Of a stretch of DNA of 64,000 bases, positions 1-64,000 are shown piece after piece. The translations under genes were made by a program, and so were the position numbers. The number at the start of each line of letters is the position of its first letter. Position 1 is the stretch's first letter. The notes under the pieces were generated by a model. That model ran no database searches, had not been told where the DNA came from, and saw only the letters and a program-made list of their open reading frames with translations. Source of the DNA: Renibacterium sp. (lineage in GTDB: Bacteria; Actinomycetota; Actinomycetes; Actinomycetales; Micrococcaceae); assembly GCA_017419405.1 (NCBI GenBank), contig JAFOLH010000001.1:186001-250000 (forward strand), given 5' to 3'.

Positions 1-1107
1 CCCTTGATCACGCCGAAATGGCCGGATTTGGCCGGGCTGGACAAGTTCCGAGGGGTCCGGTTCCATTCGGCGCAGTGGGACCACACCGTCGATCTCGCCG
101 GCAAACGGGTCGCGGTCATCGGCACCGGTGCCAGCGCCATCCAGTTCATTCCGCAGGTGCAAGGCGTGGCCGGCGAAGTCCAAGTCTTCCAGCGGACACC
201 ACCATGGATCGTCCCGCGGGGTTGGCGGGAGACCTCGGCGAAACGCCGTGCCGTGTTCGCCAAATACCCCGTGCTGCAGAAACTCGACCGGCAGCGGAAA
301 TTCCGGATTCTGGAGACCCGGCATCTGGGCCTGAGCACCGCACGGTTCAACCGGGTCATGCAGGACTTCGCGCTGAGCTACCTCAATCGCAAGGTCAAGG
401 ATCCGGGGCTCCGGGCCAAGCTCACCCCGGACTATCGGATCGGCTGCAAGCGGATCCTGATTTCGGACAACTATTTCAATGCGCTGCAAAAACCCAATGT
501 GGAGCTGGTCACCGACGCCGTGGTCAGGGTCACCGAACGCGGCATCGTCACTGCGGACGGCGTGGAACGCGAAGCCGACGTCTTGATCTGCGGTACCGGG
601 TTCAATGCCACGCAGCCGAAGATCGCCGGTTTGATCCGGGACGGCGACGGCGTCTCGTTGGCCCAGAGGTGGGGCGCGGATTTCGAGGCGCACCGCGGGA
701 CCACGGTGACCGGTTACCCGAACCTCTTCCTGATCGTCGGACCGAACACCGCCCTCGGCCACAATTCGATCATCTACATGATCGAAGCCCAGGTGCGTTA
801 TGTCCTGGCTGCGCTCAACGCGGCAGAACGGCGCGGCGCGGTGGAGTTGGCGCCCACGGAGGCCGCGCAGCGGGCTTACAACCGCTGGCTGCAGGAACGC
901 CTGGCCCGGCTGGTCTGGACCCGCGGCGGCTGCTCGAGCTATTACCTCAGCAGCACCGGCAAGAACACCACGCTCTGGCCGGAGCGGGCGGCTGCGTTCC
1001 GGCGCAAGCTCGGCCGCTTCGATGCGGCCAGCTATCGGTTTTTCAAACCCCGTCATCCTGTCCTGTCCGCCATCCCGACCAAGAAAGCGGTATCTCCCCA
1101 TGTCTGA
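1..1107 (+). CDS. Flavin-containing (Baeyer-Villiger type) monooxygenase, 5' truncated by window edge
   Basis: C-terminal three quarters of a class B flavoprotein monooxygenase, using FAD and NADPH to oxygenate ketones or similar substrates. The reading frame is open back to base 1, so the N-terminal FAD-binding Rossmann motif lies outside the window. The Baeyer-Villiger fingerprint FxGxxxHxxxW is present (bases 46-78, FRGVRFHSAQW). It is followed directly by the second, NADPH-binding Rossmann motif VIGTGAS (near bases 115-135). Family members are about 490 residues, so roughly 120 are missing. It overlaps the start of a short-chain dehydrogenase by 8 bp, which suggests one operon that interconverts alcohols, ketones and esters. 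The substrate cannot be told from sequence. Confidence 0.85.
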   Translation, partial: PLITPKWPDLAGLDKFRGVRFHSAQWDHTVDLAGKRVAVIGTGASAIQFIPQVQGVAGEVQVFQRTPPWIVPRGWRETSAKRRAVFAKYPVLQKLDRQRKFRILETRHLGLSTARFNRVMQDFALSYLNRKVKDPGLRAKLTPDYRIGCKRILISDNYFNALQKPNVELVTDAVVRVTERGIVTADGVEREADVLICGTGFNATQPKIAGLIRDGDGVSLAQRWGADFEAHRGTTVTGYPNLFLIVGPNTALGHNSIIYMIEAQVRYVLAALNAAERRGAVELAPTEAAQRAYNRWLQERLARLVWTRGGCSSYYLSSTGKNTTLWPERAAAFRRKLGRFDAASYRFFKPRHPVLSAIPTKKAVSPHV

Positions 1108-1942
1108 GTTCCCCTATGTATCCGGCGCCGCAGTACTCACCGGGGCCGCAAGCGGCATCGGCGAAGCGACCGCCAAAGGTCTGGCGATGCGCGGTATGGA
1201 TATGGCAATCATCGACAAGGATGCGGCGCCGCTGGAGGCCCTGGCAGCCGGGTTGCGGGCCAATTATCCGAAACTGACCATCAGCACCCATGTGGTCGAC
1301 CTTTCCGAAGCAGCACCGATTGCGGCTCTGCCCGAGGAAGTCCGGCGCAGCCACGAGCGGGTCAGCATGCTGATCAACAACGCCGGGGTGGCCTTGGGCG
1401 GCACCTTCGAGGACGTTTCGCTGGCTGACATCGAATTCGTGATGGCGGTGAATTTCTGGGCCGCGGTCCGGATGACCAAGGCATTCATGCCGGATCTGCG
1501 CGCGGCCGATTCGGCCCTGATGATCAATATTTCAAGTCTCTTCGGCTTGATCGGCACTCCGGGGCAGACTGCGTACACGGCGAGCAAATTCGCGATCCGT
1601 GGCTTTTCCGAGTCATTGCGCACCGAGGTCTCGCGCTTCGGGATCAAGGTGCTCCAGGTGCATCCCGGCGGGATCAAGACCAATGTCGCGAACAACGCCC
1701 GGCTCGGCGCGAATCTCACCCGCGGGGATGTGGACCAGGTCCGCAGTTCGTTCAACAAGGTGCTCACCATGGATCCCCGCGTCGCGGCAGAGCAGATCTT
1801 GAACGCGGCGGCCGCCGGGAAAAACCGGTTGGTGATTACCAAAGAGGCCAAAGCGCTGGATCTGCTCGCCAGATTGTTGCCGGCGAAGCACGGCGAAATC
1901 ATCGCCAAGGAAATGCTCCGCAGAACCGGGGTCAAGCTCTGA
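1100..1942 (+). CDS. Short-chain dehydrogenase/reductase (SDR)
   Basis: NAD(P)-dependent oxidoreductase of 280 residues, the usual size for classical SDRs. The cofactor motif TGAASGIG is at residues 14-21, NNAG at 93-96, and the catalytic YxxxK at Y159-K163, with the active-site serine in the preceding SSLFG stretch. The ATG at 1100 overlaps the monooxygenase stop by 8 bp, so translation is probably coupled. The frame is also open far upstream, but that part lies inside the monooxygenase gene and is rejected. Its likely role is oxidation or reduction of the alcohol/ketone handled by the monooxygenase; this is inferred from context only. Confidence 0.88.
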   Translation: MSEFPYVSGAAVLTGAASGIGEATAKGLAMRGMDMAIIDKDAAPLEALAAGLRANYPKLTISTHVVDLSEAAPIAALPEEVRRSHERVSMLINNAGVALGGTFEDVSLADIEFVMAVNFWAAVRMTKAFMPDLRAADSALMINISSLFGLIGTPGQTAYTASKFAIRGFSESLRTEVSRFGIKVLQVHPGGIKTNVANNARLGANLTRGDVDQVRSSFNKVLTMDPRVAAEQILNAAAAGKNRLVITKEAKALDLLARLLPAKHGEIIAKEMLRRTGVKL

Positions 1943-1991
1943 ATCAGGCGCAAAACGCCGTTGTGGCCAGAATCTCAGCGACTTCATAGCC

Positions 1992-2015
1992 GCCGGCGCG
2001 GATCGCCGCGCTGGC
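1992..2015 (+). terminator. Stem-loop terminator after the monooxygenase/SDR operon
   Basis: Arms GCCGGCGCGG and CCGCGCTGGC form a 10-bp stem with one G-U pair around the loop ATCG, 50 bases after the SDR stop. No clear T-run follows, as is common in high-GC actinobacteria. Confidence 0.45.
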
Positions 2016-2060
2016 GGGGATTTCGAATTCTGTGTTTTCCGGGATCAGCCGGTTTCGCGT

Positions 2061-2082
2061 CGTTATCAGTTTGTTATCGTTT
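2061..2082 (+). promoter_or_regulatory. Tandem 11-bp direct repeat, possible response-regulator site
   Basis: Two adjacent 11-mers, CGTTATCAGTT and TGTTATCGTTT, share GTTATC in the same register. An 11-bp head-to-tail spacing is typical of OmpR/PhoB-family response regulators such as MtrA, which controls Rpf and other wall hydrolases in some actinobacteria. The site lies about 190 bp before the Rpf-like gene. The rest of the 1943-2265 gap holds the terminator above and no recognisable riboswitch. Confidence 0.35.
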
Positions 2083-2247
2083 GGTGCTTCCCGTAGCGTC
2101 GATGGAAAGCTCCCGTTCGGCATTGCGCCGTCGGAAGCTGAGCAGGCACCTCGCACCCGGCACCGCCACGGAGGATTGCCTTTGATTTGTCCCCACATGA
2201 GGAAGCGGGCGGCGGTGGTTCGGTAGCGGAATGCTCCGTTCGGGTGA

Positions 2248-2922
<675 letters not shown>

Positions 2923-2937
2923 TCTGAGCGGCGACCA

Positions 2938-2956
2938 GGCCCCGGTCACCGGGGCC
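2938..2956 (+). terminator. Stem-loop terminator after the Rpf-like gene
   Basis: GGCCCCGG and CCGGGGCC pair perfectly around the loop TCA, starting 15 bases after the stop codon. Confidence 0.6.
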
Positions 2957-2958
2957 GG

Positions 2959-3048
2959 GAGTCCGTTGGAGAGGGCGGGGCGGCTTTGCGCAGGCAAGGC
3001 TGCCCCGCCCTCTCCGGCATCCCGGGGAGCGGCATCCCGGACGGACTC
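2959..3048. repeat. Large nested hairpin between the Rpf-like gene and gcvH
   Basis: An inner stem pairs 2968-2989 with 2994-3015: 22 bp, two of them G-U, around a GCAG loop. An outer stem pairs GAGTCCGT (2959-2966) with ACGGACTC (3041-3048). The right side also carries CGGCATCCCGG twice (near 3015-3025 and 3030-3040). It lies about 190 bp before gcvH. The remaining bases to 3238 show no glycine-riboswitch features that I can recognise. Confidence 0.6.
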
Positions 3049-3238
3049 GGCGCTGCGGAACGTGGGAAACGGCCAGTTTTGTGATTCGAGTCCGTCAGTT
3101 TGTCCGGTGCACCAGGCCATCCGGCAGGCTGGGCACTTGCCCTGGGCCATCGGCTCACTGTTGACTGGGGGTAGCAGTTTTGCGCTGCTGGTCGTCCCGG
3201 CCCGATCCGTTGCAGAATTTAGACCTGAAAGGCGCCCC

Positions 3239-3625
3239 ATGAGCAACATTCCCGCTGATTTTTCCTATACCGCCGAGCATGAGTGGGTCAGCGCACCCGA
3301 TGCCGAAGGCGTGGTCCGGGTGGGCATCACGGATTTCGCCCAGGACGCCTTGGGCGACGTGGTCTATGTCCAGGTTCCCGAGGTCGGCAGCGCGCTCACC
3401 GCCAATGACGTGGTCGGCGAGGTCGAGTCCACGAAGAGCGTCAGCGACATCTTCGCTCCGCTCAGCGGCGAGGTGGTGGCCCGGAACGAAGGTCTGGACA
3501 GCGACCCGGCACTGATCAACTCGGACCCGTACGGCGAAGGCTGGTTGCTGGAGATCAAACTCGACGATGCATCGTCCCACGAGAGCCTGCTCAGTGCCTC
3601 GGAGTACGAACAGCAGGTAGGGTAG
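3239..3625 (+). CDS. gcvH: Glycine cleavage system H protein
   Basis: Lipoyl carrier of the glycine cleavage system, shuttling the aminomethyl group between the P and T proteins. It has 128 residues, the normal family length. The lipoylation site is K66 in GEVESTKSVSDIFAPL, and the motif YTAEHEWV near the N-terminus is typical. The ATG at 3239 matches the family N-terminus; the longer open frame upstream has no homology. No gcvP or gcvT is in the window. Here gcvH heads the block that includes the FHA protein and FtsR, an arrangement also found in mycobacteria (Rv1826-Rv1830). Confidence 0.95.
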   Translation: MSNIPADFSYTAEHEWVSAPDAEGVVRVGITDFAQDALGDVVYVQVPEVGSALTANDVVGEVESTKSVSDIFAPLSGEVVARNEGLDSDPALINSDPYGEGWLLEIKLDDASSHESLLSASEYEQQVG

Positions 3626-3755
3626 TCTGATACCTCGCATCGCGCCGGGCGGAGCAATCCGCAGCCCGGCTCCCGATGCCGGAATAGACCATTTGGAGCT
3701 TCCGGAACAACGGTTCTGGAAGGATTGCAGGAATGAAAACAGGGGAGGAACTCAG

Positions 3756-4220
3756 ATGGGTGGCAATGAGCGCGACGCCGTGAACGCGACGCCGGAAGAG
3801 GCTCACACGCCCAAGGCTTCCGAAACCACGTCGATCCATGTGCCTTCGGCTTCGGCCGAGCCGGCGATCCAGCCGAATTTGAGCAGTGAAGAACTTTCTG
3901 CGGTAGCGGCGCTCCCGGCTGGTTCGGCGCTTTTGATCGCGCACTCCGGGCCCAATCAGGGAGCCAGATTCCTCTTGGACTCGGAGACCACGTTGGCCGG
4001 CCGGCACCCGGATGCGGATGTCTTCCTCGACGACGTCACGGTATCCCGCAGGCACGTGGAGTTCCGCCGCGAAGGCAATGGCTTCCGGGTCGTCGATTCG
4101 GGCAGCCTCAACGGAACCTACGTCAACGGCGACCGGGTGGATTCCGTGCTGTTGCGAACCGGCAGCGAGGTTCAGATCGGCAAGTTCCGCTTGACCTACT
4201 ACGCCAGCTCGAAAGCCTAG
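3756..4220 (+). CDS. garA: FHA-domain regulator of the GarA/OdhI type
   Basis: Phosphothreonine-binding switch protein of 154 residues. The N-terminal tail carries ETTS (residues 23-26), matching the ETTS motif that PknB and PknG phosphorylate in GarA/OdhI. The C-terminal FHA domain shows GRHPDADVFLDDVTVSRRH and NGTYVNG. In relatives the unphosphorylated protein inhibits 2-oxoglutarate dehydrogenase and affects glutamate metabolism, and phosphorylation turns it off by intramolecular binding. Start: AGGGGAGGAA lies just upstream of ATG 3756, so the longer open frame is not used. It sits between gcvH and ftsR, as in mycobacteria. Function is inferred from motif and synteny. Confidence 0.88.
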   Translation: MGGNERDAVNATPEEAHTPKASETTSIHVPSASAEPAIQPNLSSEELSAVAALPAGSALLIAHSGPNQGARFLLDSETTLAGRHPDADVFLDDVTVSRRHVEFRREGNGFRVVDSGSLNGTYVNGDRVDSVLLRTGSEVQIGKFRLTYYASSKA

Positions 4221-4230
4221 GGCGGCTTGA

Positions 4231-5001
4231 GTGGCAGTACAGGGGGCGCGTCGGGCGGCCGGTGAAAACCGGCTCGGTGATGCGCACGCTTATGCCGGGC
4301 GACCGGTCATCTTCAACATCGGCGAAGTGCTCGCGCAGCTCACCGAAGACTTTCCTTCGGTCACCGCGTCGAAAATCCGATTCTACGAGGAGAAGGGCCT
4401 GGTCACGCCGCAACGGACGGCGGCGGGATACCGGCAGTTCACCGAATCGGACGTGGAACGGCTGCGCTTCGTGCTGGCCTTGCAGCGCGACCACTATCTG
4501 CCCTTGAAAGTGATCCGGGACTACCTCGATTCGATCGACCGCGGCGAAGGGCCGGAGAACCTCCCGCCCGGAGTCAGCGCCTCGATCGCGCCGCGTCCGG
4601 TGAACCCGGAACTGGCCGCCGAAATGGCCGGCCGGGCCCGGCGGCTCAGCGTGGAGCAACTCCGGGTCGAGTCCGGCGCGAGCAACGAGCTGCTGGAGTC
4701 GCTGCTCAGCTTCGGCTTGATCGCCGCCGAGGCGGGCCATTTCGACGACCACGCGCTGCGGGTGGCGAAAGCCTGCGCTGCGCTTGCCGCGCACGGCTTG
4801 GAACCGCGCCACCTGCGCCCGTTCCAGGCCGCTGCGGAACGCGAGTTCGGTCTGGTCGAACGGGTGGTATCGCCTTTGGCCTCGCGGCGCGACGGCGCCT
4901 CCCAAGCCCGTGCGGCCGAGTCCGCCCGCGAAATCAGCGATCTGTGCCTTTCCCTGCATTCCGCCTTGGTCCAGGGCCATATCGCCCGGATGGACAGCTG
5001 A
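4231..5001 (+). CDS. ftsR: MerR-family transcriptional regulator FtsR
   Basis: 256-residue regulator with an N-terminal winged helix-turn-helix of MerR type (SKIRFYEEKGLVTPQRTAAGYRQF, shown in part: SKIRFYEEKGLVTPQ). This is followed by the conserved RDHYLPLKVIRDYLD segment seen in the FtsR/Rv1828 group. In Corynebacterium glutamicum FtsR controls ftsZ, and ftsZ lies 41 kb downstream in this same window. The GTG at 4231 follows the FHA stop by 10 bases with AGGGCGG upstream; an internal start nearer the HTH is possible, because the first 25 residues are poorly conserved. It is probably co-transcribed with the FHA gene. Confidence 0.88.
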   Translation: MAVQGARRAAGENRLGDAHAYAGRPVIFNIGEVLAQLTEDFPSVTASKIRFYEEKGLVTPQRTAAGYRQFTESDVERLRFVLALQRDHYLPLKVIRDYLDSIDRGEGPENLPPGVSASIAPRPVNPELAAEMAGRARRLSVEQLRVESGASNELLESLLSFGLIAAEAGHFDDHALRVAKACAALAAHGLEPRHLRPFQAAAEREFGLVERVVSPLASRRDGASQARAAESAREISDLCLSLHSALVQGHIARMDS

Positions 5002-5023
5002 ACGGTGAACGGCATGGGTTCAG

Positions 5024-5509
5024 ATGATTGAACTCGAACTCGTCGGCGTCCGGATCGAGATGCCGTCCAGTCAGCCCCTGGTGCTGCTCAAGGAAGTCGA
5101 CGGCGAGCGGCACCTGCCGATCTGGATCGGCACTCCGGAAGCCAGTGCGATTGCGATCGCCCAGCAAGGCGTCGCGCCGCCCCGGCCGTTGACCCATGAT
5201 CTTTTCGGCGATCTTCTGGCTGCCGTCGGCTTGAGCCTGGCGCATGTGACGATCACCGCGGTGGAAGACGCGGTGTTCTACGCCCAGCTGGTGCTCGACG
5301 ACGGAACCGTGATCGGATCCAGGGCCTCGGATGCTTTGGCGCTCGCGCAACGTGCGCATTGCCAGATCTGGTGCGCCGATGTCGTCTTGGACGAGGCCGG
5401 AGTGCGGATCGGCGACGATGACGGTTCCGCCCCCGAGGACGATGAAACGGAAGTGCAGCGGTTCCGGGCCTTTTTGGACGACGTCGAACCGGAAGACTTC
5501 GGCAACTGA
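5024..5509 (+). CDS. Bifunctional nuclease family protein (DUF151)
   Basis: 161-residue protein of the DUF151/BFN family, starting MIELELVGVRIEMPS and containing the LPIWIGTPEASAIA core and SDALALA stretch of the family. Members have been described as DNase/RNase in plants and are widespread in actinobacteria with unknown cellular role. The C-terminus is acidic (DDDGSAPEDDETEVQ). It follows ftsR by 22 bases and is followed by the second MerR gene, the same order as Rv1828-Rv1829-Rv1830. A biochemical function is not established from sequence. Confidence 0.85.
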   Translation: MIELELVGVRIEMPSSQPLVLLKEVDGERHLPIWIGTPEASAIAIAQQGVAPPRPLTHDLFGDLLAAVGLSLAHVTITAVEDAVFYAQLVLDDGTVIGSRASDALALAQRAHCQIWCADVVLDEAGVRIGDDDGSAPEDDETEVQRFRAFLDDVEPEDFGN

Positions 5510-5528
5510 GCGGATCGCTGAGGTTTCA

Positions 5529-5545
5529 TTCAGGTTAGACCTGAA
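5529..5545. promoter_or_regulatory. Palindrome upstream of the second MerR gene
   Basis: TTCAGGT and ACCTGAA form a perfect 7-bp inverted repeat around TAG. AGGTT also occurs at 5521, 5532 and 5545. On the minus strand, TAACCTTCAGGT (5550-5539) matches 10 of 12 bases of the ftsZ-upstream palindrome half TAACCCTCAAGT (45948-45959). This would suit autoregulation by a dimeric MerR-type protein. The rest of 5510-5775 shows nothing else clear. Confidence 0.45.
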
Positions 5546-5775
5546 GGTTAAACTTTCGACACGCCGGAAGATTTTTGCTAGCGTCTTTGACCAATGCCCG
5601 CTGCGGTTCTAACGTCGGATTAGACAGTTCCCATTGCATGTCCGGCGATCTATCGTCACACTGGATTGAGAAGTTACACCGATGAGCTTCTGATCGTGCG
5701 TACTTCCGCACAGTGGTGACGGATTCCGGACGTACCTTCCCCGGGAACTTTGACAGATCAACGACGGAGGGTCCG

Positions 5776-6369
5776 ATGAGTCCGAAAGGCGAGGGTGGCG
5801 AGCTGAAACAAGCTGCCAGTCCCACCACGGTGATACCTGCCGGGGCGCAAGGATTGCTTTTCACCGAGGACCTCCCTGTTCTGGATGAAGACGCGGGTTA
5901 CCGCGGACCCACGGCTTGCAAAGCCGCCGGAATCACCTATCGTCAGCTCGATTACTGGGCACGTACCGGTCTCGTCGAGCCGACCGTGCGCAACGCCGCC
6001 GGCTCCGGCTCGCAGCGGCTCTACGGGTTCCGTGACATCTTGGTGCTCAAGGTGGTCAAACGCCTGCTGGACACCGGGGTTTCGCTGCAGCAGATCCGTT
6101 CCGCGGTCGAGCACCTGCGGGAGCGCGGGGTCGACGATCTGGCCCAAATCACGTTGATGAGCGATGGCGCCTCGGTGTATGAATGCACCTCCGCCGACGA
6201 AGTCATCGACCTGGTGCAGGGCGGCCAAGGCGTGTTCGGAATCGCGGTGGGCAAAGTCTGGCGCGAAGTCGAAGGCAGCCTCTCCGAATTGCCGAGCGAA
6301 CACGCTGAGGACCAGTCCTTCCCGGACGACGAGTTGGGCAAGCGGCGCGCGGCGCGACGGATTTCCTGA
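5776..6369 (+). CDS. MerR-family transcriptional regulator (Rv1830-like)
   Basis: 197-residue regulator. A variable 45-residue N-terminus precedes a MerR helix-turn-helix, GYRGPTACKAAGITYRQLDYWARTGLVEP, of which ACKAAGITYRQLDYW is the recognition region. LKVVKRLLDTGVSLQQIR follows, then a C-terminal domain (VYECTSADEVIDLVQGGQGVFGI) typical of this actinobacterial group. CGGAGGG lies upstream of the ATG at 5776. It is the last gene of the gcvH-garA-ftsR-DUF151-merR block and has its own 266-base upstream region with a palindrome. Targets are unknown; mycobacterial relatives have been linked to growth. Confidence 0.85.
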   Translation: MSPKGEGGELKQAASPTTVIPAGAQGLLFTEDLPVLDEDAGYRGPTACKAAGITYRQLDYWARTGLVEPTVRNAAGSGSQRLYGFRDILVLKVVKRLLDTGVSLQQIRSAVEHLRERGVDDLAQITLMSDGASVYECTSADEVIDLVQGGQGVFGIAVGKVWREVEGSLSELPSEHAEDQSFPDDELGKRRAARRIS

Positions 6370-6462
6370 GCCTGCTTCCCGGCACCGGACTTCCGGTCGC
6401 TGTTCGCCTGCTGTTCTTTTGCCGGGCGGAAAACGTTCACTCCTTGCTGGCAGCGTTTCAGC

Positions 6463-8292
6463 ATGCCCGTCAATCACTCAGTCTTTGCCGCTGCCCACCT
6501 CCGGAAAACCCTTGATTCCAAGGGCCGCCGGGTAGCCGTCATCGTGCTCTCCGGCCTCCTGCTGGCCGCAAGCGGGTTGCCCGCCCAAGCCGAACCGCCC
6601 GGCAGCGCAGAAACCCCGGATTCGATCAGCACCGCGATGAACACCGCGGTTTCCGGCAATGCCTTCGCCGGGAATCCCGACTACCAGCACACCGTGGTCG
6701 GGCACAACCAACCCTCGCACGGCCGCTTGGCGATCGCACCGAACGGCGATTACCGCTACACCCCCGAACCGGGCTATCTGGGCCCGGATTCATTCCGGGT
6801 GGACAGCTCGGACGCGGTGCAGCTCTTCCAGACGGACCTGCCGGCTTTGGGTTCCTTCAGCTCGGTGCCGATCACGGCAGGGGGATTCGGTTCGTCAGTG
6901 GCACCGGTGCCCGGCAAGCCCGGACGCGTCTACGGGTTGACGGACCGGGGCCCGAACGTGGACGGACCCGCGAAAAACCTCAAGATCGAGGCGATTCCGG
7001 ATTTCACCCCGTCGATCGGCGAGTTCCAGCTCGATCAAGGCAAAGCCGTCCTGTTGCGCAGCATTCCGCTCAAGGCCGCGGACGGCACCCCGATGAACGG
7101 GCAAGTGAACTCCTCGGCATCGACCGGCGAGACCATCCAGGACCTCGATGGCAGGGTGCTCCCGGCCTCGCCCTACGGACTGGACTCCGAAGGCTTGGTG
7201 GCGATGCCGGACGGCAGTTTCTACGTCTCGGACGAATACGGTCCATTCATCGTCCATTTCGACGCCGCCGGCCGGGAAATCGACAGGATGAGCCCGTTCG
7301 GCGGCGGTTTGCCGGCGGAGCTCGCGAACCGGACGCCGAATCAGGGCATGGAAGGACTGACCGTCACGCCGGACGGCAAGACCCTGGTCGGCATCATGCA
7401 GAGCGCCCTCAACCAACCGGATCTGGCCAAGGGCGTCAGCGCGAAGAAAATCGCGGCCACCCGGATCGTCACGATCGGCCTGGAAGACCGGGCGGTGCAT
7501 GAATACCTGGTGCTGCTGGAGGATCCGGCGACCACCAAGGACGCGGTCAGCGAAATCAGCGCACTGTCGGCGACCGAATTCCTGATCGACGAACGGGACG
7601 GCAACCTCCAGCCCGGCGGGCGCAAGCTGTTCTACCGGGTGGACATCAGCGACGCCACCGACGTCGGACCAGCCGCGCAGCTGCCCGGGGCCGGGTACGA
7701 CGGCGGAAAGGGCGGCTTGTTGCTGGCCGGCAAGACCATCGAGGCCACGCTCGGCGAGCGCCCGACGGCCGCAGCCGGTGCCGCGCTGGCGGACCTCGGG
7801 ATCAAGCCGGCGGCCAAAAAACTGAGTTTGGACCTGGGTGCTTTGGTCAGTACGCTCAACCCGGGCGGGGCGTTCTTCGGGCACGACAAGATCGAGGGTG
7901 TCTTCCCGTTCGACGGCGGCAATAAGCTGCTGATCTCCAACGACAATGACTTCGGCATCGACGCGGTGCAACCCGGTAGCCAGAATCCATACGTGCTGCA
8001 TCCGAAACTGCTGCCGGACGGCAAGCAGGACGACGGGGAATACCTCGTGGTGGATCTGCGCAAATTGCCGGCTCGGCCGGTCTCCACAACCATCGACATC
8101 TCGGTGACCGCTCCGGCCACCGAGGCTCCGGCCCCGCCGCCGGCCTCCGGCACCGCCGCTGCCACGGTGCCGGTGGCAGATGGCGAACCACTCGCCGCAA
8201 CCGGCGTCGACCTCTGGGCGCTGGCTGCGGCAGCGCTGCTCATCGCGGCAGGGTTGGCCGGTTCCGGCTTCAGCCGGCGCCGGAAGCGGTAG
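6463..8292 (+). CDS. Cell-wall anchored esterase-like phytase-family protein
   Basis: 609-residue exported protein. It has a basic N-terminus and signal peptide ending near AQA, a short cadherin/VCBS-like module (HGRLAIAPNGDYRYTPEPGY), then a long beta-propeller-type domain of the 'esterase-like activity of phytase' family (motifs GLTDRGPNVDGP, DSEGLVAMPDGSFYVSDEYG, NQGMEGLTVTPDG, NDNDFGID). The C-terminus has LAATG (residues 577-581), a hydrophobic helix and RRRKR, a sorting signal of the LAXTG type used by class E sortases. It probably hydrolyses phosphate esters at the surface, but the substrate is uncertain. Its stop codon directly abuts the stop of the convergent parA gene. Confidence 0.85.
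   Translation: MPVNHSVFAAAHLRKTLDSKGRRVAVIVLSGLLLAASGLPAQAEPPGSAETPDSISTAMNTAVSGNAFAGNPDYQHTVVGHNQPSHGRLAIAPNGDYRYTPEPGYLGPDSFRVDSSDAVQLFQTDLPALGSFSSVPITAGGFGSSVAPVPGKPGRVYGLTDRGPNVDGPAKNLKIEAIPDFTPSIGEFQLDQGKAVLLRSIPLKAADGTPMNGQVNSSASTGETIQDLDGRVLPASPYGLDSEGLVAMPDGSFYVSDEYGPFIVHFDAAGREIDRMSPFGGGLPAELANRTPNQGMEGLTVTPDGKTLVGIMQSALNQPDLAKGVSAKKIAATRIVTIGLEDRAVHEYLVLLEDPATTKDAVSEISALSATEFLIDERDGNLQPGGRKLFYRVDISDATDVGPAAQLPGAGYDGGKGGLLLAGKTIEATLGERPTAAAGAALADLGIKPAAKKLSLDLGALVSTLNPGGAFFGHDKIEGVFPFDGGNKLLISNDNDFGIDAVQPGSQNPYVLHPKLLPDGKQDDGEYLVVDLRKLPARPVSTTIDISVTAPATEAPAPPPASGTAAATVPVADGEPLAATGVDLWALAAAALLIAAGLAGSGFSRRRKR
8262..8285. terminator. Hairpin at the junction of two convergent genes
   Basis: TTCCGGC (8262-8268) pairs with GCCGGAA (8279-8285) inside the last codons of the esterase gene, 8 bases before the abutting stop codons. 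With no intergenic space, this is the only terminator-like structure for either gene. Confidence 0.3.
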
Positions 8293-9174
8293 TCAGCGGC
8301 CGAGGATTTGCTGCAACAGGGCGTCGAAGCCTGCTGCAGCGGTCTTCGCCGCGTCTCCGGGCCAGTGGTGCACCGCGCGGGCTGCGCCCTGGATCTGCTG
8401 CCAGTTGGCCTGTTCGGCGATCGTCGGCGTCAGCAACAAGGAACCGAACATGGTGGCCATTTCATCGAGCCGGTAGTCGTGTTCGGCAGAGGACTGCCGG
8501 ACCCGGTTCGCCACGATTCCGGCGGCGCCGAGCTTCGGCGCGAACTCATTGCGGAAAAGTTCGATGGCGCGCAGCGTCCGTTCCGTGCCGGCAACGGAAA
8601 AAAGCCCCGGTTCGGCGACCAGGAGGACTTTGTCCGAGGCGGTCCACGCGATCCTGGTCAGCCCGTTCAACGACGGCGGGCAATCGATCAGGACGAGTTC
8701 GTAGTCCGGCTTGCCGCCGATCACTTGGGTGTTCCGGGTGAGCCCGGCCAACACCGCGGAAAGCCGGCGCAAATCGCGGCGGCCCAAATCCGGCCGGTCG
8801 AAGATCCCGGAATAGGCGGAGCCGACGGCGACGTCGAGCACGGTCGAGGTCGCCCGTGCATCGGCCCGGTGTCCGGCACCGCGCCGCGAACTGGGGCGTT
8901 GCGCAGCTGCTTCCGTGCCGGCCGGGACGTGTTCCAGCCAGCCGGAGGGCTGGACTTGGCGGGTCAAATCGGCCTTCCGCGGGTTCTTCAGCATCCGGCC
9001 GATGTCGAGCTGCCCGCCAGGTCGCACCCCGAGGCCGGTGGTTGCATCGGCATGCGGGTCGAGGTCGATCACCAGCGTGGGAATGCCCGCGGCCAGAGCT
9101 GCCGAGGCGAGCCCCAAGGTCACGGAGGTTTTGCCTACGCCGCCCTTCAAAGAGCTGATACTCACTACCTGCAC
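8293..9174 (-). CDS. ParA-family ATPase
   Basis: 293-residue P-loop ATPase with the deviant Walker A motif KGGVGKTS near the N-terminus (residues 10-17), Walker A' region DLDPHAD and Walker B LVLIDCPPSL. Such proteins position DNA or cell-division and polar complexes by ATP-dependent dimerisation. No parB partner lies beside it, so it is an orphan rather than the chromosome-partitioning ParA; orphan ParA-like proteins such as corynebacterial PldP act in division. An arginine/serine-rich insertion lies at about 94-140. The start is GTG at 9174, with GGGGAT upstream. It is divergent from pyc and convergent with the esterase gene. Confidence 0.85.
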   Translation of the reverse strand: MQVVSISSLKGGVGKTSVTLGLASAALAAGIPTLVIDLDPHADATTGLGVRPGGQLDIGRMLKNPRKADLTRQVQPSGWLEHVPAGTEAAAQRPSSRRGAGHRADARATSTVLDVAVGSAYSGIFDRPDLGRRDLRRLSAVLAGLTRNTQVIGGKPDYELVLIDCPPSLNGLTRIAWTASDKVLLVAEPGLFSVAGTERTLRAIELFRNEFAPKLGAAGIVANRVRQSSAEHDYRLDEMATMFGSLLLTPTIAEQANWQQIQGAARAVHHWPGDAAKTAAAGFDALLQQILGR

Positions 9175-9279
9175 TCGAGATCCCCACTGAATAGATTTGA
9201 TCGTCGTCCGGTCTGCCTGAACCTCTCCTCATCATATGTGCGAGCGGGGCAGAATGCCGGTTATTGCGGGAACTGCGGT

Positions 9280-9317
9280 GCGGATCTGCCCGGATGCGGG
9301 TGCCCGGGCAGATCCGC
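9280..9317. repeat. Perfect 14-bp hairpin in the parA-pyc divergent region
   Basis: GCGGATCTGCCCGG (9280-9293) pairs perfectly with CCGGGCAGATCCGC (9304-9317) around a 10-base loop. A terminator is not expected between divergent genes, so this may be a structured leader, an insulator or a protein site. Downstream, near 9367-9392, is a near-palindrome CGATATGCTGG/CCAGCAGTATCG before pyc. Confidence 0.55.
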
Positions 9318-9425
9318 TTGGCGTAACCAAGTGACGGCGGACACTAAATCTGCATCGGGGAACCGATATGCTGGCCCAGCAGTATCGGGGGGATTAAAAG
9401 TCGACTCAGCAAACAAGGGGAATGC

Positions 9426-12400
9426 ATGTTTTCCAAGATTCTGGTGGCCAACCGGGGCGAAATCGCAATCCGCGCTTTCCGCGCGAGCTACGAGCTCGGT
9501 GCCAAGACGGTCGCCGTTTTCCCTTATGAGGACCGTAACTCGATCCACCGGCAGAAAGCCGACGAAGCCTACCTGATCGGCGAAGAAGGACACCCCGTCC
9601 GGGCCTATCTGGACGTCGCCGAGATCGTGCGGGTGGCCCAGGAAGCCGGAGCCGATGCGATCTACCCCGGCTACGGATTCCTGAGCGAAAATCCGGATCT
9701 GGCCAGAGCCGCTGCAGCTGCCGGCATCACCTTCATCGGGCCACCGGCCGAGGTGCTGGAATTGGCCGGCAACAAGGTGGCTGCGCTCAAGGCCGCGCGC
9801 AAAGCCGGAGTGCCGGTGCTCAAATCCTCCGAGCCGTCCAAGGACGTCGCCGAACTGATCGCGGCCGCGGACGAGATCGGTTTTCCGATCTTCGCCAAAG
9901 CCGTCGCCGGCGGTGGCGGACGCGGCATGCGCCGGGTGGAGACCCGCGAGGACCTGCCCGAAGCCCTCAACGCGGCAATGCGCGAGGCAGATGCCGCGTT
10001 CGGCGATCCGACCATGTTCCTGGAGCAGGCCGTGCTGCGGCCCCGGCACATCGAAGTGCAGATCCTGGCCGATGCGCAGGGCAATGTGATGCACCTGTTC
10101 GAGCGCGACTGCTCGCTGCAGCGGCGGCACCAGAAGGTCATCGAAATCGCGCCGGCCCCGCAACTGGACGAGTCGATCCGGCAAGCGCTCTACCGCGATG
10201 CCGTGGCCTTCGCGAAAGCCTTGGGCTACGTCAATGCCGGCACCGTGGAGTTTTTGGTGGACACCGCGGGGGAGCGGGCCGGGCAGCACGTTTTCATCGA
10301 AATGAACCCGCGGATCCAGGTGGAGCACACGGTCACCGAGGAAATCACCGACGTCGACCTGGTGCAGGCCCAGATGCGGATTGCTTCGGGGGCGAGCTTG
10401 GCGGACCTCGGGCTGAGCCAGGACACCGTGTCGATCAAAGGCGCCGCGCTGCAATGCCGGATCACCACGGAGGATCCGGCAAACGGGTTCCGTCCCGACG
10501 TCGGCAAGATCACCGGGTACCGTTCCGCCGGCGGCGCGGGGGTGCGGCTGGACGGCGGCACGGTCTACTCCGGGGCGGAAATCAGCCCGCACTTCGACTC
10601 GATGCTGGTCAAGCTCAGCTGCCGCGGCCGGGATTATCCCGCCGCAGTGGCCCGGGCCAGGCGGGCTTTGGCCGAGTTCCGGATCCGCGGGGTCTCGACG
10701 AACATCCCGTTTTTGCAAGCGGTGCTGGACGATCCGGATTTCATCGCCGGCAATGTGGCGACGAGCTTCATCGAGGAGCGCCCGGAACTGCTCAAAATCC
10801 GGCCCTCGGCAGACCGCGGCACGAAGCTGCTGACCTGGTTGGCCGATGTCACGGTGAACAAACCGCACGGTGAACTCACCGTGCATTCGGATCCGGCAGC
10901 AAAGCTGCCGAAGCTGCCCGAAGGCCGGCCCCCGGCCGGGTCGAGGCAGCGATTGGCCGAGTTGGGGCCGGAAGGCTTTGCCGCCGAGTTGCGGGCGCAA
11001 ACCGCGCTCGCGGTCACCGACACCACCTTCCGCGATGCCCATCAGTCCTTGCTGGCCACCAGAGTGCGCAGCCGCGACCTGCTGGCGGCCGGCCCCGCGG
11101 TTTCCGCACTGACCCCGCAGCTGCTTTCGGTGGAGGCCTGGGGCGGTGCGACCTATGACGTGGCCCTGCGCTTCCTCGGCGAGGACCCCTGGGAACGGTT
11201 GACCGCCTTGCGCGAGGCCTTGCCGAACATCTGTCTGCAGATGCTGCTGCGCGGCCGCAATACGGTGGGCTACACGCCTTATCCGGAGGAAGTGACCGAG
11301 GCCTTCGTCCAGGAGGCGGCGGCGAGCGGCATCGACATCTTCCGGATCTTCGACGCGCTCAACGACGTCAACCAGATGGCTCCGGCGATCAAAGCGGTCC
11401 GCGCCACCGGGACCGCGGTGGCCGAAGTCGCGCTGTGCTACACCTCCGACATGCTCGACCCGGAAGAAAAGCTCTACACCCTGGACTACTACCTGGAGTT
11501 GGCGCAGCGCATCGTCGATGCCGGCGCGCACATCCTGGCGATCAAGGACATGGCGGGCCTGCTCCGCCCGGCTGCCGCGGCGAAACTGGTCAGCGCGCTC
11601 CGGGAACGGTTCGATGTGCCGGTGCACCTGCACACGCACGACACCGCGGGCGGCCAATTGGCGACCCTGCTGGCGGCGTCCGAGGCCGGCGTGGACGCGG
11701 TGGATGTGGCCTCGGCGTCCCTGGCCGGCACGACGAGCCAGCCTTCGGCTTCGGCTTTGGTCGCGGCATTGGCCCATACGCCGCGGGACACCGGGATCGC
11801 CCTGGCGAACGTCGGCGCCTTGGAACCGTACTGGGAAGCAGTCCGGAGGCTCTACGCGCCGTTCGAATCCGGGCTGCCGGGACCGACCGGCCGGGTCTAC
11901 CAACACGAGATCCCCGGTGGGCAGCTTTCCAATCTCCGGCAGCAGGCGATTGCGTTGGGCCTGGGCGAACGGTTCGAAGCCATCGAAGACATGTACACGG
12001 CTGCGGATCGGATTCTCGGCCACCTGGTCAAGGTGACCCCCTCGTCCAAGGTGGTAGGCGATTTGGCCCTGCACCTGGTCGGCCTGGGCGCCGATCCGGC
12101 CGACTTCGAAGAAAACCCGCAGAACTACGACATTCCGGATTCGGTCATCGGCTTCCTCTCCGGAGAGCTCGGCGACCCGCCGGGGGGCTGGCCCGAGCCG
12201 TTCCGCAGCAAAGCGCTGCAGGGTCGGGAAGTCAAAGTCCGCGATGTGGAGCTCAGCGCCGAGGATTCGGCCGGGCTGGCCGGCGAGTCCGCCATCCGGC
12301 GCAGCACGCTCAACCGGTTGCTGTTCGCCGGCCCGACGAAGGATTTCCAGGCGGTCCGGGACAGCTTCGGCGATGTTTCGGTGCTCGACACCCGGGACTA

Positions 12401-12824
12401 CCTGTTCGGCCTGCAACAAGGTCAGGAACACATCATCCCGCTGGGCAAAGGGGTCCGGTTGATCGCTTCCTTGGAAGCCATCTCGGACGCCGATGAAAAG
12501 GGCATGCGGACCGTGATGTGCACGTTGAACGGCCAATCCCGGCCGATCAGCGTGCGGGACCGCAGCATCGAGTCGAAGGTCAAAGCGGCCGAAAAGGCCG
12601 ACCCAAGCAGCCCGGGCCAGATCGCGGCACCGTTCGCCGGCGCGGTGACCTTGCTGGTGGAAGCCGGCAGCGCGGTCCAGGCCGGTCAGACCGTGGCGAC
12701 CATCGAAGCGATGAAGATGGAGGCCTCGATCACCAGTCCGGTCGCGGGTACCGTGACCCGGGCCGCGATCGGCCCGGTGGAGCAGGTGCAGGGCGGAGAT
12801 CTGTTGATCGTGGTCGGCAGCTGA
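9426..12824 (+). CDS. pyc: Pyruvate carboxylase
   Basis: Biotin enzyme that carboxylates pyruvate to oxaloacetate with ATP and bicarbonate, replenishing the TCA cycle. Its 1132 residues match the single-chain alpha4 form. Order: biotin carboxylase domain (about 1-450, with KAVAGGGGRGMRRV and EMNPRIQVEHTVTEE), carboxyltransferase domain (about 530-800, with DTTFRDAHQSLLATR and metal-binding HLHTHDT), conserved PYC domain, and C-terminal biotinyl domain with EAMKMEA, biotinylated at about K1097. AAGGGG precedes the ATG. It is transcribed alone from a 250-base divergent region shared with the ParA gene. Confidence 0.97.
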   Translation: MFSKILVANRGEIAIRAFRASYELGAKTVAVFPYEDRNSIHRQKADEAYLIGEEGHPVRAYLDVAEIVRVAQEAGADAIYPGYGFLSENPDLARAAAAAGITFIGPPAEVLELAGNKVAALKAARKAGVPVLKSSEPSKDVAELIAAADEIGFPIFAKAVAGGGGRGMRRVETREDLPEALNAAMREADAAFGDPTMFLEQAVLRPRHIEVQILADAQGNVMHLFERDCSLQRRHQKVIEIAPAPQLDESIRQALYRDAVAFAKALGYVNAGTVEFLVDTAGERAGQHVFIEMNPRIQVEHTVTEEITDVDLVQAQMRIASGASLADLGLSQDTVSIKGAALQCRITTEDPANGFRPDVGKITGYRSAGGAGVRLDGGTVYSGAEISPHFDSMLVKLSCRGRDYPAAVARARRALAEFRIRGVSTNIPFLQAVLDDPDFIAGNVATSFIEERPELLKIRPSADRGTKLLTWLADVTVNKPHGELTVHSDPAAKLPKLPEGRPPAGSRQRLAELGPEGFAAELRAQTALAVTDTTFRDAHQSLLATRVRSRDLLAAGPAVSALTPQLLSVEAWGGATYDVALRFLGEDPWERLTALREALPNICLQMLLRGRNTVGYTPYPEEVTEAFVQEAAASGIDIFRIFDALNDVNQMAPAIKAVRATGTAVAEVALCYTSDMLDPEEKLYTLDYYLELAQRIVDAGAHILAIKDMAGLLRPAAAAKLVSALRERFDVPVHLHTHDTAGGQLATLLAASEAGVDAVDVASASLAGTTSQPSASALVAALAHTPRDTGIALANVGALEPYWEAVRRLYAPFESGLPGPTGRVYQHEIPGGQLSNLRQQAIALGLGERFEAIEDMYTAADRILGHLVKVTPSSKVVGDLALHLVGLGADPADFEENPQNYDIPDSVIGFLSGELGDPPGGWPEPFRSKALQGREVKVRDVELSAEDSAGLAGESAIRRSTLNRLLFAGPTKDFQAVRDSFGDVSVLDTRDYLFGLQQGQEHIIPLGKGVRLIASLEAISDADEKGMRTVMCTLNGQSRPISVRDRSIESKVKAAEKADPSSPGQIAAPFAGAVTLLVEAGSAVQAGQTVATIEAMKMEASITSPVAGTVTRAAIGPVEQVQGGDLLIVVGS

Positions 12825-12963
12825 AGCCGCAGCATCCGGCGGAGCTTCAGGAAATTCCCAGGAGGTTTCGACATCTCGGCTGGTTCTAGGAATCTCCTGT
12901 GGGTTAGGGTGAATGCTGATCCATGCTGAACTCCGAACAGCATGCCGAGAGATAGAGAACGCA

Positions 12964-14349
12964 ATGGCACAGGACACAGCTGAGACTGAACCGCGCTCGA
13001 ACGGGGATCTCAGCCACGACGCTGCAGGGGACCCGTCGAGTACTGGAGTGATGACGGCGGTCGGCCCGGTCATCACGGTCGCCGGTGCGGAAACCGACAA
13101 CCCCGGCGAGCCGGCGGAGCCGGATTCCGGAACCGTGGATGCTTCGGCAGACGCTTCCGAAGCGGCGGCCGAGGAAGCCGCTCAGCTCGCGGCCGGCACC
13201 GAAGAAGCCCCGGCTGGCCAAGAGCCGGCCGATGCGGCGACGCCGGCTGTGCAAACCGCAGTGGTCGCCGAGGCTCCGGCGGCCGCGCCGCCGGCTTCGA
13301 CGGAGCCGGTCTACGACGAGCTCAGCGCCTGGCAGCCTTCCGCGGGCAGCAGCAGCTCGCCGAAAACCGAAGCCGCGGAGTCGGAAACCCGGCCCAGTGC
13401 GCGGCGGGAACGCGAGGACGGCCCGGAGCCGGCTGCCGCCTTGACTGCGGACCGGCTGCTCGCCGGCCGGGAGACCCCTCCGGTTTCCGGTTGGCGGCGC
13501 CTGCTCTACTCGGCGTCGCTGGGCTACATCAACGTCGGCGATTCGGACAAGGTGCGGTTGCGCCGGGCCCAGGAACACCGGATCGCGATGCGTCTGGGGC
13601 AACGTACCCGCTATGTTCCGGTGCTTTCCCGCAAGGGCGGCGTCGGCAAGACCACGGTGACCACACTGCTCGGCATGGCGCTTGCGGACCTGCGCGAAGA
13701 CCGGGTGATCGCGATGGATGCCAATCCGGACCGCGGCACACTGTCCGACCGGTCCCCGGGACGCGCCGATTTCACCGCGCGGCAACTGGTGAAGAACCGT
13801 TTCGATGTGAACACGTTCTCCGAATTGGCTGCCTATGTGGCCCGGGACGGTTCCCGGCTCGATGTGCTCGCCTCGGACACCGATCCGGCGGTCGCCCAGG
13901 CGTTCGACGACGCGGACTACCGCGCGGTGACCGAAATCCTGAGCCGTTATTATTCGATCGTGCTCACCGATTCCGGTACCGGAATGGTGCACTCGGTCAT
14001 GAAGGGCACCTTGGAAAAGGCCGATTCGGTGGTCTTGGTCTCCGGCGGCAGCGTCGACGAAGCCAGGCTGGCCTCGGAAACCTTGTCCTGGCTGGAGGCG
14101 CATGGCCGGCAGGATTTGGTGGCCCGGGCGATCGTCGTGGTCAACATGTCGGCCGGCGAAGGCACCCTGGTCAATATCGAGGAAATCGAAGACCACTTCC
14201 GTTCCCGGGTGAAATCGGTGTTGCGGCTGCCCTACGACCGGCACTTGGCCGAAGGCAGCCGGGTGAGCTTGGACCAGCTCAAGCCGGCGACCCGGGCTGC
14301 CGTGATCGAACTGGCTGCGCTCGTGGTAGACGAGCTGCAAGGACTCTGA
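12964..14349 (+). CDS. MinD/ParA-like ATPase with long disordered N-terminus
   Basis: 461 residues. The first 180 or so are acidic and alanine/proline/glutamate-rich with no predicted fold. The C-terminal domain is a MinD-type ATPase with Walker A KGGVGKTT (residues 224-231), AMDANPDRGTLSDR after it, and LTDSGTGMVHSV as Walker B/switch region. The pattern resembles MinD/ParA proteins such as EspI and related ATPases of actinobacteria, but no type VII secretion genes are nearby, so its role is open. ATG 12964 is chosen because upstream codons lack family similarity; a longer start at 12913 is possible. It ends before a strong bidirectional terminator. Confidence 0.75.
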   Translation: MAQDTAETEPRSNGDLSHDAAGDPSSTGVMTAVGPVITVAGAETDNPGEPAEPDSGTVDASADASEAAAEEAAQLAAGTEEAPAGQEPADAATPAVQTAVVAEAPAAAPPASTEPVYDELSAWQPSAGSSSSPKTEAAESETRPSARREREDGPEPAAALTADRLLAGRETPPVSGWRRLLYSASLGYINVGDSDKVRLRRAQEHRIAMRLGQRTRYVPVLSRKGGVGKTTVTTLLGMALADLREDRVIAMDANPDRGTLSDRSPGRADFTARQLVKNRFDVNTFSELAAYVARDGSRLDVLASDTDPAVAQAFDDADYRAVTEILSRYYSIVLTDSGTGMVHSVMKGTLEKADSVVLVSGGSVDEARLASETLSWLEAHGRQDLVARAIVVVNMSAGEGTLVNIEEIEDHFRSRVKSVLRLPYDRHLAEGSRVSLDQLKPATRAAVIELAALVVDELQGL

Positions 14350-14499
14350 GCGGGGGCGAGAATTCGCGGCTCGGTCCCACCGAGTCTGCCCACTGAGTGG
14401 GCCAGAACCATTTTGTCCCGCTCGAAACACCGACCCGGTGGGATAAAACCGTTGGGACACATCCAGTGCGCCAGCCAGGTGCATCTAACCGCTCGAAAA

Positions 14500-14538
14500 C
14501 GAGAAGCCGCCCCGGATCAGATCCGGGGCGGCTTCTCG
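14500..14538. terminator. Bidirectional terminator between the MinD-like gene and fadD
   Basis: An 18-bp perfect inverted repeat pairs 14500-14517 with 14521-14538 around CAG; the arms begin CGAGAAGCCGCCCC. It serves two convergent genes. The remainder of the 14350-14559 gap contains smaller imperfect repeats (TTTTGTCCC near 14412, GGGATAAAA near 14441). Confidence 0.8.
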
Positions 14539-14559
14539 TCGCTCGACGGCTTGCCGGGG

Positions 14560-16374
14560 CTAGGCCGGCTTGGGTGCCGAATAGATGTCTTCGACCACCG
14601 CGGAGAAATCTTTGAGCACTTGGGCCCGCTTGATCTTCAGCGACGGCGTCAGATGCCCGGAGGACTCGGAGAAATCGGTCGGCACGATCCGGAAGGCCTT
14701 GATCGCTTCGGCGTGCGAAACCGATTCATTGGCCCGGTCCACGGCTTTCTGCACCGCGGCCAGGACCGTCGGATCGGTGCTGGCCTGCTCCGAACTGATG
14801 TCCTTGGCCAGGCCATTCTGCCCGGCCCATTGCGGCAGGGCTTCTTCGTCCAGGGTGATCAGGGCGGCGATGAACGGTTTGCCCTCACCGACCACGACGC
14901 ATTGCGAAATCAGCGCATTGGCGCGGATCTGGTCTTCCAGCTGCGCCGGCGCGACGTTCTTGCCACCCGCGGTGATGATGATTTCCTTTTTGCGCCCGGT
15001 GATCCGCAAGTACCCTTCGGCGTCGAGCTCGCCGATGTCGCCGGTGCGCAGCCAGCCGTCTTCGAAGGTCTCAGCGGTCAGGTCCGGCCGGCCGTAGTAG
15101 CCCCGAGCTACGCAGACGCCTTTGACCAGGACTTCGCCGTCGGCCGCGATTTTGACCGCATTGCCCGGCAGTGGTTTGCCGACGCTGCCGATTTTGAACT
15201 GATCGGGCCGGTTCACCGTGACCGGCGCCGTGGTTTCGGTCAGACCGTAGCCTTCGAGGATCATCACGCCGACGCCGAAGAAGAAGTGCCCCAGCCGTTC
15301 GCCCAGCGGGCCGCCGCCGGAGACGGCGTATTGCAGCTGACCGCCCATCGCGGTGCGCAATTTGCTGTAGACCAACTTGTCGAAGACCGTGTGCTGCAGG
15401 TTGAGCCAGAACGGCACCTTGCCGTCCTGCCGGGCACGGGAATACGCGATGGCCACTTCGACTGCTTTGCCGAAGATCTTCCCTTTGCCCTCTGACTCGG
15501 CCTTGAGCACTGCTCCGTTGTAGACCTTTTCGAAAACCCGCGGCACGGCCAGAATGTAGGTCGGTTGGAAGCTCTGGAAATCGGCGAGCAGGTTCTTGAT
15601 GTCCGGGGTATGCGCCACCCGGGCTCCGCCGGCGATGTTCATCACCGCGATGTAGCGGCCGAAGACGTGGGCCAGCGGCAAGAACATGATGGTCTGCGCG
15701 CCTTCGGTGACGACTTCGTCGCCGAGCACTCCGAGCGCATTGTCGGCGAGTTCCACGAAGTTGCCATGGGTGAGCTCGACCCCCTTGGGCCGGCCGGTGG
15801 TGCCCGAGGTGTAGATGATGGTGGCCAGATCCCGCAGTCCCATTCCGGAACGACGGCGTTCCACCTCGTCGTCGCTGATCTGCGCGCCGCCGGTGCGGAG
15901 CTCGTCCAGGCCGCCGTCAGTCAACTGCCACAGGTGCTGCACCGCATCGAGGCCTTCGGAAGCCACCGCTTGGCGCAGGCCGGCAAGGTGCTGTTCGGCT
16001 TCGCCGAAGGCGGCGATCGCGCCGGAATCAGCCAGATTCCAGGCGATCTGGCTCGGCGAGGAGGTTTCGTAAATCGGCACCGAAACGCCGCCGGCGTACC
16101 AGATCGCGAAGTCCACCAGAGTCCATTCGTACCGGGTCCGGGACATGATGCCGACCCGGTCGCCGGGATTGATGCCGGCGGCGATGAGCCCCTTGGCCAG
16201 GGCGACCACATCGGCGCGGAATTCGGTGGCTTTGATGTCCTGCCATTGTCCCTGCGCGTCCAGGACCGCGAACAGGGCGCGGTTCACCGGATCGCTGGCC
16301 TGCCGTTCCACGAAATCGGTGCAATTCGCCGTTTCCGGAATCTGGACGACGGGTGGTACGGAAATTTCCTGCAC
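14560..16374 (-). CDS. fadD: Long-chain fatty acyl-CoA synthetase (AMP-forming)
   Basis: 604-residue adenylate-forming enzyme activating long-chain fatty acids to acyl-CoA. The AMP-binding signature TIIYTSGTTGRPKGVELTH gives the P-loop (YTSGTTGRPKG). YGLTETTAPVT is the A5 motif, and TGDIGELDAEGYLRITGRKKE contains the hinge. The C-terminal LTPSLKIKR supplies the catalytic lysine. It belongs to the FACL group that includes FadD15 of mycobacteria, which also lies near plsC and aroG. The start is GTG 16374, preceded by GAGGGAG. It is divergent from glucokinase and ends at the strong terminator shared with the MinD-like gene. Confidence 0.92.
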   Translation of the reverse strand: MQEISVPPVVQIPETANCTDFVERQASDPVNRALFAVLDAQGQWQDIKATEFRADVVALAKGLIAAGINPGDRVGIMSRTRYEWTLVDFAIWYAGGVSVPIYETSSPSQIAWNLADSGAIAAFGEAEQHLAGLRQAVASEGLDAVQHLWQLTDGGLDELRTGGAQISDDEVERRRSGMGLRDLATIIYTSGTTGRPKGVELTHGNFVELADNALGVLGDEVVTEGAQTIMFLPLAHVFGRYIAVMNIAGGARVAHTPDIKNLLADFQSFQPTYILAVPRVFEKVYNGAVLKAESEGKGKIFGKAVEVAIAYSRARQDGKVPFWLNLQHTVFDKLVYSKLRTAMGGQLQYAVSGGGPLGERLGHFFFGVGVMILEGYGLTETTAPVTVNRPDQFKIGSVGKPLPGNAVKIAADGEVLVKGVCVARGYYGRPDLTAETFEDGWLRTGDIGELDAEGYLRITGRKKEIIITAGGKNVAPAQLEDQIRANALISQCVVVGEGKPFIAALITLDEEALPQWAGQNGLAKDISSEQASTDPTVLAAVQKAVDRANESVSHAEAIKAFRIVPTDFSESSGHLTPSLKIKRAQVLKDFSAVVEDIYSAPKPA

Positions 16375-16524
16375 GATAGCTCCCTCGATATCTTCGGCTA
16401 AACCGAGTAGCTGTCCGCGGAAAGCTACTGGTCAGTAACATTAGTGTGCCACAGAGTCGTTTCCCAACCAACGCATGCAGATCCCGATAGGTTCCGCGAC
16501 TGTGTTCTCCTAGAATGATGCCTG

Positions 16525-17550
16525 ATGAGCAGCGAAATTTCGCCCCTTTGCGGGGAAACCACAACAGATCGTCCCGAAATCGTCGATCCGGCGGAGAGCC
16601 CGAATCTGGCGATCGGGATCGACATCGGCGGCACCAAGGTCGCGGCCGGGGTGGTTGATGAACAGGGCACCGTGCTGGCCGAGCTGCGCAGGCAGACTCC
16701 GGGCCGGGATCCGCGGGCGGTGGAAGCCACCATCGTGGAGTTGGTGAGCGAACTCGGCCGCGCCTATCGGATCGCTTCGGTGGGCATCGGTGCCGCGGGC
16801 TGGATGGACCTCAGCGGCAGCACCGTGCTGTTCAGTCCGCATCTGGCCTGGCGCAACGAACCGCTGCGGAGCAACCTGGAGCGGCTGCTCTGCCGTCCGG
16901 TGATGCTCACCAACGACGCCGATGCCGCGGCCTGGGCCGAATGGCGGTTCGGCGCGGGCCAAGGCGAGAGCCGGCTGGTCTGCATCACGTTGGGTACCGG
17001 GATCGGTGGCGCGATGCTGATGGACGGTCGGATCGAGCGCGGCCGGTTCGGCGTCGCGGGGGAGTTCGGCCACCAGGTGATCATGCCGGGCGGGCACCGT
17101 TGCGAATGCGGCAACCGTGGGTGCTGGGAACAATATGCGTCCGGAAACGCCCTGGGCCGCGAGGCCAGGGAACTGGCCCGGGCCAAGTCTCCGGTGGCCC
17201 AGGAAATCCTGCGCGCGGTGGACGGCGACGTCGAGGCGATCACCGGGGCGGTGATCACCGAACTGGCCCGGCAGGGCGATCCGGCTTCGATCGAGTTGAT
17301 CGACGATGTCGGCGGCTGGCTCGGCCTGGGCATGGCCAATTTGGCGGCCGCGCTCGATCCGGGCATGTTCGTGGTCGGCGGCGGGCTCTGCGAAGCCGGG
17401 GAACTGCTGTTGGAACCGGCCCGGCGCGCCTTCGGCCGGAACCTCACCGGCCGCGGGTTCCGGCCGGCTGCGCCGATTGCGCTTGCCGCTCTGGGACCGC
17501 GGGCCGGACTGATCGGTGCGGCGGACCTGTCCCGGAATCCACCACGCTGA
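16525..17550 (+). CDS. glcK: ROK-family glucokinase
   Basis: 341-residue sugar kinase phosphorylating glucose to glucose 6-phosphate. IGIDIGGTKVAAGVV near residue 33 is the ATP-binding phosphate motif. GEFGHQVIMPGGHRCECGNRGC, seen in part as CECGNRGCWEQ, is the ROK zinc-binding signature with three cysteines and a histidine, and LGTGIGGA is present. The N-terminal 28 residues are an extra tail. TAGAAT lies 8 bases before the ATG, so the transcript may have almost no leader. Streptomyces glkA lies in a comparable neighbourhood with plsC and aroG. It could act on other hexoses. Confidence 0.88.
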   Translation: MSSEISPLCGETTTDRPEIVDPAESPNLAIGIDIGGTKVAAGVVDEQGTVLAELRRQTPGRDPRAVEATIVELVSELGRAYRIASVGIGAAGWMDLSGSTVLFSPHLAWRNEPLRSNLERLLCRPVMLTNDADAAAWAEWRFGAGQGESRLVCITLGTGIGGAMLMDGRIERGRFGVAGEFGHQVIMPGGHRCECGNRGCWEQYASGNALGREARELARAKSPVAQEILRAVDGDVEAITGAVITELARQGDPASIELIDDVGGWLGLGMANLAAALDPGMFVVGGGLCEAGELLLEPARRAFGRNLTGRGFRPAAPIALAALGPRAGLIGAADLSRNPPR

Positions 17551-17551
17551 G

Positions 17552-17584
17552 CCGGCACCCGCCGGCTCAGCCGACGGGTGCCGG
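17552..17584. terminator. Bidirectional terminator after glucokinase
   Basis: CCGGCACCCG (17552-17561) pairs with CGGGTGCCGG (17575-17584) between two convergent genes. Confidence 0.65.
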
Positions 17585-17600
17585 GTGAGAGGGGCAGGGC

Positions 17601-18128
17601 TCAGACCTGGGCGCCGTCGTCGTCGTGGTCCCGATGGCCGGGCATCCGGTAGATCAGGTAACCGGCCGAACCGATGAAGGCCAGCACCAGTCCCACGATC
17701 GCGAACCACGGCAGGCCGCGCCAGAACATCGCGGCCAGCAGCAACGCGATCGGAGCGCCGACGGCGCCGACCCAGCCGAGCGCGATCGCCGGTTCCACCG
17801 TGGCCAGCGAGGCGGGTTCCGCCGGCACGAACTCGGCGTCGGAATCGTCTTCCGGCGGGCTGTAGTCCCGGGGACCGGCCATCGCTCCGGACACCGGACG
17901 TGGTGGTGGGGAGTCGTCGGCTTTGCTGACATTGAGCGGATCAAAGCGGCTGAAGCCGGCGCCGGGCGGGCCCGATGGTTCGCTGGCCGCGGCGGGCCCG
18001 ACTGGGCCGTCCGGGGTTTCGGCATGGCCGAGCAGCGTGCTGTCCGAGTCCTCTTTGAGCCGGGAGACCAAATCCGCCCAAACCTCGTCTTCGCTCGGCT
18101 CGTTCCGCGGTTCAGGAGTTGTGGACAC
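17601..18128 (-). CDS. Hypothetical membrane protein with acidic N-terminus
   Basis: 175 residues. The N-terminal cytoplasmic part, about 110 residues, is acidic and proline-rich (STTPEPRNEPSEDEVWADLVSRL). It is followed by two transmembrane helices (ALGWVGAVGAPIALLLAAMF and LPWFAIVGLVLAFIGSAGYL) and a short charged tail ending HRDHDDDGAQV. GTG 18128 is the start because AGGAG lies 7 bases upstream; it overlaps the hydrolase gene by 17 bp, so the two are probably translated together. I do not recognise a named family. The position next to an alpha/beta hydrolase and PlsC suggests an envelope or lipid role, without proof. Confidence 0.75.
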   Translation of the reverse strand: MSTTPEPRNEPSEDEVWADLVSRLKEDSDSTLLGHAETPDGPVGPAAASEPSGPPGAGFSRFDPLNVSKADDSPPPRPVSGAMAGPRDYSPPEDDSDAEFVPAEPASLATVEPAIALGWVGAVGAPIALLLAAMFWRGLPWFAIVGLVLAFIGSAGYLIYRMPGHRDHDDDGAQV

Positions 18129-18867
18129 CGGCCAGCTCCTTGAAGAAGGCGGTGGAACGCTCGAAGATTTCAGGCGCATCGTTGTCCAGGGTAGCCACAT
18201 GGTAGCTATTCGCCAGTTTGACGATGTGCAGATCCTTGCTGGAAACCCCGGCCCGGATCCGGTCGGCCGAGGAGCCTGCCACGATGTGGTCCACGGTCGA
18301 CTGGAAGACCATGATGGGCGCGGTCACCTTGGGCAGATTGCCGGCGGTGTCTTTGATCAATTTCATCAGCTGCGCCACCGCGGCCACCGGGGTCCGGTCG
18401 TAGGCGTATTCCTCGACTCCGGGTTTCAAGATGTCATTGCCGATCGCCGGCGTCGATTTGAGCACGTGCCGCATCACTCCGGCGAGTTTCGCGCGCGGGT
18501 CGACGACCGCCAGCGCCGGGTTGACCAGGGCCAGCCCGGCCACCGGATGGTGTTCGGCGATCCGCAGCGCCAGCGCGCCGCCCATCGAGAGCCCGGCGAC
18601 GAAGACCCGGTCGCATTGGGCGCTGAGTTCGAAGTAGGCCTTTTCGACTTCGGTGTACCAGTGCTGCCAGGGAGTGCGCGCCATTTCCTCCCAGGTCGTG
18701 CCGTGGCCGGGGAGCAACGGCATGTTCACCGCGAAACCTTGGCCGGCGAAATATTCGGCCCAGGGCCGAACGCTTTCCGGGGAGCCGGAAAAGCCGTGCG
18801 AAACCACGACGCCGATCCGCGCCAGTTCGCCGTGTCCGGCTGCCGTCATTGGTTCGTGCAAGGCCAT
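18112..18867 (-). CDS. Alpha/beta hydrolase (carboxylesterase / monoacylglycerol lipase-like)
   Basis: 251-residue serine hydrolase. VVVSHGFSGSP gives the oxyanion hole. GLSMGG carries the nucleophilic serine, VDHIV the acidic residue and NSYHVATLD the histidine, an arrangement like Est30-type carboxylesterases and bacterial monoacylglycerol lipases. The start at ATG 18867 is supported by GGAGG 8 bases upstream; a longer frame to 18933 is rejected. It probably hydrolyses short or medium acyl esters in the cytoplasm. It is followed with overlap by the small membrane protein and is divergent from plsC. Confidence 0.88.
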   Translation of the reverse strand: MALHEPMTAAGHGELARIGVVVSHGFSGSPESVRPWAEYFAGQGFAVNMPLLPGHGTTWEEMARTPWQHWYTEVEKAYFELSAQCDRVFVAGLSMGGALALRIAEHHPVAGLALVNPALAVVDPRAKLAGVMRHVLKSTPAIGNDILKPGVEEYAYDRTPVAAVAQLMKLIKDTAGNLPKVTAPIMVFQSTVDHIVAGSSADRIRAGVSSKDLHIVKLANSYHVATLDNDAPEIFERSTAFFKELAGVHNS

Positions 18868-19027
18868 CTGCAGTGCCTCCGTTTGGCTTTCATGCTTCGT
18901 CTGCGGACTGTTCTGTTGCGTGCACAGTCCCACTGAGCAGGTTATCTCACTAGAGTATGGTGACAGAGAGCTTTGCCGCGACTGGACAGAGAGCAGTGCT
19001 GCCCGCGGCGTTCCGGAGCGAACGAAA

Positions 19028-19861
19028 GTGAGCAGCGTGTTCTATTGGGTGATGAAGCGGATCTTCTTGGGTCCGGTGCTCAAACTGCTGTTCCGCCCCT
19101 GGGTCAAGGGGCTGGACAACTTGCCGGAGAACGGGCCCGCGATCTTGGCCAGCAACCACCTTTCGTTCTCCGACTCGATTTTCATGCCCTTGATGGTGCC
19201 GCGGCCGGTGGTGTTCTTGGCCAAATCCGAATACTTCACCGGCAAGGGGATCAAGGGCAAGCTCACCGCACTGTTCTTCCGGCTGACCAATCAGCTGCCG
19301 ATGGACCGGTCCGGCGGGGCGGCGTCGGCGAACTCGCTCAGCACCGGAGCGGATGTTCTGGCGCAGGGCGGATTGCTCGGCATCTACCCGGAAGGCACCC
19401 GCAGTCCGGATGGGAAGCTCTACCGCGGCAAGGTGGGCGTGGCCAAGCTGGTCCTGGCCTCCGGGGTCCCGGTGATCCCGGTCGCGATGATCGGCACCGA
19501 CAAAGTGCAGCCGATCGGGCGCACGCTGCCCAATATCCGACGGATCGGCATGATCTTCGGCGCGCCGCTCGACTTCAGCCGTTATCAGGGCTTGGCGGAC
19601 GACCGGTTCGTGCAGCGCAGCGTCACCGATGAAATCATGTACGAGCTGATGCGGCTCTCCGGTCAGGAATACGTGGATGTCTACGCGAGCACGGTCAAGG
19701 AACGGCAGGCTGCACGCAAGGGCGGAAGCGCCGAAGCAGCCCTGGCGGACCTGCCGGTCGCCAACAGCCCGTTGCGCGAGGACGAGGCTGTGGCACAGCC
19801 CGAAGCCGTTGAACCAGCGGCCGATTCCGAGGCCGCCGACGGTGATCCGCCGGCTGTGTGA
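19028..19861 (+). CDS. plsC: 1-acyl-sn-glycerol-3-phosphate acyltransferase (PlsC family)
   Basis: 277-residue acyltransferase of phospholipid synthesis, adding the second acyl chain to lysophosphatidic acid. The HX4D motif is NHLSFSD, and the FPEGTR-type motif is YPEGTRSPDG. A hydrophobic N-terminus (YWVMKRIFLGPVLKLLF) should bind the membrane. The C-terminal 60 residues are acidic, alanine-rich and probably disordered. GTG 19028 gives the family N-terminus; the open frame runs further upstream without homology. TATGGT near 18956 may be the -10 of its promoter. It is the counterpart of mycobacterial Rv2182c, which is also close to aroG. Confidence 0.88.
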   Translation: MSSVFYWVMKRIFLGPVLKLLFRPWVKGLDNLPENGPAILASNHLSFSDSIFMPLMVPRPVVFLAKSEYFTGKGIKGKLTALFFRLTNQLPMDRSGGAASANSLSTGADVLAQGGLLGIYPEGTRSPDGKLYRGKVGVAKLVLASGVPVIPVAMIGTDKVQPIGRTLPNIRRIGMIFGAPLDFSRYQGLADDRFVQRSVTDEIMYELMRLSGQEYVDVYASTVKERQAARKGGSAEAALADLPVANSPLREDEAVAQPEAVEPAADSEAADGDPPAV

Positions 19862-19915
19862 CGAAGATCGCCGGGCAGGTTACGGGTGGGCCGCGCACCC
19901 GAGCCGCGGAACAAC

Positions 19916-19921
19916 TAGGCT
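19916..19921 (+). promoter_or_regulatory. -10 box giving a leaderless aroG transcript
   Basis: TAGGCT ends exactly 6 bases before the GTG start of the DAHP synthase, so transcription probably begins at the start codon. No Shine-Dalgarno sequence is visible. Confidence 0.6.
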
Positions 19922-19927
19922 TAAGCC

Positions 19928-21331
19928 GTGCAAGATCAGACGAATTCACCCTTCATGACCATCGACGACTCTGCTGTCCGGCTTGGCCAAGCCGGTGCCG
20001 CGAACTACCCGGGCCTGGATGCCTGGCGCTCGCTGCCGATTTCCCAGCAGCCGACGTGGCAGGACGAAGCGGTCTATCAGTCGTCGATCAAAGAACTTTC
20101 CTCGCTGCCCCCGTTGGTTTTTGCCGGTGAAGTGGACATCTTGCGGGACCGACTCGCAGCTGCTGCCCAAGGCAAGGCGTTCCTGTTGCAGGGCGGCGAT
20201 TGCGCGGAGACCTTCGACGGTGCCACCGCGGACAAGATCAGTGCCCGGGTCAAGACGATCCTGCAGATGGCGGTCGTGCTGACCTACGGCGCTTCGCTTC
20301 CGGTGATCAAGATGGGCCGGATGGCCGGCCAGTTCGCCAAACCGCGTTCGTCCAACGATGAGACCCGGGACGGGCTCACCCTTCCCGCCTACCGCGGCGA
20401 TATGGTCAACGGCTACGAGTTCACTCCGGAGTCGCGCGGCCACGATGCGCAACGCTTGGTGCGGGCCTACCACACCTCGGCGTCGACCCTGAACTTGATC
20501 CGGGCCTTCACCCAGGGCGGGTTCGCCGACCTGCGGTTGGTGCACCACTGGAACAAGGGGTTCACGCAGAACCCGGCGCATGCCCGCTACGAATCGTTGG
20601 CCGGGGAGATCGACCGGGCGATCCGGTTCATGGAAGCCTGCGGTTCGGACTTCGAGGCGCTCAAGCGCACCGAGTTCTTCGCCAGCCACGAGGCGTTGCT
20701 GCTCGACTACGAGCGCGCGCTGACCCGGATCGACTCGCGGACCGGCACTCCGTACGCCACCAGCGGGCACTTCCTCTGGATCGGCGAGCGGACCCGGCAA
20801 TTGGATGCCGCCCACGTTGACTTCTTGTCCCGGGTGCGCAACCCGATCGGCGTCAAGCTCGGCCCGAACACCTCCGGCGACGACGCGCTGCGGCTGATCG
20901 ACAAGTTGGACCCGAACCGGGAACCCGGCCGGATCACGTTCATCACCCGGATGGGCGCGAACAACATCCGGGGGAAGCTGCCCGCGTTGGTGCAGAAGGT
21001 CACCGATTCCGGAGCCCAGGTGCTCTGGGTTACCGACCCGATGCACGGTAATACCGTGACCTCGCCGAATGGCTACAAGACGCGGAATTTCGACGACGTG
21101 ATGGACGAGGTGCGTGGCTTCTTCGAAGTGCACCAGGCATTGGGGACGTTCCCCGGAGGCTTGCACGTGGAGATGACCGGCGACGATGTGGCCGAATGCT
21201 TGGGCGGTGCTGATCCGATCGACCAGGAGGCGTTCCTGACCCGTTACGAGTCGGTTTGCGATCCGCGCCTGAACCACATGCAGTCGCTCGAGATGGCGTT
21301 CCTGGTTTCCGGAGCTCTCTCCAAACGCTGA
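19928..21331 (+). CDS. aroG: 3-deoxy-7-phosphoheptulonate (DAHP) synthase, class II
   Basis: First enzyme of the shikimate pathway, condensing phosphoenolpyruvate and erythrose 4-phosphate. The 467 residues match the class II (plant/AroG-Mtb) type. Motifs are QGGDCAETFDG with the metal-binding cysteine, KMGRMAGQFAKPRS, HHWNKGF, IGVKLGPNTSGDD and THRMGANNIR-like ITRMGANNIRGKLP, with WVTDPMHGNT and GLHVEMTGDDVAECLGG near the end. It is read from a GTG directly behind a -10 box, with an ATG nine codons later as an alternative. A 31-bp palindrome 12 bases after the stop probably terminates it. The PASTA kinase lies next downstream, as PknL does in mycobacteria. Confidence 0.95.
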   Translation: MQDQTNSPFMTIDDSAVRLGQAGAANYPGLDAWRSLPISQQPTWQDEAVYQSSIKELSSLPPLVFAGEVDILRDRLAAAAQGKAFLLQGGDCAETFDGATADKISARVKTILQMAVVLTYGASLPVIKMGRMAGQFAKPRSSNDETRDGLTLPAYRGDMVNGYEFTPESRGHDAQRLVRAYHTSASTLNLIRAFTQGGFADLRLVHHWNKGFTQNPAHARYESLAGEIDRAIRFMEACGSDFEALKRTEFFASHEALLLDYERALTRIDSRTGTPYATSGHFLWIGERTRQLDAAHVDFLSRVRNPIGVKLGPNTSGDDALRLIDKLDPNREPGRITFITRMGANNIRGKLPALVQKVTDSGAQVLWVTDPMHGNTVTSPNGYKTRNFDDVMDEVRGFFEVHQALGTFPGGLHVEMTGDDVAECLGGADPIDQEAFLTRYESVCDPRLNHMQSLEMAFLVSGALSKR

Positions 21332-21342
21332 TTAACCCCCGT

Positions 21343-21417
21343 TTCAGATAGTCGTCTGCTTTTTGGTTAGCCGTTTGTGCGTCAACCGGCTAACCAAAAA
21401 GCAGACGACTATCTGAA
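21343..21417. repeat. Palindromic element 1 (31-bp perfect inverted repeat)
   Basis: Left arm 21343-21373 and right arm 21387-21417 are perfect complements; the left arm starts TTCAGATAGTCGTCTG. The 13-base loop adds three more pairs (TTG/CAA) after one mismatch. The loop and adjacent bases (TTTGTGCGTCAACCGGCTA) match those of the element at 22428-22506 in 16 of 19 positions, so the two belong to one sequence family. The element can act as a terminator for aroG. Confidence 0.85.
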
Positions 21418-21477
21418 GTTATACACAGATCTGGGCCGGGTCTTCCACTGCGCTTAGCGGAGCCCAATAGTGATGAC

Positions 21478-22420
21478 ATGGCAGAGTCAATCCGCGACCA
21501 GATCCGTACTCCGGCAGAAGACCCACTGGATTCGAGGCTTTCACGGGATCTCCTCCGGCAGTTCCGTTCCGGAACTCTGGTGCGCTTGCGGCGGGCCAGC
21601 TACATCGCGCAGAGTACCTGGCTGTCGATGGATGAGATCCCGCGACATCTTGCCCGAATGCACGCGATCGATGCGGCTGCCAATAGCCGACCGGTATTCG
21701 CCGCGGAATCGGCGGCCTTATTGTGGGGGCTGCCGGTTCAGTCCATCCCGGAGCGGGTACAGATCAATGTGCCGCCAGGCAGCGGCCAGCGCAGTCGTGG
21801 TCCCGCGGTTCGACGGCAGTTCCCGCAGCTTGACGACGGCGAGTGGTTCGTAGACGGACTGAAGGTGACTTCGGCGGTGCAGACCGCCGTCGAACTTGCC
21901 CTGCGTCAGCGCTACGCCTGGTCAATCGCATCGCTGGACAATTATTTGCATGGTCCGACCTCGAGCGCTGCGTGGAAGCCTTCGGCGCAGGGGCTTCGCG
22001 AAGCGGCGTGCCGCCTGCCGAGCCGGGCAAAGACCCGACGGGTTTTGGCGCTCACGGAGTTGGCCGATGCCGGCTCCATGTCAGTTGGCGAATCGATCAG
22101 CCGAGCGAATATGCATTTGGCCGGTTTGCCGAAACCAACGCTCCAAGCCTGCTTCCGTGACGACGACGGATTGATCGGCTATACGGATTTTTGCTGGCGG
22201 GAATTCGGCGTAGTCGGCGAATTCGACGGAAAGGTGAAATACCGGAAGCCGGAGTACCTGCAGGGGAGGGACCCGGCGGAAGTGGTCATCGAGGAGAAAA
22301 AAAATAAGGGAAGACCGGCTCCGTGCGCTAGGGCTGAAAGTTGTCCGCTGGACCTGGGCAACCGCCAATTCGCCGAATCAGTTGCGGAGCAGGCTCGTGG
22401 CTGCGGGGCTTCCTCGCTAA
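21478..22420 (+). pseudogene. AbiEi-antitoxin-like / DUF559 nuclease-like gene broken by a one-base frameshift
   Basis: The N-terminal half resembles the AbiEi-type winged helix found in many actinobacterial proteins of about 310 residues (RDLLRQFRSGTLVRLRRASYI, in part LLRQFRSGTLVRLRRASYI). The C-terminal part has the vsr/DUF559-like nuclease core (GLIGYTDFCW, VVGEFDGKVKY, EVVIEEKK). After EEKK the frame is wrong: a run of eight A (22287-22294) shifts it. With seven A it would read EEKKIREDRLRALGLKVVRW, matching the family, and stop at 22418-22420, giving 313 residues. In the present frame translation runs on to 22503 through the second palindrome. It is a pseudogene, a phase-variable gene, or a homopolymer read error. 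Confidence 0.75.
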
Positions 22421-22427
22421 ACCCGCT

Positions 22428-22506
22428 GTTTCAGATAGCCAGTTGTCTTTTCGTTTCCGATTTGCGCGTCAAGAGGCTATCGGAAAGGCGGAAGGCCATC
22501 TGAAAC
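22428..22506. repeat. Palindromic element 2 (degenerate copy of element 1)
   Basis: The outer arms GTTTCAGAT (22428-22436) and ATCTGAAAC (22498-22506) pair, GCC/GGC follow, and an inner stem TTTCCGA (22454-22460) pairs with TCGGAAA (22480-22486). Its loop TTTGCGCGTCAAGAGGCTA closely matches element 1. It lies between the end of the broken gene and the convergent kinase gene and may terminate both. Confidence 0.75.
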
Positions 22507-22511
22507 GGGGA

Positions 22512-24641
22512 TCAGACCACGGTGAGGTTGATGACCGTGCCCTCGGGGACCGAAGTGTTGACCGGATCCTGGGCCCGTACCGTGCCGAAGAACCCGCCCA
22601 GGACCTCAGTGATCTTGTAGGGCAGGTTGAGCTTCTTCAACTCGTCGATCGCCTGCTGCACCTGTTTGCCCACGAAGCTCGGCACGGTGACCATTTTCGG
22701 ACCCTTGGAAATCACCAGGGTCACCTGGCCGCCCTTGGTCAACGTGCCGCTCGCCGGAGTCTGCGAAACCACTGCGCCGGCCGGGACTTTCGCGTCATTT
22801 ACCTGCTCCGGAGCCACCGCCGGCACCAAGCCGGCATCGGTGATGGCCTTGACCGCGGCGTCCTGGGTCTGCCCGACGACGACGGGCACCGGAATCGGTT
22901 GCGGACCCTGGGACACGACGAGATTGATCTGGGTTGCGGCTCGTTTCTGGGTTTCGGGTGCCGGGTCCTGGCTCAGCACCTGCCCCGCTGGCGCCTGCTC
23001 ATCGTATTTCTGCGTCACCGTGCCCAGCGCCAGATGATTGGCGTTGAGCGCGGTTTTGGCGGCGTCCAAGGTGCCGCCGACCATGGCCGGCACCGGATAG
23101 AGCGTGGGTCCCTGGGAAACCAGCAAAACCACCGACAGGAACTTGCGCTGCTGGGTCTGCGCCGGCGGTTGGCTGCTGACCACGTTGCCTTGGGCGATGA
23201 GCTCGTCATTCACGTTCTGCGTGGTCGAGGCGAAACCCAGGCTGCTCAATTCGGCTTGCGCCTGCGAGACGGTCTTGTCCTTGAGATCGGGGACCGTGGC
23301 CAGGGCGCCGGGCCCCATGCCGAAGAACCAGCCCGCAGTGGCCCCGAGCAGGGCCAACAGCAAAATCAGCACCAACCAGATCATGCCCTTGCGCCGGGTG
23401 TTCCCCTTGCGCAGCGTGGCCACCGGGGTGGCGGCGTTGCGAGCCGCATCGCGGGCCGCGAGCTTGTCCGCCTTCTTCTTCGCGGAACGTGCCGCCCGGG
23501 GCGCGATCCGGGGCGCCTCCCCAGTGTCCACGGTCAGCGGGGGAGTCCGTTCCAGCATCGCGGTCGGCTGCACCTGCCGGTCGAACACCTCGGTGTACTG
23601 CCCCGCGGCGTCGTTGCGGTCGGCGACCAGTTCCGTGGGCCGCGACTGCGGGTCCAGAGCTTCGGTCAGATCGGTCGGGTCCACCGGCCGGGCCGAAGCC
23701 ACCGGCCGGGTCAGCGCCGACGTCGGCGGGAAGGCCGGTGGGGCGGGCAGGCCTCGGCGGGTACCGGGGCCGAAGTCGAGTTGCGCATCACTGAGCGAGG
23801 TCCGGATGTGCCGGATTTCACCCAACAGGGCGCTTGCGTCGTGCGGGCGGCCTTCGGGATCGGATTCGGTGCACCAACGCACCAACTCGTCGAGGTCCGG
23901 AGCCAGGCCTGGCCGGACGCTGGACGGTGCCGGCACGGCGGAGTTCACGTGCTGGTAGGCAACCTGGATGGGCACCTCGCCGCGGAAAGGCTGTTCGCCG
24001 GTGAGCAGTTCGAAGAGCATGATTCCGACGGCGTAGATGTCGCTGCGCGTGTCTGAAGGCTTGCCCATCACCAGCTCGGGCGAAAGATAGGCCACGGTAC
24101 CGATCAGGGTGCCGGTGCTGGTCGAGGTGGTGACCGCGCGGGCCAGGCCGAAATCCGCCACCTTGATCCGGCCGTCGTCGGCGATCAGGACATTCTCCGG
24201 TTTGATGTCGCGGTGCACCAGGCCGGCGCGGTGCGCCGCGGCCAACCCGTCCACGACCGCGTCGAGGTAGGCCAAGGCCAACCGCGGAGTCAGCGCGCCC
24301 TGGTCGTTGAGCACATCGCGGAGGGTGTGCCCGGGCACGTACTCCATGACCAGGTAGGCGAGCTGCGCGCCGTCGCGCAGCTCTTCGCCCTGATCCAGGA
24401 CCCCGACGACGTGCGGGTGGGAGAGCCGGGCTGCGGCCTTGGCTTCGGTGCCCAGCCGGTCCAGGAAAGAGTCGTCCATGCTCAGATGCGGATGCAGCAC
24501 TTTGAGCGCCACTTCGCGGTCCAGGCGCAAGTCAGTGGCAAGGTACACGGTGGCCATGCCACCGCGCGCTACCTTGCTCAGCACCTGGTACCGCTGGTCT
24601 ACCAGTGAGCCCACCAACGGTTCTTGAACCTTATCCTGCAC
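22512..24641 (-). CDS. pknL: Membrane Ser/Thr protein kinase with PASTA domains (PknL position)
   Basis: 709-residue receptor kinase. The kinase domain (about 18-280) has GGMATVY in the glycine loop, ALKVL with the ATP lysine, HRDIKPEN as catalytic loop, DFG in VADFGLA, and TSTSTGTLIGTVAYLSPE as the activation loop. A basic linker leads to one transmembrane helix (about 419-440, IWLVLILLLALLGATAGWF). Four extracellular PASTA repeats follow, which bind muropeptides or lipid II in relatives. GTG 24641 is six bases behind TAGGAT, suggesting a leaderless mRNA. Its neighbours aroG and an Rv2175c-like gene match the mycobacterial pknL locus, although Mtb PknL lacks PASTA repeats. Confidence 0.92.
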   Translation of the reverse strand: MQDKVQEPLVGSLVDQRYQVLSKVARGGMATVYLATDLRLDREVALKVLHPHLSMDDSFLDRLGTEAKAAARLSHPHVVGVLDQGEELRDGAQLAYLVMEYVPGHTLRDVLNDQGALTPRLALAYLDAVVDGLAAAHRAGLVHRDIKPENVLIADDGRIKVADFGLARAVTTSTSTGTLIGTVAYLSPELVMGKPSDTRSDIYAVGIMLFELLTGEQPFRGEVPIQVAYQHVNSAVPAPSSVRPGLAPDLDELVRWCTESDPEGRPHDASALLGEIRHIRTSLSDAQLDFGPGTRRGLPAPPAFPPTSALTRPVASARPVDPTDLTEALDPQSRPTELVADRNDAAGQYTEVFDRQVQPTAMLERTPPLTVDTGEAPRIAPRAARSAKKKADKLAARDAARNAATPVATLRKGNTRRKGMIWLVLILLLALLGATAGWFFGMGPGALATVPDLKDKTVSQAQAELSSLGFASTTQNVNDELIAQGNVVSSQPPAQTQQRKFLSVVLLVSQGPTLYPVPAMVGGTLDAAKTALNANHLALGTVTQKYDEQAPAGQVLSQDPAPETQKRAATQINLVVSQGPQPIPVPVVVGQTQDAAVKAITDAGLVPAVAPEQVNDAKVPAGAVVSQTPASGTLTKGGQVTLVISKGPKMVTVPSFVGKQVQQAIDELKKLNLPYKITEVLGGFFGTVRAQDPVNTSVPEGTVINLTVV

Positions 24642-24647
24642 CCTTCG

Positions 24648-24653
24648 ATCCTA
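24648..24653 (-). promoter_or_regulatory. -10 box giving a leaderless kinase transcript
   Basis: On the minus strand TAGGAT is followed by six bases (CGAAGG) and the GTG start of the kinase gene. Confidence 0.6.
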
Positions 24654-24663
24654 GGCGCAGATG

Positions 24664-24704
24664 CGAAAAGCGCCCGAATCCAACACGGAATCGGGCGCTT
24701 TTCG
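24664..24704 (-). terminator. Terminator after the LysM/transglycosylase gene
   Basis: CGAAAAGCGCCCGA (24664-24677) pairs with TCGGGCGCTTTTCG (24691-24704). It lies 48 bases downstream of the LysM gene and before the kinase start, so the kinase needs its own promoter. Confidence 0.7.
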
Positions 24705-24751
24705 TTATCTTGTCGGCCAGGTCGGGCCGGGCTGGGCCGGCTGTTGCCGGG

Positions 24752-26155
24752 CTAGCTGAACATCTTCTGCTTGGCCAGAACCTCCGCCACGTAGACCTTG
24801 GTGTCCGGGTACATTCCGTAGAGCTTCACCGCAGTCTGTCCCTGGTAGTAGCCGGCAATCGCGGTTTCCAGCGACGGCGAAGTGCGGACCAGGGCGCGGA
24901 TGATCGCGATCCCGGCGACGATGTTGTCCTGCGGGTTCAACAGGTTCAGGTGCCGGCCCACCAGCTCGGAAGCCCACTGCCCGGACTGCGGAATGACCTG
25001 CATGGTGCCGATGGCGTTGGCCGGCGAGACGACATGGGCCTGGAAGCTCGACTCCTGGAGCGCGAAGGCCAGAGCCAATGACGGATCCACGCCCATCTGC
25101 GCCGCAGTGCTCGCGACCAGTTGTTTCACCTCGGCGATGCTGGGCAGCGGTGCTGCAGCCAGTGCCGCGCGGTTCAGATTCGCCTGCGAAACCACGGCCT
25201 CGGGGTAGGTGTAGGTGCCGAATGTGCTCGGCCCGGTCGCCGGGGCCACCGGGGTGATGTTGCTGGCCGCCACGGCGGCGCCGGGGATGGTCAGTTTCTT
25301 GCCCGCATAGATGACGCTGTTCATGCCCAGGTTGTTGGCCCGGAGCAGCTCGCCGAGGCTGACGCTGTTCCGGGCGGCGATCGAGGTCAGGGTGTCGCCG
25401 GGCTTGATCGTATAGCTGCCACCGGCCGGAGCCGGAGCCGGAGCGGGGGCGGTGGTCGCCGGCGCGGGTGCTGCCGGGGCCGGCGCGGCGGGAGCTCCCG
25501 CGCTGAGGCTGAGCACCTGGCCGGGACGGATGATGCTCATCACACCGAGTCCGTTGAGCTTGAGCACATCGTTGACGTTGAGCCCGTTCCGCGCGGCGAT
25601 CGCGCTGACCGTATCGCCGGCCCGGACCGTGTAGCTCGCGCCCCCGGTGCTGGTGCTGGGGGCGGCCGGAGCCGGTGCCGCGGCCGTGCCGCTGAGCTTG
25701 ATTTGCTGGCCGGGGAAGATCAAGGAGTTCGCGCTCAGCCCGTTGAGTTTGAGCACGTCGTTGACGTTGAGCCCGTTCCGCGCGGCGATCGCGCTGACCG
25801 TATCGCCGGCCCGGACCGTGTAGCTGCTGGCCGCAGGGGCGGCAGGCTTCACCGAGCCGGTGAAGGTCGGGACCAGTCCGGCCACTTGCCCGGCAGGTAC
25901 CACCGAAGCTTGGCCGCGGTTCGCGATGGCTTTGGCGACGGCGTTTTTGACCGCGGCGCTCAACGAGGCCGGAGCCGAGTTCGCGGGGTTGGATCCGGTC
26001 CGTGGATTCTGCGGCTGATTGCCGGCAACTGCATTGGCGGGCTGCGCCAATGCGAGTGAGGAGAGCATGATGACGGGCAGAGCTGCCGTACTCACGGCGG
26101 CAAGCTGCTTTGCTTGCCTGCTCGCCCCGGGTTTGGGCTGGCGGGGGGATGTCAT
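24752..26155 (-). CDS. Secreted three-LysM lytic transglycosylase-like protein
   Basis: 467 residues. The N-terminal signal peptide ends near ANA-V. Three LysM domains follow (YTVRAGDTVSAIAARNGLNV twice, then YTIKPGDTLTSIAARN), joined by alanine/proline linkers. A C-terminal SLT-type transglycosylase domain has its catalytic glutamate in ALQESSFQAH and the conserved AIGTMQV motif. It should bind peptidoglycan and cleave its glycan strand. The first two LysM units are almost identical at DNA level (86 bp with two mismatches). It is divergent from the Rv2175c-like gene and ends at its own terminator. The 217-base divergent region holds both promoters, which I cannot place with confidence. Confidence 0.9.
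   Translation of the reverse strand: MTSPRQPKPGASRQAKQLAAVSTAALPVIMLSSLALAQPANAVAGNQPQNPRTGSNPANSAPASLSAAVKNAVAKAIANRGQASVVPAGQVAGLVPTFTGSVKPAAPAASSYTVRAGDTVSAIAARNGLNVNDVLKLNGLSANSLIFPGQQIKLSGTAAAPAPAAPSTSTGGASYTVRAGDTVSAIAARNGLNVNDVLKLNGLGVMSIIRPGQVLSLSAGAPAAPAPAAPAPATTAPAPAPAPAGGSYTIKPGDTLTSIAARNSVSLGELLRANNLGMNSVIYAGKKLTIPGAAVAASNITPVAPATGPSTFGTYTYPEAVVSQANLNRAALAAAPLPSIAEVKQLVASTAAQMGVDPSLALAFALQESSFQAHVVSPANAIGTMQVIPQSGQWASELVGRHLNLLNPQDNIVAGIAIIRALVRTSPSLETAIAGYYQGQTAVKLYGMYPDTKVYVAEVLAKQKMFS
25551..25636 (-). repeat. Direct repeat, LysM unit copy A
   Basis: Matches 25740-25825 at 84 of 86 bases, offset 189 bases (63 codons). It encodes part of one LysM domain. Confidence 0.85.
25740..25825 (-). 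repeat. Direct repeat, LysM unit copy B
   Basis: Second copy of the 86-base LysM segment. The near identity, including silent positions, points to recent duplication or gene conversion. Confidence 0.85.
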
Positions 26156-26372
26156 GGGCGATCCTCATCGTCAGTGGCTAAAGTTGCCAGAGTTGTCTAT
26201 GTTTCCTATGTGACTAATGTGAATTTACACGATTTTTCGATTATCACAAGTGGCCCTGAATACTAGGTATTTGGATTTTCCGCGTGTCGCAAAATGTGGT
26301 ATCCGGTGATTCAGCCGGAACGGATCGCCGGCAATGGCCGGCAAGAGGCCGAAAATATGGCAGTCTTGTCTG

Positions 26373-26771
26373 GTGAGTACTGCAGAAAACCCTGAATCGA
26401 ACCCGGCGGAAACCCAGCATTCCCGGGTGGAAACGCTTGTAGGGCAATGGTTGCCGTTGCCTGACGTAGCGGAGCTTTTGGACGTTTCGATCACCCGGGT
26501 GCACAGTCTGATCGATGAGCGCGCGGTGTTGGCCTTGCGCATCGGGGAACGGAAAATCCGATCAATACCGGCGGAGTTCTTCGCCGAGAACCGGCCGCTG
26601 GACAGTTTGAAAGGCACCTTCGCGGTTCTTTTGGACGCCGGTTATTCCGATGAAGAGGCGATCGCCTGGTTGTTCACCCCGGACGATTCGCTGCCCGGGC
26701 GTCCGGTTGATGCGCTGCATGCCGGACGGAAGACCGAGATCCGACGTCGGGCCCAAGCGCTGGCCTGGTAA
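26373..26771 (+). CDS. Rv2175c-like helix-turn-helix DNA-binding protein
   Basis: 132-residue protein with a winged helix-turn-helix (LPLPDVAELLDVSITRVHSLI) and the C-terminal region of the Rv2175c family (LDAGYSDEEAIAWLFTPDDSLPGRPVDAL, seen in part as EEAIAWLFTPDDSLPGRP). In M. tuberculosis Rv2175c is phosphorylated by the neighbouring kinase PknL on an N-terminal threonine, which abolishes DNA binding. Here the N-terminal tail has threonines at residues 3 and 13 as candidates, and the PASTA kinase is two genes away. GTG 26373 is preferred over the longer frame from 26334. The direct target genes are unknown. Confidence 0.82.
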   Translation: MSTAENPESNPAETQHSRVETLVGQWLPLPDVAELLDVSITRVHSLIDERAVLALRIGERKIRSIPAEFFAENRPLDSLKGTFAVLLDAGYSDEEAIAWLFTPDDSLPGRPVDALHAGRKTEIRRRAQALAW

Positions 26772-26778
26772 CCCCGGC

Positions 26779-26804
26779 CTGAGCTGCCCCGCGGGGCAGC
26801 TCAG
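26779..26804. terminator. Bidirectional terminator, perfect palindrome
   Basis: CTGAGCTGCCCCG is followed at once by its complement CGGGGCAGCTCAG. It sits between the convergent Rv2175c-like gene and the polyprenyl synthase gene. Confidence 0.8.
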
Positions 26805-26805
26805 C

Positions 26806-27885
26806 TCAAGCGCTGCGCTGAACCGCGGCCTGAGCCATGGATTGCAGTGCTTGGCCGCTCAGCGGATCCAAAGGCAGGGCGGACAAGGCTGAGAACGCCG
26901 CATTGCTGTAATCGTCGATGAGCGATTCGGTGGCATCCACCGCGCCGCAGCTTTGCATGATCTGCCGGATGCGCGCGATATCGGCTTCGCCCAAATCCGG
27001 AATGCCCAGACGCTGGTCGACGAATTGGGCATCGTCCGGCCCGGCCAGCCGCAGCGTGTAACCGATCAAAACCGTGCGTTTGCCTTCCCGGAGGTCGTCG
27101 CCGGCCGGTTTGCCAGTGGTCGCCGGATCGCCGAAGACCCCCAGCATGTCGTCCCGCAGTTGGAAGGCTTCGCCCAGCGGCAACGCGAAATCGGAATAGC
27201 CACGCAAGAGGCTTTCCGGCGCCCCGGCCAAGGCCCCGCCGAGAACCAGGGGGTGCTCGGTGGAGTACTTGGCCGATTTGTACCGGATGATCGATTGCGC
27301 CCGCTCCACCGCGTTTTCGGGTCCGCGCGAGGGGCCGGCTACTTCTTCCAGGATGTCCAGGTATTGGCCGGCCATCACTTCGGCCCGCATCGTGTTGAAC
27401 ACCGACCTGGCGCGCTTCGGCTCGGACACCTGGAAACTGGCGAACACTTCTTCGCTGAAGGAGAGGCAGAGATCGCCGGCCAGGATTGCCGCCGCATGGC
27501 CGAACCGCTCCGGGTCCAAGGCCCAGCGTTGCCGCTGGTGCAGTTGGCTGAATTGCCGGTGCACGCTGGGTGCGCCGCGCCGGATGTCCGAGCGGTCGAT
27601 GATGTCGTCGTGGATCAAGGCCGCGGCCTGGAACAATTCGAGGGCGGCGCCTGCGGTGGTGATCGGGGTGGTCGGTGCCGGGTCGCCGCCGGCTCCGCGC
27701 CAGCCCCAGTAGCACAACAGTGCGCGCATCCGCTTGCCGCCGGTGACCAGGCCCGAAATCGTCTCGATCAAGGCTTGGGCGTCGCTGGAGATCACCGCCA
27801 GCTCGGAGCTCTTGACCGCCAGGAAGTCCTGCAGCTCCTGATCCAGTGCGCCGGTGTAGTCGGCCTGGTCCTGTTGAATGCTCAC
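26806..27885 (-). CDS. Polyprenyl (geranylgeranyl-type) diphosphate synthase
   Basis: 359-residue trans-isoprenyl diphosphate synthase condensing isopentenyl diphosphate with allylic diphosphates. The first aspartate-rich motif is HDDIIDRSD and the second FQLRDDMLGVFGD, with GGKRMRALL as the substrate-binding segment. Chain length is not certain; the position matches mycobacterial Rv2173 (IdsA2), a short-chain enzyme, so a geranylgeranyl product for menaquinone or carotenoid synthesis is plausible. The ATG overlaps the stop of the upstream lipoprotein gene by 4 bp (ATGA), so translation is coupled. It ends at a palindromic terminator. Confidence 0.92.
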   Translation of the reverse strand: MSIQQDQADYTGALDQELQDFLAVKSSELAVISSDAQALIETISGLVTGGKRMRALLCYWGWRGAGGDPAPTTPITTAGAALELFQAAALIHDDIIDRSDIRRGAPSVHRQFSQLHQRQRWALDPERFGHAAAILAGDLCLSFSEEVFASFQVSEPKRARSVFNTMRAEVMAGQYLDILEEVAGPSRGPENAVERAQSIIRYKSAKYSTEHPLVLGGALAGAPESLLRGYSDFALPLGEAFQLRDDMLGVFGDPATTGKPAGDDLREGKRTVLIGYTLRLAGPDDAQFVDQRLGIPDLGEADIARIRQIMQSCGAVDATESLIDDYSNAAFSALSALPLDPLSGQALQSMAQAAVQRSA

Positions 27886-28463
27886 TTGAGGGCGGCTTGG
27901 GCGACGTTAGCGCCCAAGGTGAAGGTGTTCAGACCGTTTTCCGAGGTGATCGACAGGCTGATCGTCTCTTTTCCGTCACTGCGGACGAAATCCTTGCTGA
28001 GCAGGCCGCCCGAGGCGTCGCCGGGCAGCAAGCTGAAGCCCTGATCCGTGAAAGCCTTGGTGTAGAAGGCCACGATGTCGTCGCTGCTGGCGGTGGTGGT
28101 GGCGACGAGCGATGCCGCGGCAGGGTCTTTGCTCTTGTCGAAGGCGCTCTGCTTGACTTGGGCTCCGGTGAACAAAGGCAAGAGCGTGCTGGGGAACCCG
28201 CCGACCAGATTGCCGACGGTCGAGGTGGCTTGGGCGGAGGCGGTGCCCGGGGTGGACTCCGACGGCGTCGCCGGGCTGCTCGGCGAACCGGCCGACGTCG
28301 TGCTGGTGCTGGGCTGCGGCTGCGGTTCCGCGGTGCTGCACGCGCCCAACGCCGCGATGCAGAGCAAAGCCCCGGCCGCAATCGAAAGGGTCTTCGTGGT
28401 CGATGTCTGCGGGGTCCTGGTCTTCGCGGGCGCTGCCGGCGAAGCCGCTGGGCGTTCAGTCAT
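27882..28463 (-). CDS. Putative lipoprotein
   Basis: 193 residues. A 25-residue N-terminal extension is followed by a hydrophobic segment ending AALGAC, a lipobox whose cysteine would be lipidated. A long Ser/Thr/Pro linker comes next, then a small C-terminal domain (QSAFDKSKDPAAASLVATTTASSDDIVAFYTKAF). It is probably anchored on the outer membrane leaflet. I do not recognise a functional family. TAGACT lies seven bases before the ATG, so the mRNA may be leaderless. Coupling to the polyprenyl synthase gene by a 4-bp overlap is the only functional hint. Confidence 0.75.
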   Translation of the reverse strand: MTERPAASPAAPAKTRTPQTSTTKTLSIAAGALLCIAALGACSTAEPQPQPSTSTTSAGSPSSPATPSESTPGTASAQATSTVGNLVGGFPSTLLPLFTGAQVKQSAFDKSKDPAAASLVATTTASSDDIVAFYTKAFTDQGFSLLPGDASGGLLSKDFVRSDGKETISLSITSENGLNTFTLGANVAQAALK

Positions 28464-28470
28464 GGTTTCC

Positions 28471-28476
28471 AGTCTA
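28471..28476 (-). promoter_or_regulatory. -10 box of the lipoprotein gene, near-leaderless
   Basis: On the minus strand TAGACT is followed by seven bases (GGAAACC) and the ATG. The divergent dinB gene has TATCAT at 28495-28500, so the two promoters overlap within 50 bp. Confidence 0.5.
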
Positions 28477-28509
28477 ACTGTCGGTGCCTGGAACTATCAT
28501 GGAGTTGCT

Positions 28510-29796
28510 ATGGCCCCCGGTGCAATTGACCCCCAGGAGCCCGGTGGCGGACTCCCGGCCGGGCGCGATTTCCAGGCTGCTCCGGGCCGGGGGGAAACTC
28601 CTCAGCAGCATGCCGATTGCGGCATCCTGCACGTTGACATGGATGCCTTTTTCGTGGCGGTCGAACAGCTGGAACGGCCGGATCTGGTCGGCAAACCGAT
28701 GATCGTCGGATTCCCGCACGGGCGCTCGGTGGTGCTTTCGGCCTCCTACGAGGCGCGGGCTTTCGGTGTCCGTTCGGCGATGCCGATGGCCGCGGCGATC
28801 AGATTGTGCCCGCAGGCGGTGATTTGCGAGCCCCGGCACCAGCGGTACTACGAAGTGTCCAAGCAGCTGATGGCGATCTTCGAATCGATGACCGACAAAG
28901 TGGAGCCGCTCAGCGTGGACGAGGCTTTTTTGGACGTTTCCGGAGCCCGGTTGCGGCTCGGTTCCCCGCTTGAGATTGCGCGGTTGATCCGGCGCCGGGT
29001 CCGGGCCGAACTCGGGATCACGGCGTCGGTCGGCGTGGCCGCGAGCAAATTCGTTGCGAAAATCGCGTCGACCCGTTGCAAACCGGACGGGCTGCTGCTG
29101 ATCCCGGCCGAGGAGACCGTGGCCTATTTGCACACCTTGCCGGCCCAGGCGCTGTGGGGCGTCGGCGCCAAGACCATGAAAGTGCTGGAAAGCCGGGGCA
29201 TCCACACTGTGGAGCAGATCGCCAAAACCCCGGTAGCGCTGCTGCGTCGGATGCTCGGCGCCACGGGCGAGCACGTGCACCGGCTCTCCTGGGGGATCGA
29301 TCCGCGTCCGGTGACTGCGCTGCGGGTGGACAAAAGCATCGGGGCGGAGGAGACCTTCGGCGAAGACACCACCGACGATGTGCTGCTGCACCGGGAATTG
29401 CTCCGGCTCGCGCACCGGACCGGGAGCCGGTTGCGGGCTGCCGGCTATTCCGCCCGAACGGTTGCGATCAAACTCCGCTATGAGGACTTTTCCACGATCA
29501 CCCGCTCGCGCACGGTTCCGGTTCCGGTGGACAGCGCGCAATTGATGTACCAGGAAGCGGTGAAGCTGTTGCGGAATCTGGGTGATCGTCCGATGGCGGT
29601 GCGGCTGATCGGCTTGCGTGCGGAAAATTTGGAATCCAGCGCGCAGGCCGCAGTGCAGCTGAGCTTCGAGCGCAGTGAAGACAATTGGCGCAGCGCCGAA
29701 GCGGTGATGGACGCCGTCGGCCACCGCTTCGGCGCCGAGCAAGTGGTTCCGGCCCGGCTGCTGCGCAAGGCCCCGCCAAAGCTTACCGATGGGTAA
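28510..29796 (+). CDS. dinB: DNA polymerase IV (Y family)
   Basis: 428-residue error-prone translesion polymerase. The palm motif HVDMDAFFVAVEQ has the first metal aspartate, and SVDEAFLDVSGA the second metal pair. YEARAFGVRSAMP is the Y-family finger region. The thumb (GVGAKTMKVLESRGIHTVEQI) and little-finger domains are complete. A 38-residue N-terminal extension rich in Pro and Gly precedes the core. ATG 28510 is preceded by GGAG; the open frame upstream lies in the divergent lipoprotein gene and is rejected. No SOS-box match was evident in the short upstream region. Confidence 0.93.
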   Translation: MAPGAIDPQEPGGGLPAGRDFQAAPGRGETPQQHADCGILHVDMDAFFVAVEQLERPDLVGKPMIVGFPHGRSVVLSASYEARAFGVRSAMPMAAAIRLCPQAVICEPRHQRYYEVSKQLMAIFESMTDKVEPLSVDEAFLDVSGARLRLGSPLEIARLIRRRVRAELGITASVGVAASKFVAKIASTRCKPDGLLLIPAEETVAYLHTLPAQALWGVGAKTMKVLESRGIHTVEQIAKTPVALLRRMLGATGEHVHRLSWGIDPRPVTALRVDKSIGAEETFGEDTTDDVLLHRELLRLAHRTGSRLRAAGYSARTVAIKLRYEDFSTITRSRTVPVPVDSAQLMYQEAVKLLRNLGDRPMAVRLIGLRAENLESSAQAAVQLSFERSEDNWRSAEAVMDAVGHRFGAEQVVPARLLRKAPPKLTDG

Positions 29797-30007
29797 CGAC
29801 TGCGGGTAGGAAGGCTTCCCGGCTTTCGGTTCTCAGCCAAGAAGCCTATTCTTAAAGGTACGACGACGATGAATCGCTTCCGCCGGCAGTGCGAGTGTGA
29901 AGTCCGAGTCAACACTGGGAACCAGAAGCATGCCGCGGTTCGTTGGGTTGGTTGAGGCCGAGCCAAGGGCAAGGCGTGATGACGGCATTGACCTGAAGGA
30001 GGTCGTG

Positions 30008-30376
30008 ATGCCCCTGTCGGAGCACGAACAGAGGCTGCTCGATCAGTTGGAGCAGCAGTTGCATGAGACCGATCCGAAGTTTGCCAGCGCGCTCGGAAAC
30101 GATCGCGCCCGGACGCTGTCCACCAGGCATATCGTCTTCGGCGTCCTGATCAGCATCGTCGGCATCCTGGTGTTGCTCCTGGGCGTCGGCATCCAGCAGA
30201 TCGTGGTCGGCGTGCTCGGATTCCTGGTGATGGGCGTCGGCGTTTATGTGGCGACCGTCCGCAAGGGAACGGTCAAGACCCCGGCTTCGGACGACGGCGC
30301 GAAAGTCGGCAAGGCGAAGAGCGGGTTCATGAGCAACCTCGAAGAGCGTTGGGACGAACGGCGTCGTGGCGAGTAG
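30008..30376 (+). CDS. DUF3040 membrane protein
   Basis: 122 residues starting MPLSEHEQRLLDQLEQQL, the hallmark of the actinobacterial DUF3040 family. A cytoplasmic amphipathic N-terminus is followed by two closely spaced transmembrane helices (IVFGVLISIVGILVLLLGVG and IVVGVLGFLVMGVGVYVA) and a basic tail (NLEERWDERRRGE). AAGGAGG precedes the ATG at the right distance, so the longer frame from 29897 is rejected. The family lies just upstream of mraZ in many actinobacteria, including mycobacteria, which hints at an envelope or division role. Its function is unknown. Confidence 0.88.
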   Translation: MPLSEHEQRLLDQLEQQLHETDPKFASALGNDRARTLSTRHIVFGVLISIVGILVLLLGVGIQQIVVGVLGFLVMGVGVYVATVRKGTVKTPASDDGAKVGKAKSGFMSNLEERWDERRRGE

Positions 30377-30391
30377 CCGCGATTGCGCTGA

Positions 30392-30493
30392 TTGACGATC
30401 GAAGCCCTGCAGTAGTCTGCGGGGCGGGCGGACCGGCTCGGTGGGAGAGATTCGGTCCGCAGGATAGGCCCCGGTAGCTGCCGGGGTTTTTTT
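30392..30493 (+). ncRNA. Candidate small RNA with its own promoter and terminator
   Basis: TTGACG (30392-30397) and TAGTCT (30413-30418), 15 bases apart, form a promoter-like pair. Transcription from about 30425 would give a transcript of about 69 nt. It has a hairpin GCGGACCG (30428-30435) / CGGTCCGC (30453-30460), and it ends with CCCCGG (30469-30474) / CCGGGG (30481-30486) followed by seven T (30487-30493), the only textbook intrinsic terminator in the window. Alternatively the whole segment is simply the terminator of the DUF3040 gene with an extra hairpin. Confidence 0.4.
30469..30493 (+). terminator. Rho-independent terminator with T7 tail
   Basis: A CCCCGG/CCGGGG stem around TAGCTG is followed by seven T. 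It ends the DUF3040 transcript or the candidate small RNA. Confidence 0.85.
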
Positions 30494-30624
30494 GTGCCCG
30501 GAAACCGGGGCGAACCGGAGCGCCCCGCGTTGCGCGTGGCAACTCCCGGGCGAATGCCTGAGCTAGCCAGCCGGAAGCGGCATCGGCCCGGGCGACGGCT
30601 TTCGGACTTGAGCCGCAGTATTGC

Positions 30625-30640
30625 CTCCACTTTCCTCCAC
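30625..30640 (-). promoter_or_regulatory. MraZ-type box A (minus-strand orientation)
   Basis: CTCCACTTTCCTCCAC, i.e. GTGGA twice at 10-bp spacing on the minus strand. It differs by one base from the box in the mraZ promoter. Confidence 0.45.
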
Positions 30641-30645
30641 GCCGG

Positions 30646-30684
30646 CTGGACTGTGCCGCAAAACAACTGGACTGTGCCGCAAAA
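30646..30684. repeat. 21-bp tandem repeat, two copies
   Basis: CTGGACTGTGCCGCAAAA occurs at 30646-30663 and 30667-30684, a period of 21 bases, or two turns of the helix. It lies between MraZ-type boxes A and B in non-coding DNA. Confidence 0.7.
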
Positions 30685-30759
30685 AACTGCACGCATGGCG
30701 GAACGCGCGGGATCCGAGCTCTGTGGCGATGCCCTGCAGCGGATCTTGGCCAAATTTCC

Positions 30760-30775
30760 CTCCACTTTCCTCCCT
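30760..30775 (-). promoter_or_regulatory. MraZ-type box B (minus-strand orientation, half degenerate)
   Basis: CTCCACTTTCCTCCCT. It shares the 15-mer CCTCCACTTTCCTCC with box A (30624-30638 and 30759-30773). Confidence 0.4.
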
Positions 30776-30852
30776 GTGCAAAAAGTCCCTAGAAATAAAG
30801 GGAAAAGAAGCGAAAATTTCAGCGACACACAGGAATAAAAGCCAGACGCGCG

Positions 30853-30883
30853 TTGACGGTGGTGGATTGTGGAGTAAAGTGGA
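30853..30883 (+). promoter_or_regulatory. mraZ promoter with overlapping MraZ-type repeats (box C)
   Basis: TTGACG (30853-30858), 16 bases, then TAAAGT (30875-30880). Three GTGG(T/A) repeats start at 30859, 30869 and 30879, exactly 10 bp apart, filling the spacer and the -10. MraZ is known to bind tandem short direct repeats of about 10-bp period in its own promoter and repress it, so this is a likely autoregulatory operator. The leader to the mraZ start would be about 35 bases. Confidence 0.7.
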
Positions 30884-30921
30884 GCGTGTAAGAGGGCGGT
30901 GGTGAATCGGGAGGTGGCGAG

Positions 30922-31353
30922 GTGTTCCTTGGGACTCACTCACCGCGCCTCGATGAAAAAGGGAGGTTGATCCTCCCCGCCAAATTCCGGGATGAGCTCG
31001 GCAACGGTTTGGTCCTCACCCGAGGGCAGGAACGTTGCATCTACGTCTTCAGCCAGCGGGAATTCGAACGAGTGCACGAGCAGATGCGGGAGGCCCCGAT
31101 TTCCTCCCGGCAGGCACGCGATTACATTCGGGTTTTCCTTTCTGGAGCGTCGGACGAAATGCCGGACAAGCAAGGGCGGGTCACGATTCCGCCGGCGCTT
31201 CGGGCGTATGCCGGTTTGGACCGGGAGTTGGCCGTGATCGGCGCCGGCACCCGGGCTGAAATCTGGGATGCGGCAGCCTGGAACGACTACCTCCTGGAGA
31301 AGGAAACCGCCTTCTCCGACACCGACGACAACGACATACCCGGAATCTTCTGA
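30922..31353 (+). CDS. mraZ: Transcriptional regulator MraZ
   Basis: 143-residue AbrB-like DNA-binding protein that heads the dcw cluster and represses it in other bacteria. Both MraZ halves are present, each with the DxKGR signature: [17 protein letters not shown] and [15 protein letters not shown]. The start is GTG 30922 behind GGGAGGTGG. The protein forms ring-shaped oligomers whose subunits contact tandem DNA repeats, in line with the repeats in its promoter. It is the first gene of a run of about 20 genes on the same strand. Confidence 0.95.
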
Positions 31354-31388
31354 CGGATCTTGGATGAGATCTCCAGCCGCCCGGCCCC

Positions 31389-31414
31389 TCCTGACGCACC
31401 TTCCCCGGTGTCAG
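31389..31414 (+). ncRNA. Candidate mraW RNA motif hairpin
   Basis: CCTGAC-GC-ACC pairs with GGTGTCAGG around the loop TTCCCC, in the gap between mraZ and rsmH. The mraW RNA motif described for actinobacteria is a hairpin before mraW (rsmH) with a conserved CUUCCCC-like loop, which fits in position and loop sequence. Its role is thought to be cis-regulation of wall genes. Matching is from memory of the motif, not from a covariance search. Confidence 0.5.
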
Positions 31415-31513
31415 GCGGAGCGCATGGTGCGGAGGGGGATCTGGTCCAAGAACCACAGACGGGCCGGACAGCTTCGCATCAGACCGCAGGGAACCAGGCA
31501 GGGGAGAGCAGCA

Positions 31514-32518
31514 GTGGCAAACACACCACCGCCCGAGGCGTCTTCCCGGCATGTACCGGTGCTGCGGGACCGTTGCGTCAACTTGCTCGCGCCGGGCATT
31601 GAATCCGCGAATGCGCAGGGCCGCCGCGCAGTGGTCATCGATGCCACGCTGGGCATGGGCGGGCACAGCGAGGCCCTGCTGCAGCGCTTCGAAGAACTCC
31701 ACCTGATCGGCATCGACCGGGACCTCCAAGCCTTGGATCTCGCCGGTGGCCGATTGCAGGAATTCGAGGACCGGACCGATTTGGTGCACGCGGTCTACGA
31801 CGAGATCGCCGAAGTGCTCGAGGATCTCGGCATCGATCCGATCGGCGGTGTGGACGGGGTCCTGATGGATCTGGGCGTGTCCTCGTTGCAGCTCGACGAA
31901 GTGGACCGGGGTTTCGCCTACTCCTATGACGCTCCGCTGGACATGCGGATGGACACCAGCCGGGGCCAGAGCGCTGCCGAGGTGGTGAACAACTATTCGG
32001 AAGCGGAGCTGGCCGCTTTGATCCGCCGCTGGGGCGAAGAAAAATTCTCCGGCCGGATCGCCAACCGGATTGTTGCGGCCCGGGCGGATCGTCCGTTCCG
32101 CACGACCGCGGAATTGGTCGAAGTCATCCGGCAGGCGGTGCCGGCTGCGGCCGCACGCACCGGCGGGCACCCCGCGAAACGCACCTTCCAGGCGCTCCGC
32201 ATCGAAGTCAACGAAGAACTCGTGGTGTTGGAACGGGCAGTTCCCGCCGCCGTCGACGCCCTCGGCATCGGTGGCCGGGCGGTGGTGATGTCCTACCACT
32301 CTTTGGAAGACAAGATCGTGAAGAAGGTCTTCAGTACCGGAGCGACTTCGGCGGCGCCTCCGGGGTTTCCGGTGGAGCTGGATTCGCAGAAGCCGGACCT
32401 GAAGATCCTGACCAAGGGCACCGAAGTGCCCACTGAGGCCGAAATAGCAGAAAACCCCAGAGCCGCGTCGGCGCGGCTGCGGGCAGTCGAACGAATCCGG
32501 CAGAGGAGAACCCCATGA
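31514..32518 (+). CDS. rsmH: 16S rRNA (cytosine-1402-N4)-methyltransferase
   Basis: 334-residue SAM-dependent methyltransferase (formerly MraW) acting on C1402 of 16S r[20 protein letters not shown] opens the domain, [14 protein letters not shown] is the SAM-binding motif, and [21 protein letters not shown] and [12 protein letters not shown] are family signatures. GTG 31514 is preceded by GGGGAGAG. The frame is open upstream to 31268, but that part lies in the mraZ gene and leader. It overlaps ftsL by 4 bp (ATGA). Confidence 0.95.
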
Positions 32519-33213
32519 GCGCCGCCGCACAGAACGCAGGCAATGCCCGGAAGGCGTCATTGAGCGCTGTCGTGGGCAACACCGCGCGCAAATTGTCCGG
32601 GGACAATCTGCCCGGCCGCCCGGGTGCGGGTGCCAAACGGGAACGCACTCCGTTGTCGGTCGTGGCCGGGGCTCCGGCCCGGCGGACCGTGCCGTTCGCG
32701 GTTTTCTGCCTTTTGGCCCTGGTTGCCGCCTTGGCCACGGTGCTGGTGCTGAACATCTCGGTTTCTTCCAGCCAGTACGAACTGGTGAAGCTGAAAAATG
32801 ACCAAAGCAGCTTGAACAAGACCAACCAGGATCTGACACAGCAGCTGCAAAATGCCCAGGCTCCGCAGAATCTGACCAACAAGGCGCGAGAATTGGGAAT
32901 GGTCAGCGCGGCGTCGACGGGACAGATCAATGTGGACACGGGAACAGTTGCCGGGAATCCCAGCCCGGCAGCAGCGGCGGACAAGCCGCTGCCGATCATT
33001 GCCGCGCCGGCGCTTCCCGGAACCGCAGGCAACGCCGCAAATCCGGGCAGTGCCGGGAATCCGGGAGCTGCCGCCAACTCGGGCGCTCCCGCGGGCCAAC
33101 CGGCCGGAACTCCCAGCGGCCAACCGGCCGGCACGACACCGCCGGCCGCAGCAGCACCGCCGGTGGACCTGTATGGCGGAAGCATTCCGTCGCCGCTGCA
33201 GAAGGCTCCTTGA
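32515..33213 (+). CDS. ftsL: Cell-division protein FtsL-like
   Basis: 232 residues, identified by position between rsmH and ftsI. It has a basic cytoplasmic N-terminus of about 60 residues, one transmembrane helix ([20 protein letters not shown]), then a periplasm-facing coiled coil ([20 protein letters not shown]) with the ARELGMV motif of FtsL/DivIC proteins. A long low-complexity Ala/Gly/Pro tail follows, with repeats such as GQPAG. FtsL joins FtsB and FtsQ to activate FtsWI at the septum. The tail is longer than in many relatives. Its start overlaps the rsmH stop by 4 bp. Confidence 0.85.
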
Positions 33214-33267
33214 TTCCGAGACCAACCCAAGCCATGAACCCGATGTGAAATGTAATGAGGTCTTTCC

Positions 33268-35103
33268 GTGCCAGGACAGCTGAACGGCGCCCCGCAAGCG
33301 AGTAAGCCGAAGAAAATCCCGCCGGCGAAGCTCTCCGCCAAGGCGAGACGGAGGCTCCGCTTCGGCTTGGGCTTCATGCTCGCCCTGCTGCTGCTGATTT
33401 CCGGCAAGTTGGTGTTGGTGCAGGGCCTGGACCTGGGCGGCTATGCCCAGGCCGCGACCAACCAACTCACCGAGACGCAGACGCTTGCCGCGAACCGCGG
33501 CCAAATCGTCGATGCCAACGGCAAGGTGCTTGCGCAATCCGTGGTGCGTTACGACATCGTGATCGATCAGGTCAACAACGTGGCCGGCGATCCGTTCAAG
33601 CGGGTCAACCAGAGCAAACAGGTCACCGAAGAGATCAGCCGGGACCAGGGGTTGAGCGAACTCGCCGATGCGCTCGGCATGAAGCCCGAAGACGTCCGGA
33701 CTCTGGCGACCGGTACCGCGAAATACCAAGTGTTGGCCAAAGCCGTCACCCCGGAGGTGGAAGCCAAGGTCGCCGCGCTGCGGGTGCCCGGCGTCGCCTC
33801 GGTGCCGATTGAGCAACGGGTCTACCCCTTGGGCCAAGTGGCCGGGAACATCGTGGGTTACACCGGGGAAAACAGCGACAAACCGGGTGTCGTGGCCGGC
33901 AACGCCGGAATCGAACAGACCTTCAACGAGCAACTGACCGGCCAAGACGGCTCCCGGACCTATCAGCGAGGCCGGGACGGCATCATCATTCCGAGCGCCC
34001 CGGCCCAGGTCAAGCCGGCGGTCGACGGCCAGACCGTCAAGCTGACGATCAACAGCGACATTCAGTATCTGGCCCAACAGGCGATCCGCAACCAGGTGCA
34101 GACCCTGAATGCGCAATGGGGCAATATCGTGGTGGTCCAGGTGAAGACCGGCAACATCATCGCGATCGCAGAGGACACCACGGTTGACCCCAACAACCCC
34201 GGAGCCACGGCTCCGGAGTCCAGGGCCTCCCGAGCAGTCACCAACGCGATCGAGCCTGGATCGACTGAAAAGTCGGTCACCGCATCGGCAGCGATCGAGG
34301 AAGGCAAGGTCACCCCGGGAACGCAGTTGACGATTCCGCCGACGTTCACGATCGACGGGCAGACCTTCACCGATGCGGAGCCGCATGGCACGATCAACCG
34401 GACTTTCGCCGGGGTGATCGGGGAGTCCCTGAATACCGGAACCGTGATGGTGGGCTCGCAATTGACCCCGCAGCAGCGCTACGACTATCTGAACAAGTTC
34501 GGCGTGGGCCAAACGACCGGAATCCCGCTGCCCGGTGAAGCCCAAGGCATTTTGGCCACTCCGGACAAATGGGACGGGCGTCAGCAGTACACGGTGCTCT
34601 TCGGCCAGGGTGTGGCGCAGACTCCGCTGCAGACCGCGATGATCTACCAAACCATCGCCAACAATGGCGTGCGCTTGCAGCCGAGGCTGGTCGATTCGGT
34701 GACCGATGCCAACGGCAAGGAGACCAAAATGCCGGGGGCCGCGGCCACCGACGTGATTTCACCGAGCACCGCCCAGCAGATGCGGGACATCCTGGAAGGC
34801 GTTGCGACGCAGTATTCCTACAACAAGCTCGGGATCCCGGGTTACCGGGTCGGCGGCAAGACCGGCACGGCGGAGTCCCCAGGGGCGAATGGCGCCTTCG
34901 ACGGCTATACTGCTTCTTTTGTCGGTATGGCTCCGATGGAAGATCCGGAATACGTGGTCCTGGTGACCGTGCAGCGGCCGCAGGGGAACATTTTCGGGAT
35001 CACCCAGGGGCCGGTGTTCGACCAAGTGATGGGGCAGGTGTTGCAGGACTATTCGGTGCCGCCCTCGACCACGCCGCCGGTGAAATTGCCGCAGACATGG
35101 TGA
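33268..35103 (+). CDS. ftsI: Septal peptidoglycan transpeptidase (penicillin-binding protein, FtsI)
   Basis: 611-residue class B penicillin-binding protein that cross-links septal peptidoglycan. The N-terminal transmembrane anchor is RLRFGLGFMLALLLLISGKL. The pedestal domain follows (AANRGQIVDANGKVLAQSV). In the transpeptidase domain the SxxK motif is S332-T-E-K335, SxN is S387-L-N389 and KTG is K531-T-G-T. The start is GTG 33268. It works with FtsW, encoded in the same cluster. The STEK sequence differs from the common STFK form but keeps the catalytic serine and lysine. Confidence 0.93.
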   Translation: MPGQLNGAPQASKPKKIPPAKLSAKARRRLRFGLGFMLALLLLISGKLVLVQGLDLGGYAQAATNQLTETQTLAANRGQIVDANGKVLAQSVVRYDIVIDQVNNVAGDPFKRVNQSKQVTEEISRDQGLSELADALGMKPEDVRTLATGTAKYQVLAKAVTPEVEAKVAALRVPGVASVPIEQRVYPLGQVAGNIVGYTGENSDKPGVVAGNAGIEQTFNEQLTGQDGSRTYQRGRDGIIIPSAPAQVKPAVDGQTVKLTINSDIQYLAQQAIRNQVQTLNAQWGNIVVVQVKTGNIIAIAEDTTVDPNNPGATAPESRASRAVTNAIEPGSTEKSVTASAAIEEGKVTPGTQLTIPPTFTIDGQTFTDAEPHGTINRTFAGVIGESLNTGTVMVGSQLTPQQRYDYLNKFGVGQTTGIPLPGEAQGILATPDKWDGRQQYTVLFGQGVAQTPLQTAMIYQTIANNGVRLQPRLVDSVTDANGKETKMPGAAATDVISPSTAQQMRDILEGVATQYSYNKLGIPGYRVGGKTGTAESPGANGAFDGYTASFVGMAPMEDPEYVVLVTVQRPQGNIFGITQGPVFDQVMGQVLQDYSVPPSTTPPVKLPQTW

Positions 35104-35173
35104 TCTGCGTGCCCGGGATCCAAGGATTCCGGGCAACGGGCCACCAGAACGAATTCCAAAGAAAGTAACCGCA

Positions 35174-36799
35174 GTGACCGAAAGCCAGCCGCCCTCCGGC
35201 GGCACTCCGTCATCCCCGCAGCGCAGCGCCCAGCGGCCGAGCGCCGTGCTACCGGTCGAGGTGGCCGAACTGGCGGCGTCCATCGGCCTGGTTCCGGATG
35301 CCGGAGCCGGCCGGGTCGAAGTCACCGGCATCAGCTTGGATTCGCGCACCGTGCAGCCGGGCGATCTTTACCTGGCCCTGCCCGGGGAACGGGTGCATGG
35401 TGCCAGTTTCGCCGCCGCTGCCATTGCGGCAGGAGCAGTGGCTGTGGTCACGGACGAGGAGGGTGCGCAGCTGCTGGCCGCAGTGCCGCCGGTTCCGGTA
35501 CTCGTGGTCGAGAACCCGCGTTCGGTCGCCGGCGGTTTGGCGCAACGGATCTACCGGCATTCCCCGGTGGAGCTGTTCGGGCTGACCGGGACCAACGGCA
35601 AGACCACCACCAGCTATCTGATCCGGTCTCTGCTGGCTGCCCTGGGCCGGGGCAGCGGGCTGATCGGCACGATCGAGACCCTGGCCGGGGATACCGCGGT
35701 GCCCGCGACCCTGACCACCCCGGAAGCCACCGATGTGCATGCCTTGATTGCCCTGATGGCCGAAAAATCGCTCGATGCGGTGGTCATGGAAGTGTCCTCG
35801 CACGCCTTGGCGTTCGGCCGGGTCGATGGGCTGGTGTTCGACGTCGCCGGATTCACCAACCTCACCCAGGACCATCTGGACCTGCACGGCACGATGGAAG
35901 CGTATGCCGCGACCAAAAGCCGATTGTTCAGCAAGGCGCACAGCAGGACGGCGGTCGTCACCGTCGACGACGCGTGGGGCCGGTGGATCGCCGATGCGGC
36001 CGAGGTCCCGGTGCTGACCCTGCAGACCGAACCAGCGGAAGCGGGCCCGGCCGACTGGCGGGTGGAAAGCGCGGTGCCCCAGGGGCTGGGTTGGCAGATC
36101 GAACTGCGCGCCGACGCCGCGCAGGGCGAGGACCGGAGCTTCCGTTTCCGGACGTCGCTGCCGGGCCGGTTCAACATCGCGAACGCGGCTCTTGCCGTGT
36201 TGATGGTCTTCGCCTCCGGCGTTCCCGCCGAGCAGTTGCAACGGGTCCTCGACGAGCAGGATCCGCTGAGCATCGATGTGCCCGGTCGGATGCAATTGAT
36301 CGGCCGCGAGCCGGTGGCGGTAGTGGACTTCGCGCACAACCCGGATGCGCTGCAACGGGCCATGGACGCGGTACGGCCCAACCGTCCGGGCCGGCTGATC
36401 ACGGTCTTCGGGGCCACCGGCCAACGGGACCAGGGCAAACGTCCGATCATGGGCGCCCTCGCGGCGCGCGGCTCGGATGTGGTGATCGTCACCGACGACG
36501 ATCCGCACGATGAGGACGCTTCGCAGATCCGGGAGCAAGTGCTGGCCGGTGCTCGGGAGGCTGTCGCGACCGATGCCCCCGACACACTTCTGGAAACGGT
36601 CGCGCCGCGGGCGGCCGCGATCGAGCGCGCCGTGGCCATGGCCGGCCGGGCAGACACGATTCTGATCGCCGGGCGGGGGCACGAGCACTGGCAAGAGGTG
36701 CGCGGGGTGAATCTGGCCCTGGACGACCGCCAGGAGCTCAGAGAGGCTTTGCTGCGGCACGGATTCACCCCCGAACCGGTTCCCGGGATAGAGTCCTGA
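35174..36799 (+). CDS. murE: UDP-N-acetylmuramoyl-tripeptide synthetase, probably L-lysine adding
   Basis: 541-residue Mur ligase that adds the third stem-peptide residue. GTNGKTTTS is the P-loop and VSSHAL, DHLDLHGTMEAYAATKSRLF and RPGR-like segments are typical. In meso-diaminopimelate enzymes the substrate motif is DNPR, whose arginine contacts the second carboxylate. Here it reads TDDDPHDED (T440-D448) with histidine at 445, so L-lysine is the likely substrate, as in Arthrobacter-type walls. GTG 35174 is the start. It follows ftsI by 70 bases and is followed by murF after six. Confidence 0.93.
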   Translation: MTESQPPSGGTPSSPQRSAQRPSAVLPVEVAELAASIGLVPDAGAGRVEVTGISLDSRTVQPGDLYLALPGERVHGASFAAAAIAAGAVAVVTDEEGAQLLAAVPPVPVLVVENPRSVAGGLAQRIYRHSPVELFGLTGTNGKTTTSYLIRSLLAALGRGSGLIGTIETLAGDTAVPATLTTPEATDVHALIALMAEKSLDAVVMEVSSHALAFGRVDGLVFDVAGFTNLTQDHLDLHGTMEAYAATKSRLFSKAHSRTAVVTVDDAWGRWIADAAEVPVLTLQTEPAEAGPADWRVESAVPQGLGWQIELRADAAQGEDRSFRFRTSLPGRFNIANAALAVLMVFASGVPAEQLQRVLDEQDPLSIDVPGRMQLIGREPVAVVDFAHNPDALQRAMDAVRPNRPGRLITVFGATGQRDQGKRPIMGALAARGSDVVIVTDDDPHDEDASQIREQVLAGAREAVATDAPDTLLETVAPRAAAIERAVAMAGRADTILIAGRGHEHWQEVRGVNLALDDRQELREALLRHGFTPEPVPGIES

Positions 36800-36805
36800 A
36801 TCGAG

Positions 36806-38341
36806 ATGATTGAACTTTCCGCGGCTCGAATCGCCGCTTTGACTGAAGGCCGGCTCACCCGCACGGTGGCCGGCGACCTGACCATCGACGTCGCGAAGAT
36901 CGGCACCGATTCACGCGAAACCGGTGCCGGATCGGTGTATGTCGCAAAGGTCGGCGAGCATGCCGACGGGCACGATTACATCCCTGCGGCGATCGCTTCC
37001 GGTGCGGTTCTGGTGTTGGCCGAACGCGAACTGAACGCTGCGGACGGTGCGCCTTACCCGGCCGTGATCGTGCCTGATGCGGTGGCCGCGATGGGCTTGC
37101 TCGCCGCCGAAGTCGTCCGGGTCATCCGGGCCGCAGGCGAGCTGACCGTGGTGGGGATCACCGGTTCGGCCGGGAAGACCACCACGAAGGACCTGCTGGC
37201 CGGGGTTTTCGCCCGGGTGGCGGAAACCGTGGCACCGCAAGAGTCCTTCAACGGCGAGATCGGGGTTCCGCTCACGGTCTTCCGGGCGGATCTGAGCACC
37301 CGTTTCCTGGTGGTCGAGATGGGCGCGACCAAAATCGGGCACATCCAGTATTTGGCCCAGATGGTCGAACCGGACATCGGGGTGGTGCTCGGCGTGGGCA
37401 GCGCGCACTCCGGCGAATTCGGCGGAGTGGCCAACATCGCGCAAGCCAAAGGCGAGATGGTCGAAGCCTTGGGGCGGAATGGCACCGCGGTGCTCAACTT
37501 GGCGGACAACCGGGTTTCGGCGATGGCCGCCCGGACCGTGGCCCCGGTGCTCTGGTTCGGCGAGGCCGGATTGCCGGTGCCGGACGGCCAGCCTGCGCTG
37601 CTCGCCGAAAACGTCCGGAGCAGCGCCCGGGCCACCCCGGAATTCGACCTGCGTTTCCCGGACGGTTCGGCGTGGCCGATCCGGTCCGAGCTGATCGGCG
37701 GCCATCATCTGAACAATCTGCTGGCCGCCGGCGCAGCGGCTTGGGCAGCCGGTCTGCCGGCCGAACAGATCGCGGCCGGACTGAGCGGGCAGGGCGCGAA
37801 GAGCCGCTGGCGGATGGAGCGCACCGAACGGGCCGACGGCGTCACCGTGATCAATGACGCGTACAACGCGAATCCGGAATCCATGCGGGCCGCTTTGCGG
37901 GCCTTGGCCGAATTGGGCCGCGGCGACGGCGACCCGGCCAACCGGCGTCGTACCTGGGCGGTTCTGGGCGCCATGCTGAACCTGGGCGAGGAGTCGATCC
38001 AGGCGCACAGCTCGCTGGGCCAGACCGTGGTCCGCTTGAACATTTCGCGGCTCCTGGTGATCGGCGCGCAAGCCCGGCCGTTGCACATCGGCGCGATCAA
38101 TGAAGGGTCCTGGGGGGAGGAGTCCGTGCACGTGCCGGATCTCGACTCGGCTTTCGACGTTTTGCAGGAGGAACTCCGCCCCGGAGACATCGTGCTGTTC
38201 AAATCGTCACGCGACTCGGGGCTGCGTTACCTAGGCGATCGGATAGCATTGGCCCAAGCACAAGACGCCGAGCAGCATCCGGTGACTTCCCCGGAAGACA
38301 GCATTTCGACTGTCTCAGACGAGACCAGCGGAGAGGACTGA
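36806..38341 (+). CDS. murF: UDP-N-acetylmuramoyl-tripeptide-D-alanyl-D-alanine ligase
   Basis: 511-residue Mur ligase that adds D-Ala-D-Ala to complete the muramyl pentapeptide. The ATP-binding motif is [28 protein letters not shown] and [16 protein letters not shown] are MurF signatures, the latter close to the C-terminal domain. A short disordered C-terminal tail is rich in Glu/Ser. It starts six bases after murE and ends seven bases before mraY. Confidence 0.95.
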
Positions 38342-38348
38342 GCCGACG

Positions 38349-39464
38349 ATGATTGCAATATTGTTGGGCGCCGGAATCAGCCTTGCCCTGGCCATGATCG
38401 GGACGCCGCTGTTCATCCGGCTTCTGGTCAAGAAGGGCTACGGCCAGTTCATCCGCGACGACGGGCCGACCTCGCACCACACCAAGCGCGGCACCCCGAC
38501 CATGGGTGGTGCCGTGGTGGTCGGCTCGGTGATCCTGGCCTATCTGCTGACCCACTTGATCATCTGGATGATCAACCCCAGATCGCAGGGCCCGACGGCG
38601 TCCGGCTGGCTGCTGATCTTCCTGATGGCAGGCATGGGACTGGTCGGGTTCCTGGACGATTTCATCAAGATCTCCAAGCAGCGTTCCTTGGGCTTGAACG
38701 CCCGGGCGAAACTCATCCTGCAGGCCGCGATCGGAATCATCTTCGCGGTTTTGGCGCTGAATTTCCCCGACCACAGCGGCCGGACGCCGGCGTCCACGAA
38801 GATTTCGTTCACCCGGGACATCTCCGGGCTGGACCTCGCTTTCGCCGGAGCCGGGCTGGGTGTCGTGCTGTTCGTGATCTGGTCGAACCTGATCATCACG
38901 GCGGCAACCAATGGAGTCAATCTCACCGATGGTCTCGACGGGCTTGCTGCGGGAGCATCGGTGATGCTCTTCGGCGCTTATACGCTGATGGGGATCTGGC
39001 AATCCAACCAGAGCTGCGGATCTGCCCGGGCGGTCTCCTCGACGGTCTGCTACGAGGTGCGCGATCCGCTGGATCTGGCCTTGCTGGCCGCGATCCTGTT
39101 CGGCGCATTGATCGGCTTCCTGTGGTGGAACACTTCGCCGGCGAAGATTTTCATGGGCGACACCGGTTCGCTCGCGATCGGCGGCGCGATTGCCGGCTTC
39201 GCGATCCTGTCCCGGACCGAGCTGCTGCTCGCCATCATCGGCGGCCTGTTCGTGCTGATCACGCTTTCGGTGATTTTGCAGGTGGGCTTCTTCAAACTCT
39301 CCGGGGGCAAGCGGATCTTCAAGATGGCGCCGTTGCAGCACCATTTCGAACTCAAGGGCTGGGCCGAGGTGACCGTGGTGGTCCGGTTCTGGATCCTCTG
39401 CGGCTTGTTCGTGGCCGTCGGGCTGGGTGCTTTCTACGCCGAATGGGTGGTCTTCCAGCTGTGA
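38349..39464 (+). CDS. mraY: Phospho-N-acetylmuramoyl-pentapeptide-transferase
   Basis: 371-residue integral membrane enzyme that links the muramyl pentapeptide to undecaprenyl phosphate, forming lipid [28 protein letters not shown] with catalytic aspartates, [14 protein letters not shown] and [12 protein letters not shown]-like [11 protein letters not shown] are all present. There are about ten hydrophobic helices. Its stop overlaps the murD GTG by 4 bp. Confidence 0.96.
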
Positions 39465-41026
39465 GTCCTACAGATGGTTCCCGGCTGGCCGGACTGACCA
39501 GCTGGGATTCTGATTGGTCCGGATTGCGGGTCGTGGTGACCGGAATCGGCAAAACCGGTTTTTCGATCGCGGACACCTTGGCGGAGCTCGGGGCCCGGGT
39601 GGTGGTGGTCGCCGCTTCCGACGATGCCGCCGCCGAGCAGGCTGCGGAAACGCTGAAGATCGTGGGCGTGGACGAGGTGCTTCTGGGTGCCGAAAGTTCC
39701 CTGGATTTGCCGCTGGTCGGCGGCGAACCGGCCGAACTGGTGGTGACCTCGCCCGGCCTGCCGCCCGCGCACCCGCTGCTCGTGGCCGCGCAGCAGTCCG
39801 GGATCCCGATTTGGGGCGACGTCGAGCTGGCCTGGCGGGTACGCCAGCGTGCCGGGCGCAAAACCGCCGACTGGATCACGATCACCGGGACCAATGGGAA
39901 AACGACGACCACCACGATGGTTGCCGCGATCCTGCAGCAGTCGGGACTGCAGGCCATTGCCGCCGGCAATATCGGTACGCCGATCCTGGACGCGATCCGG
40001 GATCCGAACGGCTATGACGCACTGGCTGTGGAACTGTCCAGTTTCCAATTGCACTGGACCGAGTCGGTGTCCCCGGTGGCGAGTGTCTGCTTGAACCTCG
40101 CCGAGGACCACGTGGATTGGCACGGCTCTTTCGAGGCTTATGCCGCAGACAAGGCCAAGATTTACCAGCACACCCAGAAAGCCTGCGTCTACAACGCGGA
40201 ACAGATCGAAACCGAGCGGATGGTCGAGGCGGCGGACGTCGTCGAAGGCTGCCGGGCCGTGGGTTTCAGCACCGGAACGCCCGCGATCAGCATGGTCGGG
40301 GTAGTCGAGGGATTGCTCGTGGACCGGGCATTCATCGCGGAACGCAAAGACTCCGCGGTGGAACTGGCGAAGATTTCGGACATCGGCGATCTGGTGCCGC
40401 GGCACTTGGTGGCCAATGCGGCCGCCGCTGCGGCACTGTCCCGGGCCTACGGGGTTGCCGTCCCGGCGGTCAAAGCGGGCCTGCTGGCTTACGACAACGG
40501 CGCGCACCGGATCCAAGCCGTGGCGCAGCAGGACGGGGTGCTCTGGGTCAACGATTCCAAAGCCACCAACCCGCACGCGGCCTCGGCCTCGCTCGCGGCC
40601 TTCAAACCAGTGGTCTGGATCGCCGGCGGAGATGCCAAAGGCGTGGGTTACGACGAGTTGGTCCAAGCCCATGCCGGCCGGTTGAAAACCGTGGTGCTGA
40701 TCGGCGCCGACAGCTCCGCGCTGCGTGCGGCGTTGCAACGACACGCGCCGAATGTCCCGGTGATCGCCCCGGATCCGGGCGAGACTGGAGGGGTGCAGCA
40801 GACCGAGGCCGTCCCGAACGGGACCCAGGCTGAACCGCGATCCCTGCCAGGGGACGCGGTAATGGCATGGGCCGTGAAGTCGGCCGCCGGCGTCGCCACC
40901 GAAGGCGATACGGTGCTTCTGGCTCCGGCTGCTGCCTCCATCGATCAGTTTTCTTCCTACGCCCATCGGGGCGATGCGTTCATCGACGCCGTCCGTGGGC
41001 TCCTGGAAGGCGCAGGCAACAAGTAG
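39461..41026 (+). CDS. murD: UDP-N-acetylmuramoyl-L-alanine-D-glutamate ligase
   Basis: 521-residue Mur ligase adding D-glutamate. An N-terminal Rossmann-type domain ([17 protein letters not shown]) precedes the P-loop [29 protein letters not shown] is the MurD signature before the C-terminal domain. GTG 39461 overlaps the mraY stop (GTGA). The frame extends upstream inside mraY, which is rejected. Slightly longer than average because of an acidic insertion near residue 450. Confidence 0.94.
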
Positions 41027-41042
41027 CGAAGGGCAGGTAGTC

Positions 41043-42311
41043 GTGGTCAACTCGCCCGTTCGCAGCAAGCCGTCCGTCCGCCAGCCGAGCAGCGGCGCAC
41101 AAAAGCGCACGGTCCGCAGCCTCGGCAAAAACTTCTGGTCCAAGGTGGAGGGCCGCAGCAGCTCCGCGGGCTCCAGCTATTACCTGATCCTGGGCGCGAC
41201 CTTGGCCCTGGTGGTGATCGGCTTGATGATGGTCTTCTCCGCCTCTGCGGTGGAACAGACCTCGAGCAACAGCAATCCGCTGGTGCTGGGCACCAAGCAG
41301 TCGGTTTTCGCGGTACTCGGCATCATTGCGATGCTGGTGCTGTCCCGGATGAGCCCGAGACTGCTCAAAGGCGCTGCCTGGCCGCTCATGGCGCTTTCCT
41401 TGGTCACGCTGCTCCTGGTGGTCTTCGTCGGCTCGAACCGGGGCGGAAACCAGAACTGGATTGGCATCGGCGACTTCAGTTTCCAACCTTCGGAACTGGC
41501 CAAGTTCTCCTTGGCCCTGTGGATGGCCACGGTGCTCGCGGCGAAAGAGAAACTGCTCGACCAATGGCAGCACATGTTCCTGCCCGTGGTCCCGGTGGCG
41601 GCCCTGGTCGTGGGCTTCATCCTGCTCGGACGGGACCTGGGCACCGCGATGATCGTGATGGCGATTGCGGCCTCCGGATTGTTCTTCGCCGGGGTGTCCC
41701 GGAAGATCTTCATCGGGGCGGCGCTGATCGGGTTCCTCGCCGCGGTGGCTTTGGCGTTGACCAACAGCAACCGGCAGGACCGGCTCGGCGCCTGGCTGGG
41801 GCGCTGCGATCCAGGACAGGATCCGCAGGGCCTCTGCGATCAGGCGCGCAGTGGCATGTACGCCTTGGCCTCCGGCGGTTGGTGGGGCGTGGGCCTGGGC
41901 CAGAGCCGGCAGAAATGGAATTGGATCCCGGAGGCGCACAACGACTTCATTTTCGCGATCATCGGAGAGGAGTTCGGGCTGTTGGGCACGCTGGTGATCA
42001 TCGCGCTGTACGCCGTGATCGCGATTGCGATGTTCCGGGTGATCGTCCGGTTCAACGACATGTTCGTCCGAGTGGTTTGCGGCTGCATCATGACCTGGGT
42101 GATCGGACAAGCCTTCGTGAACATCGCGATGGTCACCGGGATCCTCCCAGTGATCGGAGTGCCACTGCCCTTGGTCTCCTATGGCGGAACGGCGTTGACC
42201 GTGGGGCTCGCCGCGATGGGCGTCGTGCTTTCTTTCGCCCGGAACCAGCCCGAAGCCGACGCTGCCGGCGGCCGCAGCCGAACCCTGAAGAGAAAAACCA
42301 AGGTTTCATGA
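41043..42311 (+). CDS. ftsW: Septal peptidoglycan glycosyltransferase FtsW
   Basis: 422-residue SEDS-family polymerase that builds septal glycan strands with FtsI. A basic N-terminus of about 40 residues is followed by ten predicted transmembrane helices. Signatures are [50 protein letters not shown] and [13 protein letters not shown]. The start is GTG 41043, 17 bases after murD. Its stop overlaps the murG ATG by 4 bp. Confidence 0.95.
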
Positions 42312-43417
42312 CCAACCCTTCGCCGAACCGCCCGCTGTCAGTCGTCCTGGCGGGCGGTGGTTCTGCCGGACACGTTTCCCCGCTGCTCGCCGTCGCGGCC
42401 AAGCTCCGGGCCCTCGTGCCGGACGCCAAGCTGCTCGCGGTGGGCAGCGCGTCCGGCCTGGAAACCCGATTGGTGCCCGCAGCCGGGCTGGAACTGGCCT
42501 TGATCGACCGGGTCCCGATGCCGCGCCGGCCCAATGCCGATGCGTTGAAATTCCCGATGCGGATGCGTCGGGCGATTGCCGATTCACGGCGGATCCTCCG
42601 GGAGGCCCGGGCTGATGTGGTGTTCGGCGTCGGCGGCTACATTTGCACTCCGATGTATTTGGCCGCGCATCGGGCCGGGATCCCGATCGTGATCCATGAA
42701 GCCAACCTCCGGCCGGGCTTGGCCAACCGGCTCGGCGCCAGGTACACCGGCACCATCGGCACCGCCTTCGAGCAGACCGCGCTGCGCGGCTCGGTCTGGG
42801 TGGGCATGCCGATGCGCGCGGAGGTCGCCGATTTGGACCGGGCGGCGGCCCGTCCGGCGGCACGGCAGGCACTCGGCCTCGACCCGGGGAAGACCACCCT
42901 CGTGGTCACCGGCGGTTCACTCGGCGCGGTCCGGATCAACGAGGCGTTGAGCCGTTCGCTGCCGGCGCTGGCCGAGTCGGGGATCCAGGTGCTGCACATC
43001 ACCGGCGCGGGGAAGTCGCTCAAGGACCAGGCGGGCAACCTGCTCCGCGCCCCGGGATACCACCAGGTCGAATACGTGGACGGAATGGAACTGGCCTACG
43101 CCGCGGCTGATCTGATGGTCTGCCGGGCCGGTGCCGGAACTGTGAGCGAGGTGGCAGCCACCGGCACCCCGGCCGTTTTCGTGCCGCTGCCGGTCGGCAA
43201 CGGCGAACAGGCGTTGAACGCCGGGACCCTGGTGCGCCACGGTGCCGCGTTGGCGGTAGCGGACAAAGACTTCTCGGCAGACTGGATCGCAGAGAACCTG
43301 TTGCCGTTGCTGCGCGACGAGCCCCGGCTGATCGCGATGGGGGATGCCGCGGGCCGGCACGGCATTCGCGATGCCGCGCTGAAAATGGCCGAACTCGTGG
43401 TCGGAGCCGCGCGATGA
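42308..43417 (+). CDS. murG: UDP-N-acetylglucosamine transferase MurG
   Basis: 369-residue GT-B glycosyltransferase converting lipid I to lipid II at the inner membrane face. [19 protein letters not shown] is the N-terminal glycine-rich loop, [13 protein letters not shown] and [15 protein letters not shown] are family motifs, and [15 protein letters not shown] precedes [13 protein letters not shown]. The ATG overlaps the ftsW stop and its own stop overlaps the murC start, so the three are translationally coupled. Confidence 0.96.
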
Positions 43418-44829
43418 ACGGAGAATTGAGCACGGTGACTCGAACAGCTGATCTGGGCCGGGTGCATTTCATCGGGATCGGCGGAGCCGGGATGTCCGGA
43501 ATCGCCCGGATCCTCTTGGCCAGGGGGGCGGCGGTCTCCGGCAGCGATGCCAAGGATTCGGCGAGCGTGGCGCAGCTGCGCGAGGCCGGTGCCCAGGTGT
43601 GGATCGGGCATCACGCCGAAAACGTCGACGACGTGGACACCGTGGTGGTCTCCAGTGCGATCCGGCCGAACAATCCCGAGCTGCAACGCGCCCGGGAACG
43701 CGGCCTCCGGGTGCTGCACCGGTCCGAAGCGCTGGCCTCGGCGATGGCCCAGGACACCGTGGTGGCGGTCGCTGGAACCCATGGCAAGACCACCACCACG
43801 GCGATGATCGCGGTAGTGCTGCGCGGTGCCGGGCTGGATCCCTCATTCGCGGTCGGCGGAAACGTGCCGGCTTTGGGGGTCAACGCCGCGGCCGGGAGCA
43901 GCGGGATCTTCGTCGCGGAAGCGGATGAGTCCGACGGTTCGTTCTTGAACTACCGGCCCCGGATCGAGGTGCTGACGAACGCCGAGCCGGATCATTTGGA
44001 CCACTACGGAACTGCCGAGGCCGTGATGGCTGCCTTCACCGCGTTCATCGGGTTGCTGCCGCCCGAAGGGCTGCTGGTGGCCTGCGCCGACGACGAAGGC
44101 GCCTTGGCCCTGGCCGAACAAGCCGAAGCCGCCGGGAAACGCGTGGTCGGCTATGGCCGCGCGGCCTCGGCCCGGGTCCGCTTGATCGGGACGGATCTGG
44201 AGTTCGACGGTCCCACCGGGCGACGGAGCCTGCCGCTGGAACTCCAAGTCCCCGGGGAACACAATGCGCTCAATGCCGCCGCGGCCTTCGCCGTCGCCAC
44301 GGAATTAGGCGTCGCTCCGGAAACCGCCTTGGCGGGGCTGGCCGGCTTCACCGGAGCAGACCGGCGCTTCCAGCTCAAGGGCGAGGCTTCCGGGGTCCGG
44401 GTGTTCGACGACTATGCGCACCATCCCACGGAACTCCGGGCGGCTCTGGCCGCGGCCCGGACCGTGGCTTCCGGGCACCGGGTCCTGGTGCTGTTCCAAC
44501 CGCATTTGTTCAGCCGCACCCGGGAGTTCGCAACGGAATTCGGCCAGGCTCTCGGCTTGGCCGACGCCGCCGTGGTGCTGGATGTCTTCCCGGCCCGGGA
44601 GGATCCGATTCCCGGCGTCGACGGCGGCCTGATCACGGCGACGGACCCGGCTTTGGTTTTCCAGCCGGACCGGGAGGCGGCAATCGCCCTCTTGGCGGCG
44701 CAGGCCCGGCCAGGAGACATCGTCCTGACCATCGGTGCCGGAGACGTGACTGAAGCGGGCCAAGCGCTCCTGCTGGCCTTGCGCGCGGCCGGCACCCCGG
44801 CGGCGGGAGGCAGATTCCATGGCGGGTAA
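43414..44829 (+). CDS. murC: UDP-N-acetylmuramate-L-alanine ligase
   Basis: 471-residue Mur ligase adding the first stem residue, L-alanine. [18 protein letters not shown] is the nucleotide-binding domain signature, [14 protein letters not shown] the P-loop, [12 protein letters not shown] and [15 protein letters not shown] typical motifs. The ATG at 43414 overlaps murG (ATGA). A GTG at 43435, eight codons on, is an alternative closer to the family start. It overlaps ftsQ by 11 bp. Confidence 0.95.
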
Positions 44830-45832
44830 GCGGAAGCCCCCGGTGATCGCAACCGGCGGCGGCCAGGCGCAGACCCGGCGTCCGGGGAGCCCGGCCGAAG
44901 CCGGGCCGGCAAGCTCGCGCACCGAGCCACCGGCGGCGCAATCCACTCCGCTCCCGGAACCGAGCCGGACGCCGGAACCGAAGCGGGCCGAAGCGCCGCG
45001 CAAAGTCTCGGTTGCGCCGATTCCGGGCGGCGAAGCGAAGCGGCCCGAAGCCAAGCCGGCGCAGGCCAAGGTTTTGGCATTCCCCGATTCGAAGCAGCGC
45101 CAACGCAAGCAGCAGGCCGCCGGGGGAGGCCGCCGCTGGCGGCTCTGGGCAGTGCTGGGCGGGTTTGCGGTAGTGCTGGCCCTGCTGATGCTCGCCGTGA
45201 TGTTCTCACCGCTGCTGGCGCTCAAGACGATCACCGTGGACGGGACGAAATTGGCCTCTTCGGACCAGGTCCAATCAGCCTTGGCGCCGCTGAAGGGCAA
45301 GCCGCTGACCCAAATCGACCAGGGCCAGGTCCAGCAGCTGCTGACCGGCTTGGTCCAAGTCCAGTCGGTGAGTGTCGAAGCGCGGCCGCCGAGCACCTTG
45401 TTGGTGCACGTCGTGGAGCGGATTCCGGTAGCGGTGCTCAAGAACGGCGAACAGTTCATCCTGGTGGATCCGCAGGGCACCCAGTTGGGTACCGTCGCGG
45501 ACCCCGCAGCGGCGAAACTGCCGCTCATCGACGGCGGCACGGCGGCGATCGGCCAAGCGACGTTCAGCTCGATCACCGCGGTCCTCGCCGCGTTGCCGGA
45601 AGAGGTCCGAGCCCAGATGCAATCGGCTGCGGCGAGTTCGCCCAACGCCGTGGAACTGACCTTGCTGGACGGCAAAAAGGTCGTCTGGGGCGACGCCTCG
45701 CAAATGGCGCTCAAAGCCAAAGTGCTGCAAACCCTGCTGAACAACCCGCCGGTTGCCCAGCCGGGGAAGCCTGCACCGGCACCGATCAACACCTACGACG
45801 TGAGTACGCCGAAGTACCCGGTGACCCGATGA
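44819..45832 (+). CDS. ftsQ: Cell-division protein FtsQ (DivIB)
   Basis: 337-residue bitopic division protein. A long basic, proline-rich cytoplasmic region of about 105 residues precedes one transmembrane helix (LWAVLGGFAVVLALLMLAVM). A POTRA domain (LKTITVDGTKLASSDQVQSAL) and the FtsQ domain with VERIPVAVL and WGDASQMALKAKVL follow. It scaffolds FtsL/FtsB and FtsWI at the septum. It overlaps murC by 11 bp and is the last gene before the 196-base gap with the ftsZ promoter. Confidence 0.92.
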   Translation: MAGKRKPPVIATGGGQAQTRRPGSPAEAGPASSRTEPPAAQSTPLPEPSRTPEPKRAEAPRKVSVAPIPGGEAKRPEAKPAQAKVLAFPDSKQRQRKQQAAGGGRRWRLWAVLGGFAVVLALLMLAVMFSPLLALKTITVDGTKLASSDQVQSALAPLKGKPLTQIDQGQVQQLLTGLVQVQSVSVEARPPSTLLVHVVERIPVAVLKNGEQFILVDPQGTQLGTVADPAAAKLPLIDGGTAAIGQATFSSITAVLAALPEEVRAQMQSAAASSPNAVELTLLDGKKVVWGDASQMALKAKVLQTLLNNPPVAQPGKPAPAPINTYDVSTPKYPVTR

Positions 45833-45935
45833 CGGGCGAGCTGGAAACAGGCGATTTCATGGGTATTCGTACGACACGCGGGCAGGGTTATTGCATGAGC
45901 GGGCTTAGCCCCATAGCGTCGCAATCAAGAGTTAC

Positions 45936-45968
45936 TTGACATAACTATAACCCTCAAGTAGAGGGTTA
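45936..45968 (+). promoter_or_regulatory. ftsZ upstream region: -35-like hexamer and palindrome
   Basis: TTGACA at 45936-45941 is a consensus -35. TAACCCTC (45948-45955) and GAGGGTTA (45961-45968) form a perfect inverted repeat around AAGTA, about 60 bases before the ftsZ GTG. The exact -10 is unclear (TAAGGT at 45967 or TAGAGG at 45959). The palindrome is a candidate operator for FtsR, which controls ftsZ in Corynebacterium. Confidence 0.55.
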
Positions 45969-46028
45969 AGGTTTGCAAGCTTCAAGCACCGTTGAACTTC
46001 AGGCACTATCGAACAAGGGACAGCAACC

Positions 46029-47210
46029 GTGGCAGCACCGCAGAATTACTTGGCCGTCATCAAAGTCGTCGGCATCGGCGGCGGCGGCGTCAACGCAGTC
46101 AACCGCATGATCGAGGTGGGTCTGCGCGGCGTCGAGTTCATTGCGATCAACACGGACGCGCAGGCGCTGCTGATGTCCGATGCGGATGTGAAGCTCGACG
46201 TCGGACGGGAGCTGACCCGCGGGCTCGGTGCGGGAGCCGATCCCGAGGTGGGCCGCAAGGCTGCCGAAGACCATGCCGAGGAGATCGAAGAAGTGCTGCG
46301 CGGCGCCGACATGGTGTTCGTCACGGCGGGCGAAGGCGGCGGTACCGGTACTGGCGGTGCGCCGGTGGTCGCCCGGATCGCCCGCTCGCTCGGTGCGCTC
46401 ACCATCGGCGTGGTCACCCGGCCGTTCACCTTCGAGGGCCGGCGCCGGTCCAACCAGGCCGAGTCCGGAATCGAGGGCCTGCGCGACGAAGTCGACACCC
46501 TGATCGTAATCCCGAACGATCGGCTGCTCTCGATCAGCGACCGCAACGTCTCGATGCTCGATGCTTTCCGTTCGGCGGACCAGGTGCTGCTCTCCGGTGT
46601 GCAGGGCATCACCGACCTGATCACCACGCCCGGTTTGATCAACCTCGACTTCGCGGACGTCAAGTCCGTGATGCAAGGCGCCGGTTCGGCTTTGATGGGC
46701 ATCGGCTCGGCACGCGGTGAGGACCGCGCGGTCAAAGCCGCGGAACTCGCGATCGCCTCGCCGCTGTTGGAAGCTTCGATCGATGGCGCGCACGGTGTGC
46801 TGCTCTCCATCCAAGGCGGTTCCGATCTGGGCCTGTTCGAAATCAACGAAGCCGCGCGCTTGGTCCAAGAGGTCGCGCACCCCGAAGCGAACATCATCTT
46901 CGGTGCCGTGATCGACGACGCACTCGGCGATGAAGCCCGGGTGACCGTCATCGCTGCCGGCTTCGACAATGTGGACGCGACCAGTGCACCGGCCGGCGAC
47001 CCGGTGGCCAAAGCGGCCGCGAAGAGCGCCGAGGACGAAGCGCCACGGCAAGCGGCGCCGGCCGCGAATTTGTCCAGCTGGAGCCAAGGCGGCCAGGGGT
47101 CTTCGATTCCGGTCGACAACGGCTTCGACCTGGACCTGCCAGCCGTGGTGGAACCGGACTTGAGCAGTGCCCGGCAGGACGACCTGGACGTTCCCGACTT
47201 CCTCAAATAA
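46029..47210 (+). CDS. ftsZ: Cell-division GTPase FtsZ
   Basis: 393-residue tubulin-like GTPase forming the Z ring. [29 protein letters not shown] and the tubulin signature [13 protein letters not shown] are intact, with the catalytic T7 loop region after [18 protein letters not shown]. The disordered linker ends in the conserved C-terminal peptide [10 protein letters not shown], which binds SepF. The start is GTG 46029. It has its own promoter region after ftsQ and leads a second run with pgeF, yggS, sepF, yggT. No ftsA is present, as usual in actinobacteria. Confidence 0.97.
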
Positions 47211-47215
47211 GCCCG

Positions 47216-47950
47216 ATGTTCTTCTGGCGCCGTGAAGTCCGGCCCGGCTGGAGCGTCGCGTTCACCGATGTGGCTGCGGGTTCGATGAGCATGTCGGTGC
47301 CGGCGGATTCCGCCGCTGCGGCGCACCGGGCCGCAGTCGGCGGTGCCCTCCGGCTGGCCTCCGGGTTCCAGTTCATGAACCAGGTGCACGGCTCAGCAGT
47401 CGCCGTGCTGGAAAAGGCCGGGGTGCAGCCCGAAGCCGATGCCTTGGTGTCGGAAACCTTGCCGTTGGCCGTGTTGGTCGCCGATTGCGTTCCGGTGCTT
47501 CTGCTCTCCGAAACGGACGACGGTGCCGGAATGGCGGCCGCCGTGCATGCGGGCCGTAAGGGGTTGGCGGCGAACATCGTGGCCGAAGCAGTTGCGGAGC
47601 TGCGCAGCCAGGCGGATTCGGATCAGCCCGGCGGCAACCGGATTGCCGCCTGGGTCGGCCCTGCGATCTGCGCGAAGTGCTATGAAGTTCCGGAGGCGAT
47701 GCGTGCCGAAATTGCCGCCGGCAATCCGGCCAGCTATGCGGAAACGTCCTGGGGTACGCCGTCGATCGACCTGCGGGCCGGTGTGGGCAGCCAATTGGCA
47801 GCGCTCGGCGTCGAGGTGAACCACATCGAGGTCTGCACGCGTGAAGAGCCACGGCTCTTTTCGCACCGCCGTGCCGTCGCGCGACCCGGGATCGAACCGG
47901 TCGGCCGGTTCGCCGGACTGGTGTACCGCACCGGTGCCGGGGAGCCATGA
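47216..47950 (+). CDS. pgeF: Peptidoglycan editing factor PgeF (YfiH/laccase-domain family)
   Basis: 244-residue multicopper-oxidase-fold protein of the YfiH family. Metal ligands are visible in NQVHGSAV, VADCVPVLL and AAVHAGRKG. In other bacteria the protein removes or prevents misincorporation of L-serine in the muramyl peptide; purine nucleoside phosphorylase-like activity has also been reported for the family. It starts five bases after ftsZ and overlaps yggS by 4 bp. This position is conserved in actinobacteria (Rv2149c). Confidence 0.88.
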   Translation: MFFWRREVRPGWSVAFTDVAAGSMSMSVPADSAAAAHRAAVGGALRLASGFQFMNQVHGSAVAVLEKAGVQPEADALVSETLPLAVLVADCVPVLLLSETDDGAGMAAAVHAGRKGLAANIVAEAVAELRSQADSDQPGGNRIAAWVGPAICAKCYEVPEAMRAEIAAGNPASYAETSWGTPSIDLRAGVGSQLAALGVEVNHIEVCTREEPRLFSHRRAVARPGIEPVGRFAGLVYRTGAGEP

Positions 47951-48690
47951 GCACGCCGGATGCGGCGCGGCAGACCGTTCTGCGCCAGCGACTCGACGCG
48001 GTCAAAGCCCGGATAGCGGCCGGAACCGCTGCGGCCGGCCGTAGCGTCGAGCCGGAGTTGATCGTGGTCACCAAGTTCCACCCAGCCGCCGACGTCGTGC
48101 TGCTGGCCGGCCTGGGCGTGTCCGATGTCGGCGAGAACCGGGACCAGGAGGCTGCGGCCAAAGCCGCCGAATTGAATGCGGACGGCGTCCGGTTGCGTTG
48201 GCACTTCATCGGGCAATTGCAGAGCAACAAGGCCAAGTCGGTGGCCAATTACGCCTCTGCGGTGCATTCGGTAGACCGGCTTTCCTTGGTGTCGGCCTTG
48301 GCCAGGGCCGCAGCGGCAGCACTCGCCGAAGGGCGCCGGGCGGAACCGCTGGGCTGCTTCATCCAAGTGGACCTCGATGCCGAACCGGTCGGCACGCAAC
48401 GCCTCCGCGGCGGAGCCCGACCCGGCGAAGTACCCGGAATCGCCGACGCCATCGCCGCGGAAACGAGTCTGGAACTGCGCGGCGTGATGGCGGTTGCGCC
48501 GCTGGGCGCGGATCCGGTTGCCGCCTTCGCCCGGTTGGCCCGGGTCAGTGCCGAGCTGCGCCGCAGCCACCCCGGTGCCACGGAGATTTCTGCCGGTATG
48601 AGCGCAGACCTGGAGGCGGCGATCGCGCACGGGGCGACACACCTGCGTGTCGGTTCAGATGTTCTCGGTCCGCGGCCTGTGGTGCGGTAG
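47947..48690 (+). CDS. yggS: YggS-family pyridoxal phosphate homeostasis protein
   Basis: 247-residue PLP-binding protein with a single TIM-barrel like the alanine racemase N-domain. The cofactor lysine is in LIVVTKFHP. DVGENRDQEAA and WHFIGQLQSNKAK are hallmark motifs, and ISAGMSADLEAAIAHGATHLRVGS closes the phosphate site. It controls vitamin B6 and amino acid balance in other bacteria. It is coupled to pgeF by an ATGA overlap. Confidence 0.92.
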   Translation: MSTPDAARQTVLRQRLDAVKARIAAGTAAAGRSVEPELIVVTKFHPAADVVLLAGLGVSDVGENRDQEAAAKAAELNADGVRLRWHFIGQLQSNKAKSVANYASAVHSVDRLSLVSALARAAAAALAEGRRAEPLGCFIQVDLDAEPVGTQRLRGGARPGEVPGIADAIAAETSLELRGVMAVAPLGADPVAAFARLARVSAELRRSHPGATEISAGMSADLEAAIAHGATHLRVGSDVLGPRPVVR

Positions 48691-48737
48691 CGTCAAAGTA
48701 CCGCAGCAACGTGGATTTCTAGACACCGGGAGCAAAA

Positions 48738-49256
48738 ATGGCTGGCGCTCTGCGCAAGACAATGATTTACCTTGGGCTCGCTGACGGCGACGAGCAGTAC
48801 GAGCCCCAGTACGAGGGCAAGCAGACTCGAACCGCTCAGAAGAATGAGGAATACGTGGATCAGGACACTCGTCACGCAGAGCCCGTCGAGGCTCGTCAGC
48901 CGGCCGAAGAGGAGTACCGCGCGCCGGTCACTCCGATCAAGCGGGCCGCTTCGAGCCGGGACGATTCGGCCAGCCTGCGCCAGATCACCACGGTCCACCC
49001 GCGTTCGTACAATGACGCCAAGCTGATCGGCGAGAGCTTCCGCGACGGCATCCCGGTGATCATGAACGTGACCGACATGGGTGAAGCCGATGCCAAGCGT
49101 CTGGTCGATTTCTCCGCCGGGTTGGTGTTCGGCCTGCACGGTTCGATCGAGCGCGTGACGAACAAAGTGTTCCTGCTTTCGCCGGCCTTCGTGGAGGTCA
49201 TCGGCGATGACAAGAAGGCCAGCGAGAACCAAGCCAGCTTCTTCAACCAGAGCTAA
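48738..49256 (+). CDS. sepF: Cell-division protein SepF
   Basis: 172-residue Z-ring membrane anchor of actinobacteria, replacing FtsA. The N-terminal [16 protein letters not shown] is the amphipathic membrane helix. An acidic linker follows, then the SepF domain ([23 protein letters not shown], partly shown as [18 protein letters not shown], and [17 protein letters not shown]). It binds the FtsZ C-terminal peptide. It lies 47 bases after yggS. Confidence 0.96.
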
Positions 49257-49260
49257 GTCT

Positions 49261-49266
49261 TAGACT
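49261..49266 (+). promoter_or_regulatory. -10 box giving a leaderless yggT transcript
   Basis: TAGACT followed by six bases (GATCTC) and the GTG start of yggT; the sepF stop is only four bases upstream. Confidence 0.6.
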
Positions 49267-49272
49267 GATCTC

Positions 49273-49563
49273 GTGGGACTGATTTTTACGCTGCTGTATC
49301 TGCTGCTTCTGCTGTTCTTCCTGGCTATGATGGTGCGCTTGGTTTTCGACTGGGTGCAGCAGCTGGCCAGGGAGTGGCGGCCCAGCGGAATCGCCCTGGT
49401 TGCTGCGACCGGGGTGTACTCGGTGACTGATCCGCCAGTCAAGTTGGTGCGGCGATTGCTTCCGCCGCTGAACTTGGGCGCGGTCTCCCTCGACGTCGGG
49501 TTTTTGCTCCTGCTTTTCGTGACTGGAATCGCGATGTCGATCACTTTCAACTTCGCTGCATGA
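49273..49563 (+). CDS. yggT: YggT-family membrane protein
   Basis: 96 residues with two transmembrane segments (IFTLLYLLLLLFFLAMMVRL and VSLDVGFLLLLFVTGIAMSI) separated by the YggT signature DPPVKLVRRLLPPLNLGAVS. The family lies between sepF and divIVA in many Gram-positive bacteria and is linked to membrane or division functions that are poorly defined. The start is GTG 49273, six bases behind a -10 box. Confidence 0.9.
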   Translation: MGLIFTLLYLLLLLFFLAMMVRLVFDWVQQLAREWRPSGIALVAATGVYSVTDPPVKLVRRLLPPLNLGAVSLDVGFLLLLFVTGIAMSITFNFAA

Positions 49564-49591
49564 ATCCAGTTCGTTTTCGAGGGTGAATAGT

Positions 49592-49664
49592 TATACTCTG
49601 ATTCACGAACGAAGTACCCGTAATGCCCAAGATTCACTTGATAGAGAATCCTATTAGGTATCGT
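49592..49664 (+). promoter_or_regulatory. Candidate divIVA promoters
   Basis: TATACT (49592-49597) is a good -10 with only a weak -35. TTGATA (49638-49643) with TATCGT (49659-49664), 15 bases apart, is a second candidate. Inverted segments TTCGTT/GTGAAT and ATTCAC/AACGAA surround the first. The gap 49564-49717 has no gene. Confidence 0.45.
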
Positions 49665-49717
49665 AGTTGAGATGGCCGCAGGCGGTCTGAACTCACTAAA
49701 CCCAACGAGGTGACTAG

Positions 49718-50458
49718 ATGGCTCTGACGCCAGAAGATGTTGTCAATAAGCGGTTTCAGCCGACGAAATTCCGGGAGGGTTACGACCAAGACGAGGTCGA
49801 TGACTTCCTGGACGAGATCGTCGTCGAACTGCGCCGATTGACCCAAGAGAACGACGACCTCCGCAAGAAGGTCGCCGCGCTGGAATCCGGCGCGCCGGTT
49901 GCTGCCGCTCCGACTTCCGCTGCGCCCAAGGCCGCGGTGAAGGACGAAAAGGCCGACGACGCTGCCAAGGGCAACAAGTCAGAGCCGGCTGCCTCGGTCG
50001 CTGAAGAGAAGGCAGCCCCGGCCGCCGCTTCGGCACCTGCCGCCCCGGCGGCAACCGCTGCGCCGCTGGCCGCAACGGCCGCCCCTGCGGTGACCTCGAG
50101 CGTTCCGGCAGCTGCGGTTTCGCCCAGTGCCGAGTCCGCCGCCGGTGTCCTCGCCATGGCGCAGAAACTGCACGACGAGTACGTCAACGCCGGCGTCGAA
50201 CAGCGTGACAAGATCATCGCCGAAGCCCAGATCGAAGCCTCCAGCCTGGTCAACGATGCACAGGAGAAGAGCCGCAAGACGCTCGGCGCCCTGGAGCAGC
50301 AGCGGTCGGTGCTCGAGCGCAAGGTCGAGCAGCTGCGCGGCTTCGAGCGTGACTACCGGGCCCGCCTCAAGACCTACATCGAAGGTCAGCTGCGCGATCT
50401 CGACTCGCGCGGTTCGGTTGCCGCCCCCGACGTCTCGGACGGCAACACCGAGTCCTGA
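49718..50458 (+). CDS. divIVA: Polar growth / septum site protein DivIVA (Wag31)
   Basis: 246-residue coiled-coil protein recruiting the growth machinery to curved membrane. The N-terminal domain MALTPEDVVNKRFQPTKF and YDQDEVDDFLDEIVVELRRL is conserved. An alanine-rich linker of about 85 residues follows, then a second coiled coil (EYVNAGVEQRDKIIAEAQIEA to LERKVEQLRGFERDYRARLK). In mycobacteria Wag31 is a target of PASTA kinases. It has its own promoters and ends at a strong terminator. Confidence 0.93.
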   Translation: MALTPEDVVNKRFQPTKFREGYDQDEVDDFLDEIVVELRRLTQENDDLRKKVAALESGAPVAAAPTSAAPKAAVKDEKADDAAKGNKSEPAASVAEEKAAPAAASAPAAPAATAAPLAATAAPAVTSSVPAAAVSPSAESAAGVLAMAQKLHDEYVNAGVEQRDKIIAEAQIEASSLVNDAQEKSRKTLGALEQQRSVLERKVEQLRGFERDYRARLKTYIEGQLRDLDSRGSVAAPDVSDGNTES

Positions 50459-50499
50459 TTTCGGTAGCTTCCTCAGTATCCGATTTCGCAGCATGCGAA

Positions 50500-50533
50500 A
50501 AGCCGGTGGTCGGGTAATGCCGACCACCGGCTT
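50500..50533 (+). terminator. Terminator after divIVA
   Basis: AAGCCGGTGGTCGG (50500-50513) pairs perfectly with CCGACCACCGGCTT (50520-50533) around GTAATG. Confidence 0.8.
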
Positions 50534-50589
50534 CCGCGTTAAGTCCATCCTCTGGCCGCAGCCAGGAATACCGTGCAGTGTGAAAGACC

Positions 50590-51210
50590 ATGACTGAATC
50601 ACCTTCCGCCTCAGCCCTGCCGCAGCCCGCCAAAAAGCACTCCCGGGGGGTGCTGCTGTCCTGGTTCATCGGCTTCGCCCTGCTGGCCTATGCCCTGGAC
50701 CAATTGGTGAAGCTTTGGGTTACCTCGAACATGGTGTTGGGTCAGAGCATCGAGGTCATCCCGTCGGTGCTGCGTTGGTACTACATCACGAATTCGGGTG
50801 CGGCATTCTCCATCGGCGAGAACTTCACCTGGGTTTTCAGCCTGATCTCGACTGCGGTGGCGGTCGCCATCATCACGCAGTTCCGGAAGATCGGCTCGGC
50901 CTGGTGGGCGGTTGCCGTGGGCATGGTGCTCGGCGGCGCTTTGGGCAACTTGACCGACCGTCTGTTCCGGCCGCCGTCGTTCGGCATCGGCCATGTGGTC
51001 GACTACATTTCGATCGGCAATTTCGCGATCTTCAACCTGGCGGACTGCGCGGTGGTCGGCGGAGTGATCCTGATCTGCATCCTGACCCTGCTCGGCGTGC
51101 CGTTCCGCGGCGGGCCCCGGCACGGGGCTGCGGCCGCGGACAGCGCCGCCGGCGAATCCGCGACCGGCGAATCCGCGACCGGGCCAGGGGCCGCGGGCGG
51201 CAATGGCTGA
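50590..51210 (+). CDS. lspA: Lipoprotein signal peptidase (signal peptidase II)
   Basis: 206-residue membrane aspartyl protease removing signal peptides from prolipoproteins. Four transmembrane helices, with the catalytic aspartates in [14 protein letters not shown] and FNLADCAVV, and [13 protein letters not shown] as a further conserved motif. The C-terminal tail of about 35 residues is low-complexity with a repeated GESAT unit. Lipoproteins at 27882 and 63372 are likely substrates. It overlaps the pseudouridine synthase gene by 8 bp. Confidence 0.94.
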
Positions 51211-52138
51211 CCGGGCTGCGGAAACCCGGCAGCTGGAAGTCACCGAAGAGTTCGACGGGGCCCGCGCGGATGCGGCTCTGGCCAAATTGCTCGGGGTCTC
51301 CAGATCGGTGGCGGCGGGATTGCTCGAGGCCGGGCAGATCAGCAATGCGGGGAAAGTGCTCGGCAAATCCAGTCGGCTCGACGCCGGGATGCTGATCCGG
51401 GCGGAGATACCGGCGCAGCGCGACCCTTTGGCAGTGATCCCGGAACCGGTGGAGAACCTGCACATCCTGCTCGACGACGAGGCCTTCGTGGTGATCGACA
51501 AACCGGTCGGCGTTGCAGCCCACCCGTCCCCGGGCTGGGTGGGGCCGACCGTGGTCGGCGCCTTGGCCGCAGCGGGCTACCGGATCGCCACATCCGGGGC
51601 GGCGGAGCGCGCCGGCATCGTGCACCGCTTGGATGTGGGCACTTCCGGAGTGATGGTGGTGGCCAAAACCGAGCAGGCGTACACCGCGCTGAAACGCGCA
51701 TTCAAAGAGCGCACCGTGGAAAAGATCTACCACGCGGTGGTCCAAGGCATGCCGGATCCGTTGCAAGGCACGATCGATGCGCCGATCGGCCGGCACCCCG
51801 GGCACGATTGGCGGTTTGCCGTGATCGAAGACGGCCGTCCGTCGATCACGCACTATGAAACCCTGGAAGCCTTCGGCCGGGCATCATTGCTGGAAGTCCA
51901 TTTGCAGACCGGCCGCACGCATCAGATCCGGGTGCACTTTTCCGCGCTGAACCATCCTTGCGTGGGTGATTTGACCTATGGCGCAGATCCGCGGTTAGCC
52001 GCAGAACTCGGCCTGACCCGGCAATGGCTGCACGCCAAGCAGCTGGGGTTCGAGCACCCGGTGAGCGGGGCCTGGGTGGAGGTCTCCAGCGAGTATCCGG
52101 AAGACCTCGATTATGCCTTGCACGCTTTGCGTGGCTGA
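51203..52138 (+). CDS. rluD: RluA/RluD-family pseudouridine synthase
   Basis: 311 residues. An N-terminal S4 RNA-binding domain ([21 protein letters not shown]) precedes the catalytic domain, whose active-site aspartate is in [36 protein letters not shown], in part [10 protein letters not shown], is a family motif. It modifies uridines of 23S rRNA in RluD; the exact target here is not certain. It is coupled to lspA by overlap and ends the dcw-linked run. Confidence 0.9.
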
Positions 52139-52204
52139 TTCTGCTAACTTTGGCTCCATCATTCAATTGAGACGCGTTGTCGCGTTAGCTGAATCGGGAT
52201 TGAA

Positions 52205-53272
52205 ATGGACGTTCACGGAGCCACCGCAACGGAGTACCGGCAATCGGCGGGCGCCCTGGTCGCGGCCGCGGTCGGCGGACTGGTCATCGCCGGGCTGGTG
52301 ACCCTTGCCGGACTCGCATTCCTGCCCGGCTGGAGCATTCCGTTGCGGACGAATCGACCGTTGGTGGCTTCGATTTCGTTCAGCGCCGGCGGATTGGTGC
52401 TGCTGCTGAGCTGGCTGTCGGTGTTCTGGTGGAACCGGTTCTCGGTCCTGGTCGACAGCAGCCGGGTCACCGTGTCCAAGGCGTTCCGGACCGTGGCGGA
52501 GTTCGATGCCCGAGCGGTCAAGGTGCGGAGCCATGTGCTCAAACGCACGACCAACGGCGTGCCCAGTTCGACCACGCGGACGCTGATCGTCGAAGCGGGC
52601 GGTTTGGAACAGCGCTTCACTTGCCCGCGGTTCAGCCGGGAGACCTTCAGCGCGATGATTTCCCAGTTGCAGGCACTGGCCGCGCCGCAGCCGGCTCCGG
52701 TGGGCAACGGGTTGCCCACCGGAACGCAGCGCTCCGGGCAGAACCAGGCTCCGGTGCAAAGCCAGGGTTTCCAACTCAACCGGGAGGCGCTGTCGCTACG
52801 GAGCCGCAGACTGCTGATCGTGATCGGAATCCTGATTGCCGCGGTGCTCGGGTATGTGGCGTTCCTGCAATTCAGCAGCGGTCCGGAGGACGTCTTCATC
52901 GGACTGGTGCTGGCCGGCTCCTTGGCCGGGATGGTCCTGGTCTTCTGTTTCATCGCCCTGGCTGCGGTCGCCCGGGTCAAAAACCAGACTCCGGACCGGG
53001 TCGGCGTCGACCACGGCGGAATCTACCTGGACCAGGAGTATTTCCCGTTCGCCGGGCTGCGCCGGATTCAGGCGACCCCGCCGGACTACGGGATCAGCCA
53101 GCACAACCGGCTCGAGCTGCTCGCCGCCGACGGGCGCAAGCACAGCGTGCTCCTGGGCTTGAACAGCGATCGGGGGAAGCGGCCGGTCTTCCCGGAATAT
53201 CCGCAATTCGTCGCGCTCCTGCAGCGTGCGGCAGCGCCATGGCCGGGACTGCTGGTCATGGACCTGCAATAG
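52205..53272 (+). CDS. Hypothetical membrane protein
   Basis: 355 residues with two pairs of transmembrane helices: AGALVAAAVGGLVIAGLVTL and SISFSAGGLVLLLSWLSVFW, then LLIVIGILIAAVLGYVAFLQ and VFIGLVLAGSLAGMVLVFCF. After each pair comes a soluble beta-rich segment that resembles a PH-like fold (FSVLVDSSRVTVSKAFRTVA; RVGVDHGGIYLDQEYFPFAG), suggesting an internal duplication. No named family is recognised. It lies alone between rluD and dnaE and is closed by a terminator. Confidence 0.75.
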   Translation: MDVHGATATEYRQSAGALVAAAVGGLVIAGLVTLAGLAFLPGWSIPLRTNRPLVASISFSAGGLVLLLSWLSVFWWNRFSVLVDSSRVTVSKAFRTVAEFDARAVKVRSHVLKRTTNGVPSSTTRTLIVEAGGLEQRFTCPRFSRETFSAMISQLQALAAPQPAPVGNGLPTGTQRSGQNQAPVQSQGFQLNREALSLRSRRLLIVIGILIAAVLGYVAFLQFSSGPEDVFIGLVLAGSLAGMVLVFCFIALAAVARVKNQTPDRVGVDHGGIYLDQEYFPFAGLRRIQATPPDYGISQHNRLELLAADGRKHSVLLGLNSDRGKRPVFPEYPQFVALLQRAAAPWPGLLVMDLQ

Positions 53273-53276
53273 CGAC

Positions 53277-53304
53277 CCGCGAGTGCACACGTGCGCACTC
53301 GCGG
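53277..53304 (+). terminator. Stem-loop terminator before dnaE
   Basis: CCGCGAGTGC (53277-53286) pairs with GCACTCGCGG (53295-53304), four bases after the membrane protein stop. Confidence 0.75.
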
Positions 53305-53353
53305 ATCTGAGGGCTCGAGCGCGCGTCGGTCGCCCGGGCGGCCGAGGCGGTCC

Positions 53354-53359
53354 TAGAAT
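53354..53359 (+). promoter_or_regulatory. -10 box giving a leaderless dnaE transcript
   Basis: TAGAAT followed by six bases (GGACAG) and the GTG start of dnaE. Confidence 0.65.
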
Positions 53360-53365
53360 GGACAG

Positions 53366-56300
53366 GTGGCCGGCACCGATTCTTCCTTCGTACATCTGCA
53401 CAATCACACCGAGTACTCGATGCTGGACGGCGCGGCCAGGCTGACCGATCTTTTCGAGTACACCGCCGAACTCGGGATGAATTCCCTGGCGACCACCGAC
53501 CACGGCTTCGTTTTCGGTGCTTTCGATTTCTGGTCCAAAGCCAAGAACGCCGGGATCAAGCCGATCATCGGCGTCGAGGCGTATCTGACCCCGGGCACCG
53601 CCCGTCAGGACCGCAGCCGGGTCAAGTGGGGCGACGGCTCCGGAAAAGACGTGGCCGGCGCCGGCGCCTACACGCACATGACGCTCTGGTCCGAGAGCAC
53701 CGAAGGCATGCACAACCTCTTCCGGATGTCCTCGCTGGCTTCGCTGGAAGGGTACCTCTACAAGCCCCGAATGGACCGGGAACTCCTGCAGACCTACGGC
53801 AAGGGCCTGATCGCCACCACCGGTTGCCCCTCCGGCGAGGTGCAGACCAAGCTGGGCCTGGGCCTGTACAAAGAAGCGGTCCAGGCGGCCAGTGATTTCC
53901 AAGACATCTTCGGCCGGGGCAATTTCTACTGCGAGCTGATGGACCACGGGCTGGACATCGAACGCAATGTGAAGGCCGATCTGCTCAAATTGGCCAAAGA
54001 ACTCGACCTGCCGCTGGTCGCCACCAACGACCTGCATTACACGCACGCCGAAGACGCGCCTTCGCACGCTGCCTTGCTCTGCGTGCAGTCCGGCTCCACG
54101 ATGGCCGATCCGAAGCGGTTCAAATTCGACGCGGACGAGTTCTACCTCAAATCCCCGTACGAAATGCGCGAGCTCTTCCGCGATTTCCCGGACGCCTGCG
54201 ACAACACCCTGGCGATCGCAGAGCGCTGCGAAGTCGAGTTCAACACCAAAGCCAACTACATGCCCCGGTTCCCGGTGCCCGAAGGCGAAGACGAGCAGTC
54301 CTGGTTCGTCAAGGAAGTGGAGCTGGGCCTGCGTTACCGGTTCCCGCAGGGGATTCCGGAAGCGGTCCGCAAGCAGGCCGAATTCGAAGTCGGAGTGATC
54401 ACCCAGATGGGTTTCCCCGGCTACTTCCTGGTGGTCGCCGACTTCATCAACTGGGCCAAAGACAACGGGATCCGGGTGGGGCCGGGCCGTGGTTCCGGCG
54501 CCGGTTCCATGGTGGCTTACGCGATGCGGATCACCGACCTGGATCCGCTCAAGCACGGTCTGATCTTCGAACGCTTCCTGAACCCGGAGCGCGTCTCGAT
54601 GCCCGACTTCGACGTGGACTTCGATGATCGGCGGCGCAGCGAAGTGATCCGGTACGTCACGGAGAAGTACGGCGACGAGCGGGTCGCCATGATCGTCACC
54701 TATGGCACGATCAAAGCCAAGCAAGCGCTCAAGGACTCCTCCCGGGTCCTGGGCTACCCGTTTTCGACCGGGGAACGGCTCACCAAGGCGATGCCGCCGG
54801 ACGTGATGGGCAAGGGCATGCCTTTGGCGGATGTGCACAACAAGGACGCGAAACGCTATTCGGAAGCCGAAGAACTCCGCGAATTGGTCAAAACCGATCC
54901 GGATTCGCAGAAGGTCTTCGACATGGCGATCGGCCTGGAAGGGCTGAAGCGGCAATGGGGTGTGCACGCGGCCGGGGTGATCATGTCCTCGGATCCGTTG
55001 ATCGACATCATCCCGATCATGCGCCGCGAACAAGACGGCCAGATCATCACGCAATTCGATTACCCGACCTGCGAAGGCCTCGGCCTGATCAAGATGGACT
55101 TCTTGGGTCTGCGGAACCTCACGATCATTTCCGACGCGATCGAGAACATCAAGCTCAACCGGGACTTCGAACTGGACCTGGAAAGCCTTGAGCTGGACGA
55201 CGTCGCCTCGTACGAATTGCTGGCCCGCGGCGACACGCTGGGCGTGTTCCAACTCGACGGCGGGCCGATGCGTTCGCTGTTGAAGCTGATGAAACCGGAC
55301 AACTTCGAAGACATTTCCGCAGTGCTCGCGCTGTACCGTCCGGGCCCGATGGGCGTCAATTCGCACACCAACTATGCGCTGCGCAAGAACAAGCAGCAGG
55401 AGATCACCCCGATCCATCCGGAGTTGGAGGCGCCCCTGGAGGAGATCCTGGGCGGCACCTACGGCCTGATCGTGTACCAAGAGCAGGTGATGGCTGCCGC
55501 GCAGAAACTTGCCGGCTTCTCGCTGGGCCAAGCAGACATCCTGCGCCGTGCCATGGGCAAGAAGAAGAAATCCGAGCTGGACAAGCAGCAGGCCGACTTC
55601 TTCGCCGGTATGGCCGGGAACGGCTATTCGCAGGCCGCGATGGACGCGCTCTGGAAAGTGCTGGAATCCTTCGCCGACTACGCCTTCAACAAAGCGCATA
55701 CCGCGGCCTACGGATTGATCTCCTACTGGACGGCTTATCTGAAAGCCCACTATCCGGCCGAATACCTCGCCGCCCTGCTCACCTCGGTGGGCGATGACAA
55801 GGACAAATCGGCGATCTACCTCAACGAGTGCCGCAGGATGGGCATCACGGTTTTGCCGCCGGACGTGAACGAATCTTCGTTGAACTTCACTCCGGTCGGC
55901 ACCGACATCCGGTTCGGCATGGGCGCGATCCGCAACGTGGGAGCGAACGTGGTGCACGCCATGGTCGCCGCGCGCGAAGAGAAAGGCGCCTTCGAGAGTT
56001 TCACGGACTATCTGCTCAAGGTGCCGGCGATCGTCTGCAACAAACGGACCATCGAATCGCTGATCAAAGCCGGTGCCTTCGACTCCTTGGGGCACCCGCG
56101 GCGCGCTTTGGCCGCGGTGCACGAGGAGGCGATCGATTCGGTCGTGGTGCTCAAACGCAATGAAGCGGTCGGCCAGTTCGACCTCTTCGCCGGATTCGAC
56201 GAAGCAGAGGCGGAGCCCGGCTTCAGCACCGATGTGCCGGATCTGCCCGAATGGGAGAAGAAGGACAAACTCGCGTTCGAACGGGACATGCTCGGCCTCT

Positions 56301-56896
56301 ATGTCTCCGACCATCCGCTGCGCGGCCTCGAGGGCGTGCTCAGCCAGCATGCCGAGCACTCGATCAGCTATCTGCTCGGCGAGGACAGCCCGGCCGACGG
56401 CTCGATCGTGACGATTGCCGGAATGATCACCTCTTTGTCCCGGCGGATCGCCAAGGCCAGCGGCAACGCCTATGCCCGTGCGGAGATCGAGGACCTCGGC
56501 GCCTCGATCGAAGTGATGTTCTTCGGGCAGGTCTACGGGCCGATTTCCACGATCCTGGCCGAAGACCTGATCGTCACGGTGAAAGGCCGGCTGCAGAAGC
56601 GCGACGATGGCTCGATCACGCTCAACGCGATGGAGCTGACCGTGCCGGACGTCACCGACAGCACCGGCGGGCCGGTGGAAATCTATATTCCGCACCACCG
56701 GTTGCCGGAGGGGCGGGTCAATGAGCTGGGCGATATCCTGCGCAACCACCGGGGAAATTCGGAAGTGCGTTTGCATATCCAAGAGGATCGGAAAACCGTG
56801 GTGTGGGGCCTGCCGCTGCACTTGCGGGTCAACCCGAACCCGGCGCTGTTCGGCGATCTGAAGGTGCTCCTGGGCCCGGCTTGTCTGGAGGCCTGA
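53366..56896 (+). CDS. dnaE: DNA polymerase III alpha subunit
   Basis: 1176-residue replicative polymerase of the DnaE1 type. The N-terminal PHP domain (VHLHNHTEYSMLDG) keeps the metal-binding histidines expected for proofreading in actinobacteria. The palm domain carries the catalytic aspartates in MPDFDVDFDD, with GPGRGSGAGSMVAYAM nearby. Helix-hairpin-helix and an OB-fold (TIAGMITSLSRRIAKASGNA) follow toward the C-terminus. The start is GTG 53366, six bases behind a -10 box. It overlaps the next gene by one base (TGATG). Confidence 0.96.
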   Translation: MAGTDSSFVHLHNHTEYSMLDGAARLTDLFEYTAELGMNSLATTDHGFVFGAFDFWSKAKNAGIKPIIGVEAYLTPGTARQDRSRVKWGDGSGKDVAGAGAYTHMTLWSESTEGMHNLFRMSSLASLEGYLYKPRMDRELLQTYGKGLIATTGCPSGEVQTKLGLGLYKEAVQAASDFQDIFGRGNFYCELMDHGLDIERNVKADLLKLAKELDLPLVATNDLHYTHAEDAPSHAALLCVQSGSTMADPKRFKFDADEFYLKSPYEMRELFRDFPDACDNTLAIAERCEVEFNTKANYMPRFPVPEGEDEQSWFVKEVELGLRYRFPQGIPEAVRKQAEFEVGVITQMGFPGYFLVVADFINWAKDNGIRVGPGRGSGAGSMVAYAMRITDLDPLKHGLIFERFLNPERVSMPDFDVDFDDRRRSEVIRYVTEKYGDERVAMIVTYGTIKAKQALKDSSRVLGYPFSTGERLTKAMPPDVMGKGMPLADVHNKDAKRYSEAEELRELVKTDPDSQKVFDMAIGLEGLKRQWGVHAAGVIMSSDPLIDIIPIMRREQDGQIITQFDYPTCEGLGLIKMDFLGLRNLTIISDAIENIKLNRDFELDLESLELDDVASYELLARGDTLGVFQLDGGPMRSLLKLMKPDNFEDISAVLALYRPGPMGVNSHTNYALRKNKQQEITPIHPELEAPLEEILGGTYGLIVYQEQVMAAAQKLAGFSLGQADILRRAMGKKKKSELDKQQADFFAGMAGNGYSQAAMDALWKVLESFADYAFNKAHTAAYGLISYWTAYLKAHYPAEYLAALLTSVGDDKDKSAIYLNECRRMGITVLPPDVNESSLNFTPVGTDIRFGMGAIRNVGANVVHAMVAAREEKGAFESFTDYLLKVPAIVCNKRTIESLIKAGAFDSLGHPRRALAAVHEEAIDSVVVLKRNEAVGQFDLFAGFDEAEAEPGFSTDVPDLPEWEKKDKLAFERDMLGLYVSDHPLRGLEGVLSQHAEHSISYLLGEDSPADGSIVTIAGMITSLSRRIAKASGNAYARAEIEDLGASIEVMFFGQVYGPISTILAEDLIVTVKGRLQKRDDGSITLNAMELTVPDVTDSTGGPVEIYIPHHRLPEGRVNELGDILRNHRGNSEVRLHIQEDRKTVVWGLPLHLRVNPNPALFGDLKVLLGPACLEA

Positions 56897-57456
56897 TGCC
56901 GGATCCCAGGTTCCCGCAGCCCGGCCCGGACGCGCCTTACGGTTCCGCCGAGCAGGTCTATTCCGGCCCGGTGGCGGCGGACGCCAGGACCGCGCCGTCG
57001 GCCTCGTTGCTGCGCTGGTTCTCGACCCCGGCGTTCGCCGGGATCCTGGTCGGGTTGCTCTGGTGGTGGCTGGCACCCGGTGGCGCGTTTTACGGCCAGG
57101 GCACGGATGCCGCCAGTTGGTTGCCCAGGGACTTGGTGCTGGCCGGGCTGTGCTTGCTGGCCGGGCTGGTCACCGCTGTGGTCCTGATTCCGCAGCGGAG
57201 CAACCCCGCAGCCTGGCTCAAGCTCTGCGCAGCACTGTTGGGCGGTGTGCTCGGGGCGGTGGTGGCTTGGCAGATCGGTACCTTGGCCGGAGCGGTGTGG
57301 GGTCCGGAAGTCACCGGCAGTGTGAATGAGTCGGCAGCATTCTCGCTCCGGAGTTATTCGGCGCTGCTGCTCTGGCCGCTCGGCTGCGCCCTGTTGTTCT
57401 TCGTGGTCTCCCTGGGCAGCATGCTGCGTTCCCCGGATCGGCCGGGGACATCCTGA
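56896..57456 (+). CDS. Hypothetical four-helix membrane protein
   Basis: 186 residues. A 40-residue proline-rich N-terminus precedes four hydrophobic helices (FAGILVGLLWWWLAPGG; LVLAGLCLLAGLVTAVVLIP; LLGGVLGAVVAWQIGTLAGA; YSALLLWPLGCALLFFVVSL). ATG 56896 overlaps the dnaE stop by one base, so translation is coupled. Similar proteins follow dnaE or precede hisD in relatives, but no function is known to me. DUF2567-type assignment is possible and not verified. Confidence 0.75.
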   Translation: MPDPRFPQPGPDAPYGSAEQVYSGPVAADARTAPSASLLRWFSTPAFAGILVGLLWWWLAPGGAFYGQGTDAASWLPRDLVLAGLCLLAGLVTAVVLIPQRSNPAAWLKLCAALLGGVLGAVVAWQIGTLAGAVWGPEVTGSVNESAAFSLRSYSALLLWPLGCALLFFVVSLGSMLRSPDRPGTS

Positions 57457-57470
57457 AAGCCGGAAGCGGC

Positions 57471-57476
57471 TAGACT
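57471..57476 (+). promoter_or_regulatory. -10 box giving a leaderless hisD transcript
   Basis: TAGACT followed by six bases (TTTTCG) and the GTG start of hisD. Confidence 0.65.
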
Positions 57477-57482
57477 TTTTCG

Positions 57483-58844
57483 GTGAGCATCCCTGGCGAA
57501 TCCCCGATCCTGCGCACCATCGACTGGCGCGGCAGGGCGTTGTCCCTTGCCGAACTCCGGCGCGAGCTGCCGCGCGTGGCGAGCGCCAGCACCCACGACG
57601 CCGAGTCGAGCGTGCGCAGCATCCTGGACCAGGTCCACAGCGCCGGGCTGCCGGCGCTGCGTTCGTTCGCCGAAAGGTTCGACGGCGTGGCGCAGGAACA
57701 GCCGAAGGTGCCGCAGGCGGCCCTGGACCGGGCCTTGGCCGAGTTGGATCCGGAAATCCGCCGGGCATTGGAAGAGTCCATCGCCCGGGCCCGGACCGTC
57801 GCCTTGGCGCAGCGTCCTGAGGATGTCCCGGTGCAGCTGGCCCCCGGCGCCAACGTCACACTGCGCTGGGAACCGGTACGGCGGGTCGGCCTGTATGTGC
57901 CCGGGGGATTGGCGGTGTACCCGTCATCGGTGATCATGAACGTGGTTCCGGCGCTTGCCGCCGGAGTCGGTTCGATCGCTTTGGCCTCGCCGCCGCAGAA
58001 GGAATTCGGCGGCTTGCCGCATCCGAGCATTCTGGCTGCCGCGCAGTTGCTCGGCATCAGCGAGGTCTACGCGATCGGCGGTGCCCAGGCGATCGGCGCG
58101 TTCGCCTACGGGATTCCGGCCAGTGCGGGCTTCGCGGGTTTGGAGCCGGTCGATTTGGTGACCGGCCCGGGAAACATCTATGTGGCCACCGCGAAACGAT
58201 TGGTCAAAGGCGTCGTGGGCATCGACGCCGAGGCCGGCCCGACCGAGATCGCGATCCTGGCCGATGCCAGCGCCCCGGCGGATTACGTCGCGGCAGACCT
58301 GATCAGCCAGGCGGAGCACGACCCGTTCGCCGCATCGGTCCTGGTGACCGATTCGGCCGAACTCGCGGATGCCGTGCAGGCCGAGCTCGCCGCGCAAATG
58401 GGCTGGACCAAACACCGCGAGCGGGTGGCCCGGGCGCTGGCCGGGGAACAGTCCGCCGTGGTCCTGGTCGATACCGTGCAGCAGGGCATCGAGGTGGTCG
58501 ACGCCTATGCTGCCGAGCACCTCGAAGTGATGACCGAAAATGCGACCGCGGTCGCGGCCCGGGTGCGCAGCGCCGGTGCGATCTTCGTGGGGCCGACCGC
58601 GCCGGTCAGCCTGGGCGACTACTGTGCCGGGTCCAACCACGTGCTGCCGACCAGCGGCACCGCCGCCTTCGCGTCCGGACTGGGCGTGCATACCTTCCTG
58701 CGCGCGATCCAGGTGATCGACTACGACCGGGCCGCCCTGGCCGCGGTCGCGGAACACATCGTGGTGCTCGCCGGGGCAGAAGACCTGCCGGCCCACGGGG
58801 ATGCTGTTTCGGTGCGTTTCGCAGACCGCGGTGCAACACCCTGA
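57483..58844 (+). CDS. hisD: Histidinol dehydrogenase
   Basis: 453-residue zinc enzyme oxidising L-histidinol to histidine in two NAD-dependent steps. [45 protein letters not shown] and [11 protein letters not shown] are signature regions, with zinc ligands in [10 protein letters not shown] and the C-terminal GVHTFLR segment. It is usually the first gene of a his operon, but here nrdR follows, so the rest of the pathway is elsewhere. The start is GTG 57483 behind a -10 box. Confidence 0.96.
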
Positions 58845-58857
58845 TCGGCGCGCCGAA

Positions 58858-58911
58858 ATACTACATCTAGTAATTACGTTCTTGTAATTCGACCATATCT
58901 AGTTGTAAAGT
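58858..58911 (+). promoter_or_regulatory. Two NrdR boxes in the nrdR promoter
   Basis: ACTACATCTAGT (58860-58871) and ACCATATCTAGT (58892-58903) match the core of the NrdR box and start 32 bases apart, the three-turn spacing known for NrdR. TTGTAA (58883-58888), 17 bases, then TAAAGT (58906-58911) form a promoter whose spacer holds the second box, so nrdR is probably autorepressed. Confidence 0.7.
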
Positions 58912-58954
58912 TGCTCTTAGCAGCATCGATCCAGTGCAGAAGGAGGCCCGTCGG

Positions 58955-59452
58955 ATGTATTGCCCCTTCTGCCGGCATCCGGATTCCCGCGTCGTCGATT
59001 CCCGGGTGGCCGACGACGGTTCTTCGATCCGGCGGCGGCGGCAGTGCCCGCAATGCGAACGCCGGTTCACCACGGTGGAGACCACCAGCCTGACGGTGAT
59101 CAAGCGTTCCGGCATCGGAGAGCCGTTCAGCCGCGGAAAAGTGATCAACGGCGTGCGCAAGGCCTGCCAGGGCCGACCGGTCACCGAAGACGATCTGGCC
59201 CTGTTGGCCCAAGAAGTCGAAGAGAACATCCGAGCTGCCGGCGCGGCGGAAATCGAAGCGCACGAAGTGGGCTTGGCGATTCTCGGCCCGTTGCAGAAGC
59301 TGGACAAGATCGCCTACTTGAGATTCGCCAGCGTCTACCAGGCGTTCGAATCCCTCGATGATTTCGAACACGCCATCGAGATCCTCCGGCACGAAGCGGA
59401 GCTCGATCCGGCCGGGCAAACGCAGACCGGGGAAAACCCGGTCCGCCCCTGA
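58955..59452 (+). CDS. nrdR: Transcriptional repressor NrdR
   Basis: 165-residue regulator of ribonucleotide reductase genes. The N-terminal zinc ribbon [17 protein letters not shown] has CxxC here and CPQCERRF later, and an ATP-cone domain ([17 protein letters not shown]) senses ATP/dATP. AAGGAGG lies upstream of ATG 58955, ruling out a start at 58934. Two NrdR boxes precede it. No nrd structural genes are in the window, so its other targets are elsewhere in the genome. Confidence 0.95.
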
Positions 59453-59455
59453 ACT

Positions 59456-59495
59456 CCGGTGGTGGCCAGGGAGGGGAAGCCCGGGCCACCACCGG
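59456..59495. terminator. Bidirectional terminator between nrdR and the CocE-type gene
   Basis: CCGGTGGTGGCC (59456-59467) pairs with GGCCACCACCGG (59484-59495) between convergent genes. Confidence 0.75.
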
Positions 59496-59504
59496 CACCA
59501 TCGA

Positions 59505-61298
59505 CTAGCTGTTGAGCTTCAATTCAAAGCTCGGCGCAATCTGCGGCACGTTCGCCCGGGCATTTTGCAAGTACTCGTCCAGGTAGCCGGAACGGTCGCC
59601 CTGGGTGGCCAGGTCGGAGGCGGGATCCTGCAACTGCAGGTCGATGCTCCCGCCGGTGACTTTGATCGATCCCTGGTTTGCCGGACCAGACCAATTGCGT
59701 GCATCGTCGGAGGATATCCGCACCGCCAGGCTGTGCCCCTTTTCCAAGGTCCAATCCGTCGATTTGAGTGCGAAGTCAGTCCGGCCGTTGCCGGCCAGCA
59801 CCGAGATGTTGAGGTCGATCTGCACCGCGGAGCCGTCGGCCGCCACATCGTACAGCGCGGCCACGGCGTTGCCCTTGGTCGAGGAACTCTGCAGATGCAC
59901 CATCGGGGTCCCGGTGATCCGGGTGCGTTGGGCGACCGGCTGGGAGCGGGTCCAGACACCGGAGCTGCCGGCCGCTGCCGGGCTGCTGAGTGGAGTTCGG
60001 CGCATGGTTTCCATATCGGTTTGCGGGGCCGGTTGCTCCGACTGCGCGGAGAAGGCGTTCTTGGCCGGGGCCGAGTAGCTTCCGGAGCCGATTTTCGCCG
60101 AAGCCGCGGTGCTCTGGCCGGGCCAGGAACCCTGTTGCCGCCAGATTCCATCGCTGCCCTCGATGGCGAAGGCCGGATCCGTTACCGACGGGGTGATGCC
60201 TTTGAGGTTCCGGTCGTAGAAGCGCATCACTTCGTCGAACCAGCCGGCCCGGCCCATGGCGAGGTTGCCCTCGGCATCAGTGTCGTTGCCGCGCACGTGG
60301 TCCCATTGGCCGAACCAGCCGCGGACCGGGCCTTTGAGCACGCCCAAGAGTTCGTCGACGCCCTCCGGTTTGGTGTTCGGTTCGATCATGCCCTGGGTCA
60401 GGAACAAGGGCACCGTGGAGCCGGCCGCTTTGGTGATCAGATTCCGGTCCTGCCAGAAGGCCGCCGAATGATCCGGGTTCTGGGTCAAGGTGTCATTGTT
60501 CCGGACGCACTCCGGGTGCGATTTCTCGTATCCGGCGTTCTTCGCATAGTGCGCATCGTCGCCATTGGCGCCGCCCACCGGCGCGATCTGCGCGATGCCG
60601 TCGTAGGCATCCGGGGTGCCCGAATGGTTGGGCCGGGCCACCCCGTTGCTGTACAGGTACCGGTAAGCGTCGTAGACCGGTTCTTGGGCGACCACGGCTT
60701 TGAGACCGGAAGCACCCGAACCGAGTCCCATGAGCCCGGTGCTGGCATCGTAAGATTTGCCGTACAGGCCGACTTTCCCGGTGGACCAGGGCTGGCTCGC
60801 TGCCCAGTTCACCGAGGCCGCCACATCGGCTTGCTCGCCGGGGCCCTGCCAATCCAGGCAGCCGGTGCTGCCGCCGAAGCCGCGCAGATCGACCAGCACC
60901 ACGGTGTACCCGCGGTCCATGAGTTTGGCTCCGTCGATCAGATCGGTGAACCGGGAGGACGGGCCGGTTTGGCTCCGGCCCTCGGATCCGGTCTGCCCGG
61001 CGTGGCTGAAATACGGGCCGACCGAGAGGATCACCGGGGTCTTGGCGTCCGCGGCCAGATTCTTCGGCCGCAGCACGTCGGCGTGCAGTTCCACGCCGCC
61101 GGTCGAGCCGAAATAGGACTGCGTCCACAGCGCGCCGGCGGGCACGTAGGGGTTGCTCGAGTTGTCCACGCCCGGCGCCGCCGGATGCTGGCCGGACGCC
61201 GGTTGCGCAGTGGCGGCACCGGCGCCCAGGGAGAGCAAAAGCAGAGCAGTGCTGGCGGTGGTGGCCAGCGCGGAAAGAGCGAACTTGCGGTTGTCCAT
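59505..61298 (-). CDS. Secreted CocE/NonD-family hydrolase (X-Pro dipeptidyl-peptidase-like)
   Basis: 597-residue exported serine hydrolase. The signal peptide ends near ATAQPA. The alpha/beta hydrolase core has VVLVDLRGFGGSTG and the nucleophile in GLYGKSYDAST. WFGQWDHVRGND supplies the histidine, and the C-terminal jelly-roll domain (GHSLAVRISSDDARNWS) is typical of the CocE/X-Pro dipeptidyl-peptidase (PF02129/PF08530) group. Substrates in the family range from proline peptides to acyl esters, so it cannot be named further. It is convergent with nrdR. Confidence 0.88.
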   Translation of the reverse strand: MDNRKFALSALATTASTALLLLSLGAGAATAQPASGQHPAAPGVDNSSNPYVPAGALWTQSYFGSTGGVELHADVLRPKNLAADAKTPVILSVGPYFSHAGQTGSEGRSQTGPSSRFTDLIDGAKLMDRGYTVVLVDLRGFGGSTGCLDWQGPGEQADVAASVNWAASQPWSTGKVGLYGKSYDASTGLMGLGSGASGLKAVVAQEPVYDAYRYLYSNGVARPNHSGTPDAYDGIAQIAPVGGANGDDAHYAKNAGYEKSHPECVRNNDTLTQNPDHSAAFWQDRNLITKAAGSTVPLFLTQGMIEPNTKPEGVDELLGVLKGPVRGWFGQWDHVRGNDTDAEGNLAMGRAGWFDEVMRFYDRNLKGITPSVTDPAFAIEGSDGIWRQQGSWPGQSTAASAKIGSGSYSAPAKNAFSAQSEQPAPQTDMETMRRTPLSSPAAAGSSGVWTRSQPVAQRTRITGTPMVHLQSSSTKGNAVAALYDVAADGSAVQIDLNISVLAGNGRTDFALKSTDWTLEKGHSLAVRISSDDARNWSGPANQGSIKVTGGSIDLQLQDPASDLATQGDRSGYLDEYLQNARANVPQIAPSFELKLNS

Positions 61299-61427
61299 CG
61301 GATTCCCTCGTCGTCGAAAAGACGCCGGATCCGATCAACGGCCCGGCCCTGTGCCAAAACTTTAAGGATCAGGACTGGAGACAAGCTGGGCGTGGCATGG
61401 CATTTCTCCGCAAGCCGGCCGGGAGGT

Positions 61428-63134
61428 TCAGGCCTCGTACACGAAGCCGCCGTCGATCATGGTCTTGACCACCTCGGCTTGCGGCAGGCGGGCCGGATCG
61501 CTGCGGAGGAGGTTCCGGTCCAAAACGCACAAATCCGCCACCTTGCCCACCGATACCGTGCCTTTCCACTGCTCTGCGCGGTTCTGCCAGGCCGGCCGGG
61601 AGGTGTAGCAGCCCAGCGCCTCGACGAGCCGGATCTTCTGTTCCGGTGCGGTTTGGTTGCCGTCGAGATTCCGTCTGGTGGCGAGCAGCGCCACATGTTC
61701 GCGCCAATCGGGAGCCGCGACCGGGGCGTCCGAACTCGCCATCGCGACCACCCCGGCGTCGAGCGCGGAACGGTAAGGCAGCAGCGCTCGGCCGGGAACC
61801 GTGGGCGGCACGCCGCGGACGAAGAAGCTCGGCTGCATATTGAGCCCGATCCCGCCCTGGGCGGCAGCGCGCAACGAATCCTTGCCGATCCAATAGCCGT
61901 GGATCAAATAGTGCCTCGGATCGGGCCGGGTGTTCTGGGCCTGCGCGGCGAGCAGCGCCTCGACCGTGATCCCGGTGTCGTCCGGGCCGATCACATGCAC
62001 CCCCAATTGGAATCCGCGCTCGTGCACCGTCCGGGCGATGTCGAAGAGTTCCTGGCGCCGTTCTTCCGGGGAGTCCCCGCCGGTATTGAGCGGATCGTCG
62101 AGTCCGTCGGCGAAGGCTTTCACGGACTCGATCCGCAGCCACCGTCCGTCGATGCCCGACGGCGCTTTCCAAGCGTCGAGGAAGTCCTGGAATTGTGCGG
62201 CCCGGCCGCCGGACTGGCCCACCGGGGCCAACTGGATGTCCACCCGCATGGGCAGCTTCCCGGCCCGGGCCAACTCCAGATAGACCGCCAAAGTGTCCAT
62301 GCCCAGCCCGGTGCCGTCGCCCATGCCCGGGCCGATCACCGGCTCGGTGTAGCTGGTCAGACCGAGCCGGTGCAATTGTCCGAAGGACTGGGCCAGCGCG
62401 GTGCGGTGCTCCTCCGCGGTGTACGGCGGGACTACGCCGTTGACCAGATTCTGCGCCGCTTCGTAGAGCACCCCGGTCGGCTGGCCCTGCGCGTCCAGGC
62501 CGACCCCCGGATCTTCGCCGCCGCGGATCCCGGCCAGCTCCAGCGCCCGGCTGTTCACGATCGTGATGTGCGAGCTGGCCTCACGGATCGCGACCGGATG
62601 GGCCTCGGCGACCGCATCGATGTCGCGCCGGTTCAGACTCGCCCGCTCGGCGGCGGAAAACAGCTCGAGGTCCAGGCCGAAGCACTTGATCCAGGATTCC
62701 GGATCGGGCTGCCGTTGCACGGCCGCACGGATCGCGCTCTGCATTTGCGCAATCGTCACGGCTGCGCCCAAATCGACGGTCAACGGCGGCCTGGTCAGGG
62801 CGTACTGGGCGAAGTGGAAATGCGAATCGTTGATTCCGGGCAGCAGGGTTCCGCCGCGCAAGTCGATGCTGCGCGCGCCTTTGGCGCTGCGCCGCAGCTC
62901 GTTCCCGCCCACTGCGGCGATCCGGTTCCCGCGGACCAGGACCGCGCTGGCCTCCGGGCAGGCCGGATCCATGGTCAGCACGGAACCGCTGTGGAACAGC
63001 ACCGCGTCTTGCGGGCTTTGGCTCCGCGGCGCGGCGGACGCTGCTGCCGGTGCCGCCGCCGAGGCGGCAAGGCCGGTCAAGGCGAAACCGGTTCCGGCTA
63101 CTTTGACCAATGACCGTCGGCTGATGGCTTGCAT
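61428..63134 (-). CDS. Tat-exported amidohydrolase (YtcJ-type, amidohydrolase 3 family)
   Basis: 568-residue metal-dependent hydrolase. The N-terminus SRRSLVKVAGTGFALTG is a twin-arginine signal, so it is exported folded, with its metal. The domain begins LFHSGSVLTMDP, the HxH metal motif is in GINDSHFHFAQY, and later SVKAFADGLDD and VHVIGPDDTG match the family. A final region ending GKVADLCVLDRNLLR is typical of amidohydrolases. ATG 63134 is chosen, with AGGAAG upstream; the frame extends to 63494 without homology. Substrate unknown. Confidence 0.85.
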   Translation of the reverse strand: MQAISRRSLVKVAGTGFALTGLAASAAAPAAASAAPRSQSPQDAVLFHSGSVLTMDPACPEASAVLVRGNRIAAVGGNELRRSAKGARSIDLRGGTLLPGINDSHFHFAQYALTRPPLTVDLGAAVTIAQMQSAIRAAVQRQPDPESWIKCFGLDLELFSAAERASLNRRDIDAVAEAHPVAIREASSHITIVNSRALELAGIRGGEDPGVGLDAQGQPTGVLYEAAQNLVNGVVPPYTAEEHRTALAQSFGQLHRLGLTSYTEPVIGPGMGDGTGLGMDTLAVYLELARAGKLPMRVDIQLAPVGQSGGRAAQFQDFLDAWKAPSGIDGRWLRIESVKAFADGLDDPLNTGGDSPEERRQELFDIARTVHERGFQLGVHVIGPDDTGITVEALLAAQAQNTRPDPRHYLIHGYWIGKDSLRAAAQGGIGLNMQPSFFVRGVPPTVPGRALLPYRSALDAGVVAMASSDAPVAAPDWREHVALLATRRNLDGNQTAPEQKIRLVEALGCYTSRPAWQNRAEQWKGTVSVGKVADLCVLDRNLLRSDPARLPQAEVVKTMIDGGFVYEA

Positions 63135-63371
63135 GAAGTACTCGCTTCCTGGCTGAGGGGCGGCCGTCGGAGAAGCTCGCGACCGGTGCTTACATGCTGC
63201 TGATCGCAGAACCGAAGAGTCCAACAGATTCTCCTCTGAGGAATTCGACCGGGGGCATCCCGGTTCCGAGGTCATGCGACGTTTTGTTACGGTGGAGGAA
63301 GCCTGCCGAGGTTTCCGACTCGGCCGGTACGGAGATGACGGACGATACGAGAGTGTGGCGTGCTGCCAACG

Positions 63372-64000
63372 ATGACAAGAAGTACCGGAAAGACCCGACG
63401 GAACCCGATATTCGCGGCAACGGCGACATTGCTGGCGCTCCTGCTGCTCGGCTCGGGCTGCAGCATCGGGCCACAGCAATCCGACGCCGGGCAATCCGGG
63501 GCGAATCCGCCGTCGGGCACTGGCCAGGGGACTTCTGGTGGATCGCCGTCATCGGCCGCGCCGCTGCCGCCGAAGCCGCCGGAGCTGATCGGCGGCGGGC
63601 GGGCGGTTTTCCCGGATCGCCGATTCGTCGCACTCTACGGCCATCCCGGCACTCCGAGTCTGGGCGCCCTGGGCGAGCAGGACCTGGCCGGCTCGATTGC
63701 CCGGGTCAAGGATTTGGCCGCGCAATACCAACCCTATTCGTCGGTGCCGGTGGTTCCGGCCTTCGAGATCATCGCCACCGTGGCGGCCGGAGCGGCCGGG
63801 CAGGACGGGAACTACTCCAACGAGACCCCGGTCGAGAAACTCCGGCCCTGGGTGGCCGAGGCAGCCCGGGCCGGGGTCTACGTGGTGCTGGACCTGCAGC
63901 CGGGGCGAACCGATTTCAGCACCCAGGCCCAGCAGTACCAGGAACTCTTGGCACAGCCGAATGTCGGTCTGGCACTCGACCCGGAATGGCGGCTCGGCCC
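63372..64000 (+). CDS. Putative lipoprotein of unknown function, 3' truncated by window edge
   Basis: The frame is open from 63360 to the end of the window with no stop. It begins MTRSTGKTRRNPIFAATATL, then a hydrophobic core and LGSGCS, a likely but imperfect lipobox. A Gly/Ser/Pro linker follows, then a conserved globular start (FVALYGHPGTPSLGALGEQD and VVLDLQPGRTDF), which suggests a TIM-barrel-like domain. GTG 63360 is an alternative start; no strong Shine-Dalgarno is seen. It is divergent from the amidohydrolase gene. I recognise this as a recurrent Arthrobacter-type hypothetical protein, without known function. Confidence 0.72.
   Translation, partial: MTRSTGKTRRNPIFAATATLLALLLLGSGCSIGPQQSDAGQSGANPPSGTGQGTSGGSPSSAAPLPPKPPELIGGGRAVFPDRRFVALYGHPGTPSLGALGEQDLAGSIARVKDLAAQYQPYSSVPVVPAFEIIATVAAGAAGQDGNYSNETPVEKLRPWVAEAARAGVYVVLDLQPGRTDFSTQAQQYQELLAQPNVGLALDPEWRLG

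Follow-up and report, generated by a model that had tools for sequence, protein, structure and literature searches.

In this study, we describe a family of palindromic elements of about 80 bp that lies dispersed through a Renibacterium genome (G000) and the genomes of several relatives, close behind genes, and whose copies have come to resemble one another within a genome in lineage-specific dialects. The palindrome family is real; it is REP/BIME-like, is RAYT-less and forms no gene cassette. With a probability of roughly 60%, we read it as a lineage-restricted, REP/BIME-like repeat family whose dialects arise through recognition of its units, copying between arms and conversion between elements, and which has a role at the 3' ends of genes. 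The family came to attention through the window, the stretch of 64,000 nucleotides of G000 that was analysed, in which an initial annotation had seen two homologous long palindromes around one defence-like gene.

Results

Two related palindromes bracket one gene

The two palindromes and the genes around them are listed in Table 1. Element 1 starts 9 nt past the stop codon of the DAHP synthase gene, and its arms (21343-21377 and 21383-21417; 35 nt) are 97% complementary. The perfect 31-bp inverted repeat that the initial annotation ascribed to it can be read directly from the sequence, with all of the outer 31 pairs (21343-21373 with 21387-21417) matching. Element 2, which takes up the space between two stop codons, those of the bracketed gene (22421) and of the convergent PASTA kinase gene (22512), was rightly described as a copy 1.1 kb away that is degenerate in the stem and keeps GTTTCAGATAG at its edge; its arms (22428-22453 and 22481-22506) are 73% complementary. 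The two elements are direct repeats (82 nt, 71% identity) spaced 1087 nt apart. Their loops are conserved as had been noted, although by eye the count of identical bases is 16 of 20 and not 16 of 19. With at most one mismatch, GTTTCAGATAG occurs three times in the window, always within element 1 or 2, and three occurrences were reached in 0 of 100 shuffles.

Mononucleotide shuffling of the window, done 20 times, produced no perfect inverted 14-mers (loop <=20 nt). The window itself contains several further ones that are unrelated to the elements, and therefore a long palindrome by itself is not unusual here; what is beyond chance is the common loop and boxes together with 29 additional places. 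Elsewhere in the window lie a perfect inverted repeat with 20-nt arms and one central base (14499-14539), which does not match the family model, and an mraW RNA (31351-31462; RF01746, 57.9 bits).

Table 1. Positions of the elements, their boxes and the adjoining genes in the window, and of the AAGATGCATCTT subfamily copies in their loci
Feature	Position	Strand	Description
Class II DAHP synthase gene	19928..21331	+	upstream of element 1; PF01474, E 9.5e-201
Element 1	21341..21420	+	palindromic repeat, 31-bp perfect stem
Element 1 boxes	GATAG 21347-21351, GTTAGC 21366-21371, GCTAAC 21389-21394, CTATC 21409-21413		
Bracketed gene	21478..22421	+	AbiEi-antitoxin-like N-terminal part and Vsr/EDxHD-like nuclease C-terminal part
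Element 2	22428..22506	+	degenerate copy, between two convergent 3' ends
Element 2 boxes	GATAG 22434-22438, inner box 22453-22458 (degenerate), GCTATC 22476-22481, CCATC 22496-22500		
PASTA-domain serine/threonine kinase gene	22512..24641	-	convergent; PF00069, PF03793; stop codon 5 nt past element 2
AAGATGCATCTT subfamily, G000	L093:3031-3101, L098:2995-3065, L099:3062-3132		
AAGATGCATCTT subfamily, G078	L254:1520-1590, L255:1542-1612		

The elements form a dispersed, lineage-restricted family

The genome-wide search and covariance model that the initial annotation had named as a check revealed further copies. A BLAST search with element 1 returned 15 strand-wise matches in G000, and a covariance model built from 10 oriented copies of that genome gave 62 strand-wise matches at E <=1, which merged to 31 places. 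Among these, L093, L098 and L099 differ in their outer module (see below), and L099 is a weak match (E 0.07). The suggestion of a mobile or REP-like palindrome family therefore stands as far as a dispersed, REP-like extragenic repeat at 31 places is concerned, and finds no support for the gene-carrying unit. In a second genome of the same species (G078), 56 strand-wise matches merged to 28 places. Copies numbered 26 in G002 (3,155,250 bp), which we take to be Renibacterium salmoninarum, 40 in Psychromicrobium silvestre (G004) and 6 in G005. All of these counts are lower bounds, since the model, made from G000 copies, was applied to no more than 117-150 first-look candidates per genome. Common descent accounts for the conservation of loop and boxes.

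The range of the family is narrow. Two genomes of the same genus, G001 and G003, had no match at E 0.01, and 6 of the 39 genomes besides G000 matched the model, among them G007 with one weak match (E 0.008) and, doubtfully, G009 from another genus, whose 9 model matches are left out of all counts. By eye, two of three G009 loci are one place without boxes, and the third, L060, holds a palindrome whose boxes read GGTAGC, possibly a distant relative. In genome_contigs, a collection from which records of G000 and near relatives may be missing, an exact four-box pattern matched 16 stretches, 14 from P. silvestre and 2 from one MAG. The same pattern had no occurrence in viral_contigs, and blastn (1e-5) returned no plasmid relatives. 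The MAG stretches (L150:891-957 and L153:7432-7498, one contig of the Actinomycetota MAG JAIUOH010000008.1) are two near-identical four-box GATAG palindromes with a different unit sequence. In the window and in ten loci, no element matched an Rfam family at gathering scores; about 50 nt from the G002 element at 2489-2571 lies a match to the TPP riboswitch (RF00059; L168:2339-2439, minus strand). The copies do not cluster along the chromosome, their positions being no different from uniform in G002 (KS P 0.41) and G078 (KS P 0.77).

Each element is built of four units of about 19 bp round GATAGC boxes, two direct and two inverted, so that each arm holds two units and the whole reads u1 u2, then u2' u1'. 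The u1 consensus is TTTCAGATAGC followed by four variable letters and TG (case ignored) in G000, TTTCAGATAGCNAGACG in G002 and TTCGCGATAGCCCANTG in P. silvestre. In P. silvestre, the one genome tested, the unit pattern with at most 2 mismatches had 93 matches, 91 of them inside elements, and the reversed control pattern had 1, which rules out single dispersed units or an over-represented single motif in that genome. A subfamily combines an inner GATAGC-like unit pair with an outer module, AAGATGCATCTT, which is itself palindromic and stands at both ends; G078 lacks this type at the three G000 sites and has it at two others.

Elements lie behind genes without a U-tract

We compared the gene context of the copies with that of 167 gaps (>=60 nt) that hold no element, taken from the copies' own loci and the window, using gene calls from our own hexamer caller; 102 of 103 copies were counted, L084 being dropped as no gene was called on one side. 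Convergent gaps were strongly enriched (44 of 102 copies against 9 of 167 background gaps; P 6e-14) and divergent gaps depleted (7 of 102 against 51 of 167; P 3e-6), and 51 copies and 107 background gaps were co-directional. A 3' end is faced by 95 copies, 76 of which overlap it as called or lie within 60 nt of it. TTTT was found within 10 nt beyond the match at 5 of 206 ends, and terminator calling placed no terminator-like site at element 1 or element 2. The elements thus sit in the terminator niche without a U-tract. In relatives, the DAHP-kinase gap of G005 holds a shorter hairpin, by eye resembling the inner unit pair and followed by T6, and other genera carry hairpins of an unrelated kind. 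Among eight relatives whose DAHP synthase 3' side was folded, several have unrelated strong hairpins, some with T-runs (by eye).

Many sites are common to species and sequences mostly follow the genome

Sites were taken as orthologous on the evidence of their flanking genes, for some of them on a single side. By this measure, one or both flanking genes place 19 G000 copies at 17 sites that hold an element in G002, P. silvestre copies pair with 9 copies of G000 and 10 of G002, and 5 copies of G005 pair with P. silvestre copies. We used 43 pairs (G000-G002, G000-G004, G002-G004 and G004-G005); pairs of G000 or G002 with G005 were left out, as was the pair of L185 in P. silvestre and L075 in G000 (51% protein match). 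In best orientation, the identity of orthologous copies was 0.586 versus 0.548 for other cross-species pairs between G000 and G002 (permutation P 0.02), 0.548 versus 0.535 between G000 and P. silvestre (P 0.24) and 0.544 versus 0.533 between G002 and P. silvestre (P 0.25). Mean identity within a genome, by the same measure, was 0.580 in G000, 0.692 in G002 and 0.735 in P. silvestre. With G005 left out, all copies of G002 (26 of 26) and of P. silvestre (40 of 40) had their nearest copy within their own genome, as did 27 of 31 in G000, the remaining 4 having theirs in G002. The dialect contrast is clear for G002 and P. silvestre. The G000 genome is mixed: several copies have G002-like units (by eye), and its within-genome mean of 0.580 is not above the 0.586 of the G000-G002 orthologues. 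Orthologous pairs of P. silvestre and G005 scored 0.706 versus 0.661 (n=5, P 0.07); since these two share a dialect, not every species has a private one.

The dialect extends over both unit positions. With the box excluded, the profiles of u1 and u2 from the same species correlate at 0.76 (G000), 0.72 (G002) and 0.76 (P. silvestre), and between species the correlations are 0.66, 0.44 and 0.47 for u1 with u1 and 0.54, 0.32 and 0.48 for u2 with u2; with the box included, u1 of G000 is about as close to u1 of G002 (0.76) as to its own u2 (0.74). Many sites are common to species and their sequence is not, which means concerted evolution into dialects and points to some process or protein that would keep the copies of a genome alike. 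The distant pairs listed within a genome have identities of at most 0.88, and thus no recent whole-copy spread is seen. Among 11 close pairs (<4 kb), 4 surpass 99.8% or more of the distant pairs in similarity, and 7 are not unusual.

Arm pairing differs between lineages

When the arms of an element were compared with arms swapped between elements, the match was 0.72 versus 0.58 in G000 and 0.86 versus 0.72 in G002, values reached by 0 of 2000 swaps in either genome. In P. silvestre the true arms were slightly worse than swapped ones (0.713 versus 0.738; 1999 of 2000 swaps at least as high), with the mismatch mainly in the two columns behind the outer box (P 4e-4 and 0.014, without correction for 36 columns). 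There, P. silvestre copies (L136, L184-L217) tend to have C on one arm and T on the other after the outer GATAG box, a pattern that looks as if perfect stems were being avoided; palindrome-processing nucleases (SbcCD) might account for such avoidance. On the transcript strand of the 51 co-directional copies, there were 131 G-U and 129 A-C mispairs. Since G-U is not favoured, pairing looks to be a DNA-level matter, and selection at the RNA level was rejected on the equality of the two mispairs. We read this as recognition of the units as DNA, with copying from arm to arm in two of the lineages.

Two strains of one species differ at several elements

A G078 locus was found for 21 of the 31 G000 copies; L095 and L096 have no G078 counterpart among the loci fetched. 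With L089 and L093 left out, the strains differ at 51 of 1559 positions in elements and at 279 of 15200 in flanks. The strains have opposite loop orientations at L080 and three different letters in the left arm, which leaves one of them with the better stem (by eye). At L093, the G000 element has AAGATGCATCTT ends and G078 a canonical element, and at L098 G078 has an ordinary hairpin (by eye) where G000 has a AAGATGCATCTT element. The copies at L089 are strongly different, within a more diverged region. At L099, 163 nt between short direct repeats in G000 are missing from G078.

The bracketed gene is probably not a partner of the family

Compared with AbiE type IV toxin-antitoxin systems, which pair an AbiEi antitoxin with an AbiEii toxin, the product of the bracketed gene has an AbiEi-like fold over residues 3-197, with weak matches to AbiEi profiles, and the gene's direct neighbours among local genes are those for DAHP synthase and the kinase. 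Its frame is broken in G000 at an A-run (about 22297-22304), and intact orthologues are present in G078, G002 and P. silvestre. Gene and both palindromes co-occur at this site in three species (G000/G078, G002 and P. silvestre) and are jointly missing from it in G005; the gene is also absent from the site in the remaining genomes inspected there. A relative with the gene and without palindromes, which the initial annotation had named as the adverse case, was thus not encountered at the locus, gene and palindromes being present or absent together. In G001 a contig end (L138:1150-1411) folds back into a second copy of the final part of the DAHP synthase gene, probably an assembly artefact, and hides the orthologous gap in that genome.

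Beyond this locus the association finds no support. The gene family occurs in 46 of 61 genomes drawn from the bacterial family, with or without elements, and G001 carries a homologue yet no element. Three further homologues in G000 (C4:49131, C1:198294 and C14:59943) have some 25 kb or more between them and the closest element listed and are not bracketed by copies. No second copy lies within 1.6 kb of 25 of the 31 G000 copies, and genes between other close copies appear unrelated, coding by eye for a HIT-like protein, for one like a 2'-5' RNA ligase and for others. We thus find no support for a family that carries a defence-like gene or moves along with one. As to REP transposases, the other association named for checking, the Y1_Tnp domain (PF01797) was found in none of G000, G001, G003, G004, G005 and G009, and at one place, matched in two pieces, in G002. 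Its lack in 6 of the 7 genomes searched led us to reject an association with RAYT.

Discussion

On present evidence, the family is neither a RAYT-driven REP nor a canonical intrinsic terminator. In the model that we favour, a putative trans-acting protein, one per lineage, would read the units as double-stranded DNA and keep those of a genome to one dialect. Good stems could be restored and loops flipped within an element by hairpin copying, a template switch from one arm to the other, and between elements, conversion or local duplication would spread variants, more strongly among some neighbours. The position behind genes may represent a boundary or 3'-end site, where related species have ordinary hairpins.

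It is unlikely, in our estimation, that the elements are ordinary bidirectional transcription terminators that owe their shared sequence to old duplications and in which the RNA hairpin alone matters. Placement at 3' ends and between convergent genes would suit such a role, as would the unrelated strong hairpins behind DAHP synthase in several of the eight relatives and the hairpin that G078 has in place of the G000 element at L098. Against this, T-runs after the match are rare, no terminator was called at elements 1 and 2, G-U is not preferred over A-C, the arms of P. silvestre are less complementary than swapped ones, and a hairpin role alone leaves the dialect common to both unit positions unexplained. 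A driver could instead be sought in the bracketed gene, whose putative AbiEi-like/Vsr-like nuclease would bind and cut the palindromes, with repair from other copies homogenising the family in a homing or REPtron-like manner; judging from the sequence, we think this improbable. The gene family is common regardless of elements, and G001 has a homologue and none of them; the G000 copy is interrupted while the elements persist; and other close pairs flank ordinary-looking genes. It is equally doubtful that this is a self-reinforcing palindrome system, in which a putative fusion of an AbiEi-like DNA-binding part with a Vsr/EDxHD nuclease, situated between its own targets, would rewrite dozens of sites of about 80 bp in place and thereby give a lineage its private dialect.

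Two further explanations have very little in their favour. Were the units uptake-sequence-like marks, biased DNA uptake would drive the dialects, as in Neisseriaceae, where DNA uptake sequences (DUS) do show species dialects and inverted pairs at terminator positions, according to the portion of that work used here (PMC3630211). That the units of P. silvestre lie almost without exception in elements speaks against this, and since they do, there are at most about 160 units in that genome, versus the thousands of DUS reported in the same portion (PMC3630211); we regard this origin as highly improbable. It is just as hard to credit a mobile cassette, in which the defence-like gene would be carried between the two palindromes and move with them as one. 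Joint absence of gene and elements in G005 and joint presence in three species fit it, yet most G000 copies are solitary within 1.6 kb, the three other G000 homologues are unbracketed and other bracketed genes differ.

For dispersed short repeats of bacteria, a transposase is the usual explanation. Here, many sites are common to species and no RAYT was found in G000, yet copies at unrelated places share a dialect unlike that of their orthologues. The concerted evolution of dispersed, non-coding bacterial DNA thus becomes directly testable in a few species, and two strains of one species catch the changes in the act, in the form of loop flip, replacement and loss, with one candidate enzyme at hand. 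Searches of the open-access literature on palindromes of Renibacterium salmoninarum, Arthrobacter or Psychromicrobium, or on intergenic concerted evolution, brought up no description of the family.

Among known systems, REP/BIME sequences are extragenic palindromes tagged by GTAG or CGTC, and those with CGTC also occur without a dedicated transposase, as set out in the part of the source available to us (PMC3733652). Like them, as that part describes them, the present elements are dispersed extragenic palindromes, for the most part in convergent or co-directional gaps and close to 3' ends (PMC3733652). They differ in size, with four units of about 19 bp making up about 80 bp compared with the 20-40 bp given there for REP (PMC3733652), and their consensus (G000, G002, P. 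silvestre and G005 only) lacks a one-sided GTAG or CGTC tag, the feet being near-symmetric (GATAG / CTATC). The rewriting of dialects at shared sites likewise sets the family apart from REP/BIME. The word Actinobacteria is absent from the main text of that source (PMC3733652).

Within Renibacterium itself, a 91-bp perfect palindrome behind a virulence-associated gene of R. salmoninarum has been called a predicted rho-independent terminator, in the part of that report considered here (PMC5320689). Compared by description only, it resembles the elements in being long and close behind a gene; it is presented there as a single palindrome with a polymorphic central base, and that part describes no dispersed family (PMC5320689). 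The DUS dialects of Neisseriaceae, on the portion of the account cited above, are alike in being species-specific versions of one motif whose core is conserved, often as inverted pairs at terminators (PMC3630211). Unlike DUS, which in that account are single motifs by the thousands (PMC3630211), the units of the present family occur almost only in four-unit palindromes, at tens of places.
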